A stretch of DNA of 64,000 bases. Source: Allomuricauda sp. ARW1Y1. GTDB taxonomy: Bacteria; Bacteroidota; Bacteroidia; Flavobacteriales; Flavobacteriaceae. This document shows, piece by piece, positions 1 through 64,000 of the stretch (positions are counted from its first letter, which is position 1; the number at the start of each line of letters is the position of its first letter). The notes under the pieces were generated by a model, which was not told the origin of the DNA, searched no databases, and was given only the letters and a program-made list of their open reading frames with translations. The stretch lies in the NCBI RefSeq assembly GCF_013407935.1, contig NZ_JACBZU010000001.1:310001-374000 (forward strand), in the 5' to 3' direction. The translations under genes and the position numbers were made by a program.

Positions 1-2
1 AA

Positions 3-1076
3 ATCATTCATGTGGATATGGATGCCTTTTACGCCTCGGTGGAACAGCACGACAACCCCGAGCTTAAGGGAAAGCCCCTTGCCGTTGGAGGCGGGTCCAA
101 ACGCGGGGTGGTCTCGGCAGCGAGCTACGAAGCCAGAAAATACGGAGTTCGGAGTGCCATGGCCGGCTCCATTGCCTTGCGGAACTGTCCACATCTTATT
201 TTTGTAAAACCCCGATTTGACCGCTACAAGGAGGTATCCCTTCAAATCCGGGAAATTTTTTATGAATACACCGACTTGGTAGAACCGCTTTCGTTGGATG
301 AGGCCTATTTGGATGTAACGGAAAACAAAAAAGGGAATCCCTCTGCTACCTTGATTGCCAAGGAAATTCGCCAGAAAATCTTTGACAAAACGGGGCTCAC
401 GGCGTCTGCGGGAATCTCTATAAACAAGTTTATCGCAAAGGTGGCCAGTGATTACAACAAACCCAATGGTCAAAAAACGGTCAATCCCGAGGAAGTCATT
501 GATTTTTTGGAGCGTCTTGATATCCGAAAGTTTTATGGGGTAGGGAAAGTCACCGCCGAAAAAATGTATCGGCTTGGCATTTTCACGGGGAAAGACCTCA
601 AAGAAAAGTCACTGGAGTTTTTGGACAAACATTTTGGAAAGAGCGGCGGGCACTATTATCATGTGGTGCGTGGCATCCACAACAGCGAAGTAAAACCGCA
701 CAGGACTCCAAAGTCGGTAGGGGCAGAACGTACCTTTTCAGAGAATCTGAGCAGTGAGATATTTATGCTGGAAAAATTGGACAATATTGCCCACGAGTTG
801 GAACGCAGGCTTCAGAAATCGAAAATTGCGGGCAAAACGGTGACCCTAAAAATCAAGTACAGCGATTTTACGCTCCAGACCCGGAGCAAGACCTTGCCCT
901 ATTTTATCTCTAGCAAGGATTTGATTTTGGAAACCGCAAAGGAATTGTTGTACCAATCCTCTTTGGAAAACTCCGTTCGGTTGTTGGGCATTTCCTTGGC
1001 CAACCTCAACACGGAAAAAGAAAAGGACGAGCCTAAAAAGGAGTCCGTGCTGGTTCAGCTGAGATTTGATTTTTAA
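3..1076 (+). CDS. dinB: DNA polymerase IV (Y-family), 5' end outside window
   Basis: Translesion DNA polymerase that extends distorted or damaged templates. The reading frame is open from base 3 and begins IIHVDMDAFYASVEQ, the first catalytic motif of the family, so the first two or three codons (usually MRK) lie left of the window. The GTG at 12 is internal, not a start. The second catalytic motif SLDEAYLDV lies about 95 residues in, and the palm, thumb and little-finger regions run to the stop in the usual order and length of about 355 residues. It is followed by a composite inverted repeat rather than another gene on its strand. Confidence 0.95.
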   Translation: MIHVDMDAFYASVEQHDNPELKGKPLAVGGGSKRGVVSAASYEARKYGVRSAMAGSIALRNCPHLIFVKPRFDRYKEVSLQIREIFYEYTDLVEPLSLDEAYLDVTENKKGNPSATLIAKEIRQKIFDKTGLTASAGISINKFIAKVASDYNKPNGQKTVNPEEVIDFLERLDIRKFYGVGKVTAEKMYRLGIFTGKDLKEKSLEFLDKHFGKSGGHYYHVVRGIHNSEVKPHRTPKSVGAERTFSENLSSEIFMLEKLDNIAHELERRLQKSKIAGKTVTLKIKYSDFTLQTRSKTLPYFISSKDLILETAKELLYQSSLENSVRLLGISLANLNTEKEKDEPKKESVLVQLRFDF

Positions 1077-1079
1077 AAT

Positions 1080-1219
1080 AGGAGGCTTTCTAAGAAGTCG
1101 TTTTTAACGTCAACCTGAACTTGTTTCAGGTTCTCAAAACACATTAAGCATTATCTGGTGAGATTCCGAAACTAGTTCGGAATGACGAATCAGATAAAAG
1201 TACTATTAGAAAGCCTCCT
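1080..1219. repeat. Composite intergenic inverted repeat with two internal palindromes
   Basis: Perfect 14-bp outer inverted repeat (1080-1093, AGGAGGCTTTCTAA, against 1206-1219) enclosing a paired element that starts GTCA at 1109 and ends TGAC at 1186. Each half holds a palindrome with 7-bp arms and a 5-nt loop: ACCTGAA...TTCAGGT near 1113 and TTCCGAA...TTCGGAA near 1164. TCTCA and GAGAT flank them on the inside. It fills the gap between the convergent dinB and M16 genes and may terminate both. Elements of the same plan recur at 32072, 36601, 43111 and 47066. Confidence 0.75.
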
Positions 1220-1225
1220 TATTCA

Positions 1226-4006
1226 TTAATTTTTAATATCAGATTCCACAGGCTGTACCGCAGGTTTTTTGGGGTTGCCATCGGCATCAATCTCAATGAT
1301 GTTATCAAAACCAAGTTCATCCAACTTTTCGATGATTTCAGCTCTGTCGCCCACCATAAACCAGTTTACTTTGTCCGGCTGTACCACTTGGTTACTCACC
1401 TTTCGAATATCGTCCACCGAAAGGCTTCTTACATTCTGGTCATATTTTTGGTAGTAATCATCCGGTAAATTGTAGCGCACCAAGTTTCTCACCGAACTGT
1501 TTACGGAACTATTGGTTTCCCATTGGCCAGGAAGCTTCAACACTTGGTTGGTCTTTACTTTGTCCAGTTCTTCTTTTGTCGCAGGTCTGGTCGAAGTAAA
1601 TTCAGCAATCTCTTTTCTGATTTCGGTTACGGACTCTGCTGTTTTGTCGGTCTGCACCGGAGCGTACACAATAAACGGACGCTCTTCTTTGGAACCTATC
1701 ACAAAGCCACCCGCTCCGTAGGACCAATGTTTGTCCTCTCTCAAATTCATATTGATTCGAGAAGTGAAATCACCTCCAAGAATATTGACCATTTGCTCCA
1801 AAGCTATTTCTGAAACATCACCATACTTTTCTGTGAGGTGTCCTGCCAGTATCACCGATTGTTGGGATTCGGGCCTGTTCATGAGATAAAGGGTGTTTTT
1901 GGAATTGGTCTTGGGCTCATTGAAAACAATCTTCGGAACGTCTCCCTTTTTCCACTTGCCCAAGGTTTTTTCCAATTTGGACTTGAGTTCTGCCATTTCC
2001 ACATCACCTGTCACGATTAAAGTGGCGTTGTTCGGCTTGAACCATGTATTGTAAAAGTTCACCACATCCTGGCGTGTCAATTGAGACACAGTTTCCTCGT
2101 ATCCGGTTCCCGTGTAAGGGCTGCTGTACGGATGGTCGTCACCATACAGGTATTTGTTCATTACCCGAAGTGCCATGGAAATGGGTTGGGATTTTTCCTG
2201 TTTGATATCGTTGAGCTGCTCCTTTTGCAGACGTTCAAACTCCTTTTCCGGAAATACAGGATTGAGCACCACATCCAAAAAGAGATCCAAACTGGCATCA
2301 AAACTGGGCTTTAAAGTGCTCATGTACACATTGGATTCATCTTGGCTGGAGAAAGTGCTTAATGAAGCCCCCAATAATTGAAGCTGCTCATTGATTTCGA
2401 GGGCATCCATATCCTTGGTTCCCTCGTCCATCAAATTCATTGCCAATTTTGCCGTTCCTGGAGCGGATAGATGGTCGGTTTTATATCCTGCATCGGCCAC
2501 CAGGTTAATCACGATGGTGGGAACCCCTTTTCGCTGTGCCAACACCACATTTAATCCATTGGATAACTGCGTCCGCTGCAAATCGGGGAACTTGGAGCTT
2601 TTCTGCTCCGTAAGGGCGGGCAATGTACTTCGGTCTACGGGAGATTCCACAATGTCATATTCAGGGAAGGGCTTACAGACCAAAATATGTTTTCCTTTGG
2701 TAAGCCATTTGGCTGCCGTCTTCTTCAAATCCTCCGCGGTCGCATCCTCCACATACTTTAATGTGGTTTTGTAGTAGGAAGGGTCGCCATGGTAGGTTTG
2801 GTTGGAGGCCAAAATATCCGATACGCCCCCGAAGCCACCGATGCGCTCCAGTCCTTTGATAAAATTGGCAAAATAACTGGCCTTTACCCTTTTGAGTTCG
2901 TCCTCAGTGGGTCCTTCTTTGATGAACTTATTGATTTCGGCTTCTAGTTCCTTTTCCAGTTTTTCTGGATCCTCTCCTTGCTTCACATTAAGCCAAGTGA
3001 TGAAATTACTCGCAATTTCACTGGAAGACTGGAAGGAAACGGCTGCGCTTGCCGATTGGTCTTGGTAGATGAATTTTTGATACAGTCTTGAATTCTTGCC
3101 ACTGGTTAAAATAGCGGAAATCAAATCAAAATGAAGGTCTTCCCTAGAACCGTAGGGAGGGGTGTTCCACGCAAACAGCACCCGGGTTTCGGGCACGCGA
3201 TCCTCGTAAACTTGACGGGAATCGTATTCCTTGCTGGGAATGTTCACTTCTTGCCTTTCCACGGTAGGGCCGGACGGGATATCCCCAAAATACTTGATCA
3301 CTTTTTGATGGATCTCTTCGGCATCCACGTCACCAGCCACAGCCACTACTGCATTGGCCGCGCCGTAGTACGATTTGAACCATTCCTGCACATCTTCCAA
3401 AGAGGCGGCATTCAAGTCTTCCATCTCACCGATTACCGTCCAAGAATAGGGATGTCCCTTTGGATACATGGCCTTGGTCAAATAATCCCATTGCATACCA
3501 TAGGGCTGATTTTCCCCTTGTCTTTTTTCATTTTGCACTACGCCTCGTTGCTCGTCCAGTTTGGCTTGGTCGATAGCGCCCAACAGGTGCCCCATCCTGT
3601 CAGACTCTAAAAAGAGTACCTGATCTAAGGCCGATACGGGCACATTTTGGAAGTAATTGGTTCGGTCGGTATTGGTGGTACCGTTCAGGTCAGTTCCTCC
3701 AATACTTTCCAAGGCTTGGAAATAGTCGGTGTTGTAGTTTTCGCTTCCGTTGAACATTAAATGTTCAAAGAGGTGTGCAAATCCGCTTTTACCCGGCTTT
3801 TCGTTTTTGGAACCCACATGGTACCAAACGTTCACAGCGGCAATAGGCGCCTTGTGGTCTTCGTATACCAAAAGGGTGAGTCCATTTTTTAAGGTGTACT
3901 TTTTGTAGTCGATGTCGATGTCATCTGCCTTGAACTGAAATTCCTGTCCATAATGGCTGACAGTAAAGAACAGGCCGAAGAAAGCGGCCAAAAGTAATCT
4001 TTTCAT
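1226..4006 (-). CDS. Exported M16-family zinc metalloprotease (two-domain)
   Basis: Secreted or periplasmic peptidase of the pitrilysin/insulinase family. The start is taken at MKRLLLAAFFGLFFTVSHYG, a clear signal peptide, and not at the longer open frame beginning at 4051; this gives 926 residues. The inverted zinc motif HLFEH is at about residues 78-82, with the third ligand probably E160 in VVQNEKRQ. The second M16 repeat, from about residue 490, lacks the HxxEH motif, which is normal for the inactive half. The gene stands alone on the minus strand, 200 bp from a divergent TetR gene. Its substrate cannot be told from sequence. Confidence 0.93.
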   Translation of the reverse strand: MKRLLLAAFFGLFFTVSHYGQEFQFKADDIDIDYKKYTLKNGLTLLVYEDHKAPIAAVNVWYHVGSKNEKPGKSGFAHLFEHLMFNGSENYNTDYFQALESIGGTDLNGTTNTDRTNYFQNVPVSALDQVLFLESDRMGHLLGAIDQAKLDEQRGVVQNEKRQGENQPYGMQWDYLTKAMYPKGHPYSWTVIGEMEDLNAASLEDVQEWFKSYYGAANAVVAVAGDVDAEEIHQKVIKYFGDIPSGPTVERQEVNIPSKEYDSRQVYEDRVPETRVLFAWNTPPYGSREDLHFDLISAILTSGKNSRLYQKFIYQDQSASAAVSFQSSSEIASNFITWLNVKQGEDPEKLEKELEAEINKFIKEGPTEDELKRVKASYFANFIKGLERIGGFGGVSDILASNQTYHGDPSYYKTTLKYVEDATAEDLKKTAAKWLTKGKHILVCKPFPEYDIVESPVDRSTLPALTEQKSSKFPDLQRTQLSNGLNVVLAQRKGVPTIVINLVADAGYKTDHLSAPGTAKLAMNLMDEGTKDMDALEINEQLQLLGASLSTFSSQDESNVYMSTLKPSFDASLDLFLDVVLNPVFPEKEFERLQKEQLNDIKQEKSQPISMALRVMNKYLYGDDHPYSSPYTGTGYEETVSQLTRQDVVNFYNTWFKPNNATLIVTGDVEMAELKSKLEKTLGKWKKGDVPKIVFNEPKTNSKNTLYLMNRPESQQSVILAGHLTEKYGDVSEIALEQMVNILGGDFTSRINMNLREDKHWSYGAGGFVIGSKEERPFIVYAPVQTDKTAESVTEIRKEIAEFTSTRPATKEELDKVKTNQVLKLPGQWETNSSVNSSVRNLVRYNLPDDYYQKYDQNVRSLSVDDIRKVSNQVVQPDKVNWFMVGDRAEIIEKLDELGFDNIIEIDADGNPKKPAVQPVESDIKN

Positions 4007-4206
4007 TTCTAATGTTTTTAAGTTATTTGATTGATAAAATACCATACACAAGATAGGAAAATGTTTACAATCGACACCATACTAAACAGTTAGGCAGTAG
4101 AAATTAGGTGCAACTTCAATGATTTCATTGGCGGTTTCATTGTTCTACCCAATAATTCTTCATTAATTTGTGATGCCATTGACCACCATTAACTATATTC
4201 TTATTT

Positions 4207-4785
4207 ATGCAACGAAACAAATTGCACGAGCACATCATATCCTCTGCGGGAGCGCTTTTCTATTCCCAAGGGTATAATTCAACAGGAGTCAATGAGATCA
4301 TTTCCAAATGCGATATCGCCAAAGCGACGCTCTACAGTCATTTTAAATCAAAAGAGGATATTTGTATTGCCTATTTGAAGCAGCGCCACCATGACTTTTT
4401 GGAGAGCCTAAAGGATTATGTTGGTCAAAGAAGCAAGGGAAGGCTGCAGTTATTGGCCATATTCGACTTGTTGCGGGATATGTACCTACAAGAGGATTTT
4501 CAAGGGTGTTGGGCCCTTAAAACACTTGGGGAATTGGCACCAGACCAAACGAAGATTTTAGAGGTGATTCAACTTCAAAAAAAGGAATTGCTGCTATACT
4601 TGGGCGAAGTGGTCGGGGACAACATTTCTAACCTTTCCAAAGCGGAGACCGAAAAAATATCGGGCGGACTTTACCTATTGTACGAAAGTGCCGTTACGGA
4701 AAGTCATCTGTTTAAAAACGACTGGCCCATTTTTATGGCAAGGAGCATTGCCCCTTCCCTATTTAAAGAGGTTGAGCTGTCCTAA
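4207..4785 (+). CDS. TetR/AcrR-family transcriptional regulator
   Basis: One-component repressor of 192 residues. The N-terminal helix-turn-helix is typical (GYNSTGVNEIISKCDIAKATLYSHFKSKEDI, described in parts: STGVNEI then KATLYSHFKSKED, about residues 24-53). The C-terminal ligand-binding half is variable and does not name an inducer. It is divergent from the M16 gene and convergent with the AhpD-like gene, so either could be a target, but no operator is obvious. A hairpin terminator follows at 4802. Confidence 0.9.
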   Translation: MQRNKLHEHIISSAGALFYSQGYNSTGVNEIISKCDIAKATLYSHFKSKEDICIAYLKQRHHDFLESLKDYVGQRSKGRLQLLAIFDLLRDMYLQEDFQGCWALKTLGELAPDQTKILEVIQLQKKELLLYLGEVVGDNISNLSKAETEKISGGLYLLYESAVTESHLFKNDWPIFMARSIAPSLFKEVELS

Positions 4786-4801
4786 AAAACGTTTTTAAAA
4801 C

Positions 4802-4842
4802 AAAAATTGCCATATCTCGACTCGCTCGATATGGCAATTTTG
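4802..4842. terminator. Bidirectional hairpin between convergent genes
   Basis: Arms AAAATTGCCATAT and ATATGGCAATTTT around a TCGACTCGCTCG centre, A-rich on the left and T-rich on the right, so it can end the TetR transcript on the plus strand and the AhpD-like transcript on the minus strand. Confidence 0.75.
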
Positions 4843-4863
4843 TGAATGACATGGTTGTACCAA

Positions 4864-5412
4864 TTAGGCTTCCACAGTTTCTAAGGGCTGTGCTACTGGA
4901 AAATCAACGGGAACCTGAGTAGTACTATGCAAATAGTTGGAGATGGTTTTATCCCCCACCAATACAATGGTATCGATCAAATTCTCCTTGGTCCATCCAG
5001 CGGCAAAAAAGCGGTCCAATGTTTCTTCGTCCGTTGCACCTCTATTTTCAGTGATGTTTTTGGCCAAATTTGCGAGTGCATCCAACTTTTCGTCAAATGA
5101 AGCTTTCCCCGCTCTCAGTTCGAGTATTTGGTCGTCTGTGAATCCGTTCATTTTTCCAATGGCGGTATGTGCGGACAAACAGTAAATACAATTGTTTACC
5201 TGGCTTACCGCCAAGTTGACCACTTCTTTCTCCTTGGCTTTCAAGGAGGTTTTGCCGTTGGACAGGGTCAAATAATTACCCAAGGCATTTTCTGAATGGG
5301 CATAGGTGGCAAATAGATTTGGTACAAAGCCTACCGCCTTTTCCAGATTGTCAAAAATAGCCTGATTGGCTGCACTTACTTCTTCTCTTTTTGGTACGTT
5401 GATTGTGCTCAT
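4864..5412 (-). CDS. Carboxymuconolactone decarboxylase / AhpD-like peroxidase-related protein
   Basis: 182-residue all-helical protein of the AhpD/CMD superfamily. The redox motif is CIYCLSAH: C75, C78 and H82, as expected for a thiol peroxidase or AhpD-type disulfide relay. The start MSTINVPKREEV is close to homologues of this subfamily. A tiny ORF lies 31 bp upstream and an AraC regulator gene further up, all on the minus strand, suggesting one stress-responsive unit. The natural substrate is not known; decarboxylase activity should not be assumed from the family name. Confidence 0.88.
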   Translation of the reverse strand: MSTINVPKREEVSAANQAIFDNLEKAVGFVPNLFATYAHSENALGNYLTLSNGKTSLKAKEKEVVNLAVSQVNNCIYCLSAHTAIGKMNGFTDDQILELRAGKASFDEKLDALANLAKNITENRGATDEETLDRFFAAGWTKENLIDTIVLVGDKTISNYLHSTTQVPVDFPVAQPLETVEA

Positions 5413-5443
5413 AATTGTAATTTTTAAATGATTTATTGTTGAA

Positions 5444-5602
5444 TTAATACGTTTTTACAAAAGGTTTTTCTGCGTTACAATAAAAGTCGTGATGGTGCTT
5501 CTGCTCACAGTGTTCCGAAGCTGTTACCGTTTGTGCCACAGGTTTCTGTGAGGTTCTAAAAATTTCAATGAGATTGAAAATGGATTTTTCCATAGTTGTC
5601 AT
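5444..5602 (-). CDS. Small Cys/His-rich ORF upstream of AhpD-like gene
   Basis: Unrecognised small protein. ATG at 5602 gives 52 residues (MTTMEKSIFNLIEIF...); a second ATG at 5593 gives 49. The C-terminal half holds SEHCEQKHHHDFYCN, two cysteines and four histidines in 15 residues, which could bind a metal, but no family is recognised. The AAAAAG just before the first ATG is a weak ribosome-binding site. It ends 31 bp before the AhpD-like start, so co-transcription is likely. It is supported only by position, start context and composition. Confidence 0.45.
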   Translation of the reverse strand: MTTMEKSIFNLIEIFRTSQKPVAQTVTASEHCEQKHHHDFYCNAEKPFVKTY

Positions 5603-5694
5603 CTTTTTGCTGTTTTTTAATTACAGGGCAAAGATGCTCCGAAAAGAAGGGTAGGTGTTAGGAAGGATTTCCCGATGGCTTGACCAATTTTCCC

Positions 5695-6543
5695 TTAGGC
5701 CACCAAAAGGAGGTTTTCGCGATATTCCGAGGGAGTCATTTGGGTCATTTTTTTGAAGAATCGGCTAAAATGGGCTGGGTCGTTAAAACCCAGTTCAAAA
5801 GCAATTTCTTGGTTTTGCTTATCAGTGAAATTAATGAGCCGTTTGGCTTCCAATGCTATCCGTTCCAAAATGATCTGTTGGGGTGATTTTTGATTGTAAA
5901 TAGAGAATAGATTGGAAAGTGTTTTGGGCGATTTATGGAGCAAATCGGCATAATCGCTCACTTTCCGCTTTGTTCTATAGTGCATATCCACCAAAAAATT
6001 AAACCTTCTGATGGTATCGATTTGGTCATTCCCCAACGTTTTTACGATCAACTGTTCCTTTGCCAACCGAGTACTCATGATGATCAATCTTTTGAGCAGC
6101 ATTTGTAGCATATCACCCTGGATATTGTCTGGAGTTGAAAACTCCTCTACGAACATATCATGCAAAAGGTTGAACTTGCCCAATTGGTCCTTGGGAATGG
6201 AAATGATGGGAATATCCTGGGTTCCAAAAAACAAAATACCATTGCAGGAAACCTCGCTATCATGATCGGAGATACAGTAGAACTCCCGGTTAAAGAGTAT
6301 AGCGGAAAGTGGGAACTCTGTTTCAGCATAGGAAACATGCTGTAGATAGGTGACCGTAATGATTTGGTAAGGCATCAACTCCAATTGCATCCCATCTATT
6401 TGAATTGTAATGGGTGCATTATTTCTGTTCCACAAAAACTTGATGGTTTTGGAGCTGTCGGAAAAACGTTCTTGGTCTTTTTTGATGTTATCGGTAAATC
6501 CTAAAATAGCACCTAGTTTGGTATCTCTGTATTCGTGTCGCAT
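5695..6543 (-). CDS. AraC-family transcriptional regulator
   Basis: 282-residue regulator with an N-terminal cupin-like effector domain (about residues 1-160) and a C-terminal AraC/XylS DNA-binding domain (about 185-280). The second helix-turn-helix is well kept: QEIAFELGFNDPAHFSRFFK followed by MTPSEYR. It sits upstream, on the same strand, of the small ORF and the AhpD-like gene, which makes that pair a plausible target. The effector is unknown. A pyruvate kinase terminator separates it from the gene on its other side. Confidence 0.92.
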   Translation of the reverse strand: MRHEYRDTKLGAILGFTDNIKKDQERFSDSSKTIKFLWNRNNAPITIQIDGMQLELMPYQIITVTYLQHVSYAETEFPLSAILFNREFYCISDHDSEVSCNGILFFGTQDIPIISIPKDQLGKFNLLHDMFVEEFSTPDNIQGDMLQMLLKRLIIMSTRLAKEQLIVKTLGNDQIDTIRRFNFLVDMHYRTKRKVSDYADLLHKSPKTLSNLFSIYNQKSPQQIILERIALEAKRLINFTDKQNQEIAFELGFNDPAHFSRFFKKMTQMTPSEYRENLLLVA

Positions 6544-6620
6544 AGCTTATTAGGTCGCGTTATTGACTTTTAGTCCCATTTAGTGGTTTTTGCTTACAGA
6601 ACATCCAAAGATTCCAAACA

Positions 6621-6654
6621 AAAAAAGGCGTACACTTCAGTGCACGCCTTTTTT
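6621..6654 (-). terminator. Rho-independent terminator of pyk
   Basis: AAAAAAGGCGT-CACT..AGTG-ACGCCTTTTTT hairpin, 20 bp past the pyk stop codon on the minus strand and upstream of the AraC gene. Confidence 0.85.
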
Positions 6655-6674
6655 AAAATTTTCATCCGAGAAGG

Positions 6675-8117
6675 CTAAAAATTGCAGCTCTCGATTTCGG
6701 TTACACGAAGTGTATTTACCATCCCCTTTTCCTTAATGGGCATGGCTGCCAAACTTACGAGCATATCGCCCACCTCCAAGAAACCTTTTTTGCAGGCTAT
6801 CTGGTTTACATCCTCAATGGTCTGGTCGGTAGAGACAAACTTATCGTAGTAAAAAGCCTTTACTCCCCAAAGCAAATTGAGCTGGGTTAGTATTCTCTTG
6901 TTCGAGGTAAACACCAAAATATGGGCCGAAGGTCTCCAGGCCGAAATCTGAAAGGCGGTGTACCCACTGTTGGTCAATGTGGAAATAGCTTTTGCCGAAA
7001 TTTCATTGGCCATTAACGCTGCATGGTAGCATACCGATTTTGTAATGTATCGCTTGGTTCGGATGTGCGGTGGGTTCTGCGGTACTTTGATCAAGCTAGA
7101 TGCCTCTACACTGGTCACGATGCTCGCCATTTTTTCAATTACCTGCACAGGATAATTACCTACCGAGGTTTCTCCGGAAAGCATTACGGCGTCTGCCCCA
7201 TCCATAACCGAGTTGGCGACATCGTTCACCTCCGCACGTGTCGGTGTAAGGCTGGTGATCATGGTTTCCATCATCTGTGTTGCGATAATTACCGGTATCC
7301 TTCCTTTTTTGGCGCTCAAAACCAATTGTTTCTGCACTAGAGGAACTTCTTGGGCGGGGATTTCCACACCCAAATCGCCACGGGCCACCATAAGTCCGTC
7401 GGAGGCCTTTACAATTTCATCGATATTTTCCAAAGCCTCTGGCTTTTCAATTTTGGATATTACCGGGATTTTGTGCTCTGTATGCTCCTTGATCAGGTTG
7501 TGGAGGTCGTGCAAGTCTTGCGCGTGACGCACAAAGGACAACGCAATCCAATCCACATCCTGCTGGATAGCAAAAATGGCATCCTTGATGTCTTTTTTGG
7601 TAAGGGCCGGCAACGAAATATTGGTGTTGGGTAAGTTCACCCCTTTCTTTGATTTCAAAGGTCCCCCTTGAATCACTTTGGCGACCACTTCGGTCTCCCC
7701 GTTGGTTGATTTTACCTCAAATATCAATTTCCCATCATCCAAGAGAATACGCTCTCCTGCTTTCACGTCCTTGGGAAAATTCTTGTAGTTCATGTACACT
7801 CTCTCGGCTGTTCCTTCAAAAGGTTCGCCAGTCACAAAGGTAACTTCATCACCAGGGGCAACGATGGCTTCGCCTCCCATGACACCGACCCTGAGTTTGG
7901 GTCCTTGCAGGTCTGCAAGTATGGCGGTGTTGATTTCCAACTCCTCATTAAGTTCCCTGATCATTTTAATTCGCTCAGCAACATCCTCATAGGAAGCGTG
8001 GGAAAAGTTTATCCTAAAAACATCCACTCCGGCAAGGATCATTTCCCTAAGGGTTTCCTTTTTACTGGTGGCCGGACCGAGGGTTGCTACAATTTTAGTC
8101 TTCTTTCTAGTTGGCAT
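6675..8117 (-). CDS. pyk: Pyruvate kinase
   Basis: Converts phosphoenolpyruvate and ADP to pyruvate and ATP, the last step of glycolysis. The 480 residues are the normal length. KTKIVATLGPAT opens the barrel; the active-site signature is seen at ISKIEKPEALENIDEI and ARGDLGVEIPAQEVP, with TRAEVNDVANSV nearby. The start codon is 2 bp from the stop of the IPExxxVDY-family gene, so the two are translated from one message. The acpP-fabF-rnc-IPExxxVDY-pyk order is a recurrent flavobacterial arrangement. Confidence 0.97.
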   Translation of the reverse strand: MPTRKKTKIVATLGPATSKKETLREMILAGVDVFRINFSHASYEDVAERIKMIRELNEELEINTAILADLQGPKLRVGVMGGEAIVAPGDEVTFVTGEPFEGTAERVYMNYKNFPKDVKAGERILLDDGKLIFEVKSTNGETEVVAKVIQGGPLKSKKGVNLPNTNISLPALTKKDIKDAIFAIQQDVDWIALSFVRHAQDLHDLHNLIKEHTEHKIPVISKIEKPEALENIDEIVKASDGLMVARGDLGVEIPAQEVPLVQKQLVLSAKKGRIPVIIATQMMETMITSLTPTRAEVNDVANSVMDGADAVMLSGETSVGNYPVQVIEKMASIVTSVEASSLIKVPQNPPHIRTKRYITKSVCYHAALMANEISAKAISTLTNSGYTAFQISAWRPSAHILVFTSNKRILTQLNLLWGVKAFYYDKFVSTDQTIEDVNQIACKKGFLEVGDMLVSLAAMPIKEKGMVNTLRVTEIESCNF

Positions 8118-8119
8118 TG

Positions 8120-8590
8120 TTAAAAGATTAAATTTCTTTTTGATTTTAATTTTTGTGTGTCCAATGGGTATGCGGTGATTACCTTTCCTATTTGTTTGAT
8201 GGCCCTGAGCTTTTCAGCATAAATGGTTTCATCTGCTGCATCCACTTTCAAAAAATAATCCACTTCCTTTTTTTCCTTCACCAAATGGCCTATCCTTTTG
8301 GATACATTGCTCTCAAATAAGCCTATGGAAGCCATCTGTTCTTCGGTTTCGCACTTGTTGGCAATCAGTGTCCAGTACATATCGTTTATCTCATCTTCCC
8401 AGTCAAAAACGGAAAAGGCCATATTTTCATCAAAACAAAGGTCTTTCTTCATCCGTTTTAGATAAAGTCCACAATGGGAATTTATAGCATAGGCCATGGC
8501 ATAATCTTCCAAATCACTGTGGATGGCAATGAGGTGAAAACTATCATCATAAAGGTCTGCCGATATCTTGTGCGTAGTTAACATGCCCAT
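8120..8590 (-). CDS. IPExxxVDY-family protein
   Basis: 156-residue cytosolic protein of unknown function that in Flavobacteriaceae lies between rnc and pyk, as here. The family is named for a short motif; in this copy the corresponding stretch reads VKEKKEVDYFLK, so VDY is kept but IPE is replaced. MGM gives two possible starts (8590 or 8584); the second, MLTTHKISADLYD, looks more like a true N-terminus. It is rich in acidic and aromatic residues with no membrane segment or signal peptide. Role unknown, perhaps linked to the neighbouring genes. Confidence 0.82.
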   Translation of the reverse strand: MGMLTTHKISADLYDDSFHLIAIHSDLEDYAMAYAINSHCGLYLKRMKKDLCFDENMAFSVFDWEDEINDMYWTLIANKCETEEQMASIGLFESNVSKRIGHLVKEKKEVDYFLKVDAADETIYAEKLRAIKQIGKVITAYPLDTQKLKSKRNLIF

Positions 8591-8695
8591 AACACGAACT
8601 GTAAATATAGGCTTATTACGAATGATTGCCTAGTCAATACAAAACAATACACTTATAAAATAAGCGAAAACGTTTGAGTTTACCATTATTTAAAG

Positions 8696-9433
8696 TCACT
8701 GTTTTTCTATCTTGCTCTGTAAGGCAAAGTATGCCCGTTTGGATGCCTTTTCCTCTGCCTTTTTCTTGGAGGTGGCCCTTGCTTTGGCCAACATCCGGTC
8801 GCCAATGGTAAGTTTTACGGCAAAATGTTTGAGTTCATCATTCCCTGTATCCTCGTACACATGGTAATTAAAGGACTTTTTCTCTTTTTGGCACCATTCT
8901 ATCACCAAACTCTTGTAACTGATGACCTTGCCTTCCAACTGATCGATGTCCACATAGGGCTCTATCACGCGCTCGTCGATGAACTTTTCGCAATAGGTGT
9001 AGCCCCTGTCCAAATAAATGGCGCCAATCAACGCCTCGAACACATTCCCGTGGATATTTTCCCCAAAATGTTCTTTAGGGATACGGCTTTCCACATATTT
9101 TAAAAGTCCCAAATCTTTGCCCAGTTCGTTCAGGTGCTTTCGGCTGACTACCTTGGACCGCATTTTGGTCAGATATCCCTCATCCCCTTCGGGCACTTCA
9201 TTGTACAGATATTTTGAAATGATGGTACCCAACATGGAATCTCCCAGAAATTCCAACCTTTCGTAGTTGATAGGGTTTCCATCATCGTCCTTTTTGTTCA
9301 TGGAACGATGCAGAAATGCCGTTTTGTAAATGGTCAGATTCTTGGGTTTAAAGCCAAGGATTCTTTTCATACCCAAAAAAAAATCCCCATCCGAGTTGGG
9401 ATGGGAATTGAATATTTTGGAGGTGAGTTTCAT
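8696..9433 (-). CDS. rnc: Ribonuclease III
   Basis: Double-strand-specific endoribonuclease for rRNA processing and mRNA decay. The catalytic signature ERLEFLGDS is at about residues 58-66, and the second acidic cluster lies in NVFEALIGAIYLDRG. A double-stranded RNA-binding domain occupies the C-terminus, ending ATSKKKAEEKASKRAY. It has 245 residues. It starts 9 bp downstream of the fabF stop, in an operon with fabF; a 105-bp gap separates it from the IPExxxVDY gene. Confidence 0.96.
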   Translation of the reverse strand: MKLTSKIFNSHPNSDGDFFLGMKRILGFKPKNLTIYKTAFLHRSMNKKDDDGNPINYERLEFLGDSMLGTIISKYLYNEVPEGDEGYLTKMRSKVVSRKHLNELGKDLGLLKYVESRIPKEHFGENIHGNVFEALIGAIYLDRGYTYCEKFIDERVIEPYVDIDQLEGKVISYKSLVIEWCQKEKKSFNYHVYEDTGNDELKHFAVKLTIGDRMLAKARATSKKKAEEKASKRAYFALQSKIEKQ

Positions 9434-9442
9434 GTTACAAAA

Positions 9443-10693
9443 CTACCCTAATTTTTTGAATAAAAGACAGGCGTTGTGTCCTCCAAAGCCAAAAGTGTTG
9501 CTCATGGCCACCTTTACCTCCCGTTCTTGAGCCTTGTTCAAGGTCAAGTTGAGGGATGGATCTATTTGATCGTCTACCGTGCTGTGGTTAATGGTCGGGG
9601 GCACCGTATTGTGCTCCATGGCCAAAATGGAGGCAATCGCCTCAATGGCCCCGGCCGCTCCCAGCAAGTGTCCGGTCATGGACTTGGTAGAGTTAATGTT
9701 GATTTTTGGTGCATGGTCCCCAAATACTTTGGATATGGCCTTAAGTTCGGCCACATCTCCCAATGGTGTCGAAGTACCATGTGTATTGATGGCATCTACA
9801 TCCTCTGGGTTCAATCCAGCGTTCTGCAAACAGTTTTCCATTACTTTTACCACACCAATACCTTCTGGGTGAGGGGCGGTCATGTGATAAGCATCGCTAG
9901 AAAGACCTCCACCGAGCACTTCGGCATAAATCTTGGCTCCGCGTGCTTTGGCATGTTCGTACTCCTCGAGTATAAGCGCTCCGCCACCTTCGCCCAATAC
10001 AAAGCCATCCCTTGTGGCATCGAAAGGTCTTGAAGCCGTTTCAGGGCTATCGTTTCTGGTGGAAAGGGCATGCATGGCATTGAATCCGCCCATACCTGCT
10101 ATGGTCACTGCCGCCTCGCTACCTCCGGTAACAATCACGTCGCAATGTCCCAATCGGATATAGTTCAGTGCATCGATCATAGCATTTGCTGATGAGGCAC
10201 AAGCAGAAACCGTGGTATAGTTAGGGCCCATAAATCCATGTTTGATGGAAATGTTCCCCGGTGCGATGTCTGCAATCATTTTTGGGATAAAGAAAGGATT
10301 GAAGCGCGGTGTACCGTCACCTTCGGCGTAACCGATTACCTCGTTTTGGAAGGTTTCCAATCCGCCTATTCCAGCGCCCCAAACAACTCCTACCCTAAAC
10401 TTGTCCACAACGTCCAGGTCAATTCCAGAGTCCGCAATGGCCTCGTCCGAAGATACTAGGGCGTATTGGGCAAATCTATCTAGTTTTCTTGCCTCTTTCC
10501 TATCGAAGAAATCCATTGGGTCGTACCCTTTAAGCTCGCATGCGAACTTGGTCTTGAATTTTTCGGTATCGAAATATGTAATGGGGGCAGAACCGCTCTT
10601 ACCGGTCCGTAGTCCTTCCCAATAAGCTTTCAAATTGTTACCTATAGGGGTTAACGCTCCCATTCCGGTAACTACAACTCGCTTTAACTGCAT
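9443..10693 (-). CDS. fabF: 3-oxoacyl-[acyl-carrier-protein] synthase II
   Basis: Condensing enzyme of fatty-acid elongation, 416 residues. The active-site cysteine is C165 in TVSACASSANAM, with the two histidines in NTHGTSTPLGD and MTGHLLGAAG forming the usual Cys-His-His triad. The gene follows acpP by 100 bp on the minus strand, with a stable hairpin between them, and is followed closely by rnc. The chain-elongation role follows from family and context. Confidence 0.97.
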   Translation of the reverse strand: MQLKRVVVTGMGALTPIGNNLKAYWEGLRTGKSGSAPITYFDTEKFKTKFACELKGYDPMDFFDRKEARKLDRFAQYALVSSDEAIADSGIDLDVVDKFRVGVVWGAGIGGLETFQNEVIGYAEGDGTPRFNPFFIPKMIADIAPGNISIKHGFMGPNYTTVSACASSANAMIDALNYIRLGHCDVIVTGGSEAAVTIAGMGGFNAMHALSTRNDSPETASRPFDATRDGFVLGEGGGALILEEYEHAKARGAKIYAEVLGGGLSSDAYHMTAPHPEGIGVVKVMENCLQNAGLNPEDVDAINTHGTSTPLGDVAELKAISKVFGDHAPKININSTKSMTGHLLGAAGAIEAIASILAMEHNTVPPTINHSTVDDQIDPSLNLTLNKAQEREVKVAMSNTFGFGGHNACLLFKKLG

Positions 10694-10730
10694 TGAACTA
10701 TTTTTTTACCCTTTAGACGTTAATTATAAA

Positions 10731-10770
10731 AAAAATTATCCATGCGATAACAACCACATGGATAATTTTT
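10731..10770 (-). terminator. Hairpin in the acpP-fabF gap, probable partial terminator
   Basis: Inverted repeat AAAAATTATCCATG (10731-10744) against CATGGATAATTTTT (10757-10770), read on the minus strand after the acpP stop and before the fabF start. Both arms end in A/T runs, so it resembles an attenuator that would let acpP outproduce fabF. Inference from structure and gene order only. Confidence 0.6.
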
Positions 10771-10794
10771 AATCTTTAGCGATATATCATATAA

Positions 10795-11028
10795 TTACTT
10801 AGCTTCTTCTATATAGCTAATGGCCTGACCCACAGTGGCGATGTTTTCTGCTTGGTCATCTGGTATCTGAATATCAAATTCTTTCTCAAACTCCATGATA
10901 AGTTCAACAGTGTCCAAGGAATCCGCTCCTAAGTCGTTGGTAAAGCTGGCTTCCGCTACAACTTCGTTTTCATCCACACCTAGTTTATCAACGATGATAG
11001 CCTTTACTCTTGATGCAATGTCTGACAT
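10795..11028 (-). CDS. acpP: Acyl carrier protein
   Basis: 77-residue acidic carrier of growing acyl chains. The phosphopantetheine attachment serine is S37 in [12 protein letters not shown]. Length and composition are normal. First gene of the acpP-fabF-rnc run. On the minus strand, a TATTTTTG sequence (11062-11069 on the plus strand as CAAAAATA) fits the flavobacterial -7 box, placing a transcription start about 30 bp upstream of the ATG; no clear TTTG partner is seen at the usual distance. Confidence 0.97.
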
Positions 11029-11190
11029 AATTATTGTGGTTTTAAAAATTTAAATCGTTGGCAAAAATATAAAACTTTGGATTAAATACACTATTTGACG
11101 ATAAAATGTGACGTAAATTAAAGTTCTTAAAATACTGTACCTTACTTTAGCCATCGTAATTTAATTTAAAATCCCGTCAATTCCTAACGA

Positions 11191-11754
11191 ATGAAACGAA
11201 TTGTAATCTTTGCATCGGGCAGTGGCTCCAATGCCGAAAACATTATTTCCTTTTTTAGCGAAAAACCCCAAGCAGAGGTGGTGGCAGTGCTCACCAATAA
11301 GAGTACCGCCAAGGTGCTCGAACGTTGTGACCGTATGGGAGTACCTGGATTTTATTTTAACAAACCCGCTTTTAGGGAATCCGATGCGGTTCTGCGCCTT
11401 TTGAAAGGTTTGGAGGCAGATCTGGTTGTTTTGGCCGGCTTTCTTTGGAAGGTCCCTTCCTATCTTATCGAAGCATTTCCCAACAAAATCATCAACATCC
11501 ACCCTGCTTTGTTGCCCAAATATGGCGGAAAGGGCATGTATGGAGATAGAGTGCATCAAGCCGTAAAGGCAAATCAAGAAACCGAAACGGGAATCACCAT
11601 TCACTATGTCAACGAAAACTACGATGAAGGCGCCATCATCTTTCAGGCGAAAACCAAAGTTGACCCTTCAGACACTCCAGAAACCATTGCCCAGAAAGTC
11701 CATCAATTGGAATATGAGCATTTCCCAAAAGTGATAGAAAAAGTATTGTCCTAA
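11191..11754 (+). CDS. purN: Phosphoribosylglycinamide formyltransferase
   Basis: Transfers a formyl group from 10-formyl-tetrahydrofolate to GAR, the third step of purine synthesis. The 187 residues match the family. The phosphate loop GSGSN is at residues 10-14; catalytic N102 and H104 lie in NIHPALLPKYGG and the aspartate is D145 in DEGAII. Its stop codon overlaps the start of the RNase H gene by one base, so the two are probably co-translated. It is divergent from acpP. Confidence 0.96.
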   Translation: MKRIVIFASGSGSNAENIISFFSEKPQAEVVAVLTNKSTAKVLERCDRMGVPGFYFNKPAFRESDAVLRLLKGLEADLVVLAGFLWKVPSYLIEAFPNKIINIHPALLPKYGGKGMYGDRVHQAVKANQETETGITIHYVNENYDEGAIIFQAKTKVDPSDTPETIAQKVHQLEYEHFPKVIEKVLS

Positions 11755-12389
11755 TGGCCAAGAAAAAGAAATTTTATGTGGTTTGGAAGGGAAAGCACCC
11801 GGGCATTTTTGAGTCTTGGGCAGATTGCAAGGCCCAAATTGACGGCGTAAAAGGTGCGCAATACAAATCGTTCGCCACTTTTGAGGAGGCCAAAAAGGCC
11901 TTTAACGGCAATTATTTGGAATACAAAGGCAAATCCAAGGGCAAAAGCGAACTAAGTCCCGAGGAACTTTTAAAAATCGGCGAACCCAATTACAATTCCA
12001 TTGCCGTAGATGCCGCCTCGAGCGGAAACCCCGGAAAGATGGAATACCGCGGCGTGGACACCAAGACCAAGCGGGTTCTTTTTCATCAAGGTCCGTTTGA
12101 GCAGGGGACAAGCAATGTAGGCGAATTTTTGGCATTGGTGCACGGACTTGCCTTTCTACAACAAAAAAAGAGCGACCGCATTCTTTACTCCGATTCCCGA
12201 ATCGCCATTGGTTGGGTGCGCAAGAAAAAGTGTGGCACCAAACTGGAGAAAACCGTTAAAAATGCCCAGCTTTTTGAACTGATCGAACGGGCGGAACTTT
12301 GGCTCAAAAAAAATAGGTTCAACACCCCAATTGTGAAGTGGGAAACCAAGGCTTGGGGAGAAATCCCTGCCGACTTTGGCAGAAAGTAA
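11754..12389 (+). CDS. Ribonuclease H with N-terminal viroplasmin-like domain
   Basis: Degrades RNA in RNA-DNA hybrids. Residues 5-50 (FYVVWKGKHPGIFESWADCK, then FEEAKKAF) form the hybrid-binding viroplasmin-like domain. The RNase H fold follows, with the four acidic residues visible as D86 (AVDAASSGNPG), E124 (NVGEFLAL), D147 (YSDSRIAIGW) and D207 in the C-terminal EIPADFGRK. The family normally has a DGS-type first motif; here it is DAA. 211 residues. It overlaps purN by one base. Confidence 0.92.
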   Translation: MAKKKKFYVVWKGKHPGIFESWADCKAQIDGVKGAQYKSFATFEEAKKAFNGNYLEYKGKSKGKSELSPEELLKIGEPNYNSIAVDAASSGNPGKMEYRGVDTKTKRVLFHQGPFEQGTSNVGEFLALVHGLAFLQQKKSDRILYSDSRIAIGWVRKKKCGTKLEKTVKNAQLFELIERAELWLKKNRFNTPIVKWETKAWGEIPADFGRK

Positions 12390-12486
12390 CCTGTCTTCGT
12401 GCGGATATTTCCATTTTTTCATAATTGGAACGCCCTTTGTACAAATTGGAAAGGGTAAACCGTATATTTGCACCAAAATTTAGGGA

Positions 12487-13413
12487 ATGGGTAAATTACT
12501 GATTGTGGGAACCATGGCTTTCGATGCCATTGAAACACCGTTCGGGAAAACTGGCAGAATACTGGGGGGCGCAGGAACCTTTATAGGTTTGGCCGCTTCA
12601 CAGTTTGATATTGACTCTGCCATCGTATCCGTTGTGGGTGACGACTTTCCACAATCTTACATGGATATTTTAAAGAACAAGGACATTGACCTTAGCGGCG
12701 TGGAAGTTGTAAAGGGGGGCAAAACATTTTTCTGGGAAGGAAAATATCATAACGACCTCAACTCACGGGACACTTTGGCCACCGAGCTTAATACCTTGGC
12801 CGATTTTAACCCTATTGTTCCCGACCATTATACCGATGCCGATATTGTGATGTTGGGTAACCTACATCCCTATATTCAGTTGAGTGTAATTAATCAGATG
12901 GAAAAACGACCAAAACTTATAGTTTTGGATACCATGAACTTTTGGATGGACAATACTTGGGACGATTTGATGAAGGTGATTTCCAAAATAGATGTGATTA
13001 CCATTAATGACGAGGAAGCAAGACAATTGACCAACGAGTATTCCTTAGTGAAGGCTGCGGCCAAAATTCAGGAGATGGGCCCCAAATACGTAGTGATCAA
13101 AAAAGGGGAACACGGAGCACTTTTGTTTCATAAGGAGCAAATTTTCTTTGCCCCGGCGCTTCCTTTGGAAGAGGTGTTCGATCCCACGGGAGCAGGTGAT
13201 ACCTTTGCCGGTGGCTTTGCAGGCTATTTGACCGAAGCAGGGAATATCTCTTTTGAGAGTATGAAAAATGCCATCATCCACGGCTCCAATTTGGCGTCGT
13301 TCTGTGTGGAACGCTTTGGTACCGAACGGATGGTGGATCTAAAAAAGAGCGAGGTGGATGGCCGCCTGGCTCAGTTTAAGGAGTTGACACAGTTCAATAT
13401 TGAATTAACATAA
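12487..13413 (+). CDS. PfkB-family carbohydrate or nucleoside kinase
   Basis: 308-residue ribokinase-fold kinase. The glycine-rich N-terminal motif is GGAGTFIGLAAS and the ATP/catalytic signature is DPTGAGDTFAGGF near residue 237, with the catalytic aspartate in GAGD. The family includes ribokinase, adenosine kinase and fructokinase, and the exact substrate cannot be fixed from sequence. TATATTTG at 12463-12470 is a good -7 box just before the gene. It lies between purine genes, which hints at a nucleoside or ribose substrate, but this is only inference. Confidence 0.9.
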   Translation: MGKLLIVGTMAFDAIETPFGKTGRILGGAGTFIGLAASQFDIDSAIVSVVGDDFPQSYMDILKNKDIDLSGVEVVKGGKTFFWEGKYHNDLNSRDTLATELNTLADFNPIVPDHYTDADIVMLGNLHPYIQLSVINQMEKRPKLIVLDTMNFWMDNTWDDLMKVISKIDVITINDEEARQLTNEYSLVKAAAKIQEMGPKYVVIKKGEHGALLFHKEQIFFAPALPLEEVFDPTGAGDTFAGGFAGYLTEAGNISFESMKNAIIHGSNLASFCVERFGTERMVDLKKSEVDGRLAQFKELTQFNIELT

Positions 13414-13446
13414 ATGTTTGCCCTGAGAATTTCGGGGCATTTTTTA
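13414..13446 (+). terminator. Terminator after PfkB kinase
   Basis: TGCCC...GGGGCA hairpin followed by TTTTTTATT directly after the kinase stop codon and 12 bp before purF, so purF probably relies on read-through or its own nearby promoter. Confidence 0.65.
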
Positions 13447-13457
13447 TTAGGTTTATT

Positions 13458-15356
13458 ATGAGTGATCCCATTAAGCACGAATGCGGAATATCATTGATCC
13501 GTTTGCTTAAACCCTTGGAGTACTACAAAGAAAAGTACGGTACAGCTTTTTACGGCGTAAACAAGATGTACCTAATGATGGAGAAGCAGCACAACCGCGG
13601 ACAGGACGGTGCCGGTTTTGCGAGTATCAAAATGGATATGGAACCCGGGGAACGGTACATGAGCCGTGTACGATCGGCCGAGCAACAGCCCATTCAAGAT
13701 ATCTTCGCCCAGATCAACAATCGCATCAATACCGCTTTAAAGCAAAATCCCGATCGGGAAGATGACGTGGCCTGGCAGAAAAAGAACATCCCATACATCG
13801 GAGAACTTTTGATGGGACATGTTCGCTACGGAACTTTTGGAAAAAACAGCATAGAGAGCGTACACCCATTTTTGAGGCAGAACAACTGGATGCACCGTAA
13901 CCTTATTGTGGCCGGAAACTTTAACATGACCAATGTTGATGAGCTCTTCGGAAATCTGGTGGAATTGGGACAGCATCCCAAGGAAAAGGCCGACACTGTA
14001 ACGGTGATGGAAAAAATTGGCCATTTTTTGGATGATGCCGTTGCCAAACTTTACAAACAGATCAAAAAAGAAGGTTATACCAAAAGAGAGGCCTCAGCAC
14101 TTATCGCCGAACGATTGAACGTAGCCAAAATCTTAAGAAAAGCCTCCAAAAACTGGGATGGCGGTTATGCCATGAGCGGACTTATAGGGCATGGGGATGC
14201 GTTTGTGATGCGGGACCCTGCGGGAATCCGTCCGGCCTATTACTATCAAGATGACGAAGTGGTGGTTGTAGCATCAGAACGGCCTGTGATCCAAACCGTT
14301 TTCAATGTAAATTTTGAAGATGTGCACGAGTTGAACCCCGGTCATGCTGTAATCATCAAAAAAAGTGGTTCCATGGCCTTGAAACAGATTTTGGAACCTA
14401 CGGAGCGTAAAGCATGTTCTTTCGAACGCATCTATTTCTCACGTGGTAGCGATAAGGAAATCTATCAGGAACGAAAAAAACTGGGGAAATTGGTTTTTCC
14501 AGAAATCCTGAAGTCCATCGACAATGATTTGGAGAATACTGTATTCTCCTACATACCCAACACCGCGGAAACGTCGTTCTTTGGAATGGTGAAGGAAGCA
14601 CAGAATTACCTCAACAAGAAAAAGGAAGAGCAGATTCTGGCGATGGAAGGCAATATCGATAGAGACGAGCTTCACCGAATCCTCGCCATCCGCCCGCGTA
14701 TTGAAAAAGTGGCCATTAAGGATGCCAAACTTCGAACTTTTATTACACAAGACAGTAGTCGTGATGATTTGGTAACCCATGTTTACGACATTTCCTATGG
14801 TTCCGTAAAAAGCACGGACAATCTTGTGATTATCGACGACAGTATTGTTAGAGGTACCACACTGAAGCGTAGTATCCTCAAAATTTTGGACCGATTATCA
14901 CCAAAGAAAATCATAGTAGTGTCCTCGGCTCCACAAATCCGCTATCCGGATTGTTACGGTATCGATATGGCCAAACTGGAAGATTTTGTAGCCTTTAAGG
15001 CGGCAAAGGCACTTCACGAGGATCACGGCACCACCCATTTGATCGAAGAAATCTACCATAAGTGTGTGGCCCAGACCAAGGCACCGAACAAAGAGGCCAT
15101 CAATCATGTCAAGGAGTTCTATGCACCTTTCTCGGCCAAACAGATTTCCAAAAAGATTGGAGAAATCCTGTGCCCCGAAGGCATCAATGCAGAGGTTGAG
15201 ATTATCTATCAAACCATTGAAGGGCTTCACAGCGCCTGTCCTAAAAACTTGGGTGACTGGTACTTTACCGGAAACTACCCAACTCCAGGAGGAAATAGGG
15301 TGGTCAATAAGGCTTTTATCAACTTTTTTGAGGGTAAGAACGAGCGTGCCTATTAA
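13458..15356 (+). CDS. purF: Amidophosphoribosyltransferase, long Bacteroidota form
   Basis: First committed enzyme of purine synthesis, making phosphoribosylamine from PRPP and glutamine. The glutaminase nucleophile is C9 in KHECGISLI, so a short N-terminal stretch must be removed for it to become terminal. Glutaminase motifs MGHVRYGTFG and NGNFNMTN-like AGNFNMTN follow; the PRPP-binding site VIIDDSIVRGTT is at about residues 455-466. At 632 residues it is about 130 longer than the E. coli enzyme, with added segments after residue 75 and at about 375-440 (coiled-coil-like, KKKEEQ). Three small RNA-like genes follow. Confidence 0.93.
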   Translation: MSDPIKHECGISLIRLLKPLEYYKEKYGTAFYGVNKMYLMMEKQHNRGQDGAGFASIKMDMEPGERYMSRVRSAEQQPIQDIFAQINNRINTALKQNPDREDDVAWQKKNIPYIGELLMGHVRYGTFGKNSIESVHPFLRQNNWMHRNLIVAGNFNMTNVDELFGNLVELGQHPKEKADTVTVMEKIGHFLDDAVAKLYKQIKKEGYTKREASALIAERLNVAKILRKASKNWDGGYAMSGLIGHGDAFVMRDPAGIRPAYYYQDDEVVVVASERPVIQTVFNVNFEDVHELNPGHAVIIKKSGSMALKQILEPTERKACSFERIYFSRGSDKEIYQERKKLGKLVFPEILKSIDNDLENTVFSYIPNTAETSFFGMVKEAQNYLNKKKEEQILAMEGNIDRDELHRILAIRPRIEKVAIKDAKLRTFITQDSSRDDLVTHVYDISYGSVKSTDNLVIIDDSIVRGTTLKRSILKILDRLSPKKIIVVSSAPQIRYPDCYGIDMAKLEDFVAFKAAKALHEDHGTTHLIEEIYHKCVAQTKAPNKEAINHVKEFYAPFSAKQISKKIGEILCPEGINAEVEIIYQTIEGLHSACPKNLGDWYFTGNYPTPGGNRVVNKAFINFFEGKNERAY

Positions 15357-15461
15357 CCCAAAATGGCTTAAAAAAGCCTGAAAATGTACACTTTATCGAT
15401 GAATCCCGTAGAACAGCGTCTTTTTATACGACCAGCAAAGAGCAATCCTACTTTAGTAACT

Positions 15462-15536
15462 GCCATAGCATAAGTAGGTTAAGTTCATGGTAAGATTTGG
15501 GGCAAAAAAGGTGGAAGCTATTCCACCTTTTTTATT
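15462..15536 (+). ncRNA. Predicted small RNA, copy 1 of a tandem trio
   Basis: About 75 nt. The core runs from GCCATAGCATAAGTAGG to GATTTGGGG (15462-15502) and is followed by a perfect 13-bp terminator stem, AAAAAAGGTGGAA against TTCCACCTTTTTT (15504-15533), with a GCTA loop. A -7-like box TACTTTAG (15449-15456) ends 6 nt before the conserved start. CCAT at 15463 and ATGG at 15487 can pair to close a 20-nt loop. No gene on this strand follows, so it is not a leader. I do not recognise the family. Confidence 0.65.
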
Positions 15537-15681
15537 TTCCATACTTCTCAAAGCCCTAGCAATTAAGTTGGTTTTCTTGATATTTGTCAATTATTGGGAT
15601 TCAACATACACTTCAACCCATTTACAGGAGTTTCGTCTAAAAGCTTACGCAAGAAATAATCCTCCGCCTTACTTTTGGAGG

Positions 15682-15755
15682 ACCATAGCATAAGTAGGTT
15701 AAGTTCATGGTAAGATTTGGGGAAAGAAGGCGGAGCATGCTCCGCCTTCTTTATA
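15682..15755 (+). ncRNA. Predicted small RNA, copy 2 of a tandem trio
   Basis: The core (15683-15722) is identical to copy 1 over 40 nt. The terminator is a different, perfect 30-nt palindrome, AAAGAAGGCGGAGCA and its complement (15723-15752). The -7-like box is TACTTTTG at 15670-15677, 5 nt before the conserved start. The sequence between copies 1 and 2 is unrelated, so only core, -7 box and the existence of a terminator are kept. Confidence 0.65.
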
Positions 15756-15874
15756 TTTGACTACCAAGGTTTTATCCATTTTATCGATGAACTGCACTAT
15801 TTCTTTTTCTTCAAAAAAGTAAAATATTTTTTAAAACCCTTTGTTATTTCTCACAATACCAGTATTTTAGTCTC

Positions 15875-15951
15875 GCCATAGCATAAGTAGGTTAAGTTTA
15901 TGGTAAGATTTGGGACGAAAAGGGTGAGGACTTCCTCGCCCTTTTCTATTT
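15875..15951 (+). ncRNA. Predicted small RNA, copy 3 of a tandem trio
   Basis: The core differs from the other two by one base (C to T just before ATGG) and ends GGGAC. The terminator stem is GAAAAGGGTGAGGA (15917-15930) against TCCTCGCCCTTTTC, with one G-U pair, then a T-rich tail. This copy has the best promoter: TTTG (15840-15843), a 19-nt spacer, then TATTTTAG (15863-15870), the flavobacterial pattern. It is convergent with the sod terminator. Confidence 0.67.
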
Positions 15952-15967
15952 TGAAAAAATTCGAAAC

Positions 15968-15999
15968 AAAAAAGCCGTGCACTTGGTGCACGGCTTTTT
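15968..15999 (-). terminator. Terminator of superoxide dismutase gene
   Basis: AAAAAGCCGTGCAC..GTGCACGGCTTTTT hairpin, 20 bp past the sod stop codon on the minus strand. Confidence 0.85.
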
Positions 16000-16019
16000 A
16001 TTTATGAATGAACTAGTTA

Positions 16020-16628
16020 CTATTTACTAGCTGCATAATTTTCGGAAACCTTGTCCCAATTAATCACATTAAAGAATGCTGCAATGTAATCCGGTCTTAG
16101 GTTTTGGTAGTGCAAATAGTATGCATGCTCCCAAACATCCAAGCCCAAAATTGGGTATCCCTCACAAGCTACTCCGGGCATAATAGGGTTATCTTGGTTT
16201 GGAGTGGAGCAAACTTCCAATTTACCGCCTTTGTGCACGCACAACCAAGCCCATCCAGAGCCAAACTGTGTAGCTGCAGCATTGGAGAATTTTTCTTTAA
16301 AGGCATCGAAGGATCCAAAAGCCTCATCAATCGCGGAAGCCAATTCACCGGATGGTTTTCCGCCTCCGTTTGGGGACATTACTTCCCAGAACAGGCTGTG
16401 GTTAAAAAATCCGCCTCCATTGTTCCTCACGGCTCCGTTGGACATGTCCAAATTGGAAAGAATATCCACGATTCCCTTCCCTTCCAAGTCAGTTCCTTCA
16501 ATGGCACCGTTCAGTTTGGTGGTATATCCATTGTGGTGCTTGGTATGGTGGATTTCCATGGTTCTAGCGTCTATATGAGGTTCCAACGCATCGTATGCAT
16601 ACGGTAATTTAGGTAATTCAAAAGCCAT
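16020..16628 (-). CDS. Superoxide dismutase, Mn-type signature
   Basis: Converts superoxide to oxygen and hydrogen peroxide. The metal ligands are visible: H27, H77 (FFNHSLFW), D164 and H168 (DVWEHAYY). G73 and Q145 (TPNQDNPIM) match the outer-sphere pattern of Mn enzymes rather than Fe enzymes, though metal choice in Bacteroidota can be flexible. 202 residues, no signal peptide, so cytosolic. A monocistronic gene with its own terminator, divergent from the AddA-like gene. Confidence 0.95.
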
Positions 16629-16750
16629 AATTATCTTGTTTTTTTAGGTTATTAATCTATTCCTGTAAAAATACGGATTTTAACATTTATATTCCGCTAA
16701 AACCATGTTAACATGAGGTAAGGAATCCTTATTTTGCAGGAAAAACGTTT

Positions 16751-19700
16751 TTGGAGGGGTCTAATTTCAAAATATACAGCGCATCGGCCGGTTCGGGTAA
16801 AACCTATGCCCTTGCCAAGGCATACCTCTCCTTACTGCTCGCCAACGATTCACCTATAAAGTTTCGCCAAATACTGGCAATTACCTTTACCAACAAGGCG
16901 GTCGAGGAAATGAAGACCCGGATTCTGGACAACTTGTTCGCTTTTGGACAAGAAACTGTGCCCGAAAAACAGAAAAGTCTGTTCGTTACCCTGTGTGAAG
17001 AACTTTCCTTAACGGAGGAACAATTGCGACAACGTTCCCAACTCATCCTAAAACGGATTCTTCATAACTATTCCTTTTTTGAAATTTCTACCATAGATAA
17101 GTTCAACCACAAAATCATAAAGACCTTTGCCCGCGATCTTCATCTGTCCCAAAATTTTGAGGTAGAGCTCAATCAGGATTTATTGTTGGAAGAGGCCGTA
17201 GGGCGCTTATTGGAACGTGCAGGAAACGATGAAGAGCTCACCGAAGTACTGATTGCCTTTTCCCTCGAAAAAATCGATGATGATAAAAGCTGGGACATTA
17301 CTTACGATTTGATGGAAATCGGGAAGCTACTGTTTCAGGAGAACAATGCCGAGCACATTGAACCATTGCGTGAAAAATCCATTTCAGATTTTACCCATAT
17401 CCAAAAGCTGATTGCCTCGAAAAGCAAGGCCATTCAGGAAAAAGTGAAACAGCTTGCGCAGGATGCGCTTTTGGAAATTGAGCGACAAGGTTTTGAGTTT
17501 GCTGATTTTCCGCGGCAAATACTGCCTAACCATTTCAAAAAAATGGTGGATGGAGAACTCGACCCAAAAAAATTGTATGCCGCAAAAACATTGGAACCCA
17601 ATCTGATTGAGGGGAAATTATTGAAGGCCACAGACAAAAGGGATGTGACGGGTTTAGCTGCTTTTATCCTTCAAAATTACCTCGCCCTTAAGGAATTTAT
17701 CTATCGGCACAGTTACCTCCAAAACATTTATGGCAACATCGTACCAATGACGGTCCTGAATGAAATCGCCAAGGAAATCAAGAATATCGAATTGGACAGG
17801 GACATTGTGCCCATCTCGTCCCTGAACGCCATTCTGTCCAAAGAAATCAAAAACCAGCCGGTTCCCTTTATTTACGAGCGGATGGGCGAGAAATACCGTC
17901 ATTATTTTATCGATGAGTTTCAGGATACCTCCAAAATGCAATGGGAAAACCTTGTGCCACTCATTGGCAATGCCTTGGAAAGTGAGGATGAAAGGCACGA
18001 ACGCGGATCCTTGTTTTTGGTGGGCGATGTAAAGCAAGCCATTTATCGCTGGCGAGGTGGTAGGGCCGAGCAATTTCTCCATTTGATCAACGGAAATTCG
18101 CATCCTTTTGTAGTGGAACCGAGCGTGCACTCCTTGGATACCAACTGGCGAAGCCAAGACGAAATTGTAAACTTTAATAATAGCTTTTTCACTGTTTCGG
18201 CAGCCGTATTGGCCCAAGAGGATTATCGCAATCTTTTTTTGAACGACTCGCATCAAAAAACAAACAACAAGCCGGGCGGTTACATTCAGTTATCCTTTTT
18301 GGATGCCGATTTGGAGGATAAGGACCAAGCATACTGCGAAGAAACTTTAAAGTCGATTCAGTTTATCATTTCTGAAAACCATTCTTATGCGGATATCTGC
18401 GTTCTGGTCCGTGATAACAAAAAAGGAATGTTGTTGGCCGATTTCTTGGCCCAGCACCAAATTCCCATCATTTCTTCGGATGCGTTATTGCTCTCCAAGA
18501 ATGAAAAGGTGATTTTTTTGATTTCCATCCTCCGGATTTTCGAAAATCCCGCAGACCATGAGGCGGCTTATCATATATTAAGGTATATAAGTGCAGATGG
18601 GGAGGGTGAACACGGGTTCATTTCCCAACATTTGGATGATATCGTACCTTTCATGGCCAACGAGCATGGTTTTGATTTGAACCAATTAAAAGGTAAGCCC
18701 GTGCTCACCATATTGGAAACCGCCATAGTTCAATTTAAACTCAACCAAGGTTCCATAGCGCATATTTCCTTTTTGATGGACGAGGTACTCGACCTTGAAA
18801 AGAGGGATGGCCCAAGCGTTTATGCCTTTTTAAATTATTGGGAAACCAAAAAAGAATCGCTTTCCATTGCCGCACCGGACGGAGTGGATGCGGTAAAGAT
18901 CATGACCATCCATAAGGCCAAAGGGCTTGAGTTTCCGTTTGTGATATTTCCGTTTGCCGATTCAACATTGATCAAAAGGGACAAAAAGTCGTGGGTTGCC
19001 GCCACATCCCAAGAAGACGAAATAGGGCTGGATGAGTTCCTTTTGAACACCAAGAGCGATATGCTGGAATATAACCCCATAACACAGGCCAAATATGTGG
19101 AAGTGGAGCAAAAGTCTTTATTAGATGCTATGAACGTGCTGTATGTGGCACTCACCCGTCCTGAAAAAGGCCTGTTCATTATTACGGAAAAGAGCAAAAA
19201 GGAGATCGCAAGCATCGAAACTGCTACATCCTACCAAGACCTTTTCCAGTGGTACGTTCAGCAACAACATGTAAAGGAAACTGAACGCGGCGTGTATACC
19301 ATTGGTGTTTTTCCTTCGGAAAGCGGTATGAAAGCTGTTGAAACTGCTGAGAACTATGTCCCCTATATCACCCGAACCAAAACAGACAGTGGTTTCACCA
19401 TTTCCACCACATCGGGTCGCCTGTGGGACGACGAACGCTTGGAAGCCATCGAAATGGGGAATGTTATCCATTTTGCCTTGAGTCAAATCAAAACAACAAA
19501 AGATGTAGACCCCATTTTGGAGCGTTTGGAAATCGAGGGACATTTTCCAAAAGAGGCCTCTGCGGACATCAAACAAAAAGTATTGGACGTTGTGAACCAT
19601 CCGAAATTGGCTGATCTCTTCTCGGAACATCGTACAATTCTAAACGAGCAAGAGATTCTGACTACAGATGGAAAGTCCCTGCGTCCCGACCGAATTGTTC

Positions 19701-19867
19701 TGGATGGAAAACGGGCTACCATCATCGACTACAAAACGGGGAAAGCCTCCCCAAGTCACAAAGAACAGATTGCTAACTACGCAGCTGTTTTGAGCGAAAT
19801 GGACTTTGAGATAAAACAATCCATTATTGTTTATATTGACCAACAAATAGACCCTATTTTTGTATAA
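16751..19867 (+). CDS. UvrD-type helicase with C-terminal nuclease, AddA-like
   Basis: Predicted helicase-nuclease subunit for double-strand break processing. Walker A is SASAGSGKT (K17), Walker B FIDEFQDTSKMQW, with helicase motif VGDVKQAIYRWRGG and late motif MTIHKAKGLEFPFV. The C-terminus carries a PD-(D/E)XK nuclease, RPDRIVLDG...IIDYKTGK. 1038 residues. TTG at 16751 is the only start in frame before the Walker A motif; upstream the frame is open to 16712 without ATG or GTG. The likely partner is the gene at 22623, separated by kbl and ompA. Confidence 0.92.
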   Translation: MEGSNFKIYSASAGSGKTYALAKAYLSLLLANDSPIKFRQILAITFTNKAVEEMKTRILDNLFAFGQETVPEKQKSLFVTLCEELSLTEEQLRQRSQLILKRILHNYSFFEISTIDKFNHKIIKTFARDLHLSQNFEVELNQDLLLEEAVGRLLERAGNDEELTEVLIAFSLEKIDDDKSWDITYDLMEIGKLLFQENNAEHIEPLREKSISDFTHIQKLIASKSKAIQEKVKQLAQDALLEIERQGFEFADFPRQILPNHFKKMVDGELDPKKLYAAKTLEPNLIEGKLLKATDKRDVTGLAAFILQNYLALKEFIYRHSYLQNIYGNIVPMTVLNEIAKEIKNIELDRDIVPISSLNAILSKEIKNQPVPFIYERMGEKYRHYFIDEFQDTSKMQWENLVPLIGNALESEDERHERGSLFLVGDVKQAIYRWRGGRAEQFLHLINGNSHPFVVEPSVHSLDTNWRSQDEIVNFNNSFFTVSAAVLAQEDYRNLFLNDSHQKTNNKPGGYIQLSFLDADLEDKDQAYCEETLKSIQFIISENHSYADICVLVRDNKKGMLLADFLAQHQIPIISSDALLLSKNEKVIFLISILRIFENPADHEAAYHILRYISADGEGEHGFISQHLDDIVPFMANEHGFDLNQLKGKPVLTILETAIVQFKLNQGSIAHISFLMDEVLDLEKRDGPSVYAFLNYWETKKESLSIAAPDGVDAVKIMTIHKAKGLEFPFVIFPFADSTLIKRDKKSWVAATSQEDEIGLDEFLLNTKSDMLEYNPITQAKYVEVEQKSLLDAMNVLYVALTRPEKGLFIITEKSKKEIASIETATSYQDLFQWYVQQQHVKETERGVYTIGVFPSESGMKAVETAENYVPYITRTKTDSGFTISTTSGRLWDDERLEAIEMGNVIHFALSQIKTTKDVDPILERLEIEGHFPKEASADIKQKVLDVVNHPKLADLFSEHRTILNEQEILTTDGKSLRPDRIVLDGKRATIIDYKTGKASPSHKEQIANYAAVLSEMDFEIKQSIIVYIDQQIDPIFV

Positions 19868-19882
19868 ACCTATTTAAAAGAT

Positions 19883-21076
19883 ATGTACGGAAAAATTAAA
19901 GAGCATTTGGCCAAAGAGTTGAGGGAAATCGAAGAAGCTGGCCTATTCAAGAAAGAACGTATCATTACCTCGCCCCAAGGTGCTGTGATAAAAATCTCCA
20001 CGGGAGAAGAGGTCATTAATTTTTGTGCGAACAACTACTTGGGACTATCCTCCCACCCCGAAGTGATCCAGGCCGCCAAGGATGCCATGGATACACACGG
20101 ATTCGGTATGTCATCAGTTCGCTTTATCTGTGGAACGCAGGACATCCATAAAGAACTGGAGCAAAAAATCGCCCATTTCTATGGAACAGAAGATACCATA
20201 TTATATGCGGCGGCCTTCGATGCGAACGGAGGAGTCTTTGAGCCCTTGCTCACTGCGGAAGATGCTATTATCTCCGATTCGCTGAACCACGCTTCCATTA
20301 TTGACGGGGTGCGTTTGTGCAAGGCAAAACGTTACCGCTATGCGAACAACGATATGGCCGATTTGGAGAAACAACTCAAACAAAGCAATGCGGATGGGGC
20401 TCGATTCAAGATTATCGTTACAGATGGAGTGTTCTCAATGGATGGTTTATTGGCTCCATTGGACAAAATATGTGATTTAGCAGATAAATACGATGCCTTG
20501 GTCATGATAGATGAATGCCATGCTGCCGGATTTATTGGCGAAACAGGCCGTGGCACCCTGGAAGAAAAGGGTGTAATGGACCGCATCGATATTATTACAG
20601 GTACTTTGGGCAAGGCTCTGGGCGGTGCGATGGGAGGTTACACCACTGGTAAAAAGGAAATCATAGAACTGCTGCGCCAGCGCTCCCGACCATATTTGTT
20701 CTCCAATTCCTTGGCACCGGCCATTGTGGGGGCATCCATTAAGGTATTCGACATGTTGGATAAGGACACCACCCTACGGGATAAATTGCAGCACAACACG
20801 GAATACTTTAAAAAAGGAATGAAAGAAGCAGGTTTTGATATTATCGATGGCGATTCTGCCATAGTCCCCGTAATGCTTTATGACGCCAAGCTATCCCAAG
20901 ATATGGCAGATATGCTGTTAAAAGAGGGCATTTATGTGATAGGTTTCTTCTATCCTGTGGTTCCCAAGGACAAGGCAAGAATACGTGTGCAGCTCTCTGC
21001 GGCCCACGAAAAGGAGCATTTGGACCAGGCAATTAATGCCTTTATTAAAGTAGGAAAGTCGTTAAATGTCATCTAA
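19883..21076 (+). CDS. kbl: Glycine C-acetyltransferase (2-amino-3-ketobutyrate CoA ligase)
   Basis: PLP enzyme of threonine breakdown that cleaves 2-amino-3-oxobutyrate with CoA into glycine and acetyl-CoA. 397 residues, the normal length. The PLP lysine is at about residue 244 in [15 protein letters not shown]; the aspartate that holds the cofactor is in MIDECHAAG. It starts 16 bp after the AddA-like gene. Threonine dehydrogenase, the usual partner, is not in the window. Confidence 0.95.
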
Positions 21077-21134
21077 AATCGACGAAATGCAATAAATCTT
21101 CTGGCAAATGAGTCAAAAAAAAAGAAATTTAGAT

Positions 21135-21165
21135 TTTGTTAATAAGTCTTAACAACTTACATTTG
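21135..21165 (+). promoter_or_regulatory. Bacteroidota-type promoter of ompA
   Basis: TTTG at 21135-21138, a spacer of exactly 19 nt, then TACATTTG at 21158-21165: a full match to the TTTG/TAnnTTTG pattern. It places the transcription start about 30 bp before the ATG at 21200, consistent with a strongly expressed gene. Confidence 0.8.
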
Positions 21166-21199
21166 CTGCTGATAAACACTTAAACTTAAAATTTTGAGC

Positions 21200-22558
21200 A
21201 TGAAACATCTTAGCAAATTATTGGTTGTTGCTCTTGTATTTGTAGGGATCAACAGCATACAAGCGCAAGACGAAAATAATCCCTGGCAGGTAAGCATAGG
21301 GGTGAATGCAATAGACGTCTATCCTACAAATGATGAGAACAACCCGTTCTCCAGTACTACATTGTTCGATGAGTACTTCAACGTAACCGATCACTGGAAC
21401 ATTTTGCCATCTGTATCATACATTGGCGTTTCCAAGTACATCGGTGATGGTTTCTCTGTAGGAGCTAGAGGTTCTTTGAACAGAATCGAAAAATTGGGAG
21501 ACTTCGATGCCGATGATCTTTCTCACTACGCTATAGATGGTACCATTAAGTATAACATCCTTAAAAACACCGTAGTTGATCCTTTCGTAGAGATCGGTGG
21601 TGGTTATACTTGGGTTGATGAAATCGGTGCTGGTACCGTTAATGGTGGTATTGGTGTTAACTTCTGGTTTTCTGACAACCTTGGTTTCACACTTCAAACA
21701 CAATATAAGCACGCTTTCGAGGATTACTTGGTAAAGCACTTCCAGCACATGGCTGGTCTTAGCATCAAATTTGGTGGTACTGACACTGATGGTGATGGTA
21801 TCTACGACAAAGACGATGCTTGTCCAGAAGTAGCTGGTCTTGCAGCTTTCAACGGATGTCCTGATTCTGACGGTGATGGTATCGAGGATGCAAAAGATGC
21901 TTGTCCTAACGAAGCTGGTTCCAAAGAAATGAACGGATGTCCTGATTCTGACGGTGACGGTGTTGCCGATAAAGATGATGCTTGTCCAAACACTGCTGGT
22001 CTTCCTGCACTAGCTGGTTGTCCTGATGCTGACGGTGACGGTGTTGCCGATAAAGATGATGAGTGTCCTAACGAAGCTGGACCTGCTGCTAACAACGGAT
22101 GCCCTTGGCCAGATTCTGACGGTGACGGTGTACTTGACAAAGATGATCAGTGTCCAGAAGTTGCCGGTACTGTTGCTAACAACGGATGCCCAGAAGTAAC
22201 TGAGGAAGTTCAGAAGCAATTGAACGACTACGCTAGAACTATCTTGTTCGATACTGGTAAGTCTTCTATCAAAGCAGAATCTACTTCTGTAATGGTTGAC
22301 ATCATCCAAATCTTGAACGAGTATCCTACTGCTAAGTTTACTGTAGAAGGTCACACTGACAGCGTAGGTAGCGACCAATTGAACCAAAAACTTTCTGAGG
22401 AAAGAGCTAATTCTGTTAGAAACTTCTTGATCGACAAAGGAATCGATGCCGGTAGATTGACTGCCATCGGTTACGGTGAAGAGAAGCCAATCGCTACCAA
22501 CAACACAAGAGCTGGTAGAGCACAGAACAGACGAGTTGAAATCAACTTGGTGAAGTAA
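21200..22558 (+). CDS. OmpA-family outer membrane protein with thrombospondin type-3 repeats
   Basis: Abundant outer-membrane/peptidoglycan anchor. The start is MKHLSKLL, three residues of the longer frame being dropped; a signal peptide ends ...SIQAQ (23). A beta-barrel-like region runs to about 190, then five DxDGDGxxDxxDxCP calcium-binding repeats (about 195-330), then the C-terminal OmpA domain binding peptidoglycan ([20 protein letters not shown]). 452 residues. Codon use is strongly biased (GGT, GCT, CTT), unlike its neighbours, a sign of high expression. Own promoter and terminator. Confidence 0.95.
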
Positions 22559-22580
22559 TAAAAGAAACAAAGTTTTCTTG

Positions 22581-22612
22581 AAAAAGGCTCCGCAAATGCG
22601 GGGCCTTTTTTA
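22581..22612 (+). terminator. Terminator of ompA
   Basis: AAAAAGGC-CCGCAAATGCGG-GCCTTTTTT hairpin with T-tract, 22 bp past the stop codon and 10 bp before the AddB-like start. Confidence 0.85.
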
Positions 22613-22622
22613 TTTTTAATCC

Positions 22623-25355
22623 ATGCAGCAGACTTTTCTCGAATATGTGCTGGACGACCTGGCAAATAAGCAACTGGACATTACCCAATGTACCTTTGTG
22701 CTTCCTAGTAAACGTTCAGGAACATTCTTGAAAAAGTATATCTCCGAACGCCTTGTAAAAAACATATTCAGTCCAGAAATACTATCCATTCAAGAATTCA
22801 TCGGAAATCTTACGGATATCAAGCAAGCTTCCAACATTGATTTGCTGTTGGCGCTCTATGAAGTATACAAAGCTTCGCAAAAAGAAGACCCGGACGACTT
22901 TGCCTCCTTCATGAATTGGGGGCAAACCCTGCTGCAGGACTTTAATGAAATCGACGGCTACCTTATTCCTGCGAAAGACATCTTAAATTACCTTTCCGCC
23001 ATCAAGGAAATTAACCACTGGTCCACCAGCAAGGATAAATCCGAACTTGTGGAAAATTACCTGCAGCTGTGGAAGAACCTAGAAAGTATTTACGAACGCT
23101 TCTACGCCAGCTTGATAGCACAAAAACGCGGCTACCAAGGGTTGATTCAACGTGAGGCGGTAAAAGTACTTCAGCAAGAAAGTCCCAAGGGAAATAAATC
23201 AAACCCCATCGTATTTGTGGGCTTTAATGCATTGAACAATGCAGAGTCTCACATTATCCAGCACTATCTGGAAACAGGAAATTCCCACATCTACTGGGAT
23301 ATCGATTCCTATTTTTTGAACGACCCTATCCATGATGCAGGGCTTTTTATTCGGAACTATCAGTTTAATTGGCCTTATTACAAACATGGGCACAAAATAA
23401 CGCCACAGAACAACTTTCTCTCCGAAAAGAACATCGTTATCACAGGAGTACCCAAAAACATCTCACAGACAAAGTATGTGGGTCAATTATTGGGGGAGCT
23501 CGATACAAACAGCGAGATAGACATCAAAAAGACTGCCTTGGTCCTTGCGGATGAGACTTTGCTCAACCCGATGTTGCATGCGGTACCAGAGAATATTCCA
23601 GAAGTGAACATTACGATGGGAATGCCCTTGAACAAAACGGTGCTCTACTCCTTTTTTATCAGTTATCTGGAGCTTCAACTCAACGCTTCGGAGAATGGAT
23701 GGTTCTACAAGCGCGTACTGGAATTTATTTCCAATCCGTATGCCTTAACGCTATCCACTGAAGATCAGGGGAATTTTGCCCAAAAAATGTCCAAGGACAT
23801 CAAAGAACACAACCTTATACATCTCAATAAGGCGGCCCTAACGAAATATCCAAAAGCCCAAACGTTGTTGTCCATCATATTTCCAGATAGCGCCCCATCC
23901 CCCATGGAATGGATACAACACAGTTTAACACTCATTGAGCACCTTAAGACCATCTACCAAAAAGAAAAAAATGCGCTCGAACTGGAATATTTGTATCGAT
24001 TTTATACGCTTTATAATCAATTGGGACAGTATTTGGACAAAGTGGATTTTATGGGTGAACTGAAATCCATCAAAAACTTGTTCAAACAATTGGCGAATAT
24101 GGAATCCTTGGATTTTATCGGTCAGCCGCTGACCGGTTTTCAGATTATGGGAATGTTGGAAAGCCGAAACTTGGATTTTGAAACGGTTATCATCACCTCG
24201 GTGAACGAAGGCATACTGCCCTCGGGAAAATCGAACAATTCCTTTATTCCTTTTGATGTGAAACGGGATTACGGCCTTCCCACTTACAAGGAAAAAGATG
24301 CCATCTACGTCTACCACTTTTACCGCCTGATTCAGCGCGCGAAGAACATTTACATTACCTATAACACCGAACCTGATGTACTTGAAGGTGGCGAGAAAAG
24401 CAGACTGATCACCCAATTGCTCACCGATGAACGATTAAAAGGCAATGTAAAACACTCCATCGCCACACCAAAAATTACCATTGAGGCCAAACAGCCTATC
24501 CAGATCCAAAAGGATAAAAAGCTCATGGAGGATTTAAAAGCGTTTGCCCAAAAAGGGTTTTCGCCCACCTCGCTCACCAATTATATTAAGAATCCTATCG
24601 ATTTTTACACAAGAAATATCCTTAAAATCAATGATTTGGATGAAGTGGAGGAAAATATCGCGGCCAACACCTTTGGCACCATTATCCACGATAGTTTGGA
24701 ACAGCTCTACACTCCTCTCATTGGTAACACGTTGACCGAGGAACATATCAAAAGCTTAAAAAAAGAAGTGCCCCAAGTGGTGCAGCAGCATTTTAGCAAA
24801 AACCTATCAGGGGTCGATGTTTCCAAAGGAAGGTTTCTGTTGGTGTATAATGTTATCCTGAAATATCTGTACAACTTCTTTGACAACGAAATAAACCAAC
24901 TAAAACGTCATCACATCAAAATACTGGCTTTGGAAGAACGCTATGAAGCCTTGATAAACTTTCCAGAACTAGACTTTCCCATCAAGCTAAAAGGAACTTT
25001 GGACCGTGTGGATGAATTTGACGGTACCATCCGTATCATCGACTACAAAACGGGCAAAGTAGATTCCAAAAACGTGAAGATATCGGATTGGGAAGACTTG
25101 ATTACAGATTTCGACAAGAGCAAAGCCTTTCAATTGTTATGCTATGCCTACCTGTATGCCAAAAAACACGGCAAAACGGATGTCGAAGCAGGAATCATCT
25201 CCTTTAAGAAACTGAGCCAAGGGCTATTACCTTTTTCAGAGGACAAGGACACCCGAATACATTCGGATACCCTTGCCCAATTTGAAACTTATCTATTTCG
25301 ATTGATTGGGGAGATTTGTGATGCCACAATTCCCCTAACAGAGAAAATCGACTGA
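22623..25355 (+). CDS. PD-(D/E)XK nuclease family protein, AddB-like
   Basis: 910-residue predicted partner of the AddA-like protein. The N-terminus has a degenerate nucleotide-binding loop (VLPSKRSGTF, no GK[ST]), as in AddB. The nuclease domain is at the C-terminus with GTLDRVDEFDG...RIIDYKTGK. AddB of Bacillus carries a four-cysteine iron-sulfur cluster; only three cysteines exist in this whole protein, and the usual YxxCP site reads YIKNPIDFY, so the cluster is absent. The stop codon touches the end of the convergent SDR gene. Confidence 0.85.
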   Translation: MQQTFLEYVLDDLANKQLDITQCTFVLPSKRSGTFLKKYISERLVKNIFSPEILSIQEFIGNLTDIKQASNIDLLLALYEVYKASQKEDPDDFASFMNWGQTLLQDFNEIDGYLIPAKDILNYLSAIKEINHWSTSKDKSELVENYLQLWKNLESIYERFYASLIAQKRGYQGLIQREAVKVLQQESPKGNKSNPIVFVGFNALNNAESHIIQHYLETGNSHIYWDIDSYFLNDPIHDAGLFIRNYQFNWPYYKHGHKITPQNNFLSEKNIVITGVPKNISQTKYVGQLLGELDTNSEIDIKKTALVLADETLLNPMLHAVPENIPEVNITMGMPLNKTVLYSFFISYLELQLNASENGWFYKRVLEFISNPYALTLSTEDQGNFAQKMSKDIKEHNLIHLNKAALTKYPKAQTLLSIIFPDSAPSPMEWIQHSLTLIEHLKTIYQKEKNALELEYLYRFYTLYNQLGQYLDKVDFMGELKSIKNLFKQLANMESLDFIGQPLTGFQIMGMLESRNLDFETVIITSVNEGILPSGKSNNSFIPFDVKRDYGLPTYKEKDAIYVYHFYRLIQRAKNIYITYNTEPDVLEGGEKSRLITQLLTDERLKGNVKHSIATPKITIEAKQPIQIQKDKKLMEDLKAFAQKGFSPTSLTNYIKNPIDFYTRNILKINDLDEVEENIAANTFGTIIHDSLEQLYTPLIGNTLTEEHIKSLKKEVPQVVQQHFSKNLSGVDVSKGRFLLVYNVILKYLYNFFDNEINQLKRHHIKILALEERYEALINFPELDFPIKLKGTLDRVDEFDGTIRIIDYKTGKVDSKNVKISDWEDLITDFDKSKAFQLLCYAYLYAKKHGKTDVEAGIISFKKLSQGLLPFSEDKDTRIHSDTLAQFETYLFRLIGEICDATIPLTEKID

Positions 25356-26066
25356 TTATTTTAAATCCGGACGTGTGGGACGTACCTCGATTTTACTGGG
25401 CAAGGTACGTGGATGCATCGTCAATAAATCAATGACCAACTTTCCAATGTCCTCCGGTTGAATTTTCCACGCATCCTTGTCGGATGGTTCATTATTATTG
25501 AAATGTGATGCTACCGAACCGGGCATAATGGTGGTGACCTTGATGTTGTATGGCCTTAAATCGAGCATAGCAGCCTGGGTAAATCCGACCACTCCAAACT
25601 TAGTGGCGTTATAGCCTGCTCCCTGTGCAAAAAAGTTGGTGCCTGCCAAACTGGCCAAGGTCATATAATACCCTTCAGATTTTTTCAGCGCGTCAACTGA
25701 TGCTTTTAAGGTATGATACACTCCATTCAAATTGGTATTAATCATTTGGTGCCATTTGTCATCACCCAACTCATCGACAGGTGCAAAATGTCCAACCCCT
25801 GCATTGGCCATCACTACATCTAATTGTCCCCATTTATCCAATATGGCGGCAACTGCCTTTTGTTCATCTTCCAATTGGGAAACATCGGATACCAATCCCA
25901 AAACATGGTCGGGACGATCTAACCCTTTTACGGCCGCATCGGCACTTTCTTGACTACGGCCACTAATGGCCACTTTCATGCCTTGCTCCAATAAACTTTC
26001 GGCAATTCCGTATCCGATACCTTTGGTGCCTCCTGTGATGTATGCTACTTTTCCTTCTAGTTTCAT
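25356..26066 (-). CDS. Short-chain dehydrogenase/reductase
   Basis: 236-residue NAD(P)-dependent oxidoreductase. The cofactor loop TGGTKGIGYGIAE is at the N-terminus, NAG at NAGVGHF, and the catalytic YxxxK is YNATK, with the serine in TLASLAG. No signal peptide. The substrate cannot be inferred; the family covers sugars, fatty acyls and ketones. It ends directly against the AddB-like gene on the other strand. Confidence 0.92.
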   Translation of the reverse strand: MKLEGKVAYITGGTKGIGYGIAESLLEQGMKVAISGRSQESADAAVKGLDRPDHVLGLVSDVSQLEDEQKAVAAILDKWGQLDVVMANAGVGHFAPVDELGDDKWHQMINTNLNGVYHTLKASVDALKKSEGYYMTLASLAGTNFFAQGAGYNATKFGVVGFTQAAMLDLRPYNIKVTTIMPGSVASHFNNNEPSDKDAWKIQPEDIGKLVIDLLTMHPRTLPSKIEVRPTRPDLK

Positions 26067-26252
26067 GTTGATTTTGTTTTGAAGTAAAGTTCAAAAAAGC
26101 AGGGACCAAATACAAAAAATCCATCCTAAAGGATGGTTAATGTTTGAATGTGGTCTGACTTTATTGAAAATTGATATTTTTATTTCATCTTAAAAATCGA
26201 AACCCATACCGTACCACAAATCCCGAAGCGCCAACGGCTGCAGGAATATGGT

Positions 26253-27056
26253 GTGGGTATTTTTGAAGCCTTCCCCACAAAATCGGCACTGAAAAAAGCG
26301 TTAAAGAAAGGTTACATCAAAGTAGATGGCGTAATTGCCAGTACAGCTACACTCATCTCTGGTGGCGAGCAAATTTCCTTGGACATTCCCCTAGAAACCA
26401 CTACCAAGAGATCCTTTGCATTGCTCTTAAACGTGTTGTTTGAAGACGACTACTTGGCCGCCATCCACAAACCCGCTGGAATAGAAGTGAGCGGAAACAA
26501 GTTCAAGACCCTTGCCAATGCCTTACCAAAAAACCTTGAACCAAGTTCACTTTCGGATGCTACCATTCCGCAACCCGTCCACCGATTGGATTATGCTACC
26601 ACGGGAATTGTTTTGGTGGGCAAAACCGCCAGTAGCATTCGTGCTTTGAACAAATTGTTCGAAGAAAAAAAGATTATCAAAACCTATTATGCCATTACCA
26701 TTGGCAACATGAAAAGAAATGGCAGGATTGAAACGGTTATCGACGGTAAACCAGCACAATCCGATTATGAAGTTATGAAATCTGTCCCCTCCGAGCGTTT
26801 CGGCTTCCTGAATTTAGTAAAATTGCATCCCAAAACGGGCAGAAGGCACCAATTACGCAAACACCTGTTTAGCATTGGAAATCCAATTCTTGGTGATAAG
26901 GATTATGGCTTGGACAAGTTGATTTTAAAAGGCAAGGGGTTATACCTGCATGCCTATTCCCTGGAATTTGACCACCCCTTTACTAAAAAACCAATACATA
27001 TTACGGATGGGCTTCCAGAGAAATTTGGGAAGATATTCGATGGCAAAGGAGGATAA
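26253..27056 (+). CDS. RluA-family RNA pseudouridine synthase, N-terminus uncertain
   Basis: Isomerises uridine to pseudouridine in rRNA or tRNA. The catalytic motif HRLDYATTGIVLVGKT holds the aspartate; an S4-like RNA-binding segment (SALKKALKKGYIKVDG) precedes it. The GTG at 26253 gives 267 residues. The frame is open and looks coding from about 26187 (IETHTVPQIPKRQRLQEYG), the usual family N-terminus, yet no ATG, GTG or TTG exists there: the start is either the GTG or a rare codon such as ATC at 26187. The target uridine is unknown. Confidence 0.88.
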   Translation: MGIFEAFPTKSALKKALKKGYIKVDGVIASTATLISGGEQISLDIPLETTTKRSFALLLNVLFEDDYLAAIHKPAGIEVSGNKFKTLANALPKNLEPSSLSDATIPQPVHRLDYATTGIVLVGKTASSIRALNKLFEEKKIIKTYYAITIGNMKRNGRIETVIDGKPAQSDYEVMKSVPSERFGFLNLVKLHPKTGRRHQLRKHLFSIGNPILGDKDYGLDKLILKGKGLYLHAYSLEFDHPFTKKPIHITDGLPEKFGKIFDGKGG

Positions 27057-27178
27057 AACTTTCGGGCAGAAGGTTCTTTGGCGATTTTAATATGCAGACC
27101 ATTCCCATTGCTGTCAAACAACACTTCATTAAGGTTAAAATCAATATATTTAGGATTCTTAACTCTTTTATCTGCTAA

Positions 27179-27616
27179 ATGAAAGCGTTGAAAATACGGT
27201 TCAAGAAAAAAAGACTTTACGCCAATTTGATTATAGGTGTCATTTGGCTCGTTTTTGCAGTAATCATTTTATTTACCGAATTTACCGAAGAAGAAAACCA
27301 TTGGATGATTTATGTGTATCCCATTATCGGTTTTTTATATCTGGGGCAATACTGGTATGATTCAACCTTTCAATACTTAATTATCGACGATAACACTATC
27401 CAAAGAAATATTTTTTATGGGACGAACAGAAAAATAGCGTTAAAAGATATTACCTGGATAAAAAAATTCGCAGGTGATTATATCTTAAAATCCGACAAGA
27501 AGGATATGCACATCGACCTACGCCTCATAGATGAGTCTTCGTTGGACGAATTGAACAAGGTTTTGGCCAACTTGAACCTACCCGCAGATAAAACTCCTTT
27601 TCCAAGTGCCTTTTAA
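27179..27616 (+). CDS. Small membrane protein with PH-like cytosolic part, unknown function
   Basis: 145 residues. A basic N-terminus (KIRFKKKRLYA) precedes two membrane segments, about residues 16-33 (LIIGVIWLVFAVIILF) and 44-60 (MIYVYPIIGFLYLGQYW). The remainder (YLIIDDNTIQRNIFYG...KIALKDITWIKKFAGDYILK) resembles bacterial PH-domain membrane proteins in pattern. No assigned role. The 120 bp before it contains no recognised promoter. Confidence 0.7.
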   Translation: MKALKIRFKKKRLYANLIIGVIWLVFAVIILFTEFTEEENHWMIYVYPIIGFLYLGQYWYDSTFQYLIIDDNTIQRNIFYGTNRKIALKDITWIKKFAGDYILKSDKKDMHIDLRLIDESSLDELNKVLANLNLPADKTPFPSAF

Positions 27617-27690
27617 CGCTTTCGGTACAGTTCAAAAAAAATCATCAATAAAAAAACACCCCGTAGATGGCGTGCTTTTACAACTTTTGG

Positions 27691-27764
27691 TGGAGAATAC
27701 CGTCCCGATGGTTATCGGGAGAACCGGTGGCCTTTCCGAACGCCTTCGGAACGCTCTAGCCAAC
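27691..27764 (-). pseudogene. tRNA-Ala-like fragment A, 3' part only
   Basis: On the minus strand it matches tRNA-Ala from GTTGGCTAGAGCG in the D-arm through the variable region, T-arm and acceptor 3' strand ending GTATTCTCC, but the first about 14 nt are missing. The anticodon arm is replaced by a TTCCGAA/TTCGGAA hairpin (27734-27751) and five bases of the T-loop by a TCCCGAT/ATCGGGA hairpin (27703-27720). It cannot make a functional tRNA. Confidence 0.8.
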
Positions 27765-27783
27765 ATCCTTCCCGACCAGAAAC

Positions 27784-28011
27784 TCAATATATTTCCTGCT
27801 TTTTCTTCCTTTTAAAATCCTTTTCCCTGTTCATTGCTTCGCTCCGGGTGAAATACCTTTCTGTATACTTTACCTCCCAATCCTTTGCAGTTTTAGTGTA
27901 TTTGGACCTGCCGCTATTATGGCGGTTCATCCTGTCATCCAAATCTTGACTGTGCCCCACATAATATCGGTCCAACGATTTACTATAAATGATGTAGACA
28001 AAAAATTCCAT
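27784..28011 (-). pseudogene. GIY-YIG nuclease domain gene, frameshifted copy A
   Basis: Small GIY-YIG-fold protein, 75 residues. The motif is VYIIYS...YYVGHS, with the catalytic arginine probably in RMNRHNSG and the glutamate in RSEAM. Compared with copy B it has an extra A in a run of A (GAAAAAGC for GAAAAGC on the minus strand), which changes KRKKSRKYIEFLVG into KRKKKQEIY and stops early. The core domain is complete, so activity cannot be ruled out. The ATG directly follows the T-tract of a hairpin. Confidence 0.8.
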
Positions 28012-28012
28012 A

Positions 28013-28042
28013 AAAAAAGCACCTCACAAATGAGGTGCTTTT
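28013..28042 (-). terminator. Terminator hairpin between tRNA fragment B and GIY-YIG copy A
   Basis: Minus strand AAAAGCACCTCA TTTG TGAGGTGCTTTTTTT. The same hairpin lies behind the intact tRNA at 28373. Its T-tract ends at the ATG of copy A. Confidence 0.75.
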
Positions 28043-28051
28043 ACGTTTTTG

Positions 28052-28125
28052 TGGAGAATACCGTCCCGATGGTTATCGGGAGAACCGGTGGCCTTTCCGA
28101 ACGCCTTCGGAACGCTCTAGCCAAC
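28052..28125 (-). pseudogene. tRNA-Ala-like fragment B, 3' part only
   Basis: Identical to fragment A, including both replacement hairpins, over the whole tRNA-like part. It overlaps the last 9 bases of GIY-YIG copy B: the TAG stop of that gene is the TAG of GTTGGCTAGAGC in the D-arm remnant. Confidence 0.8.
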
Positions 28126-28371
28126 ATCCTTCCCGACCAGAAACTCAATATATTTCCTGCTTTTCTTCCTTTTAATATCCTTTTCCCGAGCCATTGCTTC
28201 ACTCCTGGCAGAAAACCTTTCTGTATACTTTACCTCCCAATCCCTTGCAATTTTAGTGTATTTGGACCTGCCACTATTATGGCGGTTCATCCTATCATCC
28301 AAATCTTGACTGTGGCCCACGTAATAACGGTCCAACGATTTACTATAAATGATGTAGACAAAATATTCCAT
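28117..28371 (-). CDS. GIY-YIG nuclease domain protein, intact copy B
   Basis: 84 residues from MEYFVYIIYSKSLDRYYVGHS; an upstream in-frame TTA/ATG extension to 28383 lies inside the terminator T-tract and is unlikely. GIY-YIG proteins of this size are single-domain nucleases of the UvrC/homing-endonuclease fold. Key residues: both tyrosines of the VYI..YYVG motif, R in RMNRH, E in RSEAMAREKD. The protein ends EFLVGKDVG, read into the tRNA fragment. No promoter or ribosome-binding site is visible; it lies 41 nt behind tRNA-Ala, beyond the tRNA terminator. Confidence 0.85.
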   Translation of the reverse strand: MEYFVYIIYSKSLDRYYVGHSQDLDDRMNRHNSGRSKYTKIARDWEVKYTERFSARSEAMAREKDIKRKKSRKYIEFLVGKDVG

Positions 28372-28372
28372 A

Positions 28373-28405
28373 AAAAAAAGCACCTCACAAATGAGGTGCT
28401 TTTAC
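28373..28405 (-). terminator. Terminator of tRNA-Ala
   Basis: Minus strand AAAAGCACCTCA TTTG TGAGGTGCTTTTTTTT, starting 8 nt after the tRNA. The U-tract runs straight into the ATG of GIY-YIG copy B. Confidence 0.8.
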
Positions 28406-28412
28406 GTTTTTG

Positions 28413-28486
28413 TGGAGAATACCGGATTCGAACCGGTGGCCTCTTGCCTGCCAGGCAAGCGCTCTAGCCAACTGAGCTAATCCCCC
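28413..28486 (-). tRNA. tRNA-Ala, anticodon GGC
   Basis: Complete cloverleaf on the minus strand: acceptor GGGGGAT/ATTCTCC with the alanine-specific G3-U70 pair, D-arm GCTCAGTTGGCTAGAGC, anticodon stem CTTGC/GCAAG with loop CTGGCAG (anticodon GGC), T-arm ACCGGTTCGAATCCGGT, discriminator A. The 3' CCA is not encoded. Confidence 0.95.
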
Positions 28487-28496
28487 AAAGAGAGCG

Positions 28497-28528
28497 CAAA
28501 ATAACTACTTTTTTCTGAAAGTATCAAA
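28497..28528 (-). promoter_or_regulatory. Promoter of tRNA-Ala
   Basis: On the minus strand TTTG (28525-28528), a 20-nt spacer, then TTATTTTG (28497-28504), close to the TTTG/TAnnTTTG pattern and 11 bp before the tRNA 5' end. Confidence 0.6.
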
Positions 28529-28543
28529 ATTTGCGCTACTTCC

Positions 28544-29341
28544 TTAATCTTTTTTAACGCTTAGTACCAATACAGGTATCTTCACAAAGAACTCCGACTT
28601 GGGAATCGTGTTCTTTTCCCAAAGCTTTTTAAAGAACCCACGCTTTCTTCTAAAAACACATAATATATCGGGCTGCTCTTTTTGGAAGTATTCCGTTACG
28701 CCCAAGTACGTAGTTCCATTTTCTGTGATGGTCAACTGGGAGCTTAAATCCATCAAAGCGGTATTCACTTTTAAATCGTCCTCGGTGTATCCTGGTCGTT
28801 TTACCAGCAACAAGCTCACTTCCGACCTGAACTTGTTTTTTATAATGATCAACGGGTTCAAAATGCTACTTCGCTTCAAGATCCCCGATCCAAACGCGGT
28901 CAATATCTTTTTTGCAGGCTTAAAAGTGGTTCCTTTAGGAACAATCAATGTAGGAATCTCGGTCTGTTTGATGATTCGACCTGAAGTATTGCCCAAATAA
29001 AGCTCCTCTTGGATATCATTGCTTTTTGGGGCAATTATGATCAAATCGATGCCCAATTCCTTGTGAATACTCTTCAAACCGTCAATAATATCGCCGTTGT
29101 ACGTGGCCATTTTAATGTCGATTCCCTTGGTATCAACTTGATCGATGACCTCCTTTAAATGTTCCTTACTGCTTTTTGCCACTTTTTCTTCCACATTGGC
29201 CAAGCTGCCCACCGCCGTAGTCACGGTGAACACATCCATCACAAAGATCTTGGCTCCGAATTCGGAAGCAAAGTCGACCGCATATTGCAGGGTTTGATGT
29301 GAATCTGGAGAAGTTCCAATGGGTACAAGAATATTGTTCAT
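28544..29341 (-). CDS. Universal stress protein, tandem-domain
   Basis: 265 residues. The first UspA domain (about 1-145) begins MNNILVPIGTSPDSHQTLQYA and ends with the nucleotide-loop region LYLGNTSGRIIKQTEIPTLIVPK-type pattern (GNTSGRI, IPTLIVP). A second, shorter domain follows, ending IPVLVLSVKKD without an intact GxxG loop. Usp proteins bind ATP or act in stress adaptation; the specific trigger is unknown. Monocistronic, facing the tRNA array. Confidence 0.9.
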   Translation of the reverse strand: MNNILVPIGTSPDSHQTLQYAVDFASEFGAKIFVMDVFTVTTAVGSLANVEEKVAKSSKEHLKEVIDQVDTKGIDIKMATYNGDIIDGLKSIHKELGIDLIIIAPKSNDIQEELYLGNTSGRIIKQTEIPTLIVPKGTTFKPAKKILTAFGSGILKRSSILNPLIIIKNKFRSEVSLLLVKRPGYTEDDLKVNTALMDLSSQLTITENGTTYLGVTEYFQKEQPDILCVFRRKRGFFKKLWEKNTIPKSEFFVKIPVLVLSVKKD

Positions 29342-29394
29342 GGTTTGGTGATTACGATTAAACCTTAAATTTACAATTTAATTGAAACGAATCA

Positions 29395-29895
29395 ATGATA
29401 AGACGCGCAAAGATATCTGAAATCCCCGATATCTTGACCATAACCCAAGCTTGTGCCAAAAAAATGCAAGAGAACGGTATTTTTCAATGGAACGAGCACT
29501 ATCCCTCCAAAGAGGCTTTTCAAAAAGACATTGAACGTGGTGAGCTTTTTGTTGTTGAAGAAAAAAACACGGTTCAAGGCACCATTGTCATATCCACGTT
29601 GATGGATGAAGAATACAAACCCATTCAATGGCTTACCCCCAACGGAAACAGTGTTTACATCCATCGGCTTTCCGTGCACCCAAACCTTCAGGGGAAAGGA
29701 CTTGCCCAACAAATGATGGATTTTGCAGAAAACCATGCCAGTGAACACAGGTTTGTCTCGGTTCGATTGGACACTTTCTCCCAAAACAAAAGAAACCAGC
29801 GTTTTTACGAGCAAAGGGGCTATCAAAAACTGGGCGACATCTACTTTCCCAAACAAAGCGAGCATCCTTTTCATTGTTATGAATTAGTGCTGTAA
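29395..29895 (+). CDS. GNAT-family N-acetyltransferase
   Basis: 166 residues. The acetyl-CoA-binding motif is VHPNLQGKGLAQQMMDFAE, with LSVHP and a C-terminal RFYEQRGYQK typical of the fold. Substrate unknown. The stop codon TAA at 29893-29895 is 3 bp before the GTG of the MATE gene, so the two probably share a message. Confidence 0.9.
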   Translation: MIRRAKISEIPDILTITQACAKKMQENGIFQWNEHYPSKEAFQKDIERGELFVVEEKNTVQGTIVISTLMDEEYKPIQWLTPNGNSVYIHRLSVHPNLQGKGLAQQMMDFAENHASEHRFVSVRLDTFSQNKRNQRFYEQRGYQKLGDIYFPKQSEHPFHCYELVL

Positions 29896-29898
29896 CTT

Positions 29899-31242
29899 GT
29901 GCCCGATTTGAGCACGCAGGTAAACTTCAAGAGCATCAACCAATTGGCAATCCCTGCAACCATTTCCGGGATTGCAGAACCCATCCTCTCCATTACGGAT
30001 ACGGCCATAGTGGGCAACATTCCCGTAGACGGGTTGGAATCACTGGCCGCGGCAGGCATCGTAGGCTCCTTTTTGTCCATGCTGATTTGGGTTTTGGGCC
30101 AGACCCGTAGTTCCATTTCGGCCATCATTTCCCAATATTTGGGTGCAGGAAGATTGGACGAGGTAAAAAACATGCCCGCACAAGCCATTTTTCTCAACAT
30201 CTGTTTGAGCATCGTAGTGCTGCTCACCACCATTTTTGTGATCGAAGAGATTTTTGCGCTCTTTAATGCGTCGGGAAAAATATTGGAGTATTGTGTCTCC
30301 TATTATTCCATTCGGGTTTGGGGATTCCCGCTTACCCTGTTCACCTTTGCCATCTTTGGTATTTTCCGCGGATTGCAGAACACCTTCTACCCTATGGTCA
30401 TCGCCATGTTGGGGGCTGGGCTCAACATTGTTTTGGACTTTGTCCTTGTCTACGGTATCGAAGGGTTTATTCCCCCTTTGTATTTGGAAGGAGCTGCATG
30501 GGCAAGCTTGATTGCACAGGCCATCATGGCAATTTTGTCCCTTATCCTGTTGGTAAAAAAGACAGATATCAGCATGAAATTGACCTTTCCGCTGAACAAG
30601 GAAATCAAACGGTTGATTTTTATGAGTCTCAACCTCTTTGTACGTACCTTGGCACTCAATGCAGCCCTGATGCTTGCCGTGCGCGAAGCTACCACCTTGG
30701 GGGATCGATTTATCGGAGCGCATACCATCGCCGTCAACCTTTGGTTGTTTGCCGCCTTTTTTATTGATGGCTATGCCGCTGCCGGAAACAGTATGGGCGG
30801 AAAGCTTTTGGGCGCTGCCGATTACGACGGGCTATGGAAGTTGGCCAAGACCATCTTTAAATATGGGATGATCGTAAGTCTTGTTCTCATGTGCTTTGGA
30901 TTCATTTTTTACCGTCCCATCGGGCACCTTTTTTCTAATGAGGAAATCGTCCTCAATACTTTTTACAGTATTTTTTATATCGTGATTTTAGGGTTACCCA
31001 TGAACACTTTGGCTTTCATTTTTGATGGGATTTTTAAAGGGATGGGCGAAATGAAGTACCTACGGAATGTGCTCTTGGCAGCAACATTCTTAGGATTTAT
31101 CCCTTGTCTTTATTTGGGCATGTATCTGGGTCTTGGTTTTTATGCCATCTGGATTGCCTTTGTGGTCTGGATGATGATTCGTGGATTCTCACTGGTCTGG
31201 AAATTTAGGCGAAAGTTCCGGCCCTTGGTACAAAACCCTTAA
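29899..31242 (+). CDS. MATE-family efflux transporter (DinF type)
   Basis: 447-residue multidrug/toxin exporter with about twelve membrane segments, driven by a proton or sodium gradient. N-terminal region ISGIAEPILSITDTAIVGNI is typical of the DinF branch, as is IFRGLQNT. The GTG at 29899 (MPDLSTQVNF) is chosen as it leaves 3 bp after the GNAT gene; a TTG lies three codons further on. The transported compound is not known. Confidence 0.92.
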   Translation: MPDLSTQVNFKSINQLAIPATISGIAEPILSITDTAIVGNIPVDGLESLAAAGIVGSFLSMLIWVLGQTRSSISAIISQYLGAGRLDEVKNMPAQAIFLNICLSIVVLLTTIFVIEEIFALFNASGKILEYCVSYYSIRVWGFPLTLFTFAIFGIFRGLQNTFYPMVIAMLGAGLNIVLDFVLVYGIEGFIPPLYLEGAAWASLIAQAIMAILSLILLVKKTDISMKLTFPLNKEIKRLIFMSLNLFVRTLALNAALMLAVREATTLGDRFIGAHTIAVNLWLFAAFFIDGYAAAGNSMGGKLLGAADYDGLWKLAKTIFKYGMIVSLVLMCFGFIFYRPIGHLFSNEEIVLNTFYSIFYIVILGLPMNTLAFIFDGIFKGMGEMKYLRNVLLAATFLGFIPCLYLGMYLGLGFYAIWIAFVVWMMIRGFSLVWKFRRKFRPLVQNP

Positions 31243-31274
31243 TTTAGTGCTTTGCCATTTGATAATCGACGAAA

Positions 31275-32042
31275 ATGACAACAGATAGAACCAATGGAAG
31301 TCTATACACCAAAATAGAAAACGGAATTGCAACCGTGGAATTTGGCCACCCTGCCAGCAACTCCTTTGTGTCCGAGCTTTTGGCTCGACTTACCCGGGAA
31401 TTTGAAAAACTTGCCGAAAACAAAGAGGTTTCGGTCATCCTTTTAAAATCTGAAGGCGAACGGGCCTTTTGCGCCGGTGCTTCTTTTGATGAATTGGTAG
31501 CCGTTTCCAATTTGGAAGAGGGTAAACAATTTTTCAGCGGCTTCGCCCATGTCATCAATGCCATGCGCAAATGTTCCAAACCCATTATTGGCCGGGTTCA
31601 AGGCAAGACCGTTGGTGGTGGCGTCGGATTGGCATCGGCCTGCGATTATGTGCATGCCACGGTAGAGGCTGCCATCAAACTATCGGAAATTTCCATTGGA
31701 ATCGGTCCCTTTGTTATCGCCCCAGCCGTGGAACGTAAAATGGGAAAAGCTGCATTGGCGGAGCTCACATTGTATCCCACAGAGTGGAAAAACGCCTATT
31801 GGGCCAAAGAACAAGGACTTTACGCCAAGGTATATGATTCCATTGCAGATATGGACAAAGAGTTGGACATTCATTTGCAGAAATTAGCAACCTATAATCC
31901 CGAAGCACTTTCCGAAATGAAAAAAGTACTTTGGGAAGGAACGGAGCACTGGGACGACCTATTGCTGGAACGGGCCGAAGCTTCAGGAAGATTGGCACTG
32001 TCTCCGAATACTAAAAAAGCATTGGAAAAGTTTAAAAAGTAG
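31275..32042 (+). CDS. Enoyl-CoA hydratase/isomerase family protein
   Basis: 255-residue crotonase-fold protein. The oxyanion-hole segments are visible: FCAGASFDELV and GKTVGGGVGLASACDY. In the place of the second catalytic glutamate it reads KLSEISIGIGP, so one acid is probably E in LSEIS. Members act in fatty-acid or amino-acid degradation; the exact reaction is not fixed by sequence. It starts 33 bp after the MATE gene. Confidence 0.9.
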   Translation: MTTDRTNGSLYTKIENGIATVEFGHPASNSFVSELLARLTREFEKLAENKEVSVILLKSEGERAFCAGASFDELVAVSNLEEGKQFFSGFAHVINAMRKCSKPIIGRVQGKTVGGGVGLASACDYVHATVEAAIKLSEISIGIGPFVIAPAVERKMGKAALAELTLYPTEWKNAYWAKEQGLYAKVYDSIADMDKELDIHLQKLATYNPEALSEMKKVLWEGTEHWDDLLLERAEASGRLALSPNTKKALEKFKK

Positions 32043-32071
32043 TTGAATGCTCCCCAGTTATAAAAATACGC

Positions 32072-32143
32072 GTCACCCTAAACTAGTTTAAGGGTCTCAT
32101 GAAAAGATTAGGTGGTGAGATGCTGAATCAAGTTCAGCATGAC
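32072..32143. repeat. Paired intergenic palindrome element
   Basis: Starts GTCA at 32072 and ends TGAC at 32143. The left half is a CCCT..AAACTAGTTT..AGGG palindrome followed by TCTCA; the right half is GAGA then TGCTGAA/TTCAGCA around TCAAG. Same plan as the element at 1109-1186 but with other stem sequences. Confidence 0.7.
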
Positions 32144-32178
32144 GATTTTGAACAAGAGAAGAAATAAAAATTTACAAA

Positions 32179-32271
32179 ATGAATGATTTGATTTTCCCCA
32201 TACTCGTGCTCTTTGTGATTGTGGTGTATGTGGTCAACAGAATACGAAGCAACCGACGTTACAAAAAATAA
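32179..32271 (+). CDS. 30-residue single-pass membrane peptide
   Basis: MNDLIFPILVLFVIVVYVVN then RIRSNRRYKK: one membrane segment (residues 4-19) followed by a basic tail, the layout of many small flavobacterial membrane peptides. TTTACAAA precedes the ATG by few bases. Too short for a family assignment; supported by composition, start context and its place in an otherwise empty gap. Confidence 0.5.
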   Translation: MNDLIFPILVLFVIVVYVVNRIRSNRRYKK

Positions 32272-32273
32272 TA

Positions 32274-32301
32274 TATACGATATATATTTTATATATTTGT
32301 T
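32274..32301 (+). promoter_or_regulatory. AT-rich palindromic operator/promoter of toxin-antitoxin pair
   Basis: Alternating ATATATA...ATATATA...TATATAT block ending in TATATTTG (32294-32301), a possible -7 box, about 30 bp before the antitoxin ATG. Such symmetric sites are commonly bound by the antitoxin. No clear TTTG partner. Confidence 0.4.
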
Positions 32302-32328
32302 AGTGTAGCATTTGAGAGACCAAGTTGT

Positions 32329-32592
32329 ATGGAAAACCAGATAAAAAAGTTGGTGGAAGTCGATAAATCCCTTGTGGTAAAACTAAAGGTTCTTTCCGCA
32401 TTCGAAAACTTGAGCGTGAAAGCCTTAATGGAAAAAGCCATTGTGGAATACGTCAAAAAGAAGGAGCTAGAGCGTTTTGATCAACTTTCAGAAGCGGAAA
32501 AGGAAGACCTTGGGCTATTACTTTTGATGCAACAAGCGGACAAAGAAGATTTTGTGAGCGAAGACGATGTCTTTAAACTATTGGATGAATGA
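32329..32592 (+). CDS. Putative antitoxin of RelE/ParE-type system
   Basis: 87 residues. The N-terminal half (VDKSLVVKLKVLSAFENLSVKALMEKAIVEYVKKK) looks like a ribbon-helix-helix-type DNA-binding segment; the acidic C-terminal tail (KEDFVSEDDVFKLLDE) is typical of toxin-wrapping antitoxin ends. It overlaps the next gene by 4 bp (ATGA), the usual coupling for type II systems. Antitoxin family not assigned. Confidence 0.8.
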   Translation: MENQIKKLVEVDKSLVVKLKVLSAFENLSVKALMEKAIVEYVKKKELERFDQLSEAEKEDLGLLLLMQQADKEDFVSEDDVFKLLDE

Positions 32593-32855
32593 AAGTCAGG
32601 TATCTTAAATCGTTGGAAAAGGATTTAAGGAAGGTCAACGATAAAAAGACCAAGCAAAAATTGAAACAGATCATTCTCCAAATGAAAGAGGCCAAATCAC
32701 TGGATGAACTTACTTCGGTGAAAAAGCTGTCGGGGCACCCCAATGCTTTTCGAATAAGGGTAGGTTCCTATCGTCTAGGTTTTTTCTATGAAAATAATAC
32801 CTTCGTAGTATCCCGATTTGTAAAACGAAATGACATCTATAAACTTTTTCCCTAG
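32589..32855 (+). CDS. RelE/ParE-family toxin
   Basis: 88 residues with the RelE fold pattern: KSLEKDLRKVNDKK, central LSGHPNAFRIRVGSYRLGFFY and C-terminal VVSRFVKRNDIYKLFP. RelE members cleave mRNA on the ribosome and ParE members poison gyrase; the R and K/H residues here (R in FRIRVG and SYRLGF, H in GHPNA) do not settle which. Overlap with the antitoxin gene supports an active two-gene system. Confidence 0.85.
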   Translation: MKVRYLKSLEKDLRKVNDKKTKQKLKQIILQMKEAKSLDELTSVKKLSGHPNAFRIRVGSYRLGFFYENNTFVVSRFVKRNDIYKLFP

Positions 32856-32860
32856 ATCCA

Positions 32861-33628
32861 TTGGACCGTATTTCACTTCCTAAAGGCAAAAAAGTCTATT
32901 TCGCGAGCGACAACCACCTCGGAGCCCCGACCCGAACGGATAGTTTGCCCCGTGAAAAAAAATTCGTGGCTTGGCTCGACTCCATTAAGGACGATGCAGG
33001 TGCCATTTTTTTGATGGGCGACCTGTTCGACTTTTGGTTTGAATACAAAACCGTAGTCCCCAAAGGCTTTACCCGCACCTTGGGAAAACTGGCAGAGCTA
33101 TCGGACATGGGCATTCCTATCACCTATTTTGTGGGCAACCACGACCTTTGGATGAACGGTTACTTCGAAGAAGAGCTCAATATTCCCGTTTACCATAAAC
33201 CGAAGCAATTCCTCATCAACGACACTTCCTTTTTTATCGGTCATGGGGATGGATTAGGGCCTCACGACAAAGGCTTCAAACGAATGAAGAAAGTGTTTAC
33301 CAATCCCGTGGCCAAATGGTTTTTTAAATGGTTGCACCCCGATTTGGGCGTTCGCTTGGGTCAGCATCTTTCGGTGAACAACAAAATAATTTCCGGTGAA
33401 GCGGATGCCAAATTCCTAGGTGAGGATAAGGAATGGTTGATTTTATACGCTAAACGAAAGTTGGAACAACAACATTACGACCATTTTATTTTTGGACATC
33501 GCCATCTGCCCATGGAAATACAGCTCAACGAAAAATCCAAATACACCAATCTTGGGGATTGGATTTCCTATTTTACCTATGCTGTTTTTGATGGCGAAAA
33601 GTTGACTTTGGAGAAATTGGAAGGTTAG
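32861..33628 (+). CDS. UDP-2,3-diacylglucosamine diphosphatase, LpxH-like
   Basis: Calcineurin-like metallophosphoesterase of 255 residues, probably of lipid A synthesis (UDP-2,3-diacylglucosamine to lipid X). Metal-binding motifs in order: FASDNHLGA, GDLFDFW, GNHDLW, GHGDG, GHRHLP. The first is SDNH where SDLH is usual. TTG start at 32861, 5 bp after the toxin gene; no ATG fits better. Convergent, 4-bp overlap with the MFS gene. Confidence 0.87.
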   Translation: MDRISLPKGKKVYFASDNHLGAPTRTDSLPREKKFVAWLDSIKDDAGAIFLMGDLFDFWFEYKTVVPKGFTRTLGKLAELSDMGIPITYFVGNHDLWMNGYFEEELNIPVYHKPKQFLINDTSFFIGHGDGLGPHDKGFKRMKKVFTNPVAKWFFKWLHPDLGVRLGQHLSVNNKIISGEADAKFLGEDKEWLILYAKRKLEQQHYDHFIFGHRHLPMEIQLNEKSKYTNLGDWISYFTYAVFDGEKLTLEKLEG

Positions 33629-34884
33629 TCCTCCTTCTCGTGCTCATCAATGTCCTTTTGAAGGTCCAATCGTCTAAAGGTAGGTGATACCAAGGCCGTG
33701 GTTCCTGCGGTCAAAAGCGTCATACATCCACCAAAAACCACCGCTGTGACGGTGCCCATCAATTTGGCCGCCAATCCACTTTCAAAAGCACCCAGCTCAT
33801 TGGAAGACCCGACGAACATGGAATTTACAGAAGCCACCCTGCCCCGCATATTGTCCGGAGTCTTTAATTGCAAAATGGTTTGGCGTATGATCATCGAAAC
33901 ACCATCTACCGCACCACTAAGGAACAAGGCAATCACCGATAACCAAAATAACTCCGACAATCCGAAGACAATAATACAGACGCCGAAGGCGAACACGGCC
34001 CACAGCAATTTTTTTCCAGCATTTTTATGCAGCGGAAATCGGGTGGAGCCCAACATGGTGATGGAAGCTCCCACCGCTGGAGCCGCCCTCAAAATTCCGA
34101 ATCCTTCCGAACCCACATGCAAAATATCCTGTGCATAAACGGGCAAAAGTGCTACGGCCCCGCCAAAAAGTACGGCAATCATATCCAAAGTAAGCGCTCC
34201 AAAAATGGCCTTGTTCCCAAAAACAAACTTGAGTCCATCCCGTAGACTTTGGAAAACTGACTCTCCCAATTTTGGGTTCATAATGGGTTTTTTGGGGATT
34301 TGGAACAAGAACATCAAAGCCACTAGCGAAAAGCCAAAAATAACGCACATGCTCCAGTGCACTCCTATCCAACTTATGGAGAATCCGGCCAAGGCAGGGC
34401 CTAAAACGGATGCCAATTGCCATGTGGAGCTGCTCCACGTAGCTGCATTCGGATATATTTTTTTGGGAACGATCAACGCGATCAACGAAAAAATGGTCGG
34501 TCCTAAAAACGAGCGCACAAATCCGCCCAAAAAAACCAAGGCATAAATGGAATAGAGAATGGTTTTGGATTCCCAAGATGCTTCAAGTCCGGGCCAACTC
34601 AACAAAAACAGCCCCAGACTGATTACGGAAAATCCTGCAATACAGGTCACTAGTAAATTCCGTTTCTCTTTCTGGTCCACGATATGGCCCGCAAAAAGTG
34701 CCATGCTCACCGCAGGAATCACCTCCATCAATCCAATAATCCCCAATGAAAGCGGGTCCTTGGTCAACGAATACACCTGCCACTCAATTACAATAAACTG
34801 CATGGACCATGCAAATACCATGGCAAAACGTACAATCAAAAATATGTTGAATTCCTTATAGCGGAGCGCTGCGTAGGGGTCCAT
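33625..34884 (-). CDS. MFS transporter
   Basis: 419-residue major-facilitator protein, about eleven to twelve membrane segments, with the loop signature GHIVDQKEKRNLL between helices 2 and 3. The pattern is closest to the enterobactin-exporter (EntS)-like or MFS_3 branch, whose members export small molecules; the substrate is unknown. It starts 6 bp after the recJ gene (recJ stop side), so it is the downstream gene of a recJ-MFS pair on the minus strand. Confidence 0.88.
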   Translation of the reverse strand: MDPYAALRYKEFNIFLIVRFAMVFAWSMQFIVIEWQVYSLTKDPLSLGIIGLMEVIPAVSMALFAGHIVDQKEKRNLLVTCIAGFSVISLGLFLLSWPGLEASWESKTILYSIYALVFLGGFVRSFLGPTIFSLIALIVPKKIYPNAATWSSSTWQLASVLGPALAGFSISWIGVHWSMCVIFGFSLVALMFLFQIPKKPIMNPKLGESVFQSLRDGLKFVFGNKAIFGALTLDMIAVLFGGAVALLPVYAQDILHVGSEGFGILRAAPAVGASITMLGSTRFPLHKNAGKKLLWAVFAFGVCIIVFGLSELFWLSVIALFLSGAVDGVSMIIRQTILQLKTPDNMRGRVASVNSMFVGSSNELGAFESGLAAKLMGTVTAVVFGGCMTLLTAGTTALVSPTFRRLDLQKDIDEHEKED

Positions 34885-34890
34885 AAGTAG

Positions 34891-36579
34891 CTAGCGAATA
34901 TCTCTTAGTTTTAGTTGAAGGCTCACCGTTCCGTTCCATTCGTTTTCATCCAACGAAAATACGGCATCAAACGGTTTTATTCGCTTTACCACATTCAATT
35001 TATCGCCCAAATTAAACCCAATGGCGCCAATAGGATTGGAACCGGGCTGATATACGCTACACTTTAAGTGCTTTTCGTCTTCTCCTACGCCTCGTGCGTA
35101 CCCGGTGTCCTTTAAACCTTCGGCCATAAAAATCGGGGTCATGTTCCCTGGGCCAAAAGGGGCAAATTGTTTCAAGATGCGCATCAATTTGGGTGTAATC
35201 TGATGCATAGCGATTTTGGCATCCACAGCAATCTCGGGCTGCAACAGTTTAGGGTCGATGGTTTCCGAAACCACTTTTTCAAACTGATTTTTGAAGGCCT
35301 CGTACTGTTCTTCCAATAGCGTAAGTCCTGCAGCATACATATGTCCGCCGAACTGCTCCAAGCAATCGGAACAGCCTTCAAGCGCGTTGTAAATATCAAA
35401 TCCTTTGACCGAACGGGCCGAAGCAGCCAATTTGTCCCCACTTTTAGTGAAAACCAAAGTAGGTCTGTAATAGGTTTCTGTTAATCGTGAGGCCACGATG
35501 CCTATGACTCCTTTGTGCCAATTTTCGTTGTAGACCACCGAGGTAAACTTATCTTCTTCTTGGTTTTCCTGAATCTGTACCAAGGCTTCTTGGGTTATTT
35601 CTTGGTCCAAACTTCTTCGTTCGGTATTAAATAGTTCGATTTCGGCAGCATATTGTTGCGCTTGTGCAAAATCGGTCTCGCTAAGCAAGGTAACGGCATG
35701 TTGACCGTGTTTCATTCGTCCTGCGGCGTTGATTCGTGGCGCAATGATGAACACCACATCCGTAATGGTAAGTTCCCGTTTTTTGGTTTGGTCGATCAAC
35801 GCTTTGATTCCTGTTCTTGGATATTCGTTGATGACCTGTAGTCCATAATGGGCCAATACGCGATTTTCGCCTGTGATAGGAACAATATCGGCCGCAATGG
35901 CAGTGGCCACCAAATCTAGATATGGCATTAAATCGTTGATAGTTTTACCCTGTTTGGAAGCAAGGGCCTGAATCAATTTAAAGCCTACCCCACAACCGCA
36001 AAGTTCCTTGTACGGGTATTCGCAATCCTCCTGCTTCGGGTCTAAAACCGCAACGGCTTCGGGCAGCTGCTGCCCTGGTCGGTGATGATCGCAAACGATG
36101 ACGTCAATTCCTTTTTCCTTGGCGTATTTTATTTGGTTGATGGCCTTGATGCCACAATCCAGGGCGATCATTAGGCTAACATCATTGTCCGCTGCAAAAT
36201 CAATTCCCTGAAAGGAAATACCATATCCTTCCAAGTAGCGGTCAGGAATATAGGTTGCAACATTGGGGTAGGCTTCCATCAAAAAGGAGCTCATTAATGC
36301 TACGGAAGTCGTGCCGTCCACATCATAATCCCCGTACACCAAAATATTTTCGCCCTTTGCAATGGCTTGCTCAATCCGCTGGACGGCCTTATCCATGTCC
36401 TTCATCAAAAAAGGGTCATGCAAATGGGTCAACTCTGGTCGGAAAAATGCTTTTGCCTCCTCGAAATTGGTAATTCCCCGCTGAATCAACAGTTGGGCCA
36501 CCAAATTCTCCACGCCCAAAGCTTCGGAAAGTTGGTCAATGGCTTCTTGTTCGGGTTTTGGTTTAATGGTCCAGCGCAT
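34891..36579 (-). CDS. recJ: Single-stranded-DNA-specific exonuclease RecJ
   Basis: 5'-3' single-strand exonuclease for recombination and repair. DHH motifs are all visible: YGDYDVDGT, ALDCGIKA, VCDHHRPG, and the DHHA1 region GCVG-like GFDIYNALEGCSDCLEQFGGH (QFGGHMYAAG). 562 residues, normal for the family. ATG start MRWTIKPKPEQ. First gene of a two-gene minus-strand unit with the MFS transporter. Confidence 0.95.
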   Translation of the reverse strand: MRWTIKPKPEQEAIDQLSEALGVENLVAQLLIQRGITNFEEAKAFFRPELTHLHDPFLMKDMDKAVQRIEQAIAKGENILVYGDYDVDGTTSVALMSSFLMEAYPNVATYIPDRYLEGYGISFQGIDFAADNDVSLMIALDCGIKAINQIKYAKEKGIDVIVCDHHRPGQQLPEAVAVLDPKQEDCEYPYKELCGCGVGFKLIQALASKQGKTINDLMPYLDLVATAIAADIVPITGENRVLAHYGLQVINEYPRTGIKALIDQTKKRELTITDVVFIIAPRINAAGRMKHGQHAVTLLSETDFAQAQQYAAEIELFNTERRSLDQEITQEALVQIQENQEEDKFTSVVYNENWHKGVIGIVASRLTETYYRPTLVFTKSGDKLAASARSVKGFDIYNALEGCSDCLEQFGGHMYAAGLTLLEEQYEAFKNQFEKVVSETIDPKLLQPEIAVDAKIAMHQITPKLMRILKQFAPFGPGNMTPIFMAEGLKDTGYARGVGEDEKHLKCSVYQPGSNPIGAIGFNLGDKLNVVKRIKPFDAVFSLDENEWNGTVSLQLKLRDIR

Positions 36580-36600
36580 CCATGTTAGGTTTTGGAAATG

Positions 36601-36884
36601 GTCAGTTCGAGTGTTTCGAAAGATTTTCGAAACGTATCGAGAACCATTGGTTAAACATTTTTAGCAAGATTGGGCAACGAATCAAAATGACCGTTAATGA
36701 GGCTTCTTTTTTGGTTTGACCATTTCATACCATATTTTAAAAATAAGATGGTCACTCCAGTGCTTGTAAACTTAGTACAAAAAACTAATTCTACAATTAT
36801 CCCTTTAAAAGTGGAATTGCTTGTTTTCCATGAAAGCCACTTCTCGATACAATTCTGATTTTATCAGAATTACTCGAAGTGACA
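36601..36884. repeat. Widely spaced paired palindrome element
   Basis: The left end (36601-36645) is GTCAGTTCGAG...TCGAGAACC around a TTTCGAAA.TTTTCGAAA core; the right end (36838-36884) is CTTCTCGATA...TCGAAGTGAC around AATTCTGAT.ATCAGAATT. The two ends are inverted to each other, 190 bp apart. Between them lies a further TGACCAT...ATGGTCA hairpin (36717-36757). No gene is seen in this 308-bp gap. Confidence 0.6.
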
Positions 36885-36887
36885 CTC

Positions 36888-37310
36888 TTACTTATGATGA
36901 AACATGGTCTTAATATCCAACTCAGCAAATTTTCTGAACATTTCCATAACACCACAATATTTTTCTACCGAAAGGTCTACCGCTTTTTTGAGTTTTTCCT
37001 CATTTAAGTTGGCTCCAGTAAAGTGGTACTCTATGGTTACGGAGTCATAGTATTTCGGATGTTCATCGGTGAGGTTCGCAATGGTCTCTATTTTAAAATC
37101 ATCTACCTCCAGCTTCATTTTTTTGATAAGCGAAGCAACATCCAGACCAGAGCAGCCTGCCAAAGAGGACAACATCAATGCTTTGGGGCGCAAACCGGCA
37201 CCCGAACCGCCACTTTCTGCGCCAGCATCCATACGCACTGTATGCCCAGAAGGATTGTTGCTCTCAAAGGCCATTTCGCCTAACCATTTGGTTGTGATGT
37301 GATTTGTCAT
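36888..37310 (-). CDS. OsmC-family protein
   Basis: 140 residues from MTNHITTKWLGEMAFESNN; the longer open frame upstream (to 37622) is out of family and overlaps the divergent gene. OsmC/Ohr proteins are thiol peroxidases acting on organic hydroperoxides. One cysteine is in the usual SLAGCSGLDV position; the second family cysteine is present in VEKYCGVMEMF. Divergent, 55 bp, from an AhpD-like gene, suggesting a shared oxidative-stress role. Confidence 0.88.
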   Translation of the reverse strand: MTNHITTKWLGEMAFESNNPSGHTVRMDAGAESGGSGAGLRPKALMLSSLAGCSGLDVASLIKKMKLEVDDFKIETIANLTDEHPKYYDSVTIEYHFTGANLNEEKLKKAVDLSVEKYCGVMEMFRKFAELDIKTMFHHK

Positions 37311-37365
37311 GATGATTAATTTTTGTTTCTTGTAGACTTCAAAAATACAATTTATAATCTCAACG

Positions 37366-37968
37366 ATGGCCCTAGTAGACCCCCTTTCCCCCGACCATGA
37401 TATCGAAACCAAGCAACTGGCCGAATTTTTCAACGAAACCCTTGGGTTTTGCCCCAATTCGGTGCTGACCATGCAGCACAGGCCTTCCATTTCCAAGGCT
37501 TTTATCAATTTGAACAAAGCGGTAATGGCCAATGAAGACCGTGTGACCTCCGCCTTAAAACGAATGATCGCTTGGGTAAGCAGCAACGCCACGGGTTGCC
37601 GGTATTGCCAAGCACATGCCATTAGGGCCGCAGAACGCTATGGCGCCGAACAGGAACAGCTGGAAAACATTTGGGAATACCGAACCCATAACGCGTTTTC
37701 GGAAGCAGAGAGGGCTGCTTTGGATTTTGCGCTTGCGGCTTCCCAAGTGCCCAATACGGTGAATGCTGATATTAAAAATAGGTTACATCAATATTGGAAC
37801 GATGGCGAAATTGTAGAAATGATGGGGGTCATATCCCTTTTTGGGTACCTCAACCGCTGGAACGATTCTATGGGCACCAACATTGAAGATGGGGCCGTGG
37901 AAAGTGCCGAAAAATATTTGGGCGAAGTAGGTTGGGAAAAGGGCAAGCATGATGGGTCTAAATATTGA
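37366..37968 (+). CDS. Carboxymuconolactone decarboxylase / AhpD-like protein
   Basis: 200 residues. The redox motif is GCRYCQAHA: C78, C81 and H84, the AhpD-type thiol site. The long N-terminal part (about 1-60) is helical; C-terminal LFGYLNRWNDSMG resembles peroxidase-related members of the family. Divergent from OsmC. Together with the gene at 4864 it is the second AhpD-like protein of the window; they are not close relatives by eye. Confidence 0.88.
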   Translation: MALVDPLSPDHDIETKQLAEFFNETLGFCPNSVLTMQHRPSISKAFINLNKAVMANEDRVTSALKRMIAWVSSNATGCRYCQAHAIRAAERYGAEQEQLENIWEYRTHNAFSEAERAALDFALAASQVPNTVNADIKNRLHQYWNDGEIVEMMGVISLFGYLNRWNDSMGTNIEDGAVESAEKYLGEVGWEKGKHDGSKY

Positions 37969-38044
37969 AATGCTTTTCTTGACCTGTATCAACATTTAAG
38001 TCTCTTTATTGTCCAAATTTTGCCATGAACAAAAACTACCGATC

Positions 38045-38626
38045 ATGGCAAAACTGATTTTAACACCTGAAAATCAAATCCAACGATTAAATACCATTTT
38101 CAATTCGGTTGAGCAGCTGAGGGATGTACCTTTGGTTCAACTCAAAAAGCGTGTCAATCCCAAAAGTTGGAGCGTGTTGGAGGTGATTTTACACCTCAAC
38201 ATCGCCTATGGACATTACCACAAGAAGTTTGAGGAAATACTGCCCAACTTATCCAGTATTGATGTGGATCAGAAAAAATTTAAATGCAGGGCTTGGCAAA
38301 AATTTGTGATTGAAGGGCAAAGGCCCAAAAACAACGTCAGAAAATGGAAAATGAAGACGCTAAAACGTTTTGAGCCCATAATCGATTTGGAACATGTGAA
38401 TGACAATAAAGCAAATGAAATTATTGATTCATTCTTTGCGTTGTACGGACATTTAAAGGAAACCATTGTAACTAGCAGGGGAAAGGACGTTACGAAAATA
38501 AAGTTTGCGTCCGCAATCGGACCCATTGTTAATTTTTATCTGCCAGAAAGTTTTGAGTTTCTCATTTGCCATTTGGAACGTCATTTGGTTCAGATTAGTG
38601 AAATTTTGAAACAGGTGGAAAACTAA
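38045..38626 (+). CDS. DinB-like four-helix protein, unknown function
   Basis: 193 residues from MAKLILTPENQ; the TTG at 38009 would add twelve residues but lacks family-like sequence. The pattern WSVLEVILHLNIAYGHYHKKFEEIL and the C-terminal FLICHLERHLVQISEIL, with histidines spaced as in a metal-binding DinB/YfiT bundle, suggests the DinB-like superfamily. These often bind metal or act in thiol metabolism; role here unknown. Confidence 0.7.
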   Translation: MAKLILTPENQIQRLNTIFNSVEQLRDVPLVQLKKRVNPKSWSVLEVILHLNIAYGHYHKKFEEILPNLSSIDVDQKKFKCRAWQKFVIEGQRPKNNVRKWKMKTLKRFEPIIDLEHVNDNKANEIIDSFFALYGHLKETIVTSRGKDVTKIKFASAIGPIVNFYLPESFEFLICHLERHLVQISEILKQVEN

Positions 38627-38694
38627 TCTGTTCATAAATACCTTACTGATTTTGCCCATTGTAGTATTTTTAGAAAAAATATCCTTTGGGCAAT

Positions 38695-39279
38695 ATGCAA
38701 GATGAAGATTTTTTGCTTTTAAAAAACCTCTTTTTCAATCTTCGGATGTCCGATAACGAGGAGGCACGCTTCAAGTCGCTTTGGTGCACAAAATCTTTCA
38801 AGCAATACGATTTAATTACTGAAGCGGGTAGCATTGAACGGAATTTTTACCTCGTCCTCGAAGGCGTACAAGCTATTTATGTCTTGAATGAAAAAGGCGA
38901 AAAGGTAGTTTTGGGCTTCTCGTACACAGGCAGCCCATCTGGGGTTTTTGATTCTTTTGTTAGCGGAGAACCTTCAAAAATTTTCTTGGAAGCCCTGAAG
39001 CCATCAAGACTTTTGGCTATCTCAAAAAGCGATTATCTTGGTCTGTTCAAAAACGATTCTTCCTTTTACCAATGGGGACATCATTTTTTTCAGGAAGTAC
39101 TGTTTGGTAGGTTATCCCGAGAGGTGGAACTGTTGACCCTAACCGCGGAACAACGATATATTTCATTTATGCAAAGATGTCCGGACGAATTAAAGGTAAT
39201 TCCCCAAAAATATCTGGCATCCTACCTCAACATGAAGCCAGAAACCTTTAGCAGACTAAGAGCTTCTACTGTTTACTAA
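38695..39279 (+). CDS. Crp/Fnr-family transcriptional regulator
   Basis: 194 residues from MQDEDFLLLKNLFF; an upstream TTG at 38686 is less likely. The N-terminal cyclic-nucleotide-binding-like fold (ITEAGSIERNFYLVLEGVQAIYV) is followed by a C-terminal helix-turn-helix (YLASYLNMKPETFSRLRA). The ligand is unlikely to be cAMP in this lineage. Its stop overlaps the end of convergent rsmI by 4 bp. Target genes not evident. Confidence 0.85.
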   Translation: MQDEDFLLLKNLFFNLRMSDNEEARFKSLWCTKSFKQYDLITEAGSIERNFYLVLEGVQAIYVLNEKGEKVVLGFSYTGSPSGVFDSFVSGEPSKIFLEALKPSRLLAISKSDYLGLFKNDSSFYQWGHHFFQEVLFGRLSREVELLTLTAEQRYISFMQRCPDELKVIPQKYLASYLNMKPETFSRLRASTVY

Positions 39280-39950
39280 GACTTCTTCCCCCCAACCACA
39301 ATCACAAATTCCCCTTTTGGTGCCTTCGTGGTAAAATAGGCGATCAGCTCGGCTATAGTTCCTCGAACCGTTTCTTCATACAATTTGGTCAATTCCCTGG
39401 ACACGGAAATAGCCCTGTCTTCTCCGAAGTACTCGCCAAAATGGGTCAAGGTTTTGATAAGCTTGTGGGGCGATTCGTAAAAAACCATGGTGCGGGTTTC
39501 TTCGGCCAATTCCAAAAGTCGGGTCTGGCGGCCTTTTTTTATGGGCAGAAACCCTTCAAACACAAATCGGTCGTTGGGCAATCCGCTATTTACCAACGCT
39601 GGAACAAATGCCGTTGGGCCAGGCAAACACTCTACCTCAATATCGTTTTCAACACAAGCGCGGGTCAACAAAAATCCAGGATCTGAAATAGCTGGGGTAC
39701 CTGCATCGGAAATCAGGGCGTAAATGGCACCCTCTTTCATTTTTTGCACCAATCCATCCACCTGTTTATGCTCGTTGTGCATGTGATGGCTCTGCAAAGG
39801 AGTGTCAATCTCAAAATGCTTGAGCAGCTTACCACTGGTCCGGGTGTCTTCAGCCAAAACTACATCTACTTCTTTGAGCACCTTGATGGCACGAAGTGTC
39901 ATGTCCTCCAAATTTCCAATCGGTGTTGGCACCAGATATAGCTTTCCCAT
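39276..39950 (-). CDS. rsmI: 16S rRNA (cytidine1402-2'-O)-methyltransferase
   Basis: SAM-dependent methyltransferase of the tetrapyrrole-methylase fold that methylates C1402 of 16S rRNA. 224 residues. Family signatures: GKLYLVPTPIGNLEDMTLRAI at the N-terminus, AEDTR, SDAGTPAISDPG, and FYESPHK. The hypothetical gene at 39999 is 48 bp upstream on the same strand. Confidence 0.95.
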   Translation of the reverse strand: MGKLYLVPTPIGNLEDMTLRAIKVLKEVDVVLAEDTRTSGKLLKHFEIDTPLQSHHMHNEHKQVDGLVQKMKEGAIYALISDAGTPAISDPGFLLTRACVENDIEVECLPGPTAFVPALVNSGLPNDRFVFEGFLPIKKGRQTRLLELAEETRTMVFYESPHKLIKTLTHFGEYFGEDRAISVSRELTKLYEETVRGTIAELIAYFTTKAPKGEFVIVVGGKKS

Positions 39951-39998
39951 AGACCAAAGTTACGGTCTTACCTCTAAATTAAAATGGTAAAATGGAAT

Positions 39999-40694
39999 TT
40001 ATGCGAACCTTTTCTCAATGAGTGACATGAAGCGGGCCTCATACTCTTCTTTCCCCTCCCAATTATTGTACTCCGGCTTCACCATATTGTTGATGAAAGC
40101 AATGGAGCGTTCTTGGGTATCGATGGTGTTGAGTTGGGAAAGCACCCGCGTATAATCTTCCATATTGTTGTTGAACAAGTGCTTTACAAAGGCCAGTTTG
40201 TCGTTCAAGCCGACCTGAAAATCCTTAGCAAGCCTATCGTTCAACGATTTTGGCTGAATGGACTGTGCAGTGGAAGTGTTGCCTACCTGTTTGGGAGTTA
40301 CGTCTTCCATGTCGTTTTTCATTAAGTTGGGCTTTGCCACAAATTCAGTAAAAACCTTTTCCAGATCTTCGTCGGACGGCATTTCGGACACAATATCCCT
40401 GATCGTGTCCATCGAAGGAGTTGTAATGATATCCTCTTGGTGCGGATTACTTTCCGGAACAGATTTGTTACCGCTCAACACAGCATTGGCCATTTTCTCG
40501 AACCGTGAGGCAATCACGTTTTGGGAGACATCTACCTCCACATCGTTCAACTTCTCATCAATAAATTTGAGAACGGCCAGTTTCTCATAAATTTTTCTGG
40601 ACTTATCATATAGTGCCGCAAGATCGGTATCCTCCCGCGCCGTAATAATCTCGGTGGACAATTTGATCAGCTCTTCCCTCAATTTCCGTATCAT
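39999..40694 (-). CDS. Conserved Bacteroidota hypothetical protein
   Basis: 231 residues, no recognised domain, no signal peptide or membrane segment. N- and C-terminal parts are charged and helical (IRKLREELIKLSTEI; LNDKLAFVKHLFNNNMEDYTRVL), joined by a low-complexity middle rich in S, T, P and D (about 80-150). The second half resembles a family of small helical proteins typical for Bacteroidota next to rsmI/tdk, but I cannot name it. Upstream of rsmI on the same strand, divergent from tdk. Confidence 0.75.
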   Translation of the reverse strand: MIRKLREELIKLSTEIITAREDTDLAALYDKSRKIYEKLAVLKFIDEKLNDVEVDVSQNVIASRFEKMANAVLSGNKSVPESNPHQEDIITTPSMDTIRDIVSEMPSDEDLEKVFTEFVAKPNLMKNDMEDVTPKQVGNTSTAQSIQPKSLNDRLAKDFQVGLNDKLAFVKHLFNNNMEDYTRVLSQLNTIDTQERSIAFINNMVKPEYNNWEGKEEYEARFMSLIEKRFA

Positions 40695-40849
40695 AGCTTT
40701 TCCTCTTTCGTATAAAAATATAACGATTTTGCGAATACCCTATCAACAAAAGGTTAAAATCTTATTGAAAACAGGGGTGCAATTTTTTAGTAGCTTTGTG
40801 CTGGTTCCCATATAACGGGAAAACAAACAATTTCTTTCAAAAATACGGT

Positions 40850-41494
40850 ATGTTTCTCGAAAACACAGTCAACCCTAAGGAACAGTTTGGATGGATTGAG
40901 GTGATTTGCGGCTCCATGTTTTCCGGAAAGACCGAAGAGCTTATCCGTAGACTAAGGCGGGCCCAATTTGCCAAACAAAAGGTGGAGATTTTTAAACCCA
41001 TTGTGGATACTCGCTATCATGAAGAAATGGTGGTCTCCCACGATGCAAACGAAATCCGGTCCACTCCGGTTCCCGCTGCAGCAAATATTCGCCTGTTGGC
41101 GGATGACTGTGATGTAATCGGCATTGACGAAGCGCAATTTTTTGACGATGAGATCGTAACCGTGTGCAACGATTTGGCCAACCGTGGTATCCGGGTGGTG
41201 GTTGCCGGGCTGGATATGGATTTTAAGGGCAATCCTTTTGGACCCATGCCCGCGTTAATGGCAACGGCAGAATATGTGACCAAAGTACACGCCGTTTGCA
41301 CGCGAACAGGCAATCTGGCCAATTACAGTTTTAGAAAATCCCTTAACGATAACTTGGTGCTCCTGGGCGAAACCGAAGAATATGAACCGTTGAGTCGTGG
41401 GGCTTTCTACAAGGCCATGCTCCGGGAAAAAATCAAGGATATGGATGTAAAGTCCGAAGAGGTGAATTCCAAAAAAGAAAAATCCAATGAGTAA
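40850..41494 (+). CDS. tdk: Thymidine kinase, Bacteroidota type without full zinc site
   Basis: Phosphorylates thymidine in the salvage pathway. 214 residues from [12 protein letters not shown]; the open frame begins earlier but lacks family sequence. Walker A is [11 protein letters not shown] and the DEAQ motif is present (IDEAQFFDD). The usual four-cysteine zinc ribbon is not kept: VHAVCTRTG has one cysteine and the C-terminal CxxC is replaced by SRGAF. A TAGCTTTG -7 box lies at 40791. Overlaps alr by 8 bp. Confidence 0.93.
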
Positions 41495-42593
41495 GGTCGG
41501 GGAAACTACCTTGGTCTTGGACCTATCGGCCTTGGAACACAATTACAAATACCTTCGTTCCAAAATTGAGCCCACCACCAAATTTTTAGGAGTAGTAAAG
41601 GCCTTTGCCTATGGGAGCGATATGGTGACCATTGCGCAAAAATTGGAACAATTGGGCGCCGATTACCTTGCCGTAGCCTACGCAAGTGAAGGGGTTCTGT
41701 TACGACAGGCCGGCATAAAACTACCGATATTGGTCCTGCATCCCTTGGCATCAAATTTTGATGATTTGATTGCCTATTGCTTGGAACCGAGTCTTTATTC
41801 GAAAAACATCCTAAAACAATTTCTGAAAGCTGCCGAGATACAAGAACAAAAGCAGTATCCCGTTCACATTAAGTTCAACACAGGGCTTAACCGTCTGGGT
41901 TTTGCCGAAACCGATGTTGATTTTATTGAGGAAGCCATCACAAAAAGTACATCCATTAAAATCGTTTCAACCTTTTCGCATTTAGCGGCCTCTGAAGATG
42001 GTAACGAAAGGGAGTTCAGTTTAGCGCAGATTCATTCCTTTACCACATCGAGCAAGGCATTGGCTGAAAAATTGGGCTACACTCCCATGCGGCATATGTT
42101 GAACACTTCCGGAATCATCAATTATCCGAAGGCTCAGTTCGAGATGGTCCGCAGCGGCATCGGATTGTACGGCTACGGTAATCAGGCCGAAGTGGATGCA
42201 GCCCTCAAGCCCGTAGCCACGCTCAAAACCGTTATTTCGCAAATCCATGAAATCGAGCCCAACCATTCCGTAGGCTACAACCGCGCTTTTAAAGCCGACC
42301 AAAAAACAAGGAGTGCCACTTTGCCCTTGGGCCATGCCGATGGTATTGGTCGACAGTACGGAAAAGGAAAAGGTTCGGTGAGTATCAACGGGAAAAAAGC
42401 ACCGATTTTGGGGAATGTGTGCATGGACATGATCATGGTAGACGTCACCGGAATTGATTGCAAGGAAGGGGACGAGGTCATCGTGTTCGGTCCGGAAAAA
42501 TCCGCAGAAGCGTTTGCAGCAGGAGCCAATACCATCTCCTACGAAATCCTAACCGCGATATCCCAGCGTGTAAAAAGAGTGGTGAAAAATTGA
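41487..42593 (+). CDS. alr: Alanine racemase
   Basis: PLP enzyme making D-alanine for peptidoglycan. 368 residues. The PLP lysine is K38 in [10 protein letters not shown]; the catalytic tyrosine is in VGYNRAF near residue 265. It overlaps tdk by 8 bp, so translation is coupled. Family motifs NTGLNRLGF and VCMDMIMVD are present. Confidence 0.95.
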
Positions 42594-42672
42594 CTTTTTT
42601 TCGGCACCATCGTCCTTGCAGACCACTTTTTTCTTTACTTTGTTGGTCAATAACCAATACTCAACTATAAAA

Positions 42673-43080
42673 ATGGGATTTTTAAAAGAATTTAAAGAAT
42701 TTGCCATGAAAGGAAACCTGGTGGATATTGCCGTAGGTTTCGTCATGGGTGCCGCTTTCAAAGAAGTGGTGTCTTCCTTCACTGGAGGTATTGTATCTCC
42801 ACTGATCGGATTATTGTTTAACGCAGATTTCAACGATTTGAAATACGTCATCACCGAGGGGACTCCAAATGATGCAGGAGAAATTGTTGGGGAAATTGCC
42901 GTGCTCTACGGTGCATTCCTTACCAATGTCATCGACTTTATCATCGTGGCCTTTGTGATGTTCCTCATTGTGAAAGGCGTTAACAAGATGAAGAAAAAAG
43001 AGGAGCCCGCACCAGAAGCACCAAAGGGTCCAACCCAAGAGGAGTTGCTGGCAGAAATCAGGGATTTACTTAAAAAGTAA
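42673..43080 (+). CDS. mscL: Large-conductance mechanosensitive channel
   Basis: 135 residues from MGFLKEFKEFAMKGNLVDIAVGF, the exact family N-terminus; the frame opens earlier at 42616 without family sequence. Two membrane segments (about 15-45 and 70-100) and a charged helical tail. Opens under membrane tension to release solutes on osmotic downshift. Confidence 0.95.
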   Translation: MGFLKEFKEFAMKGNLVDIAVGFVMGAAFKEVVSSFTGGIVSPLIGLLFNADFNDLKYVITEGTPNDAGEIVGEIAVLYGAFLTNVIDFIIVAFVMFLIVKGVNKMKKKEEPAPEAPKGPTQEELLAEIRDLLKK

Positions 43081-43110
43081 TTCAAGATTCATATTCAATG
43101 ATGATGCAAT

Positions 43111-43184
43111 GTCATTTCGAGCGAAGTCGAGAAGTATTTGGGACAAAAAACCAATCATCAGGCCTCGACTGCGCTCGACCTGAC
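43111..43184. repeat. Paired intergenic palindrome element (TCGAG type)
   Basis: GTCATTTCGAGCG..GTCGAGAA on the left and CCTCGACTGCGCTCGACCTGAC on the right, inverted to each other with about 40 bp between. The rest of the 334-bp gap up to asd holds only the promoter at 43364. Confidence 0.65.
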
Positions 43185-43363
43185 AACGAGTTGCCTTAAT
43201 CATTGGATGTTTTGCATCTGAAAGCATAAAAATAGTTGGTGCACTTTAGGCACCGCCGCTACATCACAGTAACCTTTAAAACCATCAATGTGTTTCGCTA
43301 ACATGTTGATGGTTGTTTTATTTATAACATTTTGTTATTTTTTATTGATTGCTGCGAAAAAAG

Positions 43364-43394
43364 CTTGTTTAACTCCCTGACTAAAGTACCTTTG
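43364..43394 (+). promoter_or_regulatory. Bacteroidota-type promoter of asd
   Basis: CTTG at 43364-43367, a 19-nt spacer, then TACCTTTG at 43387-43394, putting the transcription start about 15 bp before the ATG at 43415. A near-perfect match. Confidence 0.75.
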
Positions 43395-43414
43395 CGGCAA
43401 GAAATAATTTTTAG

Positions 43415-44413
43415 ATGAAAGTAGCAGTCGTTGGAGCCACCGGAATGGTAGGCGAGGTTATGTTGAAAGTATTGGAAGAGCGCAACTTCCCTATTTCAGA
43501 ATTATTGTTGGTTGCCTCGGAGCGTTCCGTGGGCAAGAAGCTTACGTATAAGAACGAAGAGTACACCGTAATCGGATTGGCAGATGCTGTAGCCGCCCGT
43601 CCGGATATTGCCATTTTCTCGGCAGGGGGAGACACTTCGCTCGAATGGGCGCCCAAATTTGCCGAAGTCGGAACTACGGTTATCGATAATTCTTCGGCTT
43701 GGCGTATGGACCCCACCAAAAAATTGGTGGTACCCGAAATCAATGCCAATACACTCACCGCCAATGACAAGATCATCGCCAATCCCAATTGTTCCACTAT
43801 TCAGATGGTATTGGCCTTAGACCCATTGCACAAAAAATATCAAATGAAGCGCGTAGTGGTCTCCACCTATCAGTCCGTTTCAGGAACGGGAGTTAAGGCC
43901 GTTCAACAAATGGAAAACGAAGCCGCAGGCATCGAAGGTGAAATGGCTTACCCGTACCCCATCAACCGCAACGCCCTGCCGCATTGCGATGTATTCTTGG
44001 AAAACGGCTACACCAAGGAAGAGATGAAGCTCGCCCGAGAACCACAAAAAATATTGGACGACCGCACTTTTTCGGTTACCGCTACGGCAGTGCGCATCCC
44101 AACTGCTGGTGGACATTCCGAATCCGTAAACGTGGAGTTCCACAACGACTTTGACTTGGCCGAAGTCCGCCAGTTACTCAGCGAAACACCGGGTATTGTG
44201 GTACAGGACAACCCAGCAACCAACACCTATCCCATGCCCGCTTTTGCCAACGGAAGGGACGAGGTCTTTGTGGGCCGCATCCGACGGGACGAAACCCAAC
44301 CCAATACATTGAACATGTGGATTGTAGCGGACAACTTACGCAAAGGGGCCGCAACTAATGCCGTACAGATTGCAGAGTATGTTGTGGAGCACTTTAGTCC
44401 AAAAACAGTTTAA
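43415..44413 (+). CDS. asd: Aspartate-semialdehyde dehydrogenase
   Basis: Reduces aspartyl phosphate to the semialdehyde, branch point to lysine, threonine and methionine. 332 residues. NADP-binding loop GATGMVGEVML, catalytic cysteine about C126 in IANPNCSTIQM, histidine in GGHSESV. Preceded by a strong promoter. Its last 20 bp overlap the 3' end of the convergent small membrane gene. Confidence 0.97.
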   Translation: MKVAVVGATGMVGEVMLKVLEERNFPISELLLVASERSVGKKLTYKNEEYTVIGLADAVAARPDIAIFSAGGDTSLEWAPKFAEVGTTVIDNSSAWRMDPTKKLVVPEINANTLTANDKIIANPNCSTIQMVLALDPLHKKYQMKRVVVSTYQSVSGTGVKAVQQMENEAAGIEGEMAYPYPINRNALPHCDVFLENGYTKEEMKLAREPQKILDDRTFSVTATAVRIPTAGGHSESVNVEFHNDFDLAEVRQLLSETPGIVVQDNPATNTYPMPAFANGRDEVFVGRIRRDETQPNTLNMWIVADNLRKGAATNAVQIAEYVVEHFSPKTV

Positions 44414-44807
44414 AAAGTAGAGTGTCACCATAATGGTACACTGTTATGGTGTCACTATTAGCTTCTTTCTTAAATCTAAATTTAGGAACTACTTGCCTTA
44501 ACACATAATTTTCAGGGAGGTTGCTTTCGTAATTAGCGAAAGCTTTCATGTTTTGAATTGGGCTAATTAAAGGGGTTTCTCCATGAATTGCAATGCTATC
44601 TTGTAAAAGAAGAATTCCTTTTTGCGTTTTTTTTACTCTTTCAACCATTAAATCAACTTCCATATCTTTTGTAACCACCTTTGAATCATCAGATATAAAT
44701 TCATAGAAAATGATTGAAATGAAAAGCAAAAAAAGGACAGAAGCGAGCAATAGGCCAGTTTTTACTTCCTTGTAACTAATGTTCCTAAGTCTGTCTTCGA
44801 ATGTCAT
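44394..44807 (-). CDS. Single-pass membrane protein, unknown function
   Basis: 137 residues. Charged N-terminus (TFEDRLRNISYKEVK), one membrane segment (about 17-39, TGLLLASVLFLLFISIIFYEF), then a soluble part with no recognised domain. More A/T-rich than its neighbours. Overlaps the asd 3' end by 20 bp on the opposite strand. No gene shares its strand nearby. Confidence 0.65.
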   Translation of the reverse strand: MTFEDRLRNISYKEVKTGLLLASVLFLLFISIIFYEFISDDSKVVTKDMEVDLMVERVKKTQKGILLLQDSIAIHGETPLISPIQNMKAFANYESNLPENYVLRQVVPKFRFKKEANSDTITVYHYGDTLLFKLFLD

Positions 44808-44894
44808 CTGAAAGTTAAAAAACGTTAAGTGCTTTTTCTTTGCTAAAAATAGTCAATATTCATTGTATTTTTATCCGAATCAATCCTTGAAAAC

Positions 44895-47051
44895 ATGAAA
44901 AACATAAGTCTGTTGGCTGCTTTGGTTTTGTTTGCAGCCTGCCAGGAACAACCTAAAAAAAGAGAACCCATCACTGTGAACTATCCTACCACCAAAAAAG
45001 TTGACACCGTTGATAATTATTTTGGAACAGAGGTTCCCGACCCCTACCGCTGGTTGGAAGACGACCGCAGCGAGGAGACCGAAGCTTGGGTAAAAGAGCA
45101 AAACTCCGTCACCTTCGGGTATTTGGAAAAAATCCCTTTCCGCGAAGACCTTAAAAACCGTTTGGAAAAACTCTGGAACTACGAAAAAGTAGGATCACCT
45201 TTCAAAGAGGGCCACTACACCTACTATTACAAAAACAACGGCTTACAAAACCAATATGTGGTTTACCGTAAAAAGGATGGCGGCGAAGAAGAAGTCTTTT
45301 TGGACCCCAACACCTTTTCCGAGGACGGTACCACATCGCTGATGGGACTTAGTTTTACCAAGGACGGCTCCAAAGCGGCTTACCTCATCTCCGAAGGAGG
45401 AAGCGATTGGCGCAAGGGAATTGTCATCGATGCCGAATCCAAGGAAATTGTCGAGGACACCTTAGTGGACATCAAGTTCAGTGGTATTTCGTGGAAAGGA
45501 AACGATGGTTTCTTTTATTCCAGCTACGATAAGCCCGAAGGAAGCGAGCTTTCCGCAAAAACCGACCAACATAAATTGTATTATCACAAATTGGGAACGC
45601 CCCAGTCTGAGGATAAAATCATTTTTGGTGGCACACCAGAACAAAAGCACCGTTACGTAGGCGGTTCCGTTTCCGAAGACCAGAAGTATTTGTTCATTTC
45701 CGCTTCGGTGTCCACATCGGGCAACAAATTGTTTATGATGGACCTCTCCCAAGAGAATCCTGAATTGGTCACTATTCTGGACGACACCGATTCCGATACC
45801 TATGTAATCGATAACCAAGGTTCCACCCTGTACATGGTCACCAACCGTGAAGCACCCAACAAAAAAGTCGTGGTCGTGGATGCGGCCAACCCTACTCCAG
45901 ATAATTGGAAAGACCTGATTCCCGAAACAGAAAACGTGCTTACTGCAGGTACTGGCGGCGGCTATTTCTTTACCGAATATATGGTCGATGCCATTTCCAA
46001 AGTGCTTCAATATGATTACGAGGGTAACTTGGTCCGCGAGGTGGAACTCCCAGGTGTAGGAAGCGCAGGAGGCTTTGGCGGCAAAAAAGAGGACAAGGAA
46101 TTTTACTTCTCCTTCACCAATTACAACACACCGGGTTCTTTGTACAAATACAACGTAGAAACCGGGGAATATGAGCAATACTGGAAACCTCAAATTGACT
46201 TTAATCCCGATGATTATGAGTCCAAACAAGTATTCTACAACTCCAAGGATGGCACCAAAGTGCCCATGATCATCACCTACAAAAAAGGAACCGAATTGAA
46301 CGGCCAAAACCCGACCATTCTTTACGGCTATGGCGGTTTCAATATCAGTTTGACACCCTCCTTTAGCATTGTCAATGCCGTTTGGATGGAGCAGGGCGGT
46401 ATTTACGCCGTTCCTAACCTTAGAGGTGGTGGTGAATACGGTAAAAAATGGCATATTGCCGGAACCAAGCTTCAAAAACAGAATGTGTTTGATGACTTTA
46501 TAGCCGCAGCAGAGTATTTGATCGAGAACAACTACACTTCCAAGGAATACCTAGCCATCCGTGGAGGATCTAACGGAGGCCTGCTGGTGGGCGCCACCAT
46601 GACCCAGCGACCCGATTTGATGCAAGTAGCCTTGCCCGCGGTGGGTGTAATGGATATGCTCCGCTACCACACCTTTACCGCTGGTGCCGGATGGGCCTAC
46701 GATTACGGAACTTCCGAGGACAGTGAGGAAATGTTCAACTATATCAAAGGATATTCCCCTGTACACAATGTGAAGGAAGGTACGGCGTACCCGGCAACTT
46801 TGGTCACCACTGGAGATCACGATGACCGTGTAGTTCCAGCACACAGCTTCAAGTTCGCTGCAGAACTACAGGAAAAACAAGCTGGAGATCAGCCTACCCT
46901 TATCCGAATCGAGACCAATGCCGGTCACGGAGCGGGAACCCCTGTGAGCAAAACCATCGAGCAATATGCCGATATTTTCGGGTTTACCTTTTTTAATATG
47001 GGGTACGATGAGCTTCCTAACCAGGCCGTGCTCAAAGAGTTTAAGGATTGA
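44895..47051 (+). CDS. Prolyl oligopeptidase family serine peptidase (S9), lipoprotein
   Basis: 718 residues. Lipoprotein signal peptide [16 protein letters not shown] with cysteine at 16, so likely periplasmic or outer-membrane bound. N-terminal beta-propeller (about 40-420), C-terminal hydrolase fold with serine in [11 protein letters not shown] (about 559), aspartate in GDHDDRVVP (about 643) and histidine in NAGHGAGTP (about 678). Cleaves after proline in short peptides. Confidence 0.95.
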
Positions 47052-47065
47052 TTCATCAACATAAT

Positions 47066-47135
47066 GTCAGTTCGAGCGCAGTCGAGAACAAAACACATGC
47101 AAACCAATTTAGGTTTCGACTGCGCTCAACCTGAC
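47066..47135. repeat. Paired intergenic palindrome element (TCGAG type)
   Basis: GTCAGTTCGAGCGCAGTCGAG on the left and TTTCGACTGCGCTCAACCTGAC on the right, inverted copies about 28 bp apart. Between the S9 peptidase and the ABC ATPase; may end the S9 transcript. Confidence 0.7.
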
Positions 47136-47167
47136 ATTTTTTTTTGACAGATGAGCCATTTATTTTT

Positions 47168-48163
47168 ATGCTAAAAGTCCAAGTACATTCTTTCGGGTAT
47201 CAAGACCAACCCATTTTACAGGATATCGCTTTTGAAGTGGCCCCGGGGGAGCATGTGGCCCTGATGGGCGAAAGCGGCTCGGGAAAAAGCACCCTGCTCA
47301 AAATTATCTACGGTCTCCTTCATGTGGAAGAAGGTTCTGTTTTTTGGGGCGATACAGAAGCGCTTGGCCCCAATTTCAATTTGGTTCCCGGCGAACCTTA
47401 CATGAAATATCTGGCACAGGATTTTGATTTGATGCCGTTCATTTCCGTTGAGGAAAACATCGGTCAGTTTCTTTCCGTTTTTGAACGCGAGACCCATCAA
47501 GAGCGTATTGATGAGCTACTTGATTTGATTGAGATGAAGTCTTTTGCAAAAACAAAGGTCAAGTTTTTGAGTGGCGGACAACAGCAGCGGGTTGCCTTGG
47601 CGCGAGTATTGGCACAAGAACCGGAAATCCTCCTTTTGGACGAACCGTTCGGGCATATCGATAATTTTAAGCGGCTCTCCCTCCGAAGGAATCTCTTTTT
47701 ATATCTCAAAAAACAGGGCATTACCGTGCTCACCGCAAGCCATGATCCCAATGATGTACTGCCCTTTGCCGAACGCACCCTAATTATGGAACAAGGACAG
47801 ATCATTGCCAACGAGAACACACAAGAACTCTATCTAAACCCGCCCAACTATTACACCGCATCCTTATTTGGACAGGTGAACAAGGTTCCCATGAAGTTAT
47901 TAAAATCCTATTCCGAGATCGATAGGGATGTCCTTGTTTATCCGCATGAATTCAAATTTTCCGATTCTTCGGGCTTACGAGTGGAGGTTATCCATTCCTT
48001 TTTTAAAGGGAGTCATTACCTCAACGAAAGTAAAGCTGAAGATGGTACCCTTCTTTTCTTCAATTCTGACAAAGAACAAAGTCCCGGGTCAACCCTTTTT
48101 CTTAATGTATCTTTGAATACCATCAACAAAAGGCTCCAAGTTGGACAAAAAACAGATACATAG
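47168..48163 (+). CDS. ABC transporter ATP-binding protein
   Basis: 331 residues from MLKVQVHSFGYQD; the TTG at 47144 is an unlikely start. Walker A GESGSGKST, signature LSGGQQQRVALAR, Walker B ILLLDEPFGH. A C-terminal extension (about 240-331) resembles the TOBE-type regulatory part of importer ATPases such as PotA, but no permease or binding protein is nearby. The last 23 bp overlap the ArfB-like gene. Confidence 0.9.
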   Translation: MLKVQVHSFGYQDQPILQDIAFEVAPGEHVALMGESGSGKSTLLKIIYGLLHVEEGSVFWGDTEALGPNFNLVPGEPYMKYLAQDFDLMPFISVEENIGQFLSVFERETHQERIDELLDLIEMKSFAKTKVKFLSGGQQQRVALARVLAQEPEILLLDEPFGHIDNFKRLSLRRNLFLYLKKQGITVLTASHDPNDVLPFAERTLIMEQGQIIANENTQELYLNPPNYYTASLFGQVNKVPMKLLKSYSEIDRDVLVYPHEFKFSDSSGLRVEVIHSFFKGSHYLNESKAEDGTLLFFNSDKEQSPGSTLFLNVSLNTINKRLQVGQKTDT

Positions 48164-48548
48164 GGAACTTCAGTTTAAGGCCATGCGAAGCAGCGGGGCC
48201 GGAGGCCAACATGTGAATAAGGTTTCGTCCAAGGTAGAGCTCACGTTCAACATTCCCGAGTCGGAAGGGCTATCTGACAGGGAAAAAGAACGGCTGCTCC
48301 TTAAATTACAATCCCGTTTAACCAACGATGGGGCTTTGATGCTGCAATGCGACGAAGCCCGCAGCCAGCACAGGAACAAGGATTTGGTTGTAAAACGTTT
48401 TTTTGACGTCCTGAAAAATGCTCTTGTGGTTCCCAAAAAACGGAAACCTACGCGCCCCACAAAATCTTCACAAGAAAAACGGCTAAAGACCAAAAAGCGA
48501 ACCGCCGAGAAAAAAGCATCCCGCAAGAATCCTAACTTGGACCGATAG
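48141..48548 (+). CDS. ArfB-like peptidyl-tRNA hydrolase (ribosome rescue)
   Basis: 135 residues. The GGQ release motif is in MRSSGAGGQHVNKVSSKVEL, and the lysine/arginine-rich tail (KKRKPTRPTKSSQEKRLKTKKR) is the part that enters the empty mRNA channel in ArfB. It frees stalled ribosomes by hydrolysing the peptidyl-tRNA bond. TTG start at 48141 inside the ABC gene (23-bp overlap, other frame). Confidence 0.9.
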   Translation: MDKKQIHRELQFKAMRSSGAGGQHVNKVSSKVELTFNIPESEGLSDREKERLLLKLQSRLTNDGALMLQCDEARSQHRNKDLVVKRFFDVLKNALVVPKKRKPTRPTKSSQEKRLKTKKRTAEKKASRKNPNLDR

Positions 48549-48681
48549 CTTTCGCTCAACCACCTCTCTACCAACAGGATACCAAATTAAAAATGTTATT
48601 TAAACACAATTCAAAAGCAAGGGATTTAATATACTCGGCTCAATTGCTTAATTTTCAGTCAAATTATAACTAATTCAAAAA

Positions 48682-51297
48682 ATGATTTCTAAAACAGCAA
48701 ACCTCAAAACATGGCTGCTCTCCGCAGCGATGTGTTTGTCTTGCGCCGCGTTTTCCGTGGCACAGAATGTTCCCTCCCCCGAAGATGTTTACGGATTCAA
48801 GGTGGGAGCCGACTACAAACTGGCCGATTACTCCCAGATTGAAGATTACTTGTCAAAATTGGATGCAGCTTCCAACCGAGTGAAAAAAATCGAAATTGGA
48901 GAAACCGTATTGGGCCGTAAAATGTACCTCCTGTTCATTTCTACAGAAGAAAATCTTGCACAATTGGATAAGTGGAAGGACATCAGCACCAAATTGGCCA
49001 GTGTACAGGTCAACGATGACGAAGCCGTTCGCCTTTCCCAAGAAGGTAAGGCGATCGTTTGGGTCGATGGGGGCATGCACTCCACCGAATTGGCCCATGG
49101 GCAGATGACCTCGGAACTGGCCTATACCCTGGCCACCTCCGAAACCGAAGAAATGAAAAAAATCAGGGAAAATGTGATTACGCTATTGATGCCCGTAATG
49201 AATCCCGACGGTTTGGATATCGTGGTGGACTGGTACCGCAAAAATCTGGGCACGCCCTACGAAACCTCCCGTCCCCCAATTTTGTATCACTACTACATGG
49301 GTCACGATAACAACCGGGATTGGTTTATGAACATTATGCCCGAGACCTATAATGTGACCAAGATATTGTACAACGAATGGTATCCCCAGATTGTGTACAA
49401 TCACCACCAGTCGTCCCCATCTTGGACCAAAATTTCGTTGCCCCCCTACGCGGACCCTGTGAATCCTAGGATTCATCCGGCCATTACCGCTGGCGTTAGC
49501 GAAGTGGGCTCTGCCATGACCAAGCGTTTTTCCTTGGAAAACATGCCTGGTGCCATCGCTGACAACTTTTACACCATGTTCTGGAACGGCGGTGGACGTA
49601 CCGTACCTTACTATCACAACATGATCGGTATCTTGACCGAAACTGGACATACCACACCGACCCCAAGATTCTATGATCCGGAAAAACTTCCGAAAACCGT
49701 TGCAGGAGGCACCCCTACTGATGGTACCGACATTATGTACCCTGACCCATGGAAAGGTGGTGAATCCCATTTTCGCGACGCTGTGGACTATATGTTGACT
49801 GCGACTTGGGCCACGTTGGACCTTGCCGCAGACCGGAAGAGCAATTACCTGTACAACATCTATAAAATGGGTAAATCGGCCGTAGAAAAAGGCAAGAATG
49901 GAGATTTGTTTGCCTATGTTATTGGCAAAGAGCAATGGGATTCCTTTGAAGCGGTGAACTTGGTAAACGTCCTGCTCCAAGGCGGAATTGAAGTGGAAAG
50001 AGCCACCAAGGACTTTACCGTAAACGGCAAAGATTATGAAGAAGGATCTTACGTCATCTACACCGCACAGGCCTTTAGGCCTTATTTGTTGGACCTCATG
50101 GAAAAACAGGACTACCCTACCCGTTTTCAATATCCGGGGGGACCACCAGACACCCCCTACGATCTGGCCGGATGGACATTGCCTATGCAAATGGGAATCG
50201 ATGTGGATAGGGTTGCCGAATCATTCAACGTACAAACCGAGAAAGTTACAGGGCTTGTGTCCTATTACGAAGGTGATGTAAATAGAAACGGCTCCTTTGG
50301 CTATGCATTGAGTGCCAACACCAATGCTGCCGTGGTCGCTACCAACAAAGTGTTAAAGGCAGGCGGAACAGCTTATAAAAGCATGACGGAATTCAAAGCG
50401 GGAAAAACAACCATGCCCGCTGGATCCTATATTGTTTCCGGAGACAAAGAGCTGATGGAATCCTTGGCCCAAGAGTACGGCCTTGAGTTTACCGGACTTG
50501 CTGCCAAACCCGAAGTACAACTGAAAAAAATCCATTTGCCCAAAGTAGGGCTCTACAAATCTTGGGTGGCCAATATGGACGAAGGGTGGACCCGTTATAT
50601 CATGGATGAATACGAGTTTGATATGGATACCTTGCACGATGCGGATATCAAAACCAGAGACTTGTCTCAATATGATGCCATTATCATCCCTTCACAACGG
50701 CCAAGTTCCATTTTGCATGGACACAGTAATTTGAGCATGCCTGAAAAATTCACGGGAGGTATCGGATTAAAAGGTTCGGTGAAGTTGAGCGATTATGTGG
50801 ATGAAGGAGGCACTTTGATCGCGTTCGATGAAGCCAGTGATTTTGTGATTGAACAGTTTGGCCTTCCCTTGCGCAATGCAGTGGCCAATGCCGACAGCAA
50901 CGATTTCTTTATTCCCGGTTCCTTGATCAAGGCTGGCGTGGATACCACACATCCGCTTGCTTTTGGCATGAAGGATACGGTTGCTGTTTCTTTTAACCGA
51001 AGTAGGGCCTTCTCCATCGACAAACAGCGAAAAACAGGTGAAGGCGGTACGGAAGAAATTGCCGACGCTCCTGAACCCGATGTAGAGGTAATTGCCACCT
51101 ATGCTGCCAAAGACCTTTTGATGAGCGGTTGGGCCATGGGCGAAGACAGGTATATCGCCAAAAAACCCGCCATGGTAAAAGCCAAGTACGGGAAAGGTTC
51201 TGCTGTTTTGTTTGCGTTCCGTCCCCAATTTAGGGCACAGCCACGCGGTACTTTTAAATTGATCTTTAATGCAATTTATGAAGGTGCTTCGGAGTAA
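48682..51297 (+). CDS. Exported M14-family zinc carboxypeptidase-like protein
   Basis: 871 residues with signal peptide ending ...SVAQ (about 28). The zinc motif HxxE is in GGMHSTELAHG (about H133, E136) and the third histidine is probably in YNHHQSS. Residue pattern HDNNRDWF is typical of the family. A long C-terminal part (about 480-871) of unknown function follows. Family members remove C-terminal residues from peptides; the natural target here is unknown. Confidence 0.9.
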   Translation: MISKTANLKTWLLSAAMCLSCAAFSVAQNVPSPEDVYGFKVGADYKLADYSQIEDYLSKLDAASNRVKKIEIGETVLGRKMYLLFISTEENLAQLDKWKDISTKLASVQVNDDEAVRLSQEGKAIVWVDGGMHSTELAHGQMTSELAYTLATSETEEMKKIRENVITLLMPVMNPDGLDIVVDWYRKNLGTPYETSRPPILYHYYMGHDNNRDWFMNIMPETYNVTKILYNEWYPQIVYNHHQSSPSWTKISLPPYADPVNPRIHPAITAGVSEVGSAMTKRFSLENMPGAIADNFYTMFWNGGGRTVPYYHNMIGILTETGHTTPTPRFYDPEKLPKTVAGGTPTDGTDIMYPDPWKGGESHFRDAVDYMLTATWATLDLAADRKSNYLYNIYKMGKSAVEKGKNGDLFAYVIGKEQWDSFEAVNLVNVLLQGGIEVERATKDFTVNGKDYEEGSYVIYTAQAFRPYLLDLMEKQDYPTRFQYPGGPPDTPYDLAGWTLPMQMGIDVDRVAESFNVQTEKVTGLVSYYEGDVNRNGSFGYALSANTNAAVVATNKVLKAGGTAYKSMTEFKAGKTTMPAGSYIVSGDKELMESLAQEYGLEFTGLAAKPEVQLKKIHLPKVGLYKSWVANMDEGWTRYIMDEYEFDMDTLHDADIKTRDLSQYDAIIIPSQRPSSILHGHSNLSMPEKFTGGIGLKGSVKLSDYVDEGGTLIAFDEASDFVIEQFGLPLRNAVANADSNDFFIPGSLIKAGVDTTHPLAFGMKDTVAVSFNRSRAFSIDKQRKTGEGGTEEIADAPEPDVEVIATYAAKDLLMSGWAMGEDRYIAKKPAMVKAKYGKGSAVLFAFRPQFRAQPRGTFKLIFNAIYEGASE

Positions 51298-51320
51298 AAG
51301 AACATCTTAATGTATAAAGG

Positions 51321-51349
51321 AAAGCCGCATCCAATTGGATGCGGCTTTT
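51321..51349 (+). terminator. Terminator of the M14 peptidase gene
   Basis: AAAGCCGCATCC AATT GGATGCGGCTTTT hairpin, 24 bp past the stop codon. Confidence 0.85.
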
Positions 51350-51618
51350 CTTATGGGATATTTAAATCATTTCAAAAAGTTATCAATCATTCAATTATTC
51401 ATATCATTTGTCAAAAAGTAGATTTATCTAATGATTTTCGCTAAGCTTTAGTGAATTTTACCAATTCCTTTGGAGTTATTAACTGGATTCCATAGTTGTC
51501 AACAATCAAATTGTTGAGTATCTGTGGAAAACGCCCATGCTCTTTTGGTCATTCAACCGCCTGAATACTATAATTTTACTTTATCAAATAAATAAGGACT
51601 GCGCGCACAGTCCTTAAA

Positions 51619-51692
51619 AGCTCCGTAGCTCAATTGCATAGAGCAATGCTGAACGAAGGCATAGGTTGCAGGTTGGAATCCAGTCGGAGCTA
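51619..51692 (+). tRNA. tRNA-Arg(ACG)-like gene with unusual loops
   Basis: 74 nt folding as a cloverleaf: acceptor AGCTCCG/CGGAGCT (7 bp), D-stem GCTC/GAGC, anticodon stem ATGCT/GGCAT, variable AGGTT, T-stem GCAGG/CCAGT with one A-A mismatch, discriminator A. The anticodon loop reads GAACGAA (ACG at 34-36) but the invariant U33 is A. D-loop G18-G19 is G-C and T-loop TTCGAAT is TTGGAAT, so the 19-56 pair is swapped. Either a decayed tRNA-Arg or a tRNA-like RNA. A GGACTG/CAGTCC hairpin (51590-51613) precedes it. Confidence 0.5.
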
Positions 51693-51700
51693 CTTAAAGA

Positions 51701-51730
51701 GGGAGGAAAGTTTTCCTCCCTTTTCTATTT
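51701..51730 (+). terminator. Terminator of the tRNA-like gene
   Basis: Perfect GGGAGGAAA..TTTCCTCCC stem followed by TTTTCTATTT, 8 nt after the tRNA-like 3' end. It indicates a discrete short transcript. Confidence 0.8.
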
Positions 51731-51817
51731 ATAAAGATAGAGAAAAGTGTTTTTATCCTTAAACTCATTTTATTACAAATATGAACAAATTGATGTTTGA
51801 TCGATATTAACAGTTAT

Positions 51818-52573
51818 CTATCTAAACAATATCGCCGCAGCGCCAATGGCGGTGACAATCAAAATAAAGCGTTTGTAATTTTTCTCGTTGATTTTCTTCA
51901 CCAGAAAAACACCCAACAACAACCCAACAAAAATAGCAGGGAGCAATCGCAAGTTGATCAGCAGACTTTCCACGGTAATCGTTTTCCAAACAAAAACGTG
52001 AAAGGGCATTTTAAAAAGGTTGGTGATAAAAAACAGCCAAGCGGCAGTGCCCACAAACTCGTTTTTGGGCAAGCGCATCGCCAAAAAGAAAATATTGGTG
52101 AACGCTCCTGCCAAGTTTCCGATCATGGTGCATACTCCCGATAAAATCCCCATGGAACCCGAAAACAGCCAATGGGTGGGCACCTTTTTTGATTTTCGTC
52201 GGTCCCAAAACACCAGCATGCCCAAGCTAATGAAAATCACCACCACCATGGCCCATTTAAATTCGCGCTCGGGAAGGTCTTTTCCGATCAAGACCCCGAT
52301 AAGGATACCTAAAATCATCCAAGGCAAAAACCGCAGAATATATTTCCATTGGGTGTGTCGGTTGTAATAGATCACTGCAAACGTATCTCCTACAATCAAC
52401 AATGGGATAAAAAGCCCCGTAGAAGCCTTGGAACCGAACGCCAACGCCATCAAAGTCACATTAAAAATGGACATTCCCTTGAGTCCCGCTTTGGAAACCC
52501 CCATCAAAAAAACTGCGGTGGCGGCCATGGTCCATGCGGCTACGGAAATATCTGAGAAAGCGGAAAGAAACAT
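51818..52573 (-). CDS. TauE/SafE-family membrane transporter
   Basis: 251 residues with about seven to eight membrane segments (LKGMSIFNVTLMALAFGSK; LSGVCTMIGNLAGAFTN region). The family exports sulfite, sulfoacetate or other organic anions; the substrate here is not known. Monocistronic, 69 bp divergent from the SSS transporter. Confidence 0.87.
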   Translation of the reverse strand: MFLSAFSDISVAAWTMAATAVFLMGVSKAGLKGMSIFNVTLMALAFGSKASTGLFIPLLIVGDTFAVIYYNRHTQWKYILRFLPWMILGILIGVLIGKDLPEREFKWAMVVVIFISLGMLVFWDRRKSKKVPTHWLFSGSMGILSGVCTMIGNLAGAFTNIFFLAMRLPKNEFVGTAAWLFFITNLFKMPFHVFVWKTITVESLLINLRLLPAIFVGLLLGVFLVKKINEKNYKRFILIVTAIGAAAILFR

Positions 52574-52641
52574 GAAGACTTTTTACAGGTTCACAAAAGT
52601 AACCCAAAAAACCTATCTTTAACTCCAACCAAACTAAACAA

Positions 52642-54444
52642 ATGAAACTAGAACTTTTAGATTACATCATCATCTTTGGATTCTTCGCCATCGTGCTTTT
52701 TATAGGAATCTATGTTTCCAAAAAATCAGGAAAAAATACCGCAGAATACTTTTTATCCGGCCGAAGCATGCCCTGGTGGCTGTTGGGCTTTTCCATGGTA
52801 GCCACCACTTTCTCCACGGACACGCCCAACTTGGTCACGGATTTTGTCCGAACCGATGGGGTTTCCGGAAACTGGGGCTGGTGGGCCTTTTTGCTCACGG
52901 GTTTGTTAACCGTATTCGTTTATGCGAAACTTTGGAGAAAATCGAATGTAGCCACGGATATGGAGTTTTACGATTTGCGCTACGGCGGAAAACCGGCCCA
53001 TTTTCTTAGAGGATTCAGATCGTTGTATTTGGGGGTAGTTTTTAATGTGATGGCGATGTCGGCTGTAACCTTGGCCGCTATCAAAATAGGGCAGGTAATG
53101 CTTGGGCTGGAACCCATTGAAACTGTACTCCTTGGGGGAACCATAACCGTGATTTTTAGTGCCGTTGGTGGTTTTAGGGGTGTAGTTTATACAGATTTTC
53201 TATTGTTTTTCGTTGCCATGGGCGGAGCTATCGGTGCCGCTGTCTATTTGGTGAACATACCCGAAGTGGGCGGATTGGACAATATTTTGGCCAATGCCCA
53301 AGTACAGGAAAAAATGTCCATTTTACCCGACTTTTCCGATACGGAAGCCTTGATAGGCCTATTGATCATACCCTTGGCGGTACAATGGTGGAGTGCTTGG
53401 TACCCCGGCGGAGAGCCGGGCGGTGGAGGTTATATCGCCCAGCGGATGTTAGCCGCCAAAAACGAGAACCATGCTATTGGAGCAACTTTTTTCTTCAATA
53501 TATTACACTATGCACTACGGCCTTGGCCTTGGATTTTGGTGGCTTTGGCCTCCATTGTGGTCTTCCCGGATTTGGAAAGCATCCAACAGGCGTTTCCGAA
53601 TGTGCCAGAGAATATCCTCAAAAATGATTTGGCCTATTCCGCTATGCTCACCATGTTGCCCACGGGCTTGTTGGGTCTGGTCATGGCTTCATTGGGTGCG
53701 GCCTACATGTCCACTATCTCAACCCACCTCAACTGGGGTTCCTCTTATATTGTGAACGACTTTTACAAGCAACAGGTCAACAAAGATGCTTCGGAAAAGG
53801 AATTGGTAAACGTAGGACGAATCTCTACCGTTGTTTTGATGGTGCTGAGCAGTTTGTTCGCGTTGGAACTCAACAATGCCACCCAGTTGTTCGATATCAT
53901 CATTATGTTCGGAGCCGGAACGGGACTTATCTTTTTGTTGCGATGGTTCTGGTGGCGTATCAACGCATGGAGCGAAATCGTGGCGATGTTCTCCTCTGGA
54001 ATCATCTCCATTATTTTTTGGCAATTGGAAGATCCGTTGTTTTTGGCAGAAGGTGCTCCCTTTCCTGCATGGAGTAAATTCCCATTAGTGGTACTGATTA
54101 CCACCATACTCTGGTTGGCCACCACATTTTTGACCAAACCGGAGGACAATAAGGTACTTTACCGTTTCTATAAAATCACGAAGCCGGGAGGTCCTGGATG
54201 GAACAAGGTTCATGAAGCGGCCAAGGCCGACGGAGTTACCTTGGAAGATGAAAATGCCAAGTGGAGTGTGCCATCGGGTGTTTTGGCCATGATTGTGGGC
54301 TGTATTTTGGTGTATGGATGTCTTTTTGCCACAGGAAATTGGATCTATGGAAACTATCCATTGGCCTTAGGACTAACGGTGATGGTGTTGATCGCGACAT
54401 TCGTGCTCATCAGAATTTGGCGCGGCATGCGCAATGTATTTTGA
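52642..54444 (+). CDS. Sodium:solute symporter (SSS family)
   Basis: 600 residues and about thirteen to fourteen membrane segments. N-terminus LDYIIIFGFFAIVLFIGIYV, family pattern GRSMPWWLLGFSMVATTFSTDTP at the start and LPTGLLGLVMASLGAAYMST in the middle. Couples sodium entry to uptake of a sugar, acid or amino acid; no linked gene suggests which. Ends 6 bp before the convergent ribE stop. Confidence 0.9.
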   Translation: MKLELLDYIIIFGFFAIVLFIGIYVSKKSGKNTAEYFLSGRSMPWWLLGFSMVATTFSTDTPNLVTDFVRTDGVSGNWGWWAFLLTGLLTVFVYAKLWRKSNVATDMEFYDLRYGGKPAHFLRGFRSLYLGVVFNVMAMSAVTLAAIKIGQVMLGLEPIETVLLGGTITVIFSAVGGFRGVVYTDFLLFFVAMGGAIGAAVYLVNIPEVGGLDNILANAQVQEKMSILPDFSDTEALIGLLIIPLAVQWWSAWYPGGEPGGGGYIAQRMLAAKNENHAIGATFFFNILHYALRPWPWILVALASIVVFPDLESIQQAFPNVPENILKNDLAYSAMLTMLPTGLLGLVMASLGAAYMSTISTHLNWGSSYIVNDFYKQQVNKDASEKELVNVGRISTVVLMVLSSLFALELNNATQLFDIIIMFGAGTGLIFLLRWFWWRINAWSEIVAMFSSGIISIIFWQLEDPLFLAEGAPFPAWSKFPLVVLITTILWLATTFLTKPEDNKVLYRFYKITKPGGPGWNKVHEAAKADGVTLEDENAKWSVPSGVLAMIVGCILVYGCLFATGNWIYGNYPLALGLTVMVLIATFVLIRIWRGMRNVF

Positions 54445-54450
54445 TGGAGT

Positions 54451-55041
54451 TTAGCCTCTAAGTTCCAACAATCGGGCAACGTATTTCCCGACCACATCAA
54501 ACTCCAAGTTCACTCTTGTGCCTACTTTGTAGGCATGGAATCGGGTATGCTCATAAGTGTACGGAATAATAGCTACGCTAAACTTGTCCTTTTGGGAATC
54601 GACCACCGTGAGGCTTACCCCATCAACGGTAATGGACCCTTTTTCGATGGTAACGTTGTTGAGCTTGGAATCATAGATAAAGGTATAGACCCAACTCCCA
54701 TCCTGTTCCGCAACCGATTGGCAAACCGCCGTTTGGTCCACATGTCCCTGTACAATGTGCCCGTCCAAACGTGCTCCCAATACCATGGCGCGCTCCAGGT
54801 TGACCGTATCGCCAACCTTAATGTCTCCAAGATTGGTCTTGTTCAAGGTCTCTTCAATCGCAGTGACGGTGTAACTATCCCCGTTAATGGACACCACGGT
54901 AAGGCATACTCCGTTGTGCGAAACACTCTGGTCAATTTTCAATTCGGAAGTGATTCCCGAACTAACGGTCAGGTGAAGATTTCCCCCGTCCTTTTCCAAC
55001 TTTTCTACTTTCCCCAAAGTCTCTATGATCCCTGTGAACAT
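54451..55041 (-). CDS. ribE: Riboflavin synthase, alpha subunit
   Basis: 196 residues from MFTGIIETLGKVEKL; the frame opens 17 codons earlier without family sequence. Two lumazine-binding repeats are visible (SVSHNGVCLTV and SITVDGVSLTV). Makes riboflavin from two molecules of dimethyl-ribityllumazine. No FMN riboswitch is seen in the 58 bp between it and pdxA. Confidence 0.95.
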   Translation of the reverse strand: MFTGIIETLGKVEKLEKDGGNLHLTVSSGITSELKIDQSVSHNGVCLTVVSINGDSYTVTAIEETLNKTNLGDIKVGDTVNLERAMVLGARLDGHIVQGHVDQTAVCQSVAEQDGSWVYTFIYDSKLNNVTIEKGSITVDGVSLTVVDSQKDKFSVAIIPYTYEHTRFHAYKVGTRVNLEFDVVGKYVARLLELRG

Positions 55042-55099
55042 GTGTCTTATTAATTGACTAGTTTTGTAATGCAAAAGTAGCCATAACGGCATTCATTTT

Positions 55100-56152
55100 A
55101 TGAAGGAAAGTCAAAAAATAAGGTTAGGGATCTCCGTTGGGGATATTAACGGCATTGGGTGCGAGGTTGCGCTCAAAACATTTGAAGATGCAAGAATGTT
55201 GGACTTTTGCACTCCGGTCATCTTTGCATCCAACAAAACTGTCTCCCAACAGATCAAGGATTTGGGAATCGACATCAAGTTCAATGGCGTTCGTGATGCC
55301 GAACAGGCCATTGAGGGCAAGATCAATATTGTGAATGTCTGGAAAGAGGTGCCTGCCATAACCTACGGAGAGGCCACCAAGGAAGGCGGTGAGTATGCCA
55401 TTAAATCGTTACGGGCCGCTGTTGACGCACTCAAAGAAGACAAGATAGATGTCTTGGTCACTGCGCCCATCAACAAGAACAACATACAATCGGAGGACTT
55501 CAATTTTCCGGGCCATACGGACTTTCTCGCCAGAGAATTGAAAGGAGAAAGCCTCATGTTTATGGTCACAAACTCCCTTCGTGTGGGATTGCTTACCGAT
55601 CATATTGCGGTAAAGGATGTGGCCGAGGCCATTACCCCAAAATTGATTCGTGATAAGGTGATGACCATGGAAAAATCGCTAAAAATGGATTTTGGCATTC
55701 GTCGCCCCAAAATTGCCCTTTTGGGCATCAATCCGCATAGCGGTGACAACGGAACCATTGGCGAAGAAGATGACAAGATTTTAAAGCCCACCATAAAAGA
55801 ATTGTTCAACAAAGGGGTTTTGGTTTACGGCCCATACTCCGCCGACAGCTTCTTTGGGTCCAAAAACCATGAAAATTTTGATGCCATTTTAGCTGCCTAT
55901 CATGATCAGGGCCTCATTCCGTTCAAAACACTTTCCTTTGGAAAAGGAGTCAATTACACCGCTGGCCTGGACAAGGTCCGGACCTCCCCAGATCATGGCA
56001 CCGCCTACGAAATTGCAGGAAAGGGGAAAGCCGATGAGAGTTCTTTTAAAGAAGCCGTATTTACCGCCATACAGGTTTTCAGAAATAGAACAGAATACTT
56101 GGAATTGACCAAAAACCCCCTGCAAAAGCAGAAAATTAAGCGCGGGGGCTAA
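55100..56152 (+). CDS. pdxA: 4-hydroxythreonine-4-phosphate dehydrogenase
   Basis: NAD- and metal-dependent enzyme of vitamin B6 (pyridoxal phosphate) synthesis. 350 residues. N-terminus RLGISVGDINGIGCEV, metal ligands in FPGHTDFLA (H), AYHDQGLIP and SPDHGTAYE (H), all in the usual order. Divergent from ribE, 58 bp apart. Confidence 0.96.
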   Translation: MKESQKIRLGISVGDINGIGCEVALKTFEDARMLDFCTPVIFASNKTVSQQIKDLGIDIKFNGVRDAEQAIEGKINIVNVWKEVPAITYGEATKEGGEYAIKSLRAAVDALKEDKIDVLVTAPINKNNIQSEDFNFPGHTDFLARELKGESLMFMVTNSLRVGLLTDHIAVKDVAEAITPKLIRDKVMTMEKSLKMDFGIRRPKIALLGINPHSGDNGTIGEEDDKILKPTIKELFNKGVLVYGPYSADSFFGSKNHENFDAILAAYHDQGLIPFKTLSFGKGVNYTAGLDKVRTSPDHGTAYEIAGKGKADESSFKEAVFTAIQVFRNRTEYLELTKNPLQKQKIKRGG

Positions 56153-56189
56153 AAAGTTGACTGCATTTTGGATATTTGTTGTAGCTAGA

Positions 56190-56220
56190 ATTGCAGTTTT
56201 GTAAATTAGTAGTATCTTTG
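56190..56220 (+). promoter_or_regulatory. Promoter of the yceD-rpmF run
   Basis: ATTG at 56190-56193, a 19-nt spacer, then TATCTTTG at 56213-56220. Puts the transcription start about 37 bp before the yceD ATG at 56263. Confidence 0.7.
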
Positions 56221-56262
56221 CACCCGCCTTTAAAGGCTGGTACACAATCCTTAAGTGTAGAA

Positions 56263-56796
56263 ATGATGAAGCTGAAAGAGTTTTTTATCCCTTTTTCAGG
56301 TCTGAAGTTGGGAAAACATAAATTTGTGTACGAGATTGATGATGCGTTCTTTGAATCTTTTGACTACCAAGAATTTAACGGGGCCTCCGTCAATATAAGT
56401 GCTGTTCTGGAAAAGATGAGCACCATGATGGAACTCGAAATGAAAGCAACCGGCACCATAAATGTGGATTGCGATCTAACAGGCGAGTCCTATGACCAGC
56501 CCATCGATTCGGATTTGAAACTTGTCGTCAAGTTTGGCGAAGAGTACAACGATGAAGACGATGAAATTTTAATCATTCCGCATGGAGAGCACCAGTTCAA
56601 TATAGCCCAATACATTTATGAAATGTTGGTGCTAGCTGTTCCCCAGAAAAGAGTACATCCCGGAGTTGAGGACGGAACCTTGCAATCGGACATCTTGGAC
56701 AAACTGGAAGAGTTGCAGCCAAAAGAGCAAAAAGAACCATCGGAAAAAACAGACCCAAGGTGGGACGATTTAAAAAAGTTACTAACGGATAAATAG
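56263..56796 (+). CDS. DUF177 / YceD-family protein
   Basis: 177 residues from [13 protein letters not shown]; a second ATG is at 56266 and the longer open frame upstream is not family-like. The central [13 protein letters not shown] pattern is typical of the family, though the cysteines of many members are reduced to one here. It sits directly before rpmF, as in most bacteria, and is linked to 23S rRNA or L32 handling. Confidence 0.88.
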
Positions 56797-56803
56797 GTTT
56801 ATA

Positions 56804-57004
56804 ATGGCACATCCTAAAAGAAAAACATCAAAAACCAGAAGGGACAAAAGAAGAACCCACTACAAAGCAGTTGCGCCAACAATTGCCAAGGACTCCACAA
56901 CAGGTGAAATGCACTTGTTCCACAGAGCTCACTGGCATGAAGGCAAATTGTACTACAGAGGTCAGGTTTTGATTGACAAAACAGAAGAGGAAACTGCGGC
57001 TTAA
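56804..57004 (+). CDS. rpmF: 50S ribosomal protein L32
   Basis: 66 residues, [23 protein letters not shown], the family N-terminus. Zinc-binding cysteines of many L32 proteins are absent in this one (none in the protein), the C-minus form. It starts 7 bp after yceD and is followed by its own terminator. Confidence 0.96.
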
Positions 57005-57027
57005 GCGCAAATCCCTTGTAATAAAGC

Positions 57028-57060
57028 AACTCCCGTTGAATTTTTAACGGGAGTTTTTTT
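57028..57060 (+). terminator. Terminator after rpmF
   Basis: AACTCCCGTT GAATTTTT AACGGGAGTT then T-tract. Separates yceD-rpmF from fabH. Confidence 0.85.
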
Positions 57061-57178
57061 ATGGACCCTTCTTAACACCCAAAAACGGTTAATTTTACCA
57101 ATAAAGTCATATAAAATGACTAATTTTCACCGCTTTTGGGTCAAATTTCAATCCTTTTGACAATAAAGAGAGGCTAAA

Positions 57179-58174
57179 ATGAAGAAAACAACGGCAGCAA
57201 TAACAGCTGTAGGAGGATACGTTCCCGATTTTGTGCTTTCCAATAAAGTATTGGAAACCATGGTCGATACCAACGACGAATGGATCACTACCCGAACAGG
57301 GATCAAGGAGCGAAGAATCTTAAAAGAAGAGAATGCAGGAACATCTTTTATGGCAATCAAAGCCGCAGAAGATCTTCTTGAAAAGAGGGGAATTGAAGCC
57401 TCAGAAATAGACTTTGTATTGGTGGCCACCGCCACCCCCGATATGCCCGTTGCGGCAACAGCTGCCTACGTCGCTTCGGAAATTGGAGCGGTAAACGCCT
57501 TTGCGTACGATCTTCAGGCGGCCTGTTCCAGTTTTTTGTATGGGATGTCTACCGCGGCCAGCTACATCGAATCCGGCAGATATAAAAAAGTATTGGTCAT
57601 TGGGGCCGACAAAATGTCCTCCATCATTGATTATACCGATAGGACCACCTGTATCATTTTTGGTGACGGTGCTGGAGCTGTCCTTTTTGAACCCAACGAA
57701 GAAGGATTAGGGCTTCAGGATGAGTACCTCCGTTCCGATGGTATCGGGCGGCAGTTCTTAAAAATTGATGCCGGAGGCTCCATATTACCTGCATCCGAGG
57801 AAACCATCAAAAACAAACAACATTACGTTTACCAAGATGGGAAATCCGTCTTTAAATTTGCCGTTTCAAACATGGCCGATGTTTCGGCATTGATCATGGA
57901 GCGGAACAACTTGACCAAGGACGATGTGAACTGGTTGGCGCCCCATCAGGCCAATAAACGCATTATTGATGCCACCGCAAACCGCATGGGTGTGGAGGCG
58001 GATAAGGTAATGATCAACATTGACCGTTATGGTAATACCACATCGGCAACACTCCCCTTGTTGTTGCACGATTACGAAAAACAATTGAAAAAAGGAGACA
58101 ATATTATTTTCGCCGCCTTTGGAGGTGGTTTTACATGGGGTTCCATTTATTTGAAATGGGCCTATAATTCTTAA
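57179..58174 (+). CDS. fabH: 3-oxoacyl-[acyl-carrier-protein] synthase III
   Basis: Starts fatty-acid synthesis by joining acetyl-CoA and malonyl-ACP. 331 residues. Catalytic cysteine about C115 in [11 protein letters not shown], histidine in PHQANKRI (about 256) and asparagine in RYGNTTSAT (about 286). First gene of fabH-accB-accC, which all run on the plus strand with short gaps. Confidence 0.96.
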
Positions 58175-58200
58175 TCACACAACTAACTAAATTATATTCC

Positions 58201-58698
58201 ATGGACATTAAGGAAATTCAAAGTTTAATCAAGTTTGTCGCCAAGTCCGGCGCCAGCGAGGTGAAGTTGGAAATGGAGGACATTAAAATCACCATTCGAA
58301 CGGGAAGCACGGGCTCCGGCTCACCCGAAACCACCATTGTTCAACAGATTCCCGTTCCCCAGGCCACAGCGGCCGCTCCAGCACCACAGGCGCCAGCAGC
58401 TCAAGAAGCCGCTGCACCAGCACCGGCCGACACCAAAAAGGCAGATGATGATTCCAAATACATCACCATCAAGTCGCCCATTATTGGAACATTCTACAGA
58501 AAACCTTCCCCGGACAAGCCGCCGTTTGTTGAGGTAGGAACTTCCATCAGTAAAGGTGATGTACTTTGTGTGATAGAGGCGATGAAACTCTTCAACGATA
58601 TCGAATCCGAAGTTTCCGGAAAGATTGTAAAGATTTTGGTTGATGATTCCTCACCAGTGGAGTTTGACCAACCATTATTCTTGGTAGACCCATCGTAG
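58201..58698 (+). CDS. accB: Biotin carboxyl carrier protein of acetyl-CoA carboxylase
   Basis: 165 residues. The biotin-carrying lysine is about K129 in [10 protein letters not shown], in a C-terminal biotinyl domain; an alanine/proline-rich linker (about 50-80) joins it to the N-terminal part. It carries carboxyl groups from AccC to the transferase. 26 bp after fabH. Confidence 0.96.
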
Positions 58699-58780
58699 CG
58701 AATTTTAAATGATCGTTTTTGGGGCCGTTGGTTTCCAAAATCATTTAAGATTTAGAATTCCTAACTAAAGATTGTGTTCT

Positions 58781-60139
58781 ATGTTTAAAAAAATATTGAT
58801 AGCAAATAGGGGCGAAATTGCCTTGCGGATTATCAGGACCTGCAAGGAAATGGGTATAAAAACGGTAGCCGTTTACTCCAAGGCCGACGAGGAAAGTCTT
58901 CATGTCCGATTTGCCGACGAAGCAGTATGTATAGGCCCTGCGCCCAGTAGTGAATCGTATTTGAAGATTCCAAACATCATCGCTGCTGCCGAAATCACCA
59001 ATGCCGATGCCATTCACCCTGGCTATGGGTTCCTGTCCGAAAACTCCAAATTCTCCAAGATTTGTGCCGAGCATGATATCAAATTTATTGGTGCCTCCGG
59101 CGAACAAATCGATAAAATGGGAGATAAGGCCACGGCCAAGGAAACCATGCGGAAAGCTGGTGTACCTACCGTTCCCGGTTCGGAAGGCCTATTGAAAGAT
59201 GTTGCCCACGCCAAAAAAGAGGCGAAAAAGATGGGGTATCCTGTAATGATCAAAGCCACCGCCGGTGGTGGAGGTAAAGGGATGCGTGCCATTTGGTCTG
59301 AAGATCAAATGGAGAAAAACTTCAACAGTGCCGTTACCGAAGCAACAGCTGCTTTTGGAAATGGCGGAATGTACATGGAAAAACTGATTGAAGAGCCCCG
59401 ACATATTGAAATCCAAGTTGTGGGAGATCAATACGGAAAAGCATGCCACTTGTCCGAAAGGGATTGCTCCGTGCAACGTAGGCACCAAAAGTTGACCGAG
59501 GAGACACCTTCTCCTTTTATGACGGACAAACTTCGTGAGGATATGGGCAAGGCCGCGGTAAAAGCAGCCGAATATATCAAATACGAAGGTGCTGGGACCA
59601 TTGAGTTTTTGGTGGATAAACACCGTAACTTCTACTTTATGGAGATGAACACCCGTATCCAAGTGGAACACCCAATTACCGAGCAGGTGGTGGACTACGA
59701 TTTGATTCGGGAACAGATTTTGGTGGCCGGTGGAGTACCTATTTCAGGAAAAAACTACTATCCAAAGTTACACTCCATCGAGTGCCGTATCAACGCGGAG
59801 GACCCTTACAACGACTTTAGGCCATCTCCAGGGAAGATTACCACCTTGCATACTCCAGGCGGACATGGCGTGCGTTTGGATACCCATGTGTACAGTGGCT
59901 ATATGATTCCGCCGAACTACGATTCGATGATTGCGAAGTTGATTACTACCGCCCAGACCCGGGAAGAGGCCATCAACAAAATGAGAAGAGCTTTGGACGA
60001 GTTTGTAATCGAGGGAATCAAGACCACCATTCCGTTCCATCGTCAATTGATGGACCATCCTGATTATTTGGCTGGAAATTATACCACCAAATTCATGGAG
60101 GACTTTAAAATGGACCCAAAGTATAAAGAAGAACATTAA
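58781..60139 (+). CDS. accC: Biotin carboxylase subunit of acetyl-CoA carboxylase
   Basis: 452 residues from [21 protein letters not shown]-grasp fold with glycine loop [13 protein letters not shown] and family motifs [13 protein letters not shown] and [11 protein letters not shown]. Carboxylates the biotin of AccB using bicarbonate and ATP. The first committed step of fatty-acid synthesis, with accB and fabH upstream. The accA and accD transferase genes are not in the window. Confidence 0.97.
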
Positions 60140-60143
60140 TTTG

Positions 60144-60167
60144 AACCCCGATTTATCGGGGTTTTTT
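60144..60167 (+). terminator. Terminator after accC
   Basis: AACCCCGATTTATCGGGGTT followed by TTTT, 4 bp past the accC stop and just before the FAD oxidoreductase ATG. Confidence 0.85.
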
Positions 60168-60171
60168 AGTT

Positions 60172-61290
60172 ATGGAATTGAGTTATTGGGAACATAAAAG
60201 TTGGTTTTCCGATGTGGATTTCACCATCGTTGGAAGCGGTATCGTTGGACTCAATTGTGCCATCAGCCTAAAGGAAAAATATCCCAAATCCAATATCCTG
60301 ATTCTGGAAAAAGGCAGTCTGCCACAAGGGGCAAGCACCAAAAATGCAGGTTTTGCCTGTTTTGGAAGTGTTTCCGAAATCTTGTCCGATCTAAACCATC
60401 ATACGGAAGAAGAAGTGGTGCAACTGGTCCAAAAGCGTTGGAACGGTATCCAAAGGCTACGGAATTTGCTGGGGGATAAGGCCATCGATTTCCAATTGCT
60501 GGGCGGACACGAGCTTTTCCCGTTGGACAAACCAGACTTTTACGAAAAGTGTTTACAGTCTCTTCCTTATCTCAACAATCTATTGGAACCCGTTTTTGGG
60601 CAAAAGCCATTTAAGGCCACCGAGAATAGTTTCCATTTTGAAAACATTCAGGACAAATACCTCACGCATCAACTGGAAGGCCAATTAGATACAGGTAAAA
60701 TGATGCGTTCCCTCATCCATAAATGTACCGCCATGGACATTCCCATTTTAAATGGGATTACGGTTCAGAATATCGAGCAACTCAACCAGAGCGCCTTGAT
60801 TCGGACAACGGATTTTGAGTTTGTATCCAAAAAGGTGTTTGTCGCCACCAATGGGTTTGCATCGAAACTTTTAAAATCGGAAACAGTGCAACCGGCACGC
60901 GCCCAAGTCTTGATCACGGAGCCCATCAAAAGCTTGTCCGTAAAAGGAACTTTCCATTTTGATGAAGGCTATTATTATTTCAGAAATATAAATGATCGTA
61001 TTCTGTTTGGCGGTGGACGCAATCTTGATTTTAAGACAGAGGAGACCATGATGTTTGGGCAAACCGAAATCATCCAACAAAAATTGGAGTCCCTTCTCCG
61101 TGAAATGATTTTGCCAAATCAATCCTTTCAAATTGAGCGGCGTTGGAGCGGCATTATGGGCGTGGGTGCGCAAAAGTCGCCCATCGTCAAGCAAATCTCC
61201 AATTCCATTGCCTGCGGTGTACGCTTGGGGGGAATGGGGGTTGCTCTTGGTAGCCTAGTTGGCCAAGAGTTGGCAGAGCTGGCAGATTAA
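60172..61290 (+). CDS. FAD-dependent oxidoreductase (DAO family)
   Basis: 372 residues. FAD-binding loop VGSGIVGLNCAISLKEK at about 20-36 and second motif LEKGSLPQGASTKNAGF; the C-terminal GVRLGGMGVALG is the usual FAD-closing segment. Members oxidise amines or amino acids; the substrate here is unknown. Convergent with the ABC gene, 4-bp overlap. Confidence 0.88.
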   Translation: MELSYWEHKSWFSDVDFTIVGSGIVGLNCAISLKEKYPKSNILILEKGSLPQGASTKNAGFACFGSVSEILSDLNHHTEEEVVQLVQKRWNGIQRLRNLLGDKAIDFQLLGGHELFPLDKPDFYEKCLQSLPYLNNLLEPVFGQKPFKATENSFHFENIQDKYLTHQLEGQLDTGKMMRSLIHKCTAMDIPILNGITVQNIEQLNQSALIRTTDFEFVSKKVFVATNGFASKLLKSETVQPARAQVLITEPIKSLSVKGTFHFDEGYYYFRNINDRILFGGGRNLDFKTEETMMFGQTEIIQQKLESLLREMILPNQSFQIERRWSGIMGVGAQKSPIVKQISNSIACGVRLGGMGVALGSLVGQELAELAD

Positions 61291-61949
61291 ACCATTCTCC
61301 CGTCCAGCAAGTTGATGATTCTGGAACCATACTCCGCGTTCTTTTCCGAGTGTGTTACTTGAATAACGGTTACCCCTTCCTCGTTCAATTGCTTAAATAG
61401 TTCCATGATTTCCTCGCCCTGTTTGGAATTCAAGTTGCCCGTAGGTTCATCGGCCAAAATCAACTTTGGGTTGGCGATCAACGCTCGGGCCACGCCCACC
61501 AATTGTTGTTGTCCTCCGCTCAGCTGTGCAGGAAAAAGGTCTTTTTTGCCCACAATGTTAAAACGGTCCAGCATATCGGCTACCATGGCCTTCCGCTCCG
61601 AACCTTTGACTTTTTTATAGATCAGAGGCATTTCCAAATTTTCCTGTACAGTAAGGTCGTCCAACAGATGGTAGGATTGAAATACAAAGCCGATGTATTG
61701 CTTGTATAGATTGGAACGGTGTTTTTCTTTGAGGGAATGAACCGATTCGTCCAAAAAATTGTACTCCCCTTCATCAAAGGTGTCCAACATCCCGATGACA
61801 TTGAGCAAGGTAGATTTTCCTGAACCTGAAGGGCCCATTACAGAGATAAACTCTCCTTGTTCCACCAGTAAATTGATGTCTTTGAGCAAAAAAATGCGCT
61901 GGCCCCCAGAGTTGACCCATTTGAATATATTGTTGAGTTGTAGAAGCAT
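61287..61949 (-). CDS. ABC transporter ATP-binding protein (MacB/LolD type)
   Basis: 220 residues. Walker [10 protein letters not shown], signature [15 protein letters not shown], Walker [12 protein letters not shown], with the QxxHLL-like SYHLLDDLT segment of the lipoprotein/MacB branch. It is downstream of and 9 bp from the FtsX-like permease gene, so they form one exporter operon. Powers export or lipoprotein release from the inner membrane. Confidence 0.92.
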
Positions 61950-61958
61950 GTGTTAGTG

Positions 61959-63998
61959 TTATTCGGTTCGTAAACTGTTAACTGGATTTGCGGATGCCGC
62001 TGTGACGGTTCTAGACCCTATGGTGATAAAGGCAATGAGGCCCGCCAATAGACCAGAGCCAATGAAAAACAATGGACTAAGGTTAACGTGCGACGAATAG
62101 TCTTGCAACCATTCATTTAGAAAATACCAAGCTATGGGGGTTGCAATGATAAAGGCTAGACCAACCAACTTTAAAAAGTCCTTGGTCAGCAATAGAGTTA
62201 CCGAAGAAACACTTGCCCCAACAACCTTGCGCACTCCTATTTCCTTGGTGCGCTGCGCCACTACGAGCATGGAAATGGCAAAAAGACCCAAACAACTCAG
62301 GATGATTCCCAAAATACTGCCACTGGTAATAATGGTTGCCATGTTCTTTTCCCTTCTAAAGGTTCGGTCTACGTTTTCATCCAAAAATGAGCCCAAAAAT
62401 TCAGCTTGTGGTTCAATCTTCTCCCAAGCCGATTTGATGGCTTCAAAGGAACTGGCAGGATTCTGTGGTGCAATTTTGACATAGGCATAATACAGGTCCC
62501 AATCCTTGTTCATAAACAGGGTGAGGGGCTCCACCTCTTTTTTGACATCTTGAAAGTTGTAGTTCTCAATGACCCCGATAACCGAATAGGTAACGGAATC
62601 ATCCATGGGAATCCGAATGGACAAAGGGTCTTCCTCTCCCAATTGTTTGGCCATGCTTTCATTGATGACCAAGCTTAAACTGTCGGTGCTGAAATCGCGG
62701 TTGAACATTCGACCGGATTTGAGCTCAATATCCAAGGTTTCGGCATAGTCATAATCCACCGTCAAGGCATTAGTGAATATTCCTTTTCCCTTGTAATCAA
62801 AGCCCATGGCACTGCTGGAAAGACTTCCGTCCTTCCCAAGACCTAAGTTATTATCAGCACCGGAAACGCTCAAAATGTTCGGGTGCTGCGACAGTTCATC
62901 ACGTAAGAGTTCCAATACCGCATAGCTATCCTTTCTCCCGTTCAAAGGAATGGAAACGACCTGTTCCTTGTTGTAGCCCAAGTCCTTGTTTCGCATAAAT
63001 TCCAACTGCCCGTGAAGGACCAAGGTACCGCTGATCAGCATTATGGCAATCACAAATTGAAGCACAATCAGTCCGTTGCGCAAGCGGTTCTTGCCCAAAT
63101 CCAACTTGCCCTTTAGCGCCCTTAGAGTACTTAATTTACTCATAAGCAGTGCTGGATATCCTCCTGCAATCAAGGTGATTCCAAAAATGGCCAGTGCAAA
63201 TATTCCTATAATTTCCGGTTGGGTTACCTCAGCAAAAGTGGCCTTGGTGTTGAACAACGTCTTGAACGGGTCTATAAGGAGATTGCTCACCACAAGACCC
63301 AGTCCTATGGAAAGTAAAAATACGATTACACTTTCCATCCAAAACTGAAAAAACAGTTGTTTTTTGACTGCCCCTAAGGTCTTTCGCATCCCTATTTCCT
63401 TTAGTCTTTTTTCGCTGAGCGCAATGTTCATGTTGATGAAATTGGCACAAACGATAAATATGATCACCAGTGCCACACCCAAAATAAGGTAAGGGAATGT
63501 ACGTGCAGTCTCTGCGCGCCCTTCCCTGTAGTTTACAAAGTGCATATCGGTTATGGGCAATAGATGCAGTTGTTTAAATTGGCCGTTCGCATCGGGTGTG
63601 GCTCCATCCCTTTGGGCACTTTCAATGCTGCCTGCGTAATGAAGATTCACAAATTCCCTTGTACTTTGCTCAAATTGCTCCGTTGTGATGCCTTCCTCCA
63701 ATTGCAAATACACTGGAAAAAACTGAGAATTCCACTCGTCCTTGTTGGCTTCGTATTCTGGATGGTTCTCAAATGGAATCACGATATCAAAATCCATACT
63801 GCTGTTGGCAGGAGTATCCTCCAAAATAGCTGCCACGGTAAACGGACGCTCTTCACCCCCAATCTTCACTTGAATGGTCTCGCCCAATGCATCGAGAGTT
63901 CCAAACGTTTTCTGCGCGGTCTCCTCAGTGATGGAAACCGAGTTTTTGTTGGGCAAAGGATTTTCTTCATTGCCCCCTAAGACCGGGTAGGTAAACAT
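61959..63998 (-). CDS. MacB-like ABC transporter permease (FtsX fold), start outside window
   Basis: The visible 679 residues hold an extracytoplasmic MacB-type domain (about 1-160 of the visible part), an FtsX permease domain of about three membrane segments (around 165-320), a second extracytoplasmic region and a second FtsX domain at the C-terminus (about 555-670). The stop is at 61959; the start, which should carry the first membrane segment, lies beyond the right edge. Duplicated-FtsX permeases of this type are frequent in Bacteroidota. Confidence 0.92.
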   Translation of the reverse strand: MFTYPVLGGNEENPLPNKNSVSITEETAQKTFGTLDALGETIQVKIGGEERPFTVAAILEDTPANSSMDFDIVIPFENHPEYEANKDEWNSQFFPVYLQLEEGITTEQFEQSTREFVNLHYAGSIESAQRDGATPDANGQFKQLHLLPITDMHFVNYREGRAETARTFPYLILGVALVIIFIVCANFINMNIALSEKRLKEIGMRKTLGAVKKQLFFQFWMESVIVFLLSIGLGLVVSNLLIDPFKTLFNTKATFAEVTQPEIIGIFALAIFGITLIAGGYPALLMSKLSTLRALKGKLDLGKNRLRNGLIVLQFVIAIMLISGTLVLHGQLEFMRNKDLGYNKEQVVSIPLNGRKDSYAVLELLRDELSQHPNILSVSGADNNLGLGKDGSLSSSAMGFDYKGKGIFTNALTVDYDYAETLDIELKSGRMFNRDFSTDSLSLVINESMAKQLGEEDPLSIRIPMDDSVTYSVIGVIENYNFQDVKKEVEPLTLFMNKDWDLYYAYVKIAPQNPASSFEAIKSAWEKIEPQAEFLGSFLDENVDRTFRREKNMATIITSGSILGIILSCLGLFAISMLVVAQRTKEIGVRKVVGASVSSVTLLLTKDFLKLVGLAFIIATPIAWYFLNEWLQDYSSHVNLSPLFFIGSGLLAGLIAFITIGSRTVTAASANPVNSLRTE

Positions 63999-64000
63999 TT

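Follow-up and report, generated by a model that had tools for sequence, protein, structure and literature searches.

The window analysed here is a stretch of 64,000 nucleotides from the genome of Allomuricauda sp. ARW1Y1. On its minus strand a tRNA-Ala(GGC) gene is followed by a terminator, a first ORF (ORF1), a partial tRNA, a second terminator, ORF2, a second partial tRNA, and a last terminator. Two units of 361 bp can be recognised, each consisting of a terminator, an ORF for a GIY-YIG protein of the UPF0213 type, and a partial copy of the tRNA-Ala gene. This order had been proposed by the first-pass annotation, and it was confirmed by the sequence, by ARAGORN, and by matches to PF01541. 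The same is true for the motif GGAGAAT, which recurs in steps of 361 bp at positions 27692, 28053, and 28414. The features are listed below; the partial tRNA copies are denoted psi-tRNAs.

28412..28486, minus strand: intact, promoter-proximal tRNA-Ala(GGC), the sole tRNA call of ARAGORN there
28376..28403, minus strand: terminator hairpin between the tRNA and ORF1 (28-nt arm in the repeat listing; sequence)
28117..28371, minus strand: GIY-YIG ORF of unit 1, 84 aa, ATG at 28371 (PF01541; invariant residues; ORF)
28051..28125, minus strand: psi-tRNA 1, partial tRNA-Ala from the D-loop to the acceptor 3' end (sequence; shuffle test; covariance-model match at 28086-28119)
28095..28112, minus strand: palindrome TTCCGAAGGCGTTCGGAA, which replaces the anticodon arm in psi-tRNA 1 (sequence; helix counted over 30 loci)
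28064..28081, minus strand: palindrome TCCCGATAACCATCGGGA, which replaces the T-loop in psi-tRNA 1 (sequence)
28015..28042, minus strand: terminator after psi-tRNA 1 (block identical to that after the tRNA)
27784..28011, minus strand: GIY-YIG ORF of unit 2 (distal), 75 aa, frameshifted near its 3' end (PF01541; translation compared with relatives)
27690..27764, minus strand: psi-tRNA 2, palindromes as in psi-tRNA 1 (sequence, repeats; covariance-model match at 27725-27758)
27734..27751, minus strand: anticodon-arm palindrome of psi-tRNA 2 (sequence)
27703..27720, minus strand: T-loop palindrome of psi-tRNA 2 (sequence)
27650..27680, minus strand: last terminator, followed by a chromosomal flank common to strain G041 (window compared with the G041 sequence)

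The repeats within the window have identities of 91-92% over 218 and 142 nt, and the block of tRNA 3' end and terminator is identical in copies 1 and 2 (52/52). Both ORFs scored above the PF01541 cut-off of 22.6 bits, with 64.3 bits for unit 1 and 62.0 bits for unit 2. The stop codon TAG of the unit 1 ORF lies within the tRNA-derived D-loop sequence GTTGGCTAGAGCG, and the frameshift that had been noted in the distal ORF is indeed present near its end. The fragments had been described as the 3' strand of the tRNA. The 3' end is present, and its match in the downstream fragment had a score of 16.0, compared to a shuffled maximum of 10.0 (0/200 shuffles as high), but the fragments extend back to the D-loop. 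Because they also contain palindromes, they are not simply functional 3' ends that were pushed out. No integrase was found in the 361-bp unit, which has space only for the GIY-YIG ORF.

The window unit was not found elsewhere in its own 3.5-Mb genome; the other DNA matches were tRNA sequence or short and weak. A link to tRNAs for all GIY-YIG genes was rejected, because four weaker homologues of the same genome (E 2.4e-12 to 2.2e-11) had no tRNA call in their 3.2-kb loci, and the link thus belongs to one subfamily. At another place in the window, 51619-51693 on the plus strand, a tRNA-Arg(acg) with an unusual T-loop TTGGAATC was called, and no remnant was seen by eye in 51350-51900.

Association with tRNA genes and structure of the remnants

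From a single scan of genome contigs, the best 80 of 214 relatives were taken. A same-strand tRNA call was nearby in 58 of these, and in no case was a tRNA called on the opposite strand only. ARAGORN at times calls psi-tRNAs as tRNAs, and one of the 58 (L077) is such a miscalled psi-tRNA. For the other 22, a tRNA fragment was recognised by score in 19 and by eye in L075, while L095 and L114 were not convincing. A fragment of the same tRNA followed the ORF in 55 of the 62 loci with an upstream tRNA (0/200 shuffles as good), and in seven no remnant stood out clearly from the shuffles; this set includes congeners and at least one organism twice (L029 is apparently the same organism as L057). Among the 42 Ala loci of the best 80, the fragment score was 14 or higher in 29. 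The local tRNA was unbeaten by the tRNAs of other loci in 24 of these and beaten in five. Some labels had to be set by hand: L077 (called Ile) and L092 were assigned to Ala, L050 (matched to a Cys call) to Arg, and, by eye, L075 to Ala, while L095 and L114 were left without a label.

In a sample of the phylum, a match at E 1e-8 or better was found in 184 of 296 genomes, with 0 to at least 19 matches per genome. The 40 loci that were fetched are hand-picked strong matches, including the most obvious arrays, and are thus not a random draw. In 33 of them a same-strand tRNA was called at most 300 bp upstream or 200 bp downstream, and in none on the opposite strand; the rough chance figure for an adjacent tRNA is 0.3%, assuming 50 tRNAs in 4 Mb. 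Five of the other seven (L169, L171, L181, L182, L185) show, by eye, a tRNA copy or a tRNA between ORFs, and in L168 and L195 the first ORF is at the contig edge. The target tRNAs are Ala, Asp, Asn, Met, Arg, Ser, Val, Gly, Pro, and Lys, and often arrays are present. It had been argued that copies at other tRNA genes should carry a fragment of that very tRNA. This was fulfilled in 24 of 33 phylum loci, in which the remnant of the same tRNA, often with a palindrome, scored above the best of 200 shuffles, but not in the remaining nine. The remnant and fragment of L181 (G337:C7) resemble what we take to be the 3' end of a tmRNA, and tmRNA may be a target as well. Phages as a vehicle were also considered and rejected: a single peptide pattern was used for one scan of viral contigs, and none of its 36 matches was a relative.

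The commonest order is tRNA, ORF, and 3' remnant. A mirrored order also exists, in which a 5' remnant, often with a palindrome, precedes the ORF and the intact tRNA; examples are L043-L047, L049, L116, L119, L159, L161, and L163. In L042 (G056:C39) a tRNA-Arg was observed with a 5' remnant upstream and a palindrome-bearing copy after the ORF. In addition, psi-tRNA cassettes without any ORF are present in 9 of 30 loci of a related genus, denoted g2 (L206, L207, L208, L226, L227, L229, L230, L232, L235). In these the anticodon arm is replaced by a palindrome; they begin 70-90 bp upstream of the intact tRNA-Ala, and one to three occur in tandem.

The palindrome forms a helix of seven pairs. In 30 remnants (26 distinct) all 182 cells were paired, while slid controls reached at most 69.8%. 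Three helix pairs had changes on both sides, which was equalled by 104 of 500 shuffles. The number of cells with changes on both sides was 18, compared to a shuffled mean of 5.1, and was reached by none of the 500 shuffles; the measures other than the both-side pair count were reached by 0 to 6 of 500. The 30 rows were chosen by a pattern that restricts the five outer pairs, and therefore the inner two pairs and a C-G/U-A swap at pair 2 provide most of the free evidence. Remnants of the Ala type mostly have YCCCG..CGGGR or TTCCG..CGGAA, and other GC-rich palindromes are present at some Pro, Ser, Met, and Arg loci. A role of the palindrome as a genome-wide repeat was rejected: TCCCGA-N2-9-TCGGGA was found only 10 times in G000 (control 0) and 0-28 times across 71 genomes of the genus. 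The covariance model R1, which represents psi-tRNAs mainly of the Ala type, matched 33 places in 21 of the 71 genus genomes, and 31 of these are at most 1 kb away from a tRNA-Ala gene or fragment. The two exceptions are a weak match in G033 and a place beside a tRNA-Val in G011:C17. At the latter (L152:850-1100), an apparent D-loop palindrome encloses the intact tRNA-Val; it belongs to a psi-tRNA with both acceptor strands, the other loops of which contain palindromes as well.

The nuclease and its tRNA targets

The unit protein is a single GIY-YIG domain of 80 residues, and its structure was predicted with a pLDDT of 95. The best PDB match of the model was the UPF0213 protein 1zg2, which is also the nearest solved protein by sequence, followed by Slx1 and the catalytic domain of I-TevI; only 1zg2 had an E value below 0.001. 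GIY-YIG nucleases have conserved catalytic Tyr, Arg, and Glu residues, and Y6, Y17, R27, H31, and E63 are invariant in 38 rows. The ORF is under purifying selection, with a dN/dS of about 0.16 (51 pairs with a dS of 0.05-1.5).

On a tree of 125 proteins, which does not contain L051, L029, L032, L035, and L038, the tRNA type together with the side required 31 changes, compared to a shuffled mean of 61.0 (0/200 as low). Most forks are unresolved because only 79 columns were available. One weakly supported cluster contains 7 of the 11 Asp rows and one Gly row, and its hosts belong to Bacteroidota, Cloacimonadota, Ignavibacteriota, and Calditrichota, with one unplaced record. The Pro and Ser(gga) rows and part of the Ser(gct) and Asn rows also group together across host families. 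No clustering was seen on this tree for the rows of tRNA-Val, Ser(tga), and the 5'-type Arg(tcg). Proteins of one lineage tend to share a tRNA target on this tree even when their hosts belong to different families.

A conserved small nuclease could also be part of a domesticated host system, in which the protein and a tRNA-like hairpin RNA have a cellular role, e.g., in tRNA surveillance, transcript processing, or the control of DNA uptake, and have little mobility of their own. The selection on the ORF, the paired changes that keep the hairpin, and the fold, which is nearest to a solved UPF0213 protein, would fit to such a role, and a UPF0213-type nuclease of Neisseria (Ssn) reportedly acts on single-stranded DNA at palindromic repeats. 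The occurrence of the units, however, looks selfish. Within the genus, a GIY-YIG match at E 1e-8 or better was found in only 33 of 71 genomes, the own genome included, and not all of these are at tRNA-Ala. Broken copies, arrays, the many tRNA targets, and the range from none to at least 19 matches per genome give the same impression, and a host function is regarded as an unlikely explanation.

Growth of the arrays and comparison of empty and occupied sites

A comparison of the unit number at this tRNA in close relatives had been suggested. Two units are present in the window, three in strain G041 of the same species, and none in G010, G051, and G057, which have no GIY-YIG match and in which the tRNA is directly followed by a terminator like the last one of the window. 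In addition, G032 and G020 have two tandem copies each. The proximal units 1 and 2 of G041 are identical, and the flank past the last unit is the same as in the window. Unit 2 of the window is closest to unit 3 of G041 (97.9%), while unit 1 has 95.3% identity to unit 1 of G041, 93.2% to the unit of F. marinaquae, and 91.9% to its neighbour, unit 2. On a DNA tree, unit 1 does not fall into the group that contains unit 2 (moderate support, 88/92). Because it is not the sister of unit 2, two successive acquisitions, as had been proposed, are favoured, but recombination is not excluded.

Larger arrays are present at other loci. Five 315-bp units with 99.6-100% identity follow a tRNA-Asp in L158, and four 322-bp units follow a tRNA-Pro in L160; most units of L158, L160, and L161 are identical. 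The distal unit had been taken to be the oldest one, which turned out to be a tendency rather than a strict rule. It is the most divergent one in six of seven informative arrays (in L158 by one base), while in L162 it is the proximal unit that stands apart. Nine arrays of two units contain one that is broken or shortened; this is the distal one in six (L001, L056, L076, L082, L083, L112) and the proximal one in three (L039, L064, L077), and it is also distal in L163, L165, and L166. The tally leaves out L174, L179, and L187, and the proximal unit of L187 looks broken. These patterns suggest that newer units mostly joined an array at the end that faces the intact tRNA and that arrays also grow by tandem duplication.

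The related genus g2 was searched with a Flavobacterium locus, and the tRNA-Ala was matched at E 1e-18 in 75 of 121 genomes. The best 30 loci were read, and 7 were occupied and 23 were empty. The test rests on the terminators and flanks; the 3' halves of the tRNA are too conserved to tell foreign from native. A terminator of the form AATACCC..GGGTATT lies between tRNA and ORF in six of the seven occupied loci, and follows the tRNA in none of the 23 empty ones. Past the remnant, five of the seven occupied loci continue with a terminator or flank homologous to the DNA directly behind the intact tRNA of empty relatives, while the sequence that follows the last remnant of L227 and L235 begins differently from an empty site. 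None of the new terminators in L206, L207, L228, L229, and L232 is the same as in the empty relative with which the locus was matched; the one of L206 is like those of L208, L218, and L223 and unlike that of its best-matching empty site, L222. Downstream of the units, the identities were 86.9% over 1174 bp with a shift of 358 bp (L206 and L222), 77.1% over 1212 bp with a shift of 365 bp (L229 and L226), 81.8% over 132 bp with a shift of 375 bp (L228 and L234), and 78.0% over 132 bp with a shift of 376 bp (L232 and L234). The upstream flanks of the pairs are 82-86% identical over 1038-1575 bp. As is expected of homing-endonuclease elements, the units are present or absent in a site-specific manner at a conserved tRNA, which is called intact beside them (no functional data).

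This comparison showed that the g2 units of about 360 bp bring their own terminator and displace the old tRNA 3' end, which is still joined to the native flank. The first-pass annotation had proposed that the unit carries its own terminator and 3' end, inserts into the tRNA gene, rebuilds the tRNA, and displaces the old 3' end, and this is thereby supported. The D-arm had been named as the place of entry. Entry into the tRNA gene is supported, but the exact insertion point cannot be placed within the repeated tRNA sequence.

Plain tandem duplication would instead mean that the surplus tRNA copies decayed after a tRNA had been duplicated together with a resident adjacent nuclease gene. The near-identical units with constant spacing in L158 and L160 and the identical units of G041 and L161 indicate that this process explains part of these arrays, and the later amplification in G041 and L158 meets the criterion for tandem duplication. 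Duplication would also account for the same palindromes in both window remnants and for the terminators after tRNA and remnant, which at 18 of 33 loci are more alike than 95% of swapped pairs. It does not account for the g2 pairs. The terminator differs there and the shifts are only 358-376 bp with unmoved flanks on both sides, so that a duplication that carries long flanks, which had been named as the result that would refute entry, is not the explanation in the four pairs. Furthermore, other lineages are closer to unit 1 of the window than its neighbour unit 2 is, the same anatomy is found at many tRNA types and also mirrored, and the remnants have recurring palindromes instead of random decay. 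As the source of the units in general, duplication has only a small chance of being correct.

The tRNA-Ala(GGC) gene is also a site for islands in the genus. In G041 the intact tRNA is about 10.6 kb away from the units; an island and a 47-bp tRNA 3' fragment lie in between, and the units are found beyond this fragment (L132, G041:C1:508500-522500). In F. marinaquae (L053) the unit has the tRNA on one side and a left end resembling that of an island on the other; this locus was rejected as decisive for the order of events, because no far-end fragment was found. In L151 and L133 (G026, G017) a stretch of about 150 bp was observed after the tRNA-Ala end or fragment, which closes with a copy of the tRNA 3' end, AATCCGGTATTCTCCA, and is perhaps another tRNA-restoring element. 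Although the two island loci could be taken to indicate that the units are remnants of integrase islands from which everything except for the nuclease gene was deleted, this is very improbable, because the units have no integrase, the same minimal anatomy is found in many families, the remnants include the D-arm and palindromes in contrast to the clean 47-bp island fragment, and the shifts versus empty sites are only about 360 bp.

Proposed explanation and comparison with known systems

The explanation that is preferred, with a probability of roughly 0.7, is that the units are minimal, tRNA-specific, homing-like selfish cassettes without an integrase; cutting and autonomous mobility are inferred. 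The cassette would consist of a tRNA 3' end with terminator, the GIY-YIG ORF, and a palindrome-bearing partial tRNA, and it would settle in one particular tRNA gene. The incoming copy would provide the new 3' end and terminator, so that the tRNA stays intact, and the old 3' end and the native flank would end up downstream. For the window, this displacement is carried over by homology from the g2 comparison. In the mirror-image lineages, the architecture of which was described above, the 5' remnant, ORF, and intact tRNA would result in the corresponding way.

The start of the move can only be inferred. The nuclease would cut a hairpin-forming site, which may be either the intact tRNA gene of the empty allele or the palindrome in the remnant of the donor. 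Repair via recombination between the tRNA-homologous ends would then copy the unit in, and a conserved tRNA would therefore be a landing pad in any host. If intact tRNA genes were cut, the nuclease should also attack the rebuilt tRNA, and nothing that would confer immunity is visible; this speaks against cutting of the recipient. Cutting of the donor palindrome would avoid the puzzle that the rebuilt tRNA stays intact. The identity of the palindromes in both window remnants counts against the cassette explanation, because it is expected if the whole unit was duplicated. Because the ORF starts directly after the tRNA terminator, it is presumably expressed by read-through from the tRNA promoter.

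A more far-reaching version is put forward only tentatively and may well be wrong. Each cassette is about 310-370 bp long and has a single nuclease of 80 residues and a hairpin derived from a tRNA; such cassettes could be the smallest autonomous mobile DNA elements known, and their ORF-less relatives of about 85 bp might be mobilised by the nuclease. The cassettes would move via hairpins in tRNA genes, either single-stranded or extruded, and homology to the tRNA would offer them a landing pad everywhere. The side of the tRNA that they rebuild could be the 5' or the 3' one, and they would have diversified into tRNA-specific lineages in Bacteroidota and in neighbouring phyla.

Genes for tRNAs are classic landing sites of islands that carry an integrase. 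These use a tyrosine recombinase, restore the tRNA 3' end, and leave a 3' fragment at the far end. The cassettes also restore the 3' end and leave a 3' fragment at the far end, but they have no integrase and are about 30 times smaller than the 10.6-kb island of G041, their remnants include the D-arm and palindromes, and the 5' forms leave the other half. A far smaller agent thus appears to use tRNA genes without an integrase and to keep the gene intact by carrying part of it. If this is true, a large number of small GIY-YIG genes next to bacterial tRNAs is accounted for, and the choice of the target becomes testable, because the protein lineage tends to predict the tRNA that is used.

SegB of phage T4 is a GIY-YIG homing endonuclease in a tRNA gene cluster. 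The cassettes share the tie between a GIY-YIG nuclease and tRNA genes, but SegB is phage-borne, and we know of no rebuilt tRNA or remnant for it. The ORF-less palindrome copies that accompany nuclease-bearing cassettes are reminiscent of REP/RAYT systems and MITEs; unlike these, the cassettes have a GIY-YIG nuclease and not a Y1/HUH transposase, and the copies were seen beside tRNA genes. Like the Ssn-type UPF0213 proteins, the cassette protein is a single small GIY-YIG domain with palindromes beside its gene. The cognate palindromic repeat of Ssn has very many genomic copies, while the cassette genes are tied to tRNAs and their palindrome does not occur in hundreds of copies throughout the genome. 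To our knowledge, neither Ssn nor the mORFs of fungal mitochondria, discussed below, cover the targeting of tRNAs, the palindrome remnants, the 5' forms, and the ORF-less copies. No description of tRNA-linked GIY-YIG cassettes in bacteria was found in searches of open-licence papers. A term search in a 2006 paper on the GIY-YIG superfamily (PMC1564403) revealed three passages that mention tRNA, none of which concerned such cassettes.

The closest precedent are the mORFs (mobile endonuclease ORFs), which are found, for example, in atp6 of Allomyces and in atp6, atp9, cox2, and nad3 of Glomus (PMC3630166). In these, an endonuclease ORF that inserts into a gene supplies a new 3' end in place of the native one, which remains downstream (PMC3630166). 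Also the cassettes bring in a foreign 3' terminator and displace the native 3' end and flank, as was seen at five of seven g2 loci. In contrast to the mORFs described there, the cassettes target bacterial tRNA genes, have a unit length of about 310-370 bp, often carry palindromes in their remnants, and exist as mirror-image 5' forms, tandem arrays, and ORF-less copies. If the explanation is true, they represent a natural bacterial system for a mobility that rebuilds the target gene, as in fungal mitochondria.
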